32,372 nt of DNA. Source: Tepidanaerobacteraceae bacterium (GTDB lineage Bacteria; Bacillota; Thermosediminibacteria; Thermosediminibacterales; Tepidanaerobacteraceae). The stretch covers positions 1-32,372 of the forward strand of contig JANLFP010000016.1 in NCBI GenBank assembly GCA_024655905.1, in the 5' to 3' direction. This document shows, in pieces, positions 1 to 32,372 of the stretch. Numbering within the stretch: position 1 is the stretch's first letter; every line of letters starts with the position of its first letter. Both the position numbers and the translations under genes were made by a program. The notes under the pieces were generated by a model, which searched no databases, was not told the origin of the DNA, and saw nothing but the letters and a program-made list of their open reading frames with translations.

Positions 1-40
1 TTCTGACTTCTGACTTCTGACCTCCGGCTTCTGCTTTTTG
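1..40. repeat. Edge of a dispersed palindromic repeat (CTGACTTC/CTGACCTCCGG type)
   Basis: The window opens with three near-tandem TTCTGAC heptamers followed by CTCCGGCTTCTG. The same vocabulary (CTGACCTC, GACTTCCGG, CCGACCTCTG) occurs beside hairpins at 4191-4275 and 16746-16830, so this is probably the right-hand arm of another copy whose centre lies outside the window. It is non-coding. Membership is inferred from short shared motifs only. Confidence 0.45.
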
Positions 41-348
41 TCTGGCGTAACACTGATTTAGTTTTCTAGGTGCGCTCTTGCGTCACAGTTATTTATGTTA
101 CCACGTCTTTTCCGCTTTGTCAACACCTTTTGTTAATTTTTTTTGATGCTAACTTCGCTTCGCGGCTCGCTGCTCTCGCCTTCGCCGCTCCCCTGTGGCG
201 CTTTTGTATATTACCACGGCTATATCCCTTTTTTCAAATCCAGATAAGTCTTCCTATCAACCATTATCTACGAATTTCAACTATAAAATATTTTATGCTC
301 ACTAATGCTTCATTATGCTTAAATTTATAAAAAACATGCCTTCATTCC
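41..348. other. Intergenic stretch with no recognised gene
   Basis: About 300 bp downstream of lysS, AT-rich in its right half, with a GC-rich patch around 165-200. A plus-strand reading frame (70-330) gives a hydrophobic, cysteine-containing translation with no ribosome-binding site and no recognisable family, and I do not regard it as a gene. No rRNA or tRNA signature was seen. Confidence 0.5.
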
Positions 349-390
349 AAAAAAAAACGCAGCAATATCCAGTCGATGCGATATTGCCGC
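349..390 (-). terminator. Rho-independent terminator of greA-lysS
   Basis: On the minus strand an 8-bp inverted repeat (GCAATATC / GATATTGC, 362-369 and 380-387, 10-nt loop), extended by two further GC pairs across one mismatch, is followed by a run of nine T (complement of the A-run at 349-357). It lies 35 bp past the lysS stop codon and would close the greA-lysS transcript. Confidence 0.8.
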
Positions 391-424
391 GCAGCGCTTC
401 ACATTGTTTAATGGCAATCTTATG

Positions 425-1918
<1,494 letters not shown>

Positions 1919-1967
1919 TTATTCATTTGGCGCAGCAATTACTGAACAATATCATAAATTTATCGCA

Positions 1968-2444
1968 TTATTTCATTATATCCAGAATTTCATATCGTAT
2001 AAGGCCGGCGGGAACATTCACCTCCACCACAGAACCCTTCTTGCCGCCGAGGAGAGCGCTGCCTACTGGAGATTCGTTTGAAATCTTGAATTCAATCGGG
2101 TTCGCTTCGGCAGAACCTACTATCGTATATTCAAAAACGTCGCCCGTATCTAAATCCTTGACCTTAATCCTCGAACCTATGGTGACTGTTTCTGTTGAGA
2201 TATCCACATCATCTATAAGTTTGGCGTTTCGAAGCTTCTCCTCCAGAGCGGCTATGCGGCCTTCTATAAAAGCCTGCTCGTTTTTAGCCTCGTCATATTC
2301 GGAGTTCTCGCTGATATCGCCAAAATCTATGGCCTGCTTTATGCGCACTGCTATTTCCCGCCTTTTTACCGATTTAAGATATTCCAGCTCCTCTTCCAGT
2401 TTTTTGAGTCCATCCTGAGTGAGCACAACTTCTTTTTTAGTCAT
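1968..2444 (-). CDS. greA: Transcription elongation factor GreA
   Basis: GreA enters the secondary channel of RNA polymerase and stimulates cleavage of backtracked transcripts. The 158-residue product matches the family length. It has an N-terminal antiparallel coiled coil (about residues 8-75) whose tip carries the acidic [13 protein letters not shown] segment needed for cleavage, and a C-terminal FKBP-like domain (about 85-158). The ATG at 2444 is preceded by an AGGGGAG site. It is the first gene of a greA-lysS unit with a perfect-consensus promoter about 155 bp upstream, so it has an unusually long leader containing a strong hairpin. That suggests control at the level of the leader, although this is an inference. 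Confidence 0.97.
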
Positions 2445-2551
2445 TTATTTTCTCCCCTCTTAATATGTTTGAAAATCGTATGTCTCTAATATATGCGGCG
2501 GCAAAATTAATTATTCAGAGCACGATTCCTCATAAGCCCAAAAATTTAGAA

Positions 2552-2579
2552 CAAGCACCAATGTGACCATCAGTGCTTG
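2552..2579 (-). promoter_or_regulatory. Leader hairpin upstream of greA, attenuator-like
   Basis: Read as minus-strand RNA, this is a 12-bp stem (CAAGCACUGAUG / CAUUGGUGCUUG, two G-U pairs) closed by the tetraloop GUCA. It starts about 20 nt after the predicted transcription start and is followed by a U-rich but interrupted tract (UUCUAAAUUUUU). It could act as an early terminator, a stalling site or an RNA-stabilising structure. The E. coli greA leader has early terminators that yield GraL RNAs, but there is no sequence similarity on which to claim homology. Confidence 0.6.
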
Positions 2580-2607
2580 ATAACATTATTTCTCGTTGCT
2601 TCTTGAT

Positions 2608-2636
2608 ATTATAATCCAGCAGCGAAGTTCTGTCAA
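2608..2636 (-). promoter_or_regulatory. SigmaA-type promoter of greA-lysS
   Basis: The minus strand carries TTGACA (2631-2636) and TATAAT (2608-2613) separated by exactly 17 bases, a perfect consensus. The predicted start is near 2600, giving a leader of about 155 nt before greA. Confidence 0.9.
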
Positions 2637-2692
2637 GAATTTTCTTATATTTAGCGGCCCGGGCATAAAGGCATAAATATAATAAATAAATT

Positions 2693-2716
2693 AAAGAAAA
2701 AAACCCGCTGTTCGGG
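2693..2716 (-). terminator. Probable terminator after argH
   Basis: On the minus strand CCCG-AACAG-CGGG is followed by a T-rich run (TTTTTTTCTTT). The stem is short (four GC pairs), but the position, 78 bp after the argH stop and upstream of the greA promoter, fits the end of the arg operon. Confidence 0.6.
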
Positions 2717-2793
2717 CCTTATCTATCTGTTTTTCTGTAAAAGCAGGGTTTTATTCGAAAACGGGCGATGCAAATAATTAAACGTCTTTTCGT

Positions 2794-4095
2794 TCACATA
2801 TTATTAATCACGCTTATTTTGCCAAAATTCAGGTCCTCCTCAAAATCATCGGTAAAATTCTTCAATTCCATAACCGTGAGGTCTTTCAGCTTTTTATTAT
2901 TCTTTATGCAGTATTTCACCATATTGCCAACCACCTCATGGGCCTTTCTGAAAGGCATGCCTTTTTTCACCAGATATTCGGCATAATACGTCGCATCGGC
3001 GAAGCTTTCATCCAATGATTTTGCCATGTTTTCCTTTTTGAACTTCATTGAAAGCAAAACCCGGGGCAGTATCTCAAGGCAGGCGCAAATTGTATCCGCA
3101 GTGTCGAAGAGGATTTCCTTATCTTCCTGCATATCCCGGTTGTAGGCAAGAGGCAATCCCTTCATTACCGCGAGCATGGCCATAAGGTTCCCGAATACTC
3201 TCCCCGATTTGCCGCGGATGAGCTCCAGCACATCCGGATTTTTTTTCTGGGGCATGATGCTGCTGCCCGTAGCAAAAGCATCATCCAGTTCCGCAAAGTC
3301 GAATTCCGATGAAGCCCAGAGTATTATTTCCTCCGATATCCTGGAAAGATGAACCATCAGAATGCTTGCGCATGATAAAAATTCCATCACAAAATCCCTG
3401 TCGCTCACTGCATCCATTGTATTTTCATAAACTTTTGAAAACCCAAGGAGCTCTTTTGTATACTCCCTATCCACCGGCAGAGTGGTACCCGCAAGGGCGC
3501 ACGCTCCCAGCGGCATTGCATCGCTGCGCTTTCCAGCATCGATAAACCGCTCCTTATCCCTCTCAAACATATAAAAATACGCCTTCATATGATACCCCAA
3601 TGTCACGGGCTGGGCTATTTGAAGATGCGTATATCCCGGCATTGCGGTGTCTAGATGCTTTTCCGCCAGCCCCCATAAAGATTTGCAAAGATTATCCAGA
3701 AGCTTTACGACCTGAGAAATTTTTTCTTTTACATACAGGTGCATGTCAAGAGCCACCTGATCGTTTCTGCTTCGGGCGGTATGGAGTTTTCCCGCAACAG
3801 GACCTATTTTTTCCGCAAGGCGGCTTTCTATATGCATATGAATGTCTTCCAGCCTTGGTTTGAATTCAAAATTCCCGTCTTCTATTTCCAGCTTTATTTC
3901 AAGAAGCCCTTTGATTATCAGCGCCGCATCTTCTTTGGAAATGATGCCGCACTTTGAAAGCATCCTGGCATGGGCCATACTGCCGATGATGTCATGATTA
4001 TACAATTTTTTATCAAAATCTATGGATGATGTGAATTTCTCCACCAGCGGGTCGGTTTCCTTTTCGAAGCGCCCGCCCCAGAGCTTATTATTCAT
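2794..4095 (-). CDS. argH: Argininosuccinate lyase
   Basis: The enzyme cleaves argininosuccinate to arginine and fumarate, the last step of arginine synthesis. Motifs of the fumarase/aspartase superfamily are present: HTARSRNDQ (about 105-113), the catalytic-base region GYTHLQIAQP (154-163), and the mobile signature loop GSSIMPQKKNP (277-287). The ATG at 4095 has GGAGG seven bases upstream; longer reading-frame extensions run into a repeat element and are not plausible. At 433 residues the protein is shorter than the usual 455-470. It stops shortly after the FEEDL segment, where relatives continue with a further helix and a GGT-containing tail, so the C-terminus looks truncated, though the active-site motifs are intact. 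Confidence 0.95.
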   Translation of the reverse strand: MNNKLWGGRFEKETDPLVEKFTSSIDFDKKLYNHDIIGSMAHARMLSKCGIISKEDAALIIKGLLEIKLEIEDGNFEFKPRLEDIHMHIESRLAEKIGPVAGKLHTARSRNDQVALDMHLYVKEKISQVVKLLDNLCKSLWGLAEKHLDTAMPGYTHLQIAQPVTLGYHMKAYFYMFERDKERFIDAGKRSDAMPLGACALAGTTLPVDREYTKELLGFSKVYENTMDAVSDRDFVMEFLSCASILMVHLSRISEEIILWASSEFDFAELDDAFATGSSIMPQKKNPDVLELIRGKSGRVFGNLMAMLAVMKGLPLAYNRDMQEDKEILFDTADTICACLEILPRVLLSMKFKKENMAKSLDESFADATYYAEYLVKKGMPFRKAHEVVGNMVKYCIKNNKKLKDLTVMELKNFTDDFEEDLNFGKISVINNM

Positions 4096-4190
4096 ACTAT
4101 AGCCTCCCGTCAAAACAATTGCTTCTAAAACAAATATACAGTTTATATTTATCTTTATACTTCGCAGGAAAGGTCTCACAAGAGCCAGAT

Positions 4191-4275
4191 GCCGGAAGTC
4201 AAATATGGGCTTTAAGAGGAATTTGCAAGCCGCAAATTCCAGCAATCCCGACTTCCGGCCTCCGACCTCTGAATT
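4191..4275. repeat. Palindromic repeat element between argG and argH
   Basis: Nested inverted repeats: outer arms GCCGGAAGTC (4191-4200) and GACTTCCGGC (4250-4259) match perfectly over 10 bp, and the centre is a perfect 9-bp stem GGAATTTGC / GCAAATTCC (4218-4226, 4232-4240) with a 5-nt loop. It is followed by CTCCGACCTCTG. The architecture (9-bp stem, 5-nt loop, CCGACCTCTG tail) recurs at 16746-16830. It lies in the 298-bp gap between argG and argH and could form a hairpin in the operon mRNA. Confidence 0.75.
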
Positions 4276-4393
4276 GGTCATGTTCCAATGCCGTTTGTTG
4301 TCATCGGAAGTTAAACTTTCTTACCGCTTCTTGGCGCTCCCGGATTAATGAAGAGTTGTCTTGGATTGGTCGCATCCTTGTTGCAGAAAAATT

Positions 4394-5596
4394 TCACGCC
4401 TTCTTGTTGACTATCGCATTAACCTTGGTTGGCAGTCCCCACAAAGTAATGAACCCCTTGGCGGAATTATGGTCAAACATGTCTTTTATATCATCGGCAT
4501 AAGTCGCCAGGTTGAGGTCGTAGAGGGAGTTGGGCGACTTTCTTCCCACCACTTTTGCACTGCCCTTAAACAGCTTTACCCTAACGGTGCCGTTCACCAC
4601 TTCCTGAGTCTTGTCAATGAAGGCATCAAGGGCATCCTTCAATGGAGAAAACCATAATCCATCATAAATGAGCTCCGTATATTTCTGCTCAACACAGTAT
4701 TTGAAGTGAAGCATGTCTTTGGTCATGGTCAGGTGTTCCAGATCCTGATGGGCTTTTATAAGCAGCAATGAAGCCGGGCATTCATAGTTTTCCCTTGATT
4801 TTATGCCTACCAGGCGGTTCTCCACATGGTCTATGCGGCCGAAGCCGTTCTGGCCAGCTATTTTATTTAGAGTTTTTACCAGTTCTACCGGTGGCAGCTG
4901 TTTGCCGTCTAAGGCTACCGGAATTCCTTTTTCGAAAGTAATCTCTATATAAACGGGAATATCGGGCGCTTTATCCGGTGAAACGGTCCACTCAAAAGCC
5001 TCCTCCGGCGGCTCCACCCATGGGTCTTCCAATATCCCGCACTCAATGCTCCGCCCCCACAGGTTCTGATCGATGCTGAAGGGGTTATCTTTTCCGATGG
5101 GTATTGGAATGTCGTTCTTTGCCGCATAATCTATCTCTTCCTCGCGCGACATGGGCCATTCCCGCACCGGAGCTATTATTTCCAATTCCGGCGCTAGTGC
5201 TGTAACCGAAACATCGAACCGCACCTGATCGTTGCCCTTCCCGGTGCAGCCATGGGCCACGGCAAAAGCACCCTCCTTTTTGGCAACATCCACCAGGAGT
5301 TTGCTTATGAGCGGCCTGGACAGCGCTGAACTCAAAGGGTAAACCCCTTCGTACAGCGCATTGGCTTTTAGCGCAGGGAACGCATATTCCTTTAGAAATT
5401 CCTCCTGTGCATCCAACATGTAAGACTTTATGGCACCTATTTTTTCCGCTTTGGATTTTACAAATTCCAGGTCCTTGCCCTCGCCCACATCCGCGCAAAG
5501 AGCGATAACATCACTATCGTATTTTTCCTGCAGCCATTTAATGGCCACGGATGTGTCAAGACCCCCGGAATAAGCCAGCACAATTTTTTTCTTCAT
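4394..5596 (-). CDS. argG: Argininosuccinate synthase
   Basis: Joins citrulline and aspartate with ATP (to AMP and PPi) to form argininosuccinate. The product is 400 residues, normal for the family. The N-terminal ATP pyrophosphatase P-loop SGGLDTS lies at 10-16, and downstream signatures include [14 protein letters not shown] and the segment containing [10 protein letters not shown]. The ATG at 5596 is preceded by an AGGAG-type site. It lies 25 bp downstream of argF, so the two are certainly cotranscribed; argH follows after a 298-bp gap that contains a palindromic repeat. Confidence 0.98.
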
Positions 5597-5621
5597 TTTG
5601 TTTCTCCTCCCGGATTATTAT

Positions 5622-6587
5622 TTAACCCATTATCAATGTCAAAATTGCTTTCTGCACATGCAGCCGGTTTTCTGCCTCGTCGAACACAACCGAATGAGGG
5701 CCTTCTATGACGTCATGAGTTATCTCCTCGCCGCGGTGAGCCGGCAGGCAGTGCATCACAATAACGTTTTTATCCGCAGCTTTTACAACATCTTCATTTA
5801 TCTGATAGCCCGCAAAGGCTTCTTCCCTGGCCTTTTTTTCGCTCTCCTGCCCCATGCTGGTCCATACATCGGTGTAGAGCACGTCGGCATCCTTTGCCGC
5901 CTCGAATATGTCTTCGGTCACCATTATCTTGGACCCGGTGGCCTCCGCAATAGCTTCCGCCTTTTTTATGACCTCATCCTGCGGCTGGTAACCCTTCGGC
6001 GCCCCTATGGCGATATCCATTCCAACTCTGGTGCAGCCGAATAGCAGAGAATTGGCCATGTTGTTGCTGCCATCTCCTATAAATCCCAGTTTCAATCCTG
6101 CCAGCATTTTCTTTTTTTCGTATATTGTAAACAAATCCGCCAGCACCTGACAGGGATGGGAATAATCGGTAAGGCCATTTATTACGGGAATTTCCGCATA
6201 CTCCGCCAAGAGCTCTACATCCTTGTGGCTGTAGGCTCTTATCATGATGCCGTCCAGAAACCTCGACAAAACCCTCGCCGTATCCGGAATGGTCTCCCCC
6301 CTCCCCAGCTGCAAGTCGCTGCTTGATAAAAACAGCGCATAACCTCCCAGCTGCCACATGGCCACTTCGAAGGAGACCCGGGTTCTGGTGGAGGATTTCT
6401 GGAATATCATCCCAAGTGTTTTGCCCTCAAGAGGCTTGTAATGTGCCCCTAGATTTTGCATGGTCTTCAAGGTTTCCGTGACCTTCAGGATTTCATCTAT
6501 TTCATCTTTTGTAAGATCGTATAAACTCAAAAGATCCTTGCCCTTAAGGCTTGAACTTTCAGGCTTTATATATGGCTTTAAATTCAT
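5622..6587 (-). CDS. argF: Ornithine carbamoyltransferase
   Basis: Transfers the carbamoyl group from carbamoyl phosphate to ornithine, giving citrulline. The 321-residue protein carries the carbamoyl-phosphate site SSTRTR (65-70), HPCQ (144-147) and the ornithine/catalytic-Cys motif HCLPAHRG (279-286). It is slightly longer than the usual 305-315 because of about ten extra N-terminal residues. The ATG at 6587 has GGAGG eleven bases upstream. A second, out-of-frame ATG at 6591 is better spaced but opens only a 10-codon frame. First gene of argF-argG-argH; the promoter overlaps a probable arginine-repressor box. No deiminase or carbamate kinase gene is nearby, so the biosynthetic rather than catabolic enzyme is favoured. 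Confidence 0.96.
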   Translation of the reverse strand: MNLKPYIKPESSSLKGKDLLSLYDLTKDEIDEILKVTETLKTMQNLGAHYKPLEGKTLGMIFQKSSTRTRVSFEVAMWQLGGYALFLSSSDLQLGRGETIPDTARVLSRFLDGIMIRAYSHKDVELLAEYAEIPVINGLTDYSHPCQVLADLFTIYEKKKMLAGLKLGFIGDGSNNMANSLLFGCTRVGMDIAIGAPKGYQPQDEVIKKAEAIAEATGSKIMVTEDIFEAAKDADVLYTDVWTSMGQESEKKAREEAFAGYQINEDVVKAADKNVIVMHCLPAHRGEEITHDVIEGPHSVVFDEAENRLHVQKAILTLIMG

Positions 6588-6615
6588 GCATGGCTCGCCT
6601 CCACAATTTTTTATA

Positions 6616-6644
6616 ATTATACATCATTATGTATATATATTCAA
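6616..6644 (-). promoter_or_regulatory. Promoter of argFGH with overlapping ARG box
   Basis: The minus strand has TTGAAT (6639-6644), a 17-base spacer and TATAAT (6616-6621). The spacer and -35 contain TGAATATATATACA (6630-6643), one mismatch from the half-site pattern TGAAT-WWWW-ATTCA bound by ArgR/AhrC, and next to it TACAT-AATG-ATGTA, a second perfect 5-bp inverted repeat. Binding here would block RNA polymerase, giving arginine repression. The promoter call is strong; the operator call follows known ArgR consensus sequences and is untested. Confidence 0.75.
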
Positions 6645-6685
6645 TAACTTTAAAAAAAATTAACATTGATTTAAAAATACCGCAT

Positions 6686-6733
6686 AAAAAACAATAGACA
6701 GGCCTTTCACCATTTGCGATGAAGCCTGTCTAT
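6686..6733 (-). terminator. Orphan rho-independent terminator
   Basis: A perfect 10-bp inverted repeat (ATAGACAGGC / GCCTGTCTAT, 6694-6703 and 6724-6733) with an inner TTCA/TGAA extension is followed on the minus strand by TTGTTTTTT. It lies upstream of the argF promoter, and no intact minus-strand gene precedes it. It probably once ended a transcript of the decayed gene at 6923-7009. Confidence 0.65.
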
Positions 6734-6922
6734 ATATATCGTTGTATCGTATGGCTTGGTTAATTAATAAACTTTATTCCAATACGTGCAAGGTTCAATG
6801 AAGCATATCGCAGCTTAAGCTGTAAACAAAGTATTCAGGCACCTCAATCGGATATCTCATTTGCAGCTTTTATTGTTCGGGCAGAAACAAAATCCAGCCG
6901 TTTTTTCACTCATCTTCCCTTA

Positions 6923-7009
6923 TTAACGAACCAAAAAGGTTATCTGTTTTGCCTCCTCTATCCATTTTATCAATGTTTCCACATCGGGGCAGATCGATGA
7001 AGGATTCAT
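6923..7009 (-). pseudogene. Possible N-terminal remnant of a Sir2-family deacetylase
   Basis: A 28-codon minus-strand frame beginning at an ATG (7009) contains VETLIKWIEEAKQITFLV. This resembles the first helix and strand of bacterial Sir2/CobB NAD-dependent deacetylases, which continue into a GAG(M/I)ST NAD-binding loop. Here the frame ends with Arg-stop just where that loop should begin, and nothing recognisable follows in any frame. The surrounding 580 bp (6588-7168) otherwise hold only promoters and an orphan terminator. Identification is from pattern memory over about 18 residues, so it is tentative. Confidence 0.4.
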
Positions 7010-7072
7010 GGCTTTCACTTCTTAGTTTTCAACCTTTGTTGTAAAAAAATTATGAAATAATTCTCCAGGGGC

Positions 7073-7101
7073 TTTACAATATACTGCTGTGATGGTATAA
7101 T
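7073..7101 (+). promoter_or_regulatory. SigmaA-type promoter of the chemoreceptor gene
   Basis: TTTACA (7073-7078), 17 bases, TATAAT (7096-7101) on the plus strand. The predicted start is near 7108, leaving a 60-nt leader before the ATG at 7169. No sigmaD-like (flagellar) promoter was noticed. Confidence 0.8.
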
Positions 7102-7168
7102 TTTTGTAAATAGTAATAGTAACTATTAATTAAACTCATTGTTAACAATATTTTAAGGGGGACATATC

Positions 7169-8455
7169 ATGATAAATATCTTTAAAAAGGCATCACTATC
7201 GCCGCCGAAAGGTTCAAAGCTCGATCAGAAGGACGGGGAATCCGGTTTTGAACTGGAGCCGGAAAAGGATTCGGTCAATATATTTGGCAAAGGAGAAATT
7301 GATAATGAAAGAGCCCGGACAAATTTCACCGTTGCACTGGAGGATTTCACTTTAGCCCATACGGAATTAGTAGCCTTTTATGTATCGCTTTTGATACAGG
7401 AATCTTCAAAAAGGGCTGCGGCCCTTGCCGGGACCATAGAGGGTATGTCCTCCCAATCGGAAGAAATAGCAGCCGCCACAGAGGAAATAAATGCAGGCAT
7501 CGACGAGATCAAGGCATCGGCCAAAAACACCATGGACACCATAGAAAACTCAAAAAAACTGGTGGATGACATTAAATGCCTGATGGACCATGCTGTGGAA
7601 AATACTGCGGGCTTGATTGACCAGATAAATAAGATCGACGATATCAGTGAAACCGTGGAAGATATAGCGGACAAGACCAACCTCCTGGCGTTGAACGCTG
7701 CCATAGAAGCTGCCAGGGCGGGAGAGCACGGCAAGGGATTTTCCGTTGTTGCCGACGAAGTGAGAAAGCTGGCAGGTCAGACGAAAATTGCGGTAAAAGA
7801 AGTAAAAGAACTGGCCGAACACATGAACACAAGCGCATCAGTAACAGGAAAAGCGGTAAACGGCTTCAAAGACTCTTTTCATAGTTATACCGGGGACGTG
7901 TGGGACATAGCGGAAAAGACCCGGATCAATTTAAGCCAGTTGGAGGAATTGGGGTCTGCCGTAGAAAGCATATCCGGCGCCATGCAGGAACAGGCCGCCG
8001 TCGCGGAACAGCTTACCAGAGTGTCGGCAGGGCTTAAATCCGATATGGATTTTTCCCAAACCCTCAAGATCAGTATAGATGAGTTGAGTGAGATTGTAAG
8101 GCCAAGCCTGAAGCAAGAAGAAGATGAATCTATCATCAGTGTGCTGGCCAAAAGGCTTCTGGACCACACGGAATACATAAGAAAACTTATTTCTATTGCC
8201 GGCAAGGGCACGAGGCTGTCCGGCTATCACGAATGCAACTTGGGGAAGTGGTATGACGAGAACCGTCATAGCTTGGGACACATGGATGCTTTCATAAGGC
8301 TTGAGGAGCCCCACCGTAAGTTCCACGAAGCCGGAGACAGCCTGGCAAAAGAGTGCAATCTGGAAAATGTGGAAAGAGTAGTGTCGGCATCCCTGGGCAT
8401 ATTGAAAGCATTTATTGATCTGGAAAAGGCTTTTGAAGCAAGACGCTCCGAATGA
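7169..8455 (+). CDS. Soluble methyl-accepting chemotaxis protein with C-terminal CZB zinc-binding domain
   Basis: A 428-residue cytosolic chemoreceptor-like protein. No transmembrane segment or signal peptide is visible. The first 60 residues are polar and of unknown fold. The signalling coiled coil spans about 60-300, with the conserved hairpin tip [21 protein letters not shown] (starting at 166) and [14 protein letters not shown], which contacts CheA and CheW. Residues about 325-428 form a CZB domain with likely zinc ligands H333, C356 (in CNLGKWY), H382 and H386 (PHRKFH). CZB receptors such as TlpD sense zinc state or oxidants, so a redox or metal cue is possible here. The ATG has AAGGGGG seven bases upstream. 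It is monocistronic, with its own promoter and terminator and no che genes in the window. Confidence 0.92.
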
Positions 8456-8458
8456 ACC

Positions 8459-8503
8459 GGTCCGCCTAGCGAGCGTAGGGATTTAAAAGCGGGTCCATTT
8501 TTC
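8459..8503 (+). terminator. Probable terminator of the chemoreceptor gene
   Basis: GGTCCGC (8459-8465) pairs with GCGGGTCC (8489-8496), with one G-T pair and one bulge; the loop holds a small CTA/TAG stem. ATTTTTC follows directly. It begins four bases after the stop codon. Confidence 0.5.
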
Positions 8504-8524
8504 ATCAAACGCATCCGCTTCGTC

Positions 8525-8737
8525 CTACATATACTTGTCGAAAGATTTAAGATCTGTTTTTGTGATTTCCTCAATTGCGATGGCTAATAAATAGCGTTGA
8601 AAGCTATCATATTTTTCTTTATCTTTTTGCATTGCTACTAGATCATCAAGGATAGCGTCGCCATACGAGATAAGCTTTTGAAATTCCGCGTTATCCTTAA
8701 CATATATGCGGAAGACAGATTGGATGCCACCTCTATC
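8525..8737 (-). pseudogene. Unidentified gene fragment (C-terminal piece, no start)
   Basis: An open minus-strand stretch of 70 codons ending in TAG (8525-8527), with no start codon or ribosome-binding site at its 5' end. The translation is ordinary, soluble and charged (for example KDNAEFQKLISYGDAILDDL and a helical tail with AIAIEEITKTDLKSFDKYM), which suggests it was once coding. I do not recognise the family. It abuts a 19-bp palindrome at 8738-8756 that separates it from the next relic, and the two are in different frames. Confidence 0.4.
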
Positions 8738-8756
8738 TTAGTCCGTTAAGGACTAA
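8738..8756. repeat. 19-bp palindrome joining two gene relics
   Basis: TTAGTCC-GTTAA-GGACTAA is a perfect 7-bp inverted repeat with a 5-nt centre, lying exactly where two unrelated degraded reading frames meet. It may be the scar of an insertion/excision or deletion event. No target-site duplication was verified. Confidence 0.45.
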
Positions 8757-8975
8757 ATTATTGTCTTGTGCTATTTTTTCTGCATTGGCTCAAATCTGTT
8801 CATTTAGAGGCTCTGCAAACATAGGATAGTCAAATATTTTAATGTTGTTTGAATAAAGATAAGCTGTCATACCTTCGGCATAGCGCCTTCCCGGTAAACT
8901 TTCTGGATTTATGATTCTATCGAGCATGATATTTTCCCAATGTATTTGTTTCTTGTAGTTTTCTGTTATCAGCAT
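8757..8975 (-). pseudogene. N-terminal relic of a hypothetical-protein family, interrupted by a stop
   Basis: From an ATG at 8975 (preceded by GAAGGTG), 61 codons read through GRRYAEGMTAYLYSNNIKIF and DYPMFAEPLNEQI to a TGA. In the same frame the sequence continues sensibly after that stop (ANAEKIAQDNN) up to the palindrome at 8738. From memory, the YxxGMTxYLYxxxIxIFDYPxFAEPL pattern matches the start of a widespread, often multicopy family of proteins of about 400-450 residues of unknown function. If so, most of the gene has been deleted. Whether the 61-residue piece is still translated cannot be judged from sequence. Confidence 0.5.
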
Positions 8976-9297
8976 TTTTTACACCTTCATCATAGTTTTG
9001 TGTTTATTATACATCTTTTGTGTAGAATTTTAAATTTTTTTGGTTCTGGCTATGCCAGGTTAGGGTAAAATGTTTAAATTTAGGCATAATGAAAGCCTCA
9101 CATTTATACAGGCAGGCATTACCGCAGGAATATGCTAGATATATTATATTGATTTGTAAGAATTAAAATCTATCCCCATATTTGTAAGACTAACTTCCAC
9201 AGTCCAAAAGAATGGGGGTGAAAGTTACTTTTTCAATTAACCCTATCATAAAATACCCACAAACATTATATAAAACAGTTGTTGTCCTTACACGAAT
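8976..9297. other. AT-rich intergenic region with a repeat-like motif
   Basis: No gene is seen here. A TATAAT on the minus strand at about 9009-9014 may be the old promoter of the relic to the left. GGTTCTGGCTATGCCAGGTT near 9042-9061 contains a perfect 5-bp stem (CTGGC/GCCAG) and looks like the edge of a mobile or repeated element, but I cannot place it in a known family. Confidence 0.35.
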
Positions 9298-9327
9298 ATG
9301 GTAAAATTAATCAGGGGAGAGGATGTG

Positions 9328-9843
9328 ATGAGTATGCCGATGGAGGATTTATCAAAAGCCAAAAGGGAAATTGCCAGTGGAACCGAGTCAAACGAAACTA
9401 ATATGGCAAAAATAAGCGAAACAGCATATTTTTATCTTTCGCAACAGATAAATGATTTAAGGGATAGAACCGATTCAAAATCGGAGTTATTAAGGGCAGA
9501 ACTGAAACAAGAAATAAATTCCGTAAAAACAGAACTAAATCAAAAAATGGATTCCGTTAGAAACGAATTAAAACAAGAAATAGATTCCGTTAGAAACGAA
9601 TTAAAACAAGAGATAGATTCCGTTAAAAGCGAATTAGACAAAAAAATAGAATCCGTTAGATATGAATTAAAACAAGAGATTCTTACTTTAAATAATAAGT
9701 TTGAGCAACTATATTCGGAAGTAAATCAAATCCGAGAGTCTGCACATCAAACAAATGTAATGATAATCGTCACTCTCATCGCCGTTATTCTTTCACCATT
9801 AATAATACCCTCTATTCAACGCTGGATAGGTCTGTTAAAATAA
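9328..9843 (+). CDS. Hendecad coiled-coil protein with C-terminal membrane anchor
   Basis: A 171-residue hypothetical protein. About residues 30-135 form a long charged coiled coil that includes five 11-residue repeats of the type DSVRNELKQEI, encoded by 33-bp tandem repeats (9517-9681). One hydrophobic segment follows (about residues 142-163, MIIVTLIAVILSPLIIPSI) with a short basic/aromatic tail, so it is probably tail-anchored with the coil in the cytoplasm. I chose the ATG at 9328, seven bases after GGGGAGAGG; the upstream ATG at 9298 has no such site and overlaps a weak promoter-like pair (TTGTTG 9279-9284, TAAAAT 9302-9307). No function is known; small Bdr-like or CCDC90-like coiled-coil membrane proteins look similar in architecture only. 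Confidence 0.75.
   Translation: MSMPMEDLSKAKREIASGTESNETNMAKISETAYFYLSQQINDLRDRTDSKSELLRAELKQEINSVKTELNQKMDSVRNELKQEIDSVRNELKQEIDSVKSELDKKIESVRYELKQEILTLNNKFEQLYSEVNQIRESAHQTNVMIIVTLIAVILSPLIIPSIQRWIGLLK
9517..9681 (+). repeat. Five 33-bp tandem repeats within the coiled-coil gene
   Basis: Units begin at 9517, 9550, 9583, 9616 and 9649, each opening with (G)ATTCCGTTA or close to it. Units 2 and 3 are nearly identical; 1, 4 and 5 are diverged. The period of 11 codons keeps the hendecad coiled-coil register, so slippage would lengthen or shorten the coil without a frameshift. Confidence 0.85.
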
Positions 9844-9855
9844 TACAATAAATAT

Positions 9856-9894
9856 AGCCGGCAGCCCACCTTTAGCGGTGAGCTGCCGGCTTTT
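9856..9894 (+). terminator. Rho-independent terminator of the coiled-coil gene
   Basis: A 10-bp GC-rich stem AGCCGGCAGC / GCTGCCGGCT extended by CACC/GGTG past one mismatch, loop TTTAGC, then TTTT. It begins 13 bp after the stop codon. Confidence 0.85.
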
Positions 9895-9902
9895 CGCTAC
9901 AT

Positions 9903-9948
9903 GGGACGGTGGAATGTCGCTGTGACAAGTACCCCGTCCCTTTGTCAC
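9903..9948. repeat. Interleaved inverted repeats (GGGACGG/CCGTCCC and GTGACAA/TTGTCAC)
   Basis: Two perfect 7-bp inverted repeats are interlocked: GGGACGG 9903-9909 with CCGTCCC 9934-9940, and GTGACAA 9922-9928 with TTGTCAC 9942-9948. A transcript could form one stem or the other, or a pseudoknot. It sits between two convergent terminators and resembles a small dispersed repeat; no protein is encoded. Confidence 0.5.
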
Positions 9949-9961
9949 GCCTTCGTCACGC

Positions 9962-9987
9962 AAAAAACCCCCTCTACAGGGAGGGGG
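9962..9987 (-). terminator. Terminator of the amidohydrolase gene, overlapping its stop codon
   Basis: On the minus strand CCCCCTC (9981-9987) pairs with GAGGGGG (9968-9974) and is followed by TTTTTT. The stop TAG (9974-9976) sits in the loop and first base of the 3' arm, so the last codons form the 5' arm of the hairpin. Confidence 0.9.
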
Positions 9988-11152
9988 AAGTTGCTTTTAT
10001 GAATTCTTGTTTTGCTTTTTCCAGCAGCTCCGGTTTTGCAGCAAGTTCCACGGCAGTCATCGCCATGGCTTTTGCCGACAGGAGCGCGGCATTTTTCCCG
10101 AACTCGGAACCTGCTGCCAGACAGAATTCGATGGAGTGCGGGGCGACATTTCTTTCGGCTATGGCCATATGGGGATGAATTGCCGGCACCACCTGGCTCA
10201 CATTGCCCATGTCGGTGGACCCGATGCCTTCTTCCTCATCGCTGATGTCGGAGACGCCAATCTCCTTCAGGTTCTGTTTGAACATGTCCGCCATAACCCT
10301 GTTGGTTATTAGATTGTCGAACGGCAGTTCAAAATTCTGGTATGAAAGTTTTGCACCGGTGGCAAGCTCCGCCCCTCTGGCGCAAGCAATAACTTTCTCC
10401 TTGACTTCGAGCATATAGGCTTTTTCTTTCGCCCTCACATAAAACCGAGCTGTGGCTTTATCCGGAATAATATTGGGAGCCTTGCCCCCTTCGGTTATTA
10501 TGCCGTGAATTCTGACATCGGATTTTAATTGCTGCCTGAGGGCATTTATACCGTTGAAAAGCATTATGACCGCATCAAGTGCGTTTATGCCCATATGCGG
10601 CGCCGCAGCGGCATGTGCTGCTTTGCCGGTATATGTGAATTCAATTGCCTCCATGGCAAGGGAAGTAGCATAAGCGGTGGTCCTGTTGCCGGGGTGAACC
10701 ATCATAGCTGCATCCACTCCGGCAAACACTCCCTTTTGCACCAGCAGGACCTTGGCGCCATTTGTCTCCTCCGCCGGGGAACCCACCAGCATCACTTCTC
10801 CCGCGAGATCATCCTCCAGACTTCCCAGAGCTGCCGCGGTCCCGAAGCTGGCTGCGGCTATGAGGTTGTGGCCGCAGGCGTGACCAATCTCAGGGAGAGC
10901 GTCGTATTCCGCAAGAAACGCAATGGTGGGACCGGGCTTGGCGCCTTTCTTTGAAGCGATAAAAGCCGTTGGAAGCCCCTCTACATCATCGATTTTAAAT
11001 CCATATTTTGCTATCTTTTCTCTCAGGAGTCTGGAAGCCTTGAATTCCTGATTGCCCAGTTCCGGATTTTTATGGATTTCGTCTGCCAAATCAAAAATAT
11101 CTTCTTTTAACTTTTCGGCCAGTAATACGACCCTTTGTTTTATCTTTTCCAA
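9974..11152 (-). CDS. M20-family metallopeptidase / amidohydrolase (AbgA/PM20D2-like)
   Basis: A 392-residue dinuclear zinc hydrolase of the M20 superfamily, likely acting on N-acyl amino acids or dipeptides; the substrate cannot be read from the sequence. Metal and catalytic motifs are in order: EYDALP (82-87), HACGH (91-95), PAEE with the base/ligand glutamates (126-129) and MVHPGN (H153). An inserted lid/dimerisation domain (about 170-280) carries GKAAHAAAAPH. No signal peptide is visible, so it is cytoplasmic. The start is TTG at 11152 with AGGGG nine bases upstream; no in-frame ATG lies nearby. It stands alone between terminators, with a weak possible promoter just upstream. Confidence 0.9.
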   Translation of the reverse strand: MEKIKQRVVLLAEKLKEDIFDLADEIHKNPELGNQEFKASRLLREKIAKYGFKIDDVEGLPTAFIASKKGAKPGPTIAFLAEYDALPEIGHACGHNLIAAASFGTAAALGSLEDDLAGEVMLVGSPAEETNGAKVLLVQKGVFAGVDAAMMVHPGNRTTAYATSLAMEAIEFTYTGKAAHAAAAPHMGINALDAVIMLFNGINALRQQLKSDVRIHGIITEGGKAPNIIPDKATARFYVRAKEKAYMLEVKEKVIACARGAELATGAKLSYQNFELPFDNLITNRVMADMFKQNLKEIGVSDISDEEEGIGSTDMGNVSQVVPAIHPHMAIAERNVAPHSIEFCLAAGSEFGKNAALLSAKAMAMTAVELAAKPELLEKAKQEFIKATSPSL

Positions 11153-11190
11153 TTTGAAGACCCCTTTCCGGTATGATATTTCATTTCAAG

Positions 11191-11217
11191 ATTATCACAA
11201 CAGCAAAAGGTAGTCAA
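11191..11217 (-). promoter_or_regulatory. Possible promoter of the amidohydrolase gene
   Basis: TTGACT (11212-11217), 15 bases, then GATAAT (11191-11196) preceded by TGT, which gives an extended -10 (TGnGATAAT). The short spacer makes this uncertain, but a promoter is expected here because a terminator follows trxB at 11244-11262 on the other side of the gap. Confidence 0.4.
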
Positions 11218-11243
11218 AGAATTTAATCGAGCATATAATTCAA

Positions 11244-11262
11244 GAGAGCCTCATAGGCTCTC
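11244..11262 (-). terminator. Hairpin spanning the trxB stop codon
   Basis: On the minus strand GAGAGCC-TATGA-GGCTCTC is a perfect 7-bp stem whose loop contains the trxB stop TGA (11251-11253). Only a weak T-rich tail (TTGAATT) follows, so it is a poor intrinsic terminator and may instead protect the mRNA 3' end or act with Rho. Confidence 0.55.
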
Positions 11263-12162
11263 CACATACTTTCCCGCTTCAACTGCGGCTATGGCTCCGT
11301 CGGCTACAGCGGTAACAACCTGGCGCAGCGGCTTTCGCCTGATATCCCCCGCCGCAAACAGGCCCGGCACGCCGGTGCCCATGTTTTCGTCGGTTATTAT
11401 ATAACCCTGTTCATCCAACTCAGCCAAATCTTTAACGAGCGATGTGTTTGGCACCCAGCCTATAGCCACAAAGATGCCGTTTACCGCTACCAGTGTTTTT
11501 TCACCGGTTTTAACATTTCTTAATATGATTTCTTCTACAGTTTCCCTTCCTTTAATCTCATCCACTGTCGAGTTCCATATAAACTTCATTTTCTCATTTT
11601 TAAAGGCCCTTTCCTGCAGGATTTTTGTTGCTCTAAGCTGATCCCTGCGGTGCACTACATATACGCTGCTGGCAAATCTGGAAAGGTACAGCGCTTCTTC
11701 AATTGCAGAATCTCCCCCTCCTACCATCATGACCGGCTTATCGGTGTAAAAGGCTCCGTCGCAGGTGGCACAGTAAGATACTCCACGGCCGGTATATTCC
11801 TTCTCGCCCTTCACCCCCAGCTTTCTTGACTCGGCACCCATGGCCAAAATGACAGCCTTTGCTTCCAGGGTCTCACCCTTTAACTGAATGACAAATTTTT
11901 CATCCCTTTTTTCGATATTCGATGCTTCACCATTCAGGAATTCAGCCCCAAATTTTTCCGCCTGAGATTTCATTTTGTCGGTGAGCTCAGCGCCCGCTAT
12001 ACCTTCATTGAAACCCGGGTAGTTTTCAATGCGGTCGGTGATAGCCGCCTGACCTCCGGGATACATTTTCTCAACCACAACCGTGGACAGCTTCGCTCGG
12101 GCGGCATATATGCCTGCTGAAAGCCCCGCCGGGCCGGCCCCGATAATAGCAACATCGTACAC
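11251..12162 (-). CDS. trxB: Thioredoxin reductase, NADPH type
   Basis: This flavoenzyme passes electrons from NADPH through FAD to thioredoxin. The 303-residue product has the low-molecular-weight TrxB layout: FAD-binding GAGPAG (8-13), the redox-active pair CATC (131-134), the NADPH site GGGDSA (148-153) with HRR (171-173), the usual 2'-phosphate clamp, and the C-terminal FAD motif AAGDIR. HRR argues for NADPH rather than the ferredoxin-dependent variants seen in some clostridia. The start is GTG at 12162 with GGAGG seven bases upstream. It has its own promoter, and no thioredoxin gene is adjacent. Confidence 0.95.
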   Translation of the reverse strand: MYDVAIIGAGPAGLSAGIYAARAKLSTVVVEKMYPGGQAAITDRIENYPGFNEGIAGAELTDKMKSQAEKFGAEFLNGEASNIEKRDEKFVIQLKGETLEAKAVILAMGAESRKLGVKGEKEYTGRGVSYCATCDGAFYTDKPVMMVGGGDSAIEEALYLSRFASSVYVVHRRDQLRATKILQERAFKNEKMKFIWNSTVDEIKGRETVEEIILRNVKTGEKTLVAVNGIFVAIGWVPNTSLVKDLAELDEQGYIITDENMGTGVPGLFAAGDIRRKPLRQVVTAVADGAIAAVEAGKYVESL

Positions 12163-12205
12163 AAATATTCCTCCATTTCCTATACTTATATTAAATTATA
12201 TAAAT

Positions 12206-12234
12206 ATAATAATATATCCCTGCTTGTTTTTCAA
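12206..12234 (-). promoter_or_regulatory. SigmaA-type promoter of trxB
   Basis: Minus strand TTGAAA (12229-12234), a 17-base spacer and TATTAT (12206-12211), within a very AT-rich tract 45-70 bp upstream of the GTG start. Confidence 0.65.
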
Positions 12235-12525
12235 ACCTTAATCCTTATTATATCCTTATCCCAACAGTGTTAAAATCTTATATTGATTAAATCTCACAAA
12301 ATCTTTCCATATATCAGCGAGTCTTTCTTTATCATTATCATTCTATTATTTCTTTTTATTTTAATCAGCCACTTCTTTTTCATTTAGACCATCATTGCAG
12401 GAAGCAGGCGGCAGCGCCTGGAAAACTCTGTGCCCCTCAAAGTGCAGCCGCAAGCCCGAACATCAAGTTAAACGGCTGCTTCAATGTGATGATGCCTCCG
12501 GTTACTAAAACAATTTATTGGGTTT
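12235..12525. other. Intergenic region between rpsI and trxB with no clear gene
   Basis: AT-rich on the left, GC-richer at 12400-12480. On the minus strand around 12420-12520 a startless frame reads IVLVTGGIITLKQPFNLMFG before a stop after LAAAL, which looks like the end of a hydrophobic protein but has no start or ribosome-binding site. It may be a relic or chance. AGGCG/CGCCT near 12413-12425 forms a short stem. Confidence 0.3.
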
Positions 12526-12554
12526 TAAAAAAAAAGAAGGACTCTGTCCTTCTT
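12526..12554 (-). terminator. Rho-independent terminator of rplM-rpsI
   Basis: Directly after the rpsI stop codon, the minus strand has AAGAAGGAC-AGA-GTCCTTCTT followed by a run of T (complement of the A-run from 12527). Strong stem, tight loop and long T-tract. Confidence 0.9.
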
Positions 12555-12944
12555 TTACCTCTTTGAGAACTGCGGAGCGCGGCGGGCTTTCTTGAGGCCG
12601 TATTTCTTGCGTTCTTTCATCCGTGGGTCTCTAGTCAAAAATCCTTCTTTTTTGAGCACCGGTCTGAATTCGCCATCTATTTTCAAAAGAGCCCTGGCAA
12701 TGCCGTGTCTCACGGCACCGGCCTGACCCGTAAAGCCGCCGCCCTTTACGCTGGCTATGACATCGAACTTGCCAGCCGTGTTTGTTGCTTCCAGAGGCCT
12801 TTTAACATCCACTCTCAACGTCTCGAGGCCGAAGTATTCATCCATTGGTTTTCTGTTGATTATTATTCTCCCGCTGCCCGGCATTATCCAAACTTTGGCA
12901 ACGGACGTCTTCCTTCTCCCTGTAGCGAGAACTGCCTGTTTCAT
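12555..12944 (-). CDS. rpsI: 30S ribosomal protein S9
   Basis: S9 (129 residues) binds the 3' major domain of 16S rRNA in the head of the small subunit. Its basic C-terminal tail, ending [12 protein letters not shown], reaches the P-site tRNA, and the final SKR is the universally conserved end. The N-terminal signature [10 protein letters not shown] and the central [19 protein letters not shown] segment are typical. The ATG at 12944 has an AGGAGG-type site close upstream. Second gene of rplM-rpsI, 18 bp after rplM, and followed at once by a strong terminator. Confidence 0.97.
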
Positions 12945-12962
12945 TGCTTTCCTCCTTCCTAT

Positions 12963-13397
12963 TTAGATTTCGACGGATAATGATTTTGGCTGCTGAGCCT
13001 GGTGAGGATGTTCCGGTCCTTTGTAAATCCTCAGTTTTTTAATCATGCGGCGGCCCAGGGAGTTATGCGGAAGCATTCCCCAGACAGCCTTATAGACGGC
13101 CTTCTCGGGGCTTCTCTTCATGAAGCTTCTGTAGGTTTCAGACTTGATGCCGCCGGGATACATGGAGTGATATATATATAGTTTTTTATCCAGCTTTTTC
13201 CCCGTCAGCACTACTTTGTCAGCGTTAACTATTATCACATGGTCGCCAGTATCCACATGGGGAGTATATGTGGGCTTGTGTTTTCCCCTCAAAATCATGG
13301 CCACCTTTGCGGCAAGCCTCCCCAAGGGTTTGTCTGTGGCATCTATTACAAACCAGTCTCTTTTCACTTCTTCCTTTTTTGCCATGAATGTGCTCAT
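12963..13397 (-). CDS. rplM: 50S ribosomal protein L13
   Basis: L13 is an early-assembling 23S rRNA-binding protein. From the ATG at 13397 ([11 protein letters not shown]) it is 144 residues, the standard length, with [23 protein letters not shown] and [16 protein letters not shown] as family landmarks. AGGAGG lies seven bases upstream of this ATG; an adjacent ATG at 13400 is only four bases away and cannot be excluded. The frame is open upstream into truA but lacks support there. Its own promoter lies at 13429-13457, so rplM-rpsI need not depend on the upstream ecf-truA transcript. Confidence 0.95.
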
Positions 13398-13428
13398 CAT
13401 TTTCCCTCCTTGTCCAGACCATAAAATT

Positions 13429-13457
13429 ATTTTATTATACGTTAAATACTGTGTCAA
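13429..13457 (-). promoter_or_regulatory. SigmaA-type promoter of rplM-rpsI
   Basis: Minus strand TTGACA (13452-13457), a 17-base spacer and TAAAAT (13429-13434); a TATAAT with a 12-base spacer is also present inside the spacer but is badly placed. Predicted start near 13422, giving a leader of only about 25 nt, too short for the structured L13 leader known from Bacillus. Confidence 0.75.
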
Positions 13458-13462
13458 CCCCG

Positions 13463-14194
13463 CTAATAAACCACCTTCAAAAGGCACAATCCCTGAGGCG
13501 GAAGGGTCCTTCCGGCCATGTCCCTGTTGCCGGATTCTATAATCGAGGCCACTTCTTCCGGGCAAATTCTATGCAGTCCAACGTCCAAAAGCGTTCCCGA
13601 TATGATTCTTACCATGTTATACAAAAATCCGTTAGCCTCAACTTCAATCTTAATTAGGTCCCCCTGGCGATTCACTTCAAGGCGAAAAATATGCCTGACA
13701 CAGGATTTCACCGCGCTGCCGCTTGCCATGAATGCCGAAAAATCATGCACACCCAAAAAATATGATCCTGCCCTTTTCATCGCATCCACATCCAGAGTTA
13801 TCGGAAAAAAGTATGCAAAATTTCTTATGAGCGGCGATGGAAATGAGGCGTTATGGATGGTATAGGCATAAACTTTGGCTTTTGCCCAAAGCCTTGCATG
13901 AAAGTCCTCGGGAACCGCCCGGGCCCTTTTTACCACAATATCGTCCGGAAGCCTGTTGTTTATGGCGTAGGGCAGTTTTTCCAGCGGTATTCGAGTGTTC
14001 GTTTTAAAATTCGCCACCTGCCCCAGGGCGTGCACCCCGGCATCGGTCCTCCCCGCTCCGATAACCCTGACGTTTTCCCCGGTTATTGCATTTATAGCCT
14101 CTTCCAGCACCTGCTGCACCGAACGGGCATTTTTTTGCCTCTGCCAGCCGTGATAGGAGGTACCGTCGTATTCCAACAGCAGCTCTACATTCAC
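13463..14194 (-). CDS. truA: tRNA pseudouridine(38-40) synthase TruA
   Basis: Converts uridines 38-40 in the anticodon arm of many tRNAs to pseudouridine. The 243-residue protein has the catalytic motif GRTDAGVHA with the nucleophilic aspartate D51, and the second-half signature [13 protein letters not shown]. The C-terminal region [19 protein letters not shown] is typical of the family. The start is GTG at 14194 behind AGGTGA. It follows ecfT by ten bases and is part of the ecfA1-ecfA2-ecfT-truA unit, an order conserved in Firmicutes. The stop codon lies six bases before the rplM promoter. Confidence 0.96.
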
Positions 14195-14204
14195 GCAATT
14201 TCAC

Positions 14205-15002
14205 CTACCACAAATACCTGCTTGCCAAAGCCCCGAGTGCAATCATTGCAAATATGATGTAAGTTGCAAAATCAAGCCCCGTCATTTTCAATTCCTTCAT
14301 GCGCGTTCTGTTTTCCCCGCCCCTGTAGCACCGGGCCTCCATGGCCATGGCCAGCTCATCCGCCCTTCTGAAAGCGCTGATGAAAAGCGGCACCAGAAGC
14401 GGCACCATGTTCTTTGCCCGCTTTACAATGTTGCCGCTTTCAAAATCGGCTCCCCTTGCCATTTGAGCCTTCATGATTTTATCGGTTTCCTCCAGGAGCG
14501 TGGGGATAAACCTCAAGGCTATGGTCATCATCATGGCCAGCTCGTGGGCGGGAACCCCGAACTTTCTGAAGGGCGAAAGCAGCCTTTCTATACCGTCAGT
14601 TAGAGATATGGGCGAAGTTGTCAGAGTCAGAAGCGATGTTCCCACGATTAGCAGTATCAGCCTTATAGCCATAAAAGCGCCCTGATACAAGCCCTCATAA
14701 GTTATATCCAGGGGCCCAATTTCATACAGAATCCTGCCTTTAATCATAAACATATTCAAAACGAAAGTAAGGGTTATTATCAGGATTAGCGGTTTTAGGC
14801 CATTTATCATATATCTGATCGATATCCCCGAAAGAAGCGATGCGAAAATTATAAAAGCCACGGGAAATATATATCCCGGAAAATTGTTCAGCAGAAAAAG
14901 CAGAACCATATAAAGCAGGGTCACAATGATTTTCGTCCTAGGATCCAGGCGGTGAACTGCAGAATTGCCCGGTATATACTGTCCTATGGTTATCTCACGC
15001 AC
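14205..15002 (-). CDS. ecfT: Energy-coupling factor transporter transmembrane protein EcfT
   Basis: EcfT is the membrane scaffold that couples the EcfA1-EcfA2 ATPases to exchangeable vitamin- or metal-binding S components. The 265-residue protein has several hydrophobic segments (about 23-62, 72-88, 105-128, 155-170 and 245-262). It also carries the two short Ala-Arg-Gly-type coupling motifs in the cytoplasmic domain: ARG at 182-184 ([10 protein letters not shown]) and ARC at 223-225 ([10 protein letters not shown]). The start is GTG at 15002 and overlaps ecfA2 by eight bases, implying translational coupling. No S component is in the window, which points to a shared (group II) module. Confidence 0.95.
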
Positions 15003-15858
15003 TGCCCTTCCTCCTTATGGCTTTCAAAATCTCCGTCCTGGCTTCTTCCACCGTCAATATATCGCACGCCACGTCTTTGCCCTTTTCCCGCAGCTTCATC
15101 ATCAGTTCGGTTATCTGTGGTATGCCCAGGCCAACTGATGTAAGACCTCTGTAATCCCTGAAAATTTCTCGCGAAGAACCCTGTTTTATCATTTTTCCCC
15201 GGTGCATCACAGCAATCTTGTCAACAAGCCTCGCTATATCTTCCATGCTGTGGGATACAAGTATAACCGTTATATTTCGCTTCTTCCTCAGCGCTACAAT
15301 TTCTTCGATGATCTCGTCCCGCCCCAGCGGATCAAGGCCAGCCGTGGGTTCATCAAGAATAAGCACTTCCGGATTCATGGCTAGCACTCCTGCTATGGCC
15401 ACTCTGCGCATTTGGCCTCCGCTCAATTCAAACGGAGATTTGTCCTTAACGGCATCATACGGCAGACCCACCAGTTCTATGGCTTCCTTTACCCTTTTTG
15501 CTACTTCATCTTCCGGAAGCCCCATGTTTTTCGGCCCGAAAGCCACATCTCTTTCAACCGTTTCTTCAAAAAGCTGGTGTTCCGGGTATTGAAATACCAG
15601 GCCTACTTTTTGCCGGATTTCTTTCATTCGGGCTCCTCTTGCATGAAGGTTCTCGCCGTCGATTATAATCTCGCCGGACGTGGGCTTCAAAAGGCCGTTG
15701 AGGTGCTGGATGAGAGTGGACTTCCCGGAGCCAGTGTGCCCTATTAAGCCCCAGAATTCTCCATCCGCAATCTCCCAGTTTATATCTTTAATAGCTATAG
15801 ATTCAAAAGGCGTCCCCGGCATATATATATGCGTGAGGTTTCTTACAACAATTGACAT
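14995..15858 (-). CDS. ecfA2: Energy-coupling factor transporter ATPase EcfA2
   Basis: One of the two ABC ATPases of the ECF module. Residues show Walker [10 protein letters not shown] (40-48), Q-loop Gln in [10 protein letters not shown] (about 90), signature LSGGQ (145-149), Walker B LILDEP (166-171) and the switch histidine in LVSHSMED. The product is 287 residues. The Q-loop region EHQLFEETV is typical of the A2 (A') subunit. ATG at 15858 lies inside the end of ecfA1 (16-bp overlap), and the 3' end overlaps ecfT, so the three genes are tightly coupled. Confidence 0.95.
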
Positions 15859-16673
15859 AAAAAGTCCACCATCTCTTCCACTGTCAGTAAATCGGGCCTT
15901 ATTTCCACGCCTGCTCGTTTCAGCTGATGTGCCAGCTCGGTCACCTGCGGGACATCCAGCCCTATGCTTTTCAGCTTTTCAACTCTGGAGAACACCTGCC
16001 TTGGAGTGCCTTCCATGACCAGTCGGCCTTTCGACATAACAAGCACTCTGTCCGCCATAACCGCCTCGTCCATGAAATGTGTTATAAGGACAATCGTCTT
16101 TCCCTCTTCTCTGTTGAGTTTTTTTACGGTTTTTATTACCTCTTTTCTACCGACAGGGTCGAGCATGGCGGTGGGTTCATCAAGTATTATGCATTGCGGT
16201 TTCATGGCCAGAATCCCAGCTATGGCAACCCTTTGCTTCTGCCCGCCGGACAGGAGATGCGGGGCTTTATGGGCATATTCCGTCAGTTCCACGGCTTCCA
16301 GAGCCTGCCGTACGCGGTTGCGTATCTCCGCCGGCTGAATTCCTAGGTTTTCGGGCCCGAAAGCCACATCTTCCTCAACAACGGTGGCGACAATCTGATT
16401 GTCCGGGTTCTGGAAAACCATGCCGGCTTTTTGCCTCACTTTCCAAATGTCTTCCTGGTTGGCGGTATTCAAGCCATCCACATAGATTTCACCTTTTGTC
16501 GGCGCGAAAATGCCGTTGAGGAGTTTCGCCAGTGTGGATTTCCCCGAACCGTTAGGTCCTATTATGGCTACAAATTCGCCTTTATTGATGGCAAGGTTTA
16601 TATCAATTAAAGCAAGACTTTTATCCTGAGCATATTGATAGCATACGCCCTTGGCGATGATTTCGGCGGTCAA
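15843..16673 (-). CDS. ecfA1: Energy-coupling factor transporter ATPase EcfA1
   Basis: Partner ATPase of EcfA2. Walker [10 protein letters not shown] (39-47), Q-loop [21 protein letters not shown] (about 87-105), signature LSGGQ (141-145), Walker B ILDEP (163-167) and the H-loop ITHFMDE are all intact in 276 residues. The [14 protein letters not shown] segment is characteristic of EcfA1. The apparent start is TTG at 16673, five to ten bases after AAAGGGGGCGG. It is the first gene of the ecf-truA unit and is separated from rplQ by a 320-bp repeat-filled spacer instead of the short gap usual in relatives. Confidence 0.94.
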
Positions 16674-16745
16674 CGATGCCGCCCCCTTTACAAATTATGC
16701 CTATTTATGGGGACATTCCTCAGCCTACCCCTATATCGGAAGCTA

Positions 16746-16830
16746 GATGTCAGAATTCGGATGTCGGAATTGAGGGATTTGCCTTTTCGGCAAATCCAAC
16801 TTAATCTGACCTCTGAACACCGACCTCTGC
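16746..16830. repeat. Palindromic repeat element nested in the rplQ-ecfA1 spacer
   Basis: The centre is a perfect 9-bp stem GGATTTGCC / GGCAAATCC (16775-16783, 16789-16797) with a 5-nt loop, flanked by CAGAATTCGGATGTCGGAATT on the left and CTGACCTCTGAACACCGACC on the right. Same layout as the element at 4191-4275. It appears to interrupt a copy of the neighbouring 69-bp repeat: the flanks 16831-16857 and 16708-16733 match that repeat's two ends. Confidence 0.7.
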
Positions 16831-16831
16831 T

Positions 16832-16991
16832 AAAAGGAGGTGTGTCCCCTAACACTTCCATTGGGGACATTCCTCCGCCTACCCCAGAGGAATACCCTTG
16901 AAAAGGAGGTGTGTCCCCTAACACTTCCATTGGGGACATTCCTCCGCCTACCCCAGAGGAATACCCTTGAAAAGGAGGTGTGTCCCCTAAC
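16832..16991. repeat. 69-bp tandem repeats downstream of rplQ (2.3 copies plus an interrupted copy)
   Basis: Units at 16832-16900 and 16901-16969 are identical over 69 bp; a third start runs 16970-16991 up to the rplQ stop. Each unit carries an internal inverted repeat, GGGGACA..CCTCC against GGAGG..TGTCCCC in minus-strand reading, so each could fold as a hairpin. The frames across it (69 is divisible by 3) encode repetitive peptides without any ribosome-binding context, so coding is unlikely. No T-tract follows, so these are not ordinary terminators. Confidence 0.85.
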
Positions 16992-16993
16992 CT

Positions 16994-17326
16994 TTATACC
17001 AGCTCCATTACTACCATGGGAGATGAATCTCCCCTGCGCGGACCTATTTTTACGATGCGAACATACCCGCCTTTTCTTTCCTGATATTTTGGAGCAACTT
17101 TGTCGAAAAGATTTTTGACAGTGGTTTCATCCAGCACTTCCGCCAGCACCATTCGTCTTGCCGCTAAATCGTTCCGCTTCGCCAGTGTTATCATTTTTTC
17201 TGCAATCCTGCGGACTTCCTTTGCCCGGGTCTCCGTGGTAATTATTCTTCCGTGCTTAAAAAGCGATGTAACCATGTTTTTGAGCATCATTTTCCGGTGA
17301 CCGGTTGGTCTGCCCAGTTTTCTCAT
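16994..17326 (-). CDS. rplQ: 50S ribosomal protein L17
   Basis: L17 lines the base of the large subunit near the tunnel exit. From the ATG at 17326 ([14 protein letters not shown]) it is 110 residues, close to the usual 112-120. Its start follows AGGAGGG by seven bases; an in-frame start eight codons earlier lies over the Shine-Dalgarno region and is rejected. It is the last gene of the alpha-operon part, 13 bp after rpoA, and is followed immediately by the 69-bp repeats. Confidence 0.96.
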
Positions 17327-17339
17327 CTTCTTGCCCTCC

Positions 17340-18290
17340 TTAACTGTCATCCGATTGTTTCAGCGCCAGATTGAACGCCGCCAGCTTTTCTTCCACTTCT
17401 TCCAGCGATTTTCTGCCCAGATTCCTGACCTTCATCATGTCTTCCGAGGACCTCTGAATGAGTTCCTGAATTGTATTTATACCGGCTCTTTTCAGGCAGT
17501 TGTAAGACCTCACCGATAGATCCAGTTCTTCTATGGGCATTTCCAGTATCTTTTCCCTGTCGTCCTTTTCCTTTTCCACAGGTATTTCAGGGCTTTTCAC
17601 TTTAGTCGTCAAGCCTACGAACAGGTTGAAGTGCTCTATCAGAATTTTCGCTGCAGCGCTCACGGCATCATCGGGTTTTATGGTGCCGTTGGTCCATACT
17701 TCAAGTGTCAGCTTGTCATAATCCGTCCGCTGCCCTACGCGCGTATGCTCCACCGAAAAGTTGACCTTATGCACGGGAGTGAATATGGAATCTATTGCAA
17801 TTACACCTATGGGCTGATTCGGCTTCTTGTTCCTGTCCGCAGTCACATAGCCCTTGCCCTTTTCCAGAGTCAGCTCCATGAACAATCTGCCGTCTTTATC
17901 CAGCGTGGCGATATGATGTTCCGGATTAACAATTTCCACATCCGCATCGGTGATTATATCCCCGGCTTTTACCTCGCATTCGCCGCTGGCCTCGATTCTC
18001 ATAAGCTTTGGTTCGTCGCTGTGCATCAGTATGGACAGGCCCTTGATATTCATGATGATTTCCGTGGTGTCTTCCACAACACCCGGAATCGTTGAAAATT
18101 CATGCTGTACCCCTTCTATTTTTATAGAAGTCACAGCAGCTCCAGGTAATGATGATAAAAGTACACGACGCATGGAGTTGCCAAGGGTTGTGCCGTAGCC
18201 TCTTTCCAACGGTTCAACGACTACTTTTCCGTAAGTTTCATCCTCGCTTACCTCTACCAACTCAATCCTCGGCTTTTCAATATCCATCAT
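17340..18290 (-). CDS. rpoA: DNA-directed RNA polymerase subunit alpha
   Basis: The alpha dimer starts RNA polymerase assembly. The 316-residue protein has an N-terminal dimerisation domain (about 1-230, with [20 protein letters not shown]), an acidic linker rich in E, K and D (about 232-245), and a C-terminal domain (about 250-316) with helix-hairpin-helix repeats ([36 protein letters not shown]) that contacts UP elements and activators. Two adjacent ATG codons (18290 and 18287) follow AGGAGGG by 11-14 bases. Located between rpsD and rplQ as in other Firmicutes. Confidence 0.98.
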
Positions 18291-18336
18291 CTAATGTGTT
18301 ACCCTCCTTAAATCATAAATTTTAGATGAGGGTCGA

Positions 18337-18963
18337 TTACTTGGAGTAAAGCTCTACAATTAGGTGCTCCTGAATCGGAACGTCGATGTCTTCGCGTTTG
18401 GGCAGGCTCACAACTTCTCCAGTCAATGTTTCAAAATTCACCGACAGCCATCCGGGCACGGCTTTTGCTGCCCCCGCTTCGGATATCTCTTTGAAAAGCG
18501 GTAGGCTTCTGCTTTTCTCTTTTATTGAAATTACATCTTTTTCCTTAACCTGATACGATGGTATGGTAACTCTCCTGCCGTTCACTTCCACATGGCCGTA
18601 TCTCACAATCTGTCTTGCCTGGGGTCTTGATGAGGCAAATCCCATCCTGTAAACAACATTGTCCAGGCGGGTTTCCAGCAATCTCAAAAGGTTTTCGCCT
18701 GTTACCCCTTTTTGATTGACGGCTTTATCGAAGTAATTCTTAAACTGTCTTTCCATAACTCCGTATATCCTTCTCGCCTTTTGCTTTTCCCTTAGCTGCA
18801 AACCGTATTCGGACAGTTTGCGCCTCATTTGACCGTGCTGGCCCGGAGCATAGCCTCGCCTGTCTATGGCGCATTTGGGCGAATAGCAGCGGTCTCCCTT
18901 GAGATACAGCTTCATACCCTCCCGGCGGCACAACCTGCATACGGCATCTTTATATCTAGCCAT
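18337..18963 (-). CDS. rpsD: 30S ribosomal protein S4, zinc-binding form
   Basis: S4 starts assembly of the 30S body and binds the 16S 5' domain. The 208-residue product begins [16 protein letters not shown] and keeps four zinc-type cysteines (C9, C12, C26, C31). An S4 RNA-binding domain follows at about 98-160 ([20 protein letters not shown]). The form encoded in the main superoperon next to rpoA and rpsK here retains the zinc site, unlike the Bacillus protein, which lacks it and is encoded elsewhere. ATG start. Confidence 0.97.
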
Positions 18964-18986
18964 TTACTTCTGCACCTCCTGTAATT

Positions 18987-19370
18987 TTATACGCGTCTTC
19001 TCTTGGGCGGTCTGCATCCGTTGTGCGGGATGGGTGTCACGTCCTTTATCATGTTGACTTCCAGACCTGCCGCCTGAAGGGACCTTATCGCAGCTTCCCG
19101 ACCGCCGCCGGGCCCCTTAACGAAAACTTCCACGGACCTTAAGCCGTAATCCAGTGCCTGCTTTGCGGCTGATTCCGCCGCCATTTGAGCCGCAAAGGGC
19201 GTCCCTTTCCGCGAGCCTTTGAATCCCACGGTTCCCGCGCTGGCCCAGGTCAGGGGCCTTCCGGCTTCGTCGGTAATGGTTACTATGGTATTGTTGAAAG
19301 TGGAATGTATATGAGCCGCACCCTTTTCCACACGCCTTTTATCCTTGCGTTTTTTAACTGCTTTTGGCAA
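18987..19370 (-). CDS. rpsK: 30S ribosomal protein S11
   Basis: S11 sits in the platform of the 30S subunit near the mRNA exit and E site. The 127-residue sequence contains [28 protein letters not shown] and the C-terminal [18 protein letters not shown], all diagnostic. The start appears to be TTG at 19370 with GGAGG ten bases upstream, giving the expected [12 protein letters not shown]-terminus after the initiator. Located 20 bp after rpsM. Confidence 0.97.
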
Positions 19371-19390
19371 TTTTTATTCACCTCCAGATG

Positions 19391-19762
19391 TTATTTGCTG
19401 CGCCTCACACCAACGGTCTTGGCTGGACCTTTTCTAGTCCTAGCGTTGGTGCGGGTCCTCTGCCCCCGTACGGGCAAACCCTTGCGGTGGCGTATTCCTC
19501 TGTAGGAACCTATTTCCACCAGCCTCTTAATATTCATTGCCACCTCTCTGCGCAAATCACCCTCGACCTTATAATTCTTTTCTATAATATCGCGCAGTCT
19601 TGTAATTTCCCTTTCGGCCAGATCCTTTACTCTCGTGTCCGGATTTACATCCGCCTCCATCAGAATCTGTCTGGATCTGCTGAGGCCGATGCCGTAGATG
19701 TATGTGAGGGCCACTTCCACACGTTTTTCTCTGGGAAGATCAACTCCGGCTATTCTAGCCAT
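19391..19762 (-). CDS. rpsM: 30S ribosomal protein S13
   Basis: S13 is in the 30S head, makes intersubunit bridges and contacts the P-site tRNA through its C-terminal tail. The 123-residue product opens [21 protein letters not shown], with the helix-two-turns-helix [15 protein letters not shown] and the tail [23 protein letters not shown] start with GGAGGTG upstream. It lies 19 bp downstream of rpmJ. Confidence 0.97.
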
Positions 19763-19781
19763 TATTCACACCTCCTTCTAC

Positions 19782-19895
19782 TTAGCCCTGTTTTTGCTTG
19801 TGCTTTGGATTTTCGCAGATGACCATAACCCTGCCTTTGCGCTTTATTATCTTGCACTTTTCGCATATTTTCTTCACCGAGGGTCTTACCTTCAT
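19782..19895 (-). CDS. rpmJ: 50S ribosomal protein L36, zinc-binding form
   Basis: A 37-residue protein beginning [15 protein letters not shown] and ending NPKHKQKQG. It carries the zinc ligands C11, C14, C27 and H32, so it is the C+ form. L36 stabilises the 23S rRNA near the GTPase-associated centre. ATG at 19895 follows AAAGGAGG by seven bases. It lies between infA and rpsM as in most bacteria, and is easily missed because of its size. No second, zinc-free L36 is in the window. Confidence 0.95.
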
Positions 19896-19919
19896 TGGGT
19901 TTCCTCCTTTTTTCCAATT

Positions 19920-20138
19920 CTATTTGAAGCGGTATTTGATGCGGCCTCGGGTTAGGTCATAAGGAGATAATTCAACGGTAACCCTGTCTCCGGGCAGAAT
20001 CCTGATATAGTTCATCCTGATTTTACCGGACACATGGGCCAGAATCTTATGACCGTTTTTCAATTCCACCCGAAACATTGCATTGGGAAGAGGTTCCAAT
20101 ACGGTTCCTTCAACCTCGATAACATCTTCCTTGGACAA
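19920..20138 (-). CDS. infA: Translation initiation factor IF-1
   Basis: IF-1 occupies the ribosomal A site during initiation. Starting at TTG 20138 the protein is exactly 72 residues (initiator then [20 protein letters not shown]), the invariant family length, with OB-fold landmarks [20 protein letters not shown] and [17 protein letters not shown] lies 11 bases upstream. The longer open frame to 20192 overlaps the preceding gene and has no support. The TTG start means automated callers may misplace the N-terminus. Confidence 0.96.
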
Positions 20139-20154
20139 GGTCGCATACGCCTCC

Positions 20155-20451
20155 TTAAACCTGACTGGATGTTTCATTTCCGCCCAAATCAACCAGTTCT
20201 TCCAGCGCCTTTTTTATTTCGTCGTTGAATATTTTCCTTTTATTCTTGAGCTTTTCCGCTATATAATCGGATTTTTTGTTCAGTACCCTGATGTGTTTAA
20301 TCTTCTTCTTCTTAGGGTTTTCCACTTTTCTTAAAGTGCCATCGGCTACATAAACGTAATTTTCATCCAGGATTTTTACCACTATCATAAAACGCCCTCT
20401 GTCGCGGCCGGCGCAGGATAAGACCAGCTGCCCAAGTGAAATTTCATGCAT
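20155..20451 (-). CDS. KOW-domain RNA-binding protein, L14e-like
   Basis: A 98-residue protein whose N-terminus ([21 protein letters not shown], then [19 protein letters not shown]) is a KOW/SH3-like fold related to the eukaryotic/archaeal ribosomal proteins L14e, L6e and L27e. The rest is a basic, helical, poorly conserved tail. Clostridia and some bacilli carry such a gene between map and infA; its role is unknown, presumably rRNA or ribosome binding. ATG start, 12 bp downstream of map. A link to translation is inferred from the fold and its fixed place in the ribosomal operon. Confidence 0.85.
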
Positions 20452-20463
20452 AAAAACACCTGC

Positions 20464-21210
20464 CTAAAGCATTGTTAATATTTCGGGTTCCGATTCTGTA
20501 ATCAAAACAGTGTTTTCATAATGGGCCGACAGACTCCCATCCTTTGTTACAACCGTCCAGCGATTTTTCAGAGTATAAACTTCGTATCCTCCGGCGTTTA
20601 CCATGGGTTCAATGGCCAGAGTCATCCCCGCCTTCAGTCTGGGCCCCCTGTGAGGCGGACCGAAGTTCGGTATTTGAGGGTCTTCATGCATTTTCCTGCC
20701 AATGCCGTGACCCACATAGTCCCTAACTACGGAATAGCCTCTTTTTTCCACGTAAGTCTGAATGGCATGAGATATATCCGATAGCCTGAAGTCCTGTTTT
20801 GCAAAAACCAGGCCCTGGAAAAAACTTTCTTTTGTAGTCTCGATTAAATCCACTGCCTTTTCGTCGGCGCTTCCCACTATGAAAGTCCTGGCTGCATCCC
20901 CGTTATATCCTTGAAAGGATGCTCCCACATCTATACTAATAATATCACCATCTTTCAGGACTCTTAATCCAGGAATTCCATGTACTACCTCCTCATTTAC
21001 CGAAGTGCAGATAGCAGCCGGAAATCCCCGGTATCCTTTAAAAGTGGGATATGCTCCTGAACTTTTTATGAAATCTTCCGCTATGCGGTCCAGTTCAGCC
21101 GTTGTAATCCCTGGTCTTATCGCCTTTTGTATCTTTTCAAGGGTCATCGCCACGATTTTTCCTGCTTTTTTCATGATATCTATCTCGCGGCGGGATTTCA
21201 ATATTATCAT
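20464..21210 (-). CDS. map: Methionine aminopeptidase, type I
   Basis: Removes the initiator methionine co-translationally. The 248-residue pita-bread enzyme has all five metal ligands: D94, D105, H168, E201 and E232, and the substrate-contact H77. There is no N-terminal zinc-finger/SH3 extension, so it is subtype Ia. The ATG overlaps the adk stop codon by four bases (ATGA), which implies coupled translation. Its operon partners adk and secY are the standard neighbours. Confidence 0.97.
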
Positions 21211-21860
21211 TTTTCTTCCCCTCGTAACATGTCTACGATGCTTTTATGCACCTCGTCTATAGTTTTATCCCCATCAATGTCAATAAGCAGGCGGCGACTT
21301 TGATAAAATTCAATCAGCGGAGCGGTTTTTTGTTCGTATTCCTCCAGACGCTTTTTTACTGTTTCCAATTCGTCATCGGGCCTTATGACGAGTTCATTTC
21401 CGCAAGCATCGCACAATCCCGGCCTTCGGGGAGGATTATATTTCACATGGTAAGAAGCTCCGCAGGATTTGCAAACCCTTCGCCCGGTAAATCTTTCGAT
21501 AATGGCATCCCTACGCACCCGGATGTTTATAACCGCATCGATGCCCCTGGCTTTTTTTTGCAGAATCTGTTCGAGTCTTTCAGCCTGATATAAAGTTCTT
21601 GGAAATCCGTCCAATACAAATCCTGCATTGACATCCGGCTGATCCAGTCTTTCCTCAACAATGCCGATTACAATATCGTCCGGCACCAGCATGCCGGAAT
21701 CCATATATTCTTTTGCCTTTTTCCCCATGGGAGTGTTGTCCTGAACAGCCTTTCTAAAAATATCTCCGGTAGATATTTGAGGAATATGGAATTCTTCAGC
21801 TAGCTTTCTGGCCTGGGTCCCTTTTCCCGCTCCGGGGGGCCCGAGCATGATTATCCGCAC
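21207..21860 (-). CDS. adk: Adenylate kinase, zinc-binding LID form
   Basis: Interconverts AMP, ATP and ADP. From the GTG at 21860 ([16 protein letters not shown]) it has 217 residues, the usual long-form length. P-loop GPPGAGKGT is at 7-15, the NMP-binding region includes QISTGDIFR, and the LID contains four cysteines (C130, C133, C150, C153), giving the structural zinc site common in Gram-positive bacteria. AGGGG lies eight bases upstream of this GTG; an earlier GTG at 21869 lies inside the Shine-Dalgarno sequence. It starts 11 bp after secY. Confidence 0.96.
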
Positions 21861-21871
21861 TTTAATCACCC

Positions 21872-23128
21872 CTATTTAAGAAACCCTTGATAGTGCCGCA
21901 TCAGCATGTGCGCCTCAATCATCTTCATGGTTTCCAGGGCTACTCCCACCACAATCAGAAGCGCCGTGCCGCCAAAGTAGATATTCAAAGACGTCACGCC
22001 CGTTACGAAGTAAGGAAGCACGGCTATGATCGCCAGGAATATGGCCCCCACCAAAGTTATCCTGGTCATGATCCTGTTGAGATATTCCGCAGTTGGTCTT
22101 CCGGGCCTTATGCCGGGAATAAAACCGCCGTATTTCTTCATATTATCGGCCACTTCCGCAGGATTGAAAGTCACGGCTGTGTAAAAGTATGTGAAAAATA
22201 CAATGAGCAGAGCGTACAGGCTTGCATACAGCCATCCGCCCGGTTTGATGAAGGATGCTATGCTCACAGCTATTTTGCTGTTGGGGAAAAATCCTGCCAG
22301 AGTGCTCGGGAAAAGCAGTATGGACAGTGCAAAGATTACGGGGATTACTCCTGCTGCATTTACTTTAATGGGTATATGGGTGGATTGCCCGCCGTAAACC
22401 CTTCTGCCCACCACTCTTTTTGCATATTGCACCGGCACCCGGCGCTCGGCCTGCTGCACCGCTATTACGCCCACTATCACCGCCAGTGCAAATACTGCGA
22501 AAATAATAACGGTGAAAATATTGGTAGTCCCCACCTTCAGCAACGTGTAAAGCTGATAGCCGCCGCTGGGCAATCTCGAAACGATACCGGCAAAAATCAG
22601 CAGGGAAATGCCGTTGCCGATTCCCTTATCCGTTATTTGCTCGCCCAGCCACATCAAAAATGCCGTGCCTGCTGTCAGGCTTATCACCACGATGGCGCTG
22701 CCTACAAAGCCGGGATGCTTCATGGCGGACCTGAATCCTATTGAAAGGCCCACAGCCTGAATGAGAGCCAGAATAACGGTGCCGTAGCGCGTATATTGAG
22801 CCAGGACCTTTCTGCCCGCCTCTCCTTCCTTCGCCATTTCTTCCCATTTTGGAATTACTATTGTCAGCAATTGAACTATAATCGAGGAGTTTATATACGG
22901 GGTTATGCTCATGGCAAATACCGAAAACTGCTTGAACGCACCGCCGGATATAATGTCGAAGAAGCCCAGCAGAGCTCCCTTTTCAATCATTGCCTTTACT
23001 GCAGCAGGGTCCATCCCCGGTACCGGGACAAAGGCTCCCACTCTGAATATTATCAGCATAAGCACCGTAAACTGAATCCTTTTTCTCAGGTCCGGTATCT
23101 TCCATGCATTCCTCAAAGCCTCCAGCAT
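21872..23128 (-). CDS. secY: Preprotein translocase subunit SecY
   Basis: The protein-conducting channel of the Sec system, in the cytoplasmic membrane. The 418-residue sequence has ten hydrophobic segments, the plug region after TM1 (VPVPGMDPAA and following), the SecY signature ISGGAFKQFSVFAMSITPYI and the cytoplasmic loop QQAERRVPVQYAKR. The C-terminal tail MIEAHMLMRHYQGFLK is typical. The ATG lies one base after the rplO stop, and its ribosome-binding site is inside rplO. Confidence 0.98.
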   Translation of the reverse strand: MLEALRNAWKIPDLRKRIQFTVLMLIIFRVGAFVPVPGMDPAAVKAMIEKGALLGFFDIISGGAFKQFSVFAMSITPYINSSIIVQLLTIVIPKWEEMAKEGEAGRKVLAQYTRYGTVILALIQAVGLSIGFRSAMKHPGFVGSAIVVISLTAGTAFLMWLGEQITDKGIGNGISLLIFAGIVSRLPSGGYQLYTLLKVGTTNIFTVIIFAVFALAVIVGVIAVQQAERRVPVQYAKRVVGRRVYGGQSTHIPIKVNAAGVIPVIFALSILLFPSTLAGFFPNSKIAVSIASFIKPGGWLYASLYALLIVFFTYFYTAVTFNPAEVADNMKKYGGFIPGIRPGRPTAEYLNRIMTRITLVGAIFLAIIAVLPYFVTGVTSLNIYFGGTALLIVVGVALETMKMIEAHMLMRHYQGFLK

Positions 23129-23129
23129 A

Positions 23130-23570
23130 TCAGATCACCTCTGCCTTTCCACCGGCAGATTCTATCTTTTCTTTTGCCGACTTTGAAAATGCATGGGCTT
23201 TAACATCGACTTTAACTTTCAAATCCCCGTTTCCCAGGATTTTTACCCCGTCCTTTATTTTTTTCAAGATGCCGCTCTGAATCAAAAGTTCGGGAGTAAC
23301 ACTTGTATTTTCCTCAAACCTATTCAATGCTTCTATATTGACGAGAGCATATTCCTTCTTGAATATATTCGTAAAACCGCGCTTGGGAATGCGCCTGTAT
23401 AGCGGCATCTGACCACCCTCAAAGCCCGGCCTTACTCCCCCACCGCTGCGGGCATTTTGACCTTTGTGGCCACGCGTGGAAGTTTTTCCATGACCTGAGC
23501 CTATTCCCCGGCCTACCCGTTTGGCCTTTTTGGTGGAACCGTCGGCAGGAAAGAGCTCGTGTAATCTCAT
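23130..23570 (-). CDS. rplO: 50S ribosomal protein L15
   Basis: L15 is a late-assembling 23S-binding protein with a long basic N-terminal arm. The 146-residue product begins [20 protein letters not shown] and has the glycine-rich arm [19 protein letters not shown] and the RIPKRGF motif. ATG at 23570 behind GGAGGTG. It follows rpsE after only 28 bp; in most bacteria rpmD (L30) sits between these genes, and it is not here. Confidence 0.97.
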
Positions 23571-23598
23571 CAGGTTGCACCTCCTCTTTTAGAATTTA

Positions 23599-24099
23599 TT
23601 ATCCTAGAAGCTCCTCAACGCTTTTATTCCTGAGCCTCGCCACTTCTTCGGCTCTCTTCATCTGTTTCAACGCTTCCATAGTGGCATTAATCATATTTCT
23701 GGAATTGGCGGAACCCAGAGACTTGCTCACCACATTTTTAATTCCGGCCAGTTCCATGACCGCTCTGACCGGTCCTCCCGCGATGACTCCTGTTCCTTCC
23801 ACTGCTGGTTTTATGAGAACCTTTCCGGCTCCGAATACGCCAAGACTTTCATGGGGAACCGTTCCATTCACCAGAGGAACTTCTATGAGGTTTTTCTTGG
23901 CATCTTCTATGGCTTTGCGCACCGCTTCGGGTATTTCCAAAGCCTTGCCTGTTCCAACACCGACCTTGCCGTTTCTATTGCCGACAACTACAAGCACTGC
24001 AAATCTGAAATTCTTTCCGCCCTTCACAACTTTGGCCACTCTGTTTATGGAAACAACCTTTTCCTCATATTCCTGTGCTTCCATGCTTTTGCGCTGCAA
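23599..24099 (-). CDS. rpsE: 30S ribosomal protein S5
   Basis: S5 helps with mRNA unwinding and decoding accuracy. From TTG at 24099 the product is 166 residues ([20 protein letters not shown]), with the double-stranded RNA-binding N-terminal domain ([20 protein letters not shown]) and the conserved [18 protein letters not shown] and [14 protein letters not shown] segments. GGAGG lies eight bases before this TTG. The reading frame is open well into rplR, but that extension has no ribosome-binding site and is not homologous to S5. Confidence 0.95.
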
Positions 24100-24115
24100 T
24101 AACTTCGCCTCCCTT

Positions 24116-24481
24116 CTAAAATTCCAGTCCCGCTTCCCTGGCAGCATCCGCCAGAGCTTTGATTCTGCCGTGATACAAATATCCGCCTCTGTCAAAGGCT
24201 ACCTGTTTGATTCCTTTTTCTGCTGCTTTTTTCGCAATCAGCTCGCCGACCTTTTTAGCCGATTCGATATTGCATCCCGTCACGACATCCCTTATGGCTG
24301 GGTCCTGAGTAGATGCGGCTGCCAGGGTTGTGCCCGTTTCATCATTTATAATCTGCGCATAAATGTGTTTTAAACTTTTGAATACATTCAGCCTTGGTCT
24401 TTCCTGGGTGCCGAATATCTTCTTGCGGACCCTATCATGTCTTCTTTGCCTGGAAATTTTTCGGGATTCTTTAATTATCAT
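24116..24481 (-). CDS. rplR: 50S ribosomal protein L18
   Basis: L18 binds 5S rRNA with L5. The 121-residue sequence has a basic N-terminus ([20 protein letters not shown]), [21 protein letters not shown] and the C-terminal [29 protein letters not shown] start at 24481, 20 bp after rplF. Confidence 0.97.
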
Positions 24482-24501
24482 CTAGTATCCCTCCCTTAGC
24501 C

Positions 24502-25041
24502 TTATTTAGCTCCGGTCTTGCCTACTTTGCGTCTTACCACTTCATCTTCGTATCTAATTCCTTTGCCCTTGTATGGTTCGGGTTCCCTCACTTTTCTTAT
24601 GTTAGCCGCTATCTGCCCCACCAGTTCCTTATCCACGCCTTTTACCGAAATCCTGTTGGGGGCCGGAACTTCAAATTCTATGCCCTGGGGTGGTTCTATT
24701 TCTACCGGATGTGAATATCCGACCGTCAGCACCAGCTTGTTTCCCTGCTTTGCCGCCCTGTAGCCTACACCTTCAAGAGCAAGTTTTTTCTCATATCCGA
24801 CTGTAACTCCGTTTACCATGTTGTGTATCAAAGTTCTGGTCAGTCCGTGCAAAGCCCTGTGCATATTGTCATCCGATGGCCTCTCGACTATAATCTGAGA
24901 GTCTTCGCATTTTATATTCATATCTTTATGAAATTCACGGCTTATGCTGCCTTTGGGACCTTTCACCGCAACGGTGTTCCCCTGGACCTTAACTTCCACT
25001 CCCTGGGGAATTTTAACCGGCAGTTTACCGATTCTGGACAT
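24502..25041 (-). CDS. rplF: 50S ribosomal protein L6
   Basis: L6 lies near the factor-binding site of the 50S subunit. From the ATG at 25041 ([17 protein letters not shown]) it is 179 residues, with two tandem alpha/beta domains and the C-terminal signature [25 protein letters not shown] lies eight bases upstream; the nine-codon upstream extension overlaps rpsH and is rejected. Confidence 0.97.
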
Positions 25042-25061
25042 TCGCTGCACCTCCCTGTTTT

Positions 25062-25460
25062 CTACCATACATAACAGATTACCTCTCCGCCCACCTGTTC
25101 TTTTCTTGCCTGCTTATCGGTCATAATGCCCTTGGATGTGGAGAGAATTACGGTACCCAGACCCCCCATGACTCTTGGGATATTGTCTTTTTTTGCATAT
25201 ATCCTCAGGCCGGGCTTTGAAATTCTTTTTATTCCGGATATTACCTTTTTCTTATTGGGACCGTACTTAAGGTAAACCTTTATCATTCCCTGCTTTGAAT
25301 CATCGATGATTTCGAAATCCTGAATATAACCCTCGTCCTTGAGCGTCTGAACAATAGCCTTCTTTATATTCGAGCAGGGAATCTCCACTGTCGGATGACC
25401 TGCATCGTTGGCATTCCTTATACGGGTCAGCATATCTGCGATTACATCCGTCATAGCCAA
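25062..25460 (-). CDS. rpsH: 30S ribosomal protein S8
   Basis: S8 is a primary 16S-binding protein and, in E. coli, the translational repressor of the spc operon. The 132-residue sequence shows [14 protein letters not shown] and the C-terminal [21 protein letters not shown]. The best-spaced start is TTG at 25460 (nine bases after GGAGG), giving MAMTDVIAD; the ATG at 25454 is 15 bases away. I saw no obvious S8-binding structure upstream of rplE. Confidence 0.96.
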
Positions 25461-25492
25461 TTGAGCTTGCCTCCCTTCATTTACTGTATCGC

Positions 25493-25678
25493 TTACCAGC
25501 TTGCTTTCTTTACTCCCGGTATTTGCCCAAGATGGGCCAGCTCTCTAAAACATATACGGCATACGCCAAATTTTCTCAGGTAAGCATGAGGTCTGCCGCA
25601 TATTTTGCACCTATTGTACTTCCTCGTTGAAAACTTCGGAGTCCTCTTCTGCTTGGCAATAAGCGACTTTTTAGCCAC
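25493..25678 (-). CDS. rpsN: 30S ribosomal protein S14, zinc-dependent (type Z)
   Basis: The 61-residue S14 type Z carries the zinc knuckles C24-x2-C27 and C40-x2-C43. The start is GTG at 25678 ([16 protein letters not shown] after the initiator) with GGAGGG upstream; a longer in-frame start at 25696 lies over the Shine-Dalgarno sequence. Short C+ S14 is the version usual in clostridia. Located between rplE and rpsH. Confidence 0.96.
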
Positions 25679-25696
25679 TCCATTCCCTCCTTCCAA

Positions 25697-26236
25697 TTAA
25701 GACCCAAAGGGCATTCCAAGATTTTTCAACAACTCCCGCGCTTCTTCATCGGTCTTTGCCGTTGTCACTATGGTGATATCCATTCCTCTGACCCTGTCAA
25801 TCTTGTCGTAATCTATCTCCGGAAAAATCAATTGTTCCTTTATCCCCAGCGTATAGTTGCCCCTGCCGTCAAAAGCATCCGGCGAAACCCCTTTGAAATC
25901 CCTTACTCTGGGAAGATTGATATTGAAAAGCTTATCCAAAAAATCATACATTTTCTCGGCTCTTAGGGTCACTTTGGCTCCGATGGACATGCCTTTGCGC
26001 AGTTTGAAAGCGGCAATGGACTTTTTTGCCTTTGTGACCACCGGCCTCTGGCCGGTAATTACTGCCAGATCATTCGTGGCCGATTCTATTGCTTTTGAGT
26101 TTTCCCTGGCATCGCTTATGCCCATATTTATTACCACTTTTTCCAGTCTCGGAACCTGCATTATATTTTTATAATTGAATTTCTTTATTAAAGCCGGAAT
26201 CACTTCTTTTTCGTATTTTTGCTTTAATCTGGACAA
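25697..26236 (-). CDS. rplE: 50S ribosomal protein L5
   Basis: L5 binds 5S rRNA and contacts the P-site tRNA and the 30S head. The 179-residue product has [20 protein letters not shown] at its start, then [13 protein letters not shown], and [20 protein letters not shown]. The start is TTG at 26236 with GGAGG seven bases upstream. Next in order after rplX. Confidence 0.96.
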
Positions 26237-26257
26237 TTGCCTGCCTCCTTTCTCCGG

Positions 26258-26581
26258 TTATTTATCCAGAACTTCCCCGCACTTTTTGCATACCCGGACC
26301 TTTGTACCGTCAGACAGCACGGAATGACCCACCCGTGTGGCGCTCTGACATTTGCTGCATACCGGCATTAGCTTGGAGGTATAGATGGGCAGTTCCTTGT
26401 GTATTATGCCGCCCTGCGGCAGCTTTGCCGAGGGTCTTCTATGCATCGTTGCCATGTTCACACCTTCTACAATAGCCTTGCCTTCGGCGGGTATGACTTT
26501 TATTATTTTCCCTTTTTTGCCCTTGTCTTTTCCGGAAATTACCTTAACAACATCTCCCTTTTTCACATGGACCTTTGCCAA
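26258..26581 (-). CDS. rplX: 50S ribosomal protein L24 with C-terminal zinc ribbon
   Basis: L24 is an assembly-initiating protein of the 50S subunit. A KOW motif lies at the N-terminus (KKGDVVKVISGKDKGKKGKI). The C-terminal third has two CxxC pairs (C75/C78 and C98/C101), a zinc ribbon found in many Gram-positive L24 proteins. I place the start at TTG 26581 (eight bases after GGAGG, 107 residues). A TTG at 26584 and a GTG at 26590 are alternatives, the latter abutting the Shine-Dalgarno sequence. Confidence 0.93.
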   Translation of the reverse strand: MAKVHVKKGDVVKVISGKDKGKKGKIIKVIPAEGKAIVEGVNMATMHRRPSAKLPQGGIIHKELPIYTSKLMPVCSKCQSATRVGHSVLSDGTKVRVCKKCGEVLDK

Positions 26582-26595
26582 CAAACCCACCTCCT

Positions 26596-26964
26596 CTACA
26601 AAACTTCAGGCGCCAAGGAAATTATCTTCATGAAGTCCTTTTCTCTGAGCTCCCGAGCTACGGGCCCGAATATGCGCGTTCCCTTGGGATTCTTATCGTC
26701 ATTTATTATCACGGCGGCATTTTCATCGAATTTTATATATGAACCGTCAGGTCTGCCGAGGGCCTTTCTGGTCCTCACAATAACGGCTTTTACCACATCT
26801 CCTTTTTTAACAACGCCGTCGGGTGTTGCATTTTTAACCGAAGCCACAATAATGTCCCCCACATGGGCAAATTTGCGTTTGGAACCGCCCATAATACGTA
26901 TGCACATCAATTCTTTTGCTCCGGTATTGTCTGCCACATTCAATCTGGTTTGAACCTGTATCAT
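26596..26964 (-). CDS. rplN: 50S ribosomal protein L14
   Basis: L14 forms intersubunit bridges and the binding site of the silencing factor RsfS. The 122-residue sequence is canonical: [20 protein letters not shown] at the start, [21 protein letters not shown], and [24 protein letters not shown] at the end. ATG start. Located 18 bp downstream of rpsQ. Confidence 0.98.
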
Positions 26965-26982
26965 GAAAACAGCCTCCCTTCT

Positions 26983-27240
26983 CTACTGGGCTTTCTTAAT
27001 TATTTCCACCAGCCTCCAGCGCTTATCATGGCTCAGGGGTCTTGTTTCCGAGATTTTCACAATATCGCCGACTTTGCATTCATTGTTCTCGTCGTGAGCT
27101 TTGAATTTCTTGGTCCTCTTTATGGTTTTTCCATACACGGGATGGCGCATCAGGCTTTCAACCGCCACAACTATTGTTTTATCCATCTTATCGCTTACCA
27201 CAACCCCTGTGCGGACTTTTCTTGCCCTTCGTTCCTGCAC
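26983..27240 (-). CDS. rpsQ: 30S ribosomal protein S17
   Basis: S17 is a primary 16S-binding OB-fold protein. The 85-residue product contains [20 protein letters not shown] and [22 protein letters not shown]. The start is GTG at 27240, with GGAGGG about six bases upstream. It lies 18 bp after rpmC. Confidence 0.96.
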
Positions 27241-27258
27241 ATCCGTCCCTCCTTCCTA

Positions 27259-27471
27259 TCATTTTGCAAGGCTCGCTTTCTTTTCATTCTGCCTTTCGGT
27301 AAGAACCGTCTTTATGCGGGCTATAGTTTTACGGACCTGGCGTATCCTCATCGGGTTATCCAGCTGTCCTGTAGCCGCTTGAAATCTCAGGTTAAATAGT
27401 TCGCCCTTAAGGTCTTTTATCTTCTGCATGAGCTCATCGTCGGAGAGATCTCTAATCTGTTTAACCTTCAT
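27259..27471 (-). CDS. rpmC: 50S ribosomal protein L29
   Basis: L29 flanks the peptide-tunnel exit and helps dock trigger factor and SRP. The two-helix protein begins [18 protein letters not shown] and has the motif [21 protein letters not shown] chose the ATG at 27471 (70 residues) by family alignment; ATG 27477 and GTG 27480 are possible. It starts inside the last codons of rplP, so expression is probably coupled, and the local ribosome-binding site (GGGCGGTG) is poor. Confidence 0.93.
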
Positions 27472-27895
27472 TCTCATCACCGCCCAATTCCACTCTTTTT
27501 ACTATTTTTGTCTTGATAGGCAGCTTATGCGAAGCCAGAGTCATGGCCTCCTTTGCCACCTCTTCCGATACTCCACCCAGCTCAAACAGCACGCGCCCGG
27601 GCTTTACCACTGCGACCCAAAATTCGGGCGATCCCTTGCCGCTGCCCATACGGGTTTCAGCGGGTTTTTTGGTCACGGGTTTGTCAGGAAAAATCTTAAT
27701 CCATACTTTGCCGCCTCTTTTGATAAACCTCGTCATGGCGACCCTTGCTGCCTCTATCTGCTGGCTAGTGAGCCACGCTGCTTCCTGAGCCTGAAGCCCG
27801 AATTCGCCGTAGGTTACTTCTGTGCCCTTGTGCGCCTTGCCTTTCATCACGCCCCGCTGCTGCTTCCTATACTTCACCCGCTTTGGCATCAACAT
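27461..27895 (-). CDS. rplP: 50S ribosomal protein L16
   Basis: L16 sits near the A-site finger and peptidyl-transferase centre. The 144-residue sequence opens [20 protein letters not shown] and has the conserved loop [23 protein letters not shown] at 27895 has GGAGG 11 bases upstream, inside the 3' end of rpsC; the two genes overlap by 29 bp. Confidence 0.97.
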
Positions 27896-28562
27896 TTTCC
27901 GATTCGCCTCCTTCCCCGGATTTTAGCTTTTTCTTGACAGGAAGGACCTCGCCTTTGTAAACCCATACCTTTACCCCTATGCGCCCATAGGTGGTATAAG
28001 CCTCCGCAAAACCGTAATCAATATCGGCTCTTAAAGTCTGCAGAGGAATCGTGCCCTCGTGGTACATCTCGGATCGAGCGATTTCCGCACCGCCCAGGCG
28101 GCCGCTGACCATGGTCTTTATTCCTCTGGCTCCGGCTTTCATAGCCCTTGATATAGCCTGCTTCATGGCACGGCGGAATGAAATTCGCCTTTCAAGCTGC
28201 GATGCGATGTTTTCGGCTATAAGCTGGGCTTCGATGTCCGGATTTTTTATTTCCACAACGTTTATTGAAATCTGTTTTGCAGTCATCTGTTCAAGGTCTT
28301 TTTTCAATTCTTCCACGCCGGTTCCGCCCTTGCCGATTACCATTCCCGGCTTTGCGGTATTGACCGTTATCCTAACTCTGTTGGCAGCCCTTTCTATCTC
28401 TATTCTCGAAACACCGGAGGAAAACAGTTTTTGCTTTATATATTCCCTTATCCTATAATCCTCCAGCAGAAGCTCGGCGAAGTCTTTTCTGGAATACCAC
28501 CTGGAATCCCAGTCCTTTATTATTCCTACTCTCAGCCCGTGAGGGTGTATTTTTTGACCCAA
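27867..28562 (-). CDS. rpsC: 30S ribosomal protein S3
   Basis: S3 forms part of the mRNA entry tunnel and helicase. The 231-residue product has [20 protein letters not shown], a type II KH domain with the GKGG loop at 77-80, and a C-terminal domain with [20 protein letters not shown] and [16 protein letters not shown]. The tail beyond about 212 is charged and low in complexity. The start is TTG at 28562, eight bases after GGAGG. The last 29 bp overlap rplP. Confidence 0.97.
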
Positions 28563-28565
28563 AAT

Positions 28566-28904
28566 TTATCCCTCCTTTTCCTCTAGTATTACCGTGATAT
28601 GACTCGTCCTTTTGTGAATGGCTGCTGCGCGCCCCTGCGCTCTTGGCATGTAGCGCTTCAGGGTCGGGCCCTGATCCACATAGCACTTTGATATATAGAG
28701 CGCATCCCTATCCATGTCATAGTTGTTCTGCGCATTGGCCGCTGCCGAAAGCAGCACCTTTTCCAGAATTTTTGACGCAGATTTGGGCGTGTATTTTAAA
28801 ATGGAAAGCGCTTCTGAAAGCCTTTTGCCCCGAATGAGGTCCATTACTACCCTTACCTTCCTGGGGGCGATTCTTACATATCTTGCCCGCGCCGTTGCCT
28901 GCAA
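28566..28904 (-). CDS. rplV: 50S ribosomal protein L22
   Basis: L22 reaches into the exit tunnel through a beta-hairpin ([20 protein letters not shown]), the site of macrolide-resistance mutations in other species. The 112-residue sequence begins [18 protein letters not shown]. The start is TTG at 28904, nine bases after GGAGG. It ends three bases before rpsC. Confidence 0.97.
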
Positions 28905-28932
28905 CTTGAATACCTCCTTTTCCCGATATTAT

Positions 28933-29217
28933 CTACTTGAGAGCCGTGGATTTTTCCGTATGCGCTCCATGTCCTTTAAACGTCCGGGTAGGAGCAAATT
29001 CTCCCAGCTTGTGGCCTACCATGTCTTCCGTAATATATATGGGAACATGCTTTCTTCCATCATGGACCGCTATGGTATGACCTACCATTTCGGGAAATAT
29101 TGTGGAATCCCTGGACCACGTCTTTATTACCCTCTTTTCCCGCTTTTGATTCATCTCTACTATTTTCTTGAAAAGTTTTTGATCTACGAAGGGGCCTTTT
29201 TTTGTCGAGCGACTCAT
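28933..29217 (-). CDS. rpsS: 30S ribosomal protein S19
   Basis: S19 sits at the top of the 30S head with S13. The 94-residue product is canonical: [39 protein letters not shown] and [20 protein letters not shown] at 29217 behind GGGAGG. Located between rplB and rplV. Confidence 0.98.
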
Positions 29218-29235
29218 TATCCTACCTCCCTTCTT

Positions 29236-30063
29236 CTATTTGCGGCGCTTGACGATGTATTTATCGGAAGCTTTTTTCTTTTTCCTCGTCTTATATCCGA
29301 GAGTCGGCTTGCCCCAAGGTGTAACCGGGCTCTTGAGCCCTATCGGCGATTTTCCTTCTCCGCCGCCATGGGGATGGTCGATGGGGTTCATGACTACCCC
29401 TCTGACATGAGGCCTCCTGTTCAGCCAGCGCGAGCGACCAGCCTTGCCAATAGTTATATTTTCGTGATCGAGGTTGCCCACCTGACCTATGGTTGCCTTG
29501 CACTCCTCATGCACCATTCTCATCTCGCCGGATGGCAATCTCAAAGTCGCAAAACCGCCTTCCCGGGCCATAAGCTGAGCGGCAGTGCCCGCAGCTCTCA
29601 CCAGCTGGCCGCCTTTTCCCGGCACGAGTTCAATATTATGCACCATGGTGCCCACCGGAGTATGTGATAGAGGAAGGGCATTGCCCGGCTTTATATCGGC
29701 GCTTGCGCCCGATTCCACTATATCTCCCACTGCGAGGCCAAGAGGCGCCAGTATATATCTTTTCTCGCCGTCCCTGTACTGAAGCAGGGCGATATTGGCG
29801 GAGCGATTGGGGTCATATTCGATGGCAACCACTTTGGCCGGAATGCCGTCTTTGTCCCTTTTGAAATCTATTATCCTGTACTTGCGCTTATGACCGCCGC
29901 CGCGATGACGTGAGGTCAGTCTTCCCTGCATGTTGCGCCCGGCGGAGTTTTTCAGTATTTCCACCAGCGATCGCTCGGGCTCTTTTTTGGTGATCTCTTC
30001 AAATGTCGAAACCGTCATTCCTCTTCTGCCCGGCGTCGTCGGCTTGAATTTTTTTATTGCCAC
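29236..30063 (-). CDS. rplB: 50S ribosomal protein L2
   Basis: L2 is needed for subunit association and peptidyl-transferase activity. The 275-residue sequence has the usual layout: an N-terminal [11 protein letters not shown]-type start, an OB/SH3 core, and the signature [15 protein letters not shown] containing the essential histidine. The start is GTG at 30063 with GGAGGG upstream. It lies 24 bp after rplW. Confidence 0.98.
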
Positions 30064-30087
30064 AAGATTCCCTCCTTCGCATGAAAA

Positions 30088-30378
30088 CTACAGCGCTTCA
30101 AAGAACTCTATCTCCTTGCTGTCTTTTCTCAACGTTACTATCGCCTTTTTCCAATCGGGCCTTTTGCCCGTATGGACTCCCATTCTCTTTCTCTTGCCCC
30201 TCATGTTTATGGTGTTGACCTTTTCCACTTTAACACCGAATATGGATTCCACGGCATTTTTAATTTCCGTTTTATTGGAAAATTTATCCACTACAAAAGC
30301 ATACTTTTTATCCTTTTTCATATCCATGGTTTTTTCAGTTATCCACGGCCGGAGAATAATGTCATGCGGATCTTTCAT
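30088..30378 (-). CDS. rplW: 50S ribosomal protein L23
   Basis: L23 at the tunnel exit is the docking site of trigger factor and SRP. The 96-residue sequence shows [15 protein letters not shown] and the [17 protein letters not shown] loop. The ATG overlaps the rplD stop by four bases (ATGA). Confidence 0.97.
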
Positions 30379-31001
30379 CCTGCATACACCTCCTCCACTT
30401 TTTCTACCGCTTCCTTCGTGATTATTAGGTTATTATGGTTTAAAACATCGTAAACATTCAGTGTATTTACGGAAGTGGTCTTTACCCCCGGCAGATTGCG
30501 GGCGGATTTCTCCACGTTCTCATCCTTGTCCGGCAAAACTATCAGCGCTTTTTTATCGGCTTTGATGTTTTTGAGTATCTCCGCCATTATCTTAGTTTTG
30601 GGAGCCTCCATGTTCAGGCTGTCCAGTATTATCAACTCGTTGTCGACAACTTTCGAGCTCAGAGCCGATTTTAAAGCGTACCTCTTTAGCTTTTTGGGAA
30701 GTGTGAAATTATATGAACGGGGTTTTGGGCCAAAAACTATGCCGCCCTTGCGCCACAGCGGAGATCTGATGCTGCCGTGTCTCGCCCGGCCTGTGCCCTT
30801 CTGCCTCCAGGGCTTTCTGCCGCCCCCCGCCACCTCTCCTCTGGTCAGGGTGGAAGCAGTGCCCTGCCTCTGATTTGCGAGGTAATTCACCACCGCCCTG
30901 TGCATTATGTCGGGCCGGACTTCAACTCCGAAGACATCATCGGAAAGTTCCACTTCACCTACCTGTTCCCCTTTTGTGTTATATAAAGCTGCTTTAGGCA
31001 T
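30375..31001 (-). CDS. rplD: 50S ribosomal protein L4
   Basis: L4 lines the exit tunnel; in E. coli it also represses the S10 operon. The 208-residue protein carries the extended loop with [18 protein letters not shown], which reaches the tunnel constriction, and an alpha/beta globular domain. ATG at 31001 behind GGAGG. It lies 19 bp after rplC and overlaps rplW. Confidence 0.97.
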
Positions 31002-31020
31002 CGAGCTCCTCCTTTCCTGT

Positions 31021-31656
31021 TTATTTTCTGCTTTTTACTGTGTTTTTAATGAACAGCAGGGCCTTTTTGGGACCCGGAACGGAACCTTTAATCAGGAGCA
31101 GATTCCTGTCTGAATCCACCCTGACAATCTCAAGGTTATGAATGGTCACCCGTTCGACGCCCAGATGACCTGCCATTTTTTTGCCTTTGAACACTCTGGC
31201 AGGGTCCGTGGCGCCACCCGCTCCAGGACGCCTGTGATACATGGAACCATGAGACATGGGGCCACGGTTGAAATTCCAGCGCTTTACGCCTCCGGCATAG
31301 CCTTTTCCCTTCGATATGCCCACCACATCGATTCTATCTCCGGGTTGAAATATATCAACCTTTATTTCGTCGCCCACTTTGTATTTTTCAGCATCCTGCA
31401 TCTTGAATTCCTTTAAATATTTTTTGGGTTTCAACTGGTTTTTCTTAAACTGACCCAGTTGCGGCTTCGTCAGGCGCCCTTCTTTTACATCGCCGAAACC
31501 GACTTTCAATGCGCTGTATCCGTCGTTTTCCACGGTTTTTTTCTGAACAACCAGGCACGGCCCCGCTTCCACCACCGTTACCGGCAGGGCTTCACCTTTG
31601 TCGTTAAATATCTGTGTCATGCCGATTTTTCTAGCCAGTATGGCCTTTGAAATCAT
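31021..31656 (-). CDS. rplC: 50S ribosomal protein L3
   Basis: L3 is an assembly initiator whose long loop approaches the peptidyl-transferase centre; here the loop reads [20 protein letters not shown]. From the ATG at 31656 ([17 protein letters not shown]) it is 211 residues. GGAGG lies eight bases upstream; the GTG three codons earlier overlaps that site and is rejected. Next after rpsJ. Confidence 0.97.
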
Positions 31657-31683
31657 TGCTGTCACCTCCTGAGCCTTGCTTTT

Positions 31684-31992
31684 CTACAGCTTAATTTCTA
31701 TATCAACCCCTGCAGGCAAATCCAATCTCATAAGGGCGTCCACTGTTTTTTGATTGGGCTCTTTAATGTCGATCAATCTTTTGTGGGTCCTGGATTCAAA
31801 CTGTTCTCTGGAATCCTTGTATTTGTGGGGAGCCCTGAGTATCGTTATTATGCTTCTGTCCGTAGGCAGCGGTATAGGGCCTGATACCTTGGCGCCGGTC
31901 CGCTTTGCCGTTTCGACTATTTTCTGGGCTGACTGGTCAAGCACGCCATGGTCAAAGGCTTTCAGGCGTATCCTGATCTTCTGCTGGGCCAT
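31684..31992 (-). CDS. rpsJ: 30S ribosomal protein S10
   Basis: S10 is a 30S head protein that also serves as NusE in antitermination. The 102-residue sequence from the ATG at 31992 ([19 protein letters not shown]) contains [25 protein letters not shown] lies just upstream; the ten extra in-frame codons upstream are not part of the family. First ribosomal gene of the S10 cluster, 38 bp after tuf, so it is probably co-expressed with the str operon. Confidence 0.97.
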
Positions 31993-32030
31993 TTGTCTCC
32001 CTCCTTGCATCTTTTTATGCAATCAGCTTT

Positions 32031-32372
32031 TTATTTATCGATTATCTCGGTCACAACTCCCGCTCCAACGGTCCTGCCGCCTTCCCTGATGGCGAACCTC
32101 AGGCCTTCTTCGATGGCTATGGGTGAAATCAGCTGTATATCCATGACTATGTTGTCTCCCGGCATTACCATCTCTGTGCCCTCGGGCAGGGTGATCACTC
32201 CCGTGACGTCTGTGGTCCTGAAGTAGAATTGAGGTCTGTAGCCGTTGAAGAAGGGTGTGTGCCGCCCGCCTTCTTCTTTCTTTAATACGTACACCTGGCC
32301 TTTGAAGTGGGTGTGCGGATGGATGCTCCCGGGCTTGGCTATTACCATGCCCCTTTCTACTTCGTCTCTGTC
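32031..32372 (-). CDS. tuf: Elongation factor Tu, C-terminal part (cut by the window edge)
   Basis: EF-Tu delivers aminoacyl-tRNA to the ribosome. Only the last 113 codons are present, starting in [16 protein letters not shown] at the window edge and covering domain 3 ([33 protein letters not shown] at the end). The frame is open to the edge. The remainder, and presumably fusA, rpsG and rpsL, lie outside. Confidence 0.97.

Follow-up and report, generated by a model that had tools for sequence, protein, structure and literature searches.

Nested small palindromic repeats of two dispersed families at the rplQ-ecfA1 junction of a Tepidanaerobacteraceae bacterium

The array A-A-A[B] between rplQ and ecfA1, in which A[B] denotes a copy of element A whose two arms flank element B, is a real and recurring structure that is ordinary in kind, being composed of small palindromic repeats. 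It is built from two families of small dispersed palindromes; A is probably a REP-like, non-autonomous mobile hairpin and A-A[B] a spreading composite. Unusual are the composite build, the conservation at rplQ-ecfA1 and, above all, the closeness of A to -10 boxes. The window, i.e., the whole analysed stretch of 32,372 nucleotides, is contig C7 of a 3.2-Mb draft genome with 37 contigs (G000). G001 belongs to the same genus, and G002 and G003 to the sister genus. Both rplQ and ecfA1, which flank positions 16674-16993, are located on the minus strand, along which rplQ, A, A, A[B], and ecfA1 are arranged in this sequence. The features are as follows:

16994..17350, minus strand: rplQ, encoding ribosomal protein L17 (TIGR00059, E 4.2e-44)
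16929..16993, minus strand: element A, copy 1 (model R1, 93.6 bits), composed of the tag AGGTTA, a 56-bp imperfect hairpin GGGGAC...GTCCCC, and AAT
16860..16924, minus strand: element A, copy 2 (model R1 match), which forms a tandem with copy 1 (69-bp period, 100% identical)
16832..16855, minus strand: left arm of the third A, part of A[B] (repeat comparison and model R1)
16734..16831, minus strand: element B, enclosed by the two arms of the third A (104.8 bits with model R2, match at 16739-16836; comparison with nest-free A and A[B] copies)
16706..16733, minus strand: right arm of the third A, part of A[B] (repeat comparison and model R1)
15843..16673, minus strand: ecfA1, encoding an energy-coupling factor ATPase, with a TTG start (TIGR04520, E 1.2e-122)
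4179..4278, strand unspecified: second, stand-alone B of the window (model R2, 48.6 bits on the plus and 46.0 bits on the minus strand)

NCBIfam profiles confirmed rpoA, L17, and the ECF ATPases, and the closest named relative, judged by ecfA1, is a Tepidanaerobacteraceae MAG (89% protein identity). The final codons of rplQ including the stop, CTG GTA TAA, abut the first repeat. Two 69-bp units and a partial third one, described in the sequence-only reading, were recovered as 100% identical stretches at 16832-16900 and 16901-16969 and a 22-nt copy at 16970-16991. A separated right end is likewise present as a 24-nt copy (96%) at 16708-16731, and the arms of the third A, whose R1 match spans 16706-16855 and is split by the insert, enclose another palindrome. 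This palindrome had been placed at 16746-16830 and is slightly wider (B at about 16734-16831). The units do have inverted ends, and their 69-bp period is made up of a 56-bp palindromic unit and a 13-nt spacer. Model searches of the genomes bore out that a hairpin of one family lies within an array of another, both families being dispersed. Around the ecfA1 start codon (window 16650-16680), a sequence GGGGGCGG...CCGCC is conserved in the family, which, judged from its sequence, could fold over the ribosome-binding site. Half a B was found at window positions 1-31, the very end of the contig, and thus the contig may have broken in a repeat. The stretch behind rpsI (12162-12555) was examined because G003 carries, at its corresponding place, A plus a left part of A[B]; models R1 and R2 found neither A nor B in it.

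Twenty A copies of the four genomes align without gaps over 65 columns. Their consensus comprises a tag AKGTWA, a 56-nt unit GGGGACRCACCTCC...GGAGGAAYGTCCCC with inverted ends of 14 bp (two mismatches), and mostly AAT. The stem consists of seven pairs, a fixed 2x2 mismatch, and five further pairs; 98.3% of the cells are paired in these 20 copies, and all double changes (8 cells) affect one pair, which is G-C vs A-U in 8 copies. Considering 38 sites, the tag positions A and G are occupied as in the consensus in 36 each, T and the last A in 32 each. Many copies of A are dispersed in intergenic positions; A nested in A also occurs (L006 and G003 C35:44144). The left arm CACCTCCTTT, found at window 16832-16855 and in other A copies, resembles the anti-Shine-Dalgarno end of 16S rRNA, so that the opposite strand carries the consensus AAAGGAGGTG.

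With the covariance model of A, 16, 6, 13, and 16 matches (51 in total) were obtained at E 0.01 in G000, G001, G002, and G003, respectively, and none at E 0.001 in the 22 remaining genomes of the 26 analysed for the class. Among 398 evenly sampled Bacillota genomes, scanned with stricter filters and only 13 candidates scored per genome, 31 gave matches with an E value of at most 1e-4; leaving aside G000, G002, and G003, there were 28. Copies from 12 genomes with distant relatives have GGGGACACACC...GGAATGTCCCC with the same CA/AA mismatch in common, while the inner stem is variable and the loop length differs. In the phylum alignment, which was fitted to the structure, double changes occur at four of 12 pairs and 96.2% are paired. 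Due to these relatives across the phylum, A is regarded as the form that a wider REP-like superfamily takes in one lineage. In another Bacillota genome (G109 C17, L298 2566-2923), a relative of A is repeated in tandem six times with a period of 60 bp. Rfam gave no match above the gathering score in the window, and for 10 other loci only tRNA, SRP RNA, and fluoride riboswitch. The 320-bp region was without match in phages and plasmids, and the strict A pattern occurred in none of the viral contigs; a looser superfamily pattern matched four viral contigs, which were inspected around the match only.

Since four related genomes present filled and empty sites side by side, the target choice of A can be read directly. 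An exact TATAAT ends 2-9 nt before GGGGAC in 20 of 49 tabulated A copies, the chance per position being 0.6%. Counting one copy per site, TATAAT lies there in 16 of 38 sites, in 10 of these at exactly 6 nt, and 22 sites are without exact TATAAT at that place. Further upstream, each of 19 bins holds TATAAT in at most 3 of 38 sites, and on the right side of A each of ten bins in at most 2 of 38; the lack of an excess on the right indicates that the target hexamer is not duplicated. Positions -8, -9, and -10 before the hairpin, followed by the tag, are A/T in 38, 35, and 36 of 38 sites. Other targets were a terminator T-run, behind which A is located at rpoD (L105), and an antisense Shine-Dalgarno sequence next to A at metK (L103). 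The rplQ end of the window reads GGTATAA; in G002 and G003 it reads TGTATAG or GGTATAG. Outside the two genera, only one of 32 listed copies of A relatives has TATAAT there, thus the -10 preference is demonstrated for this clade only. Concerning target duplication, the left hexamer is not repeated, and the often degenerate right junctions are compatible with a duplication of 2-3 bp. At L086 around 1500-1600 (G002 C1:3126366), near copies of GCATAATGAGnTATAAT lie on both sides of A, so that a promoter -10 region seems duplicated across the element.

In all five alignable empty orthologs (L085, L088, L094, L090, and L208; L092 is not alignable there), TATAAT is already present, and the promoters were therefore not made by A. 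In textbook promoters, TATAAT occupies -12 to -7. Modelled on this spacing, the first G of the A hairpin would lie at about +1. Both points would also agree with the view that the preference reflects selection rather than targeting, i.e., that other insertions were lost and those at transcript starts were tolerated or useful. With 10 of 16 at 6 nt, the spacing appears more precise than mere tolerance of insertions in a 5' region would explain, and this explanation is considered rather doubtful. It is tempting to go further and to regard A, with more doubt than confidence, as a mobile hairpin aiming at sigma-A -10 boxes and placing its own stem-loop exactly at the transcription start; such an insertion would keep the promoter and give the transcript a new structured 5' end, a nested B would enlarge the hairpin, and A would form a -10-box-targeting branch of the Bacillota-wide REP-like superfamily. 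In a partial literature survey on nested or -10-targeting hairpins, no report of insertion behind -10 boxes was found.

Inverted 14-bp ends with two mismatches, compact size, and intergenic spread would also suit a reading of A, together with B, as ordinary MITEs that belong to a DDE insertion sequence bearing inverted ends. Such an origin is improbable in view of the one-sided target, with TATAAT within 2-9 nt at 16 of 38 left sides vs 2 of 38 right sides and no target duplication seen, and of the right end AAT/AAC/ATT, which is conserved among the A relatives whatever the left target. An oriented entry without visible target duplication rather fits a single-strand (HuH/Y1-type) transposase. 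A mobile hairpin of this kind would enter beside A/T-rich targets, preferably a -10 box, its tagged end facing the target and no visible duplication being left, and would presumably be moved in trans by a putative transposase of the HuH/Y1 type. IS200/IS605 elements insert in fixed orientation 3' of a short A/T-rich target and produce no duplication. In its oriented insertion, its one-sided A/T target, and the absence of a visible target duplication, A resembles IS200/IS605 and REP mobilisation, whereas it is, unlike IS200/IS605, a single hairpin without a gene.

Genes with the domain PF01797, including relatives of REP-associated tyrosine transposases (RAYTs), were listed for 28 loci in 11 of 13 family genomes. 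Of three that were tested, one scored above and two below the curated cut-off. As mobiliser of A, RAYTs were discarded, as none of the 28 PF01797 loci is bounded by A ends; many family RAYT loci have their own ends, which are of the GGGGACGGTTCT type or contain GGGGAC in another form. In case of the RAYT-like genes at L020, L021, L108, L113, L109, and L122, the GGGGACGGTTCT ends are framed by short inverted repeats which differ per gene. IS200 was rejected as well, since its copies in G000 and G002 have unrelated ends; in G002, one A and such a copy are separated by about 1 kb. No Y1 transposase was detected in 538,239 bases (49 loci) around distant A relatives.

Like REP, BIME, and REPIN sequences, A is a short, imperfect, intergenic palindrome with a tag at one foot, which occurs singly, in tandem, and in clusters. 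It differs from REP elements in its tag, AKGTWA instead of GTAG or CGTC, its length of 56 nt vs 20-40, and its -10 box preference, and from the REPIN/RAYT system in that no RAYT is bounded by A, the RAYTs having their own ends such as GGGGACGGTTCT. REPs nested in other palindromes are reported in the available part of PMC3733652, in which the word Firmicutes does not occur. The accessible text of PMC3049150 describes the pneumococcal BOX, RUP, and SPRITE as modular or composite small repeats, transcribed as stem-loops, that insert into one another, and contains no description of a -10 box preference for them. A and B resemble these repeats, as far as they are described there, in being modular or composite and in inserting into one another; BOX and RUP make target duplications, whereas none was seen for A. 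TnGBS, ISLre2, and ISKra4 insert, by the partial accounts available, 15-17 bp upstream of -35, whereas A lies directly downstream of the -10 box and has no gene.

The consensus hairpin of B (12 copies) is GGATTTGCC-GGCAAATCC, with arms of heptads (nGTCAGA and its complement). The B model gave 36, 15, 53, and 51 matches in G000, G001, G002, and G003, respectively, palindromic copies often being listed on both strands; in G000, at least 23 distinct places are found among the matches listed. Of the 26 class genomes, G009 was the only further one with a match, a single weak one, and 21 had none. B is situated between tRNA-His and tRNA-Gln in G000, G001, and G002 (L199 1501-1599, L181 135-233, and L187 1501-1597), and in a spacer (L180) beside a putative 5S rRNA. 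Further copies were noticed among tRNA-Ser genes (L018 and L194). This distribution suggests that transcribed spacers of stable RNA tolerate or use B.

Within A[B], B is bordered by about 18 nt of A on the left and about 23 nt on the right, i.e., by the two arms of A; about 16 nt of the middle of A are missing, and no duplicated target was seen around B in the A[B] copies. The joints between A and B (left CTCCTTWTAGCAGAGGTC; right CCGATATA-GGGG) are much alike in the window, in the copy at uvrC (L002), and in the majority of the G003 composites. The union of both elements is probably old. The genome G003 was searched with A plus a left arm as query, which favours matches of A followed by A[B], and contains eight loci at which A precedes a complete or truncated A[B], in constant order, and a ninth with another insert. 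At five of the eight loci (L085, L088 upstream of an lspA-like gene, L094, L103, and L105), the whole composite is missing at the orthologous sites of other genomes. The orthologous site of L208 is empty; for L092, A and B are absent in other genomes, but the spacer aligns poorly; L090 corresponds to a single truncated A in G002 and an empty site in G001, and L098 to a single A in G002. The absence of the whole composite at empty sites indicates that A-A[B] moves as a unit, and the sequences compared support that the nest is not one local accident and that A-A[B] spreads as a composite.

A single, local, and simple insertion of B into one copy of A, as first supposed, thus does not hold, since A[B] occupies the same junction in both sister-genus genomes, B replaces about 16 bp of the middle of A without target duplication, and the order A then A[B] recurs at eight G003 loci. 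The reverse descent, with A[B] as parent and A as its deletion product, would agree with A[B] being the form shared at rplQ and with the region upstream of uvrC, where A[B] is found in G000, a plain A in G002, a remnant of the right end of A[B] in G003, and neither element in G001. It is unlikely, because the relatives in the phylum are A-like hairpins without B, and B is confined to G000-G003 and the weak G009 match. More probably, B is a second palindromic family that joined A early, A-A[B] then spreading as a composite.

The gene rplQ was located in 12 of 13 family genomes. Exactly behind its stop, G002 and G003 carry one A[B], and the two intact A units are the only feature of the array that is special to the window. 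The junction of G001 is a spacer of 107 nt without A or B, and the eight other family genomes have short rplQ-ecfA1 spacers. A comparison with empty junctions in relatives, suggested in the sequence-only reading, thus gave a divided result, the genome of the same genus lacking the nest and those of the sister genus carrying A[B]. Recurrence of both sequences elsewhere had been taken to speak for insertions and conservation over the whole family for a fixed element; both do recur, and the nested part is present in three and absent in nine of the 12 genomes.

The junction A[B] copies of the three species are 95.0-96.5% identical over 140-141 positions (94.3-96.4% counting gaps). Between the genera, rplQ is 83% and ecfA1 76-78% identical, with 47-62% in the wobble phase (window vs G002 and G003). 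In 60-column windows, A[B] and the short stretch to the ecfA1 start are 89-98% identical vs 60-91% around them. Full A[B] copies elsewhere reach at most 89% identity to the junction copies and lack the variants which the three junction copies share. These sequences argue either for a shared origin at this site followed by slow change or for an exchange limited to this short stretch; gene conversion or local exchange could be an alternative source of the high identity between genera. At another site (L173 in G002, L175 in G003), A[B] is 87-91% like the junction copies and each other, so that slow change is not special to rplQ.

The same site in three species, an identity that contrasts with the wobble phase of the adjacent genes, and the exclusive variants are also what a fixed cis-regulatory RNA of rplQ-ecfA1 would show, i.e., an attenuator or processing signal under selection with incidental mobility. 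The fold of the A[B] RNA points in the same direction (-59.4 kcal/mol, z -4.9 in the window; -63.7, z -5.1 in G002). However, A[B] is absent from G001 of the same genus and from eight other family genomes and stands at many unrelated loci, and the lack of A and B at the G001 junction indicates that the element is dispensable. A fixed RNA is hence regarded as unlikely. For mobile palindromes, the most likely course would be that A[B] reached the junction before the split of the two genera, that G001 has presumably lost or replaced it, and that two A copies were added in the lineage of the window, probably with a recent tandem duplication.

For a stretch of 296 nt, the predicted RNA fold surpasses those of all 200 shuffled sequences both on the minus strand (z -4.3) and on the plus strand (z -7.35). 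Within 16550-17150, neither an intrinsic terminator (stem then U-tract) nor a full promoter-like site was found. The proposed role of the array in read-through would be plausible. If there is any effect, a large transcribed stem-loop without U-tract may separate the ribosomal protein mRNA from the ecf mRNA as a boundary of stability or processing, which is conceivable at somewhat less than even chances; it is almost as probable that A[B] is a neutral passenger.

Small palindromic repeats are widespread, and their site choice and effects on transcripts are mostly obscure. If the proposed targeting is true, a hairpin that enters behind -10 boxes already in place would change the 5' ends of mRNAs in a single step. 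The conserved nested copy at rplQ-ecfA1 offers a natural test of whether a selfish hairpin has been recruited as a boundary inside the ribosomal protein superoperon.
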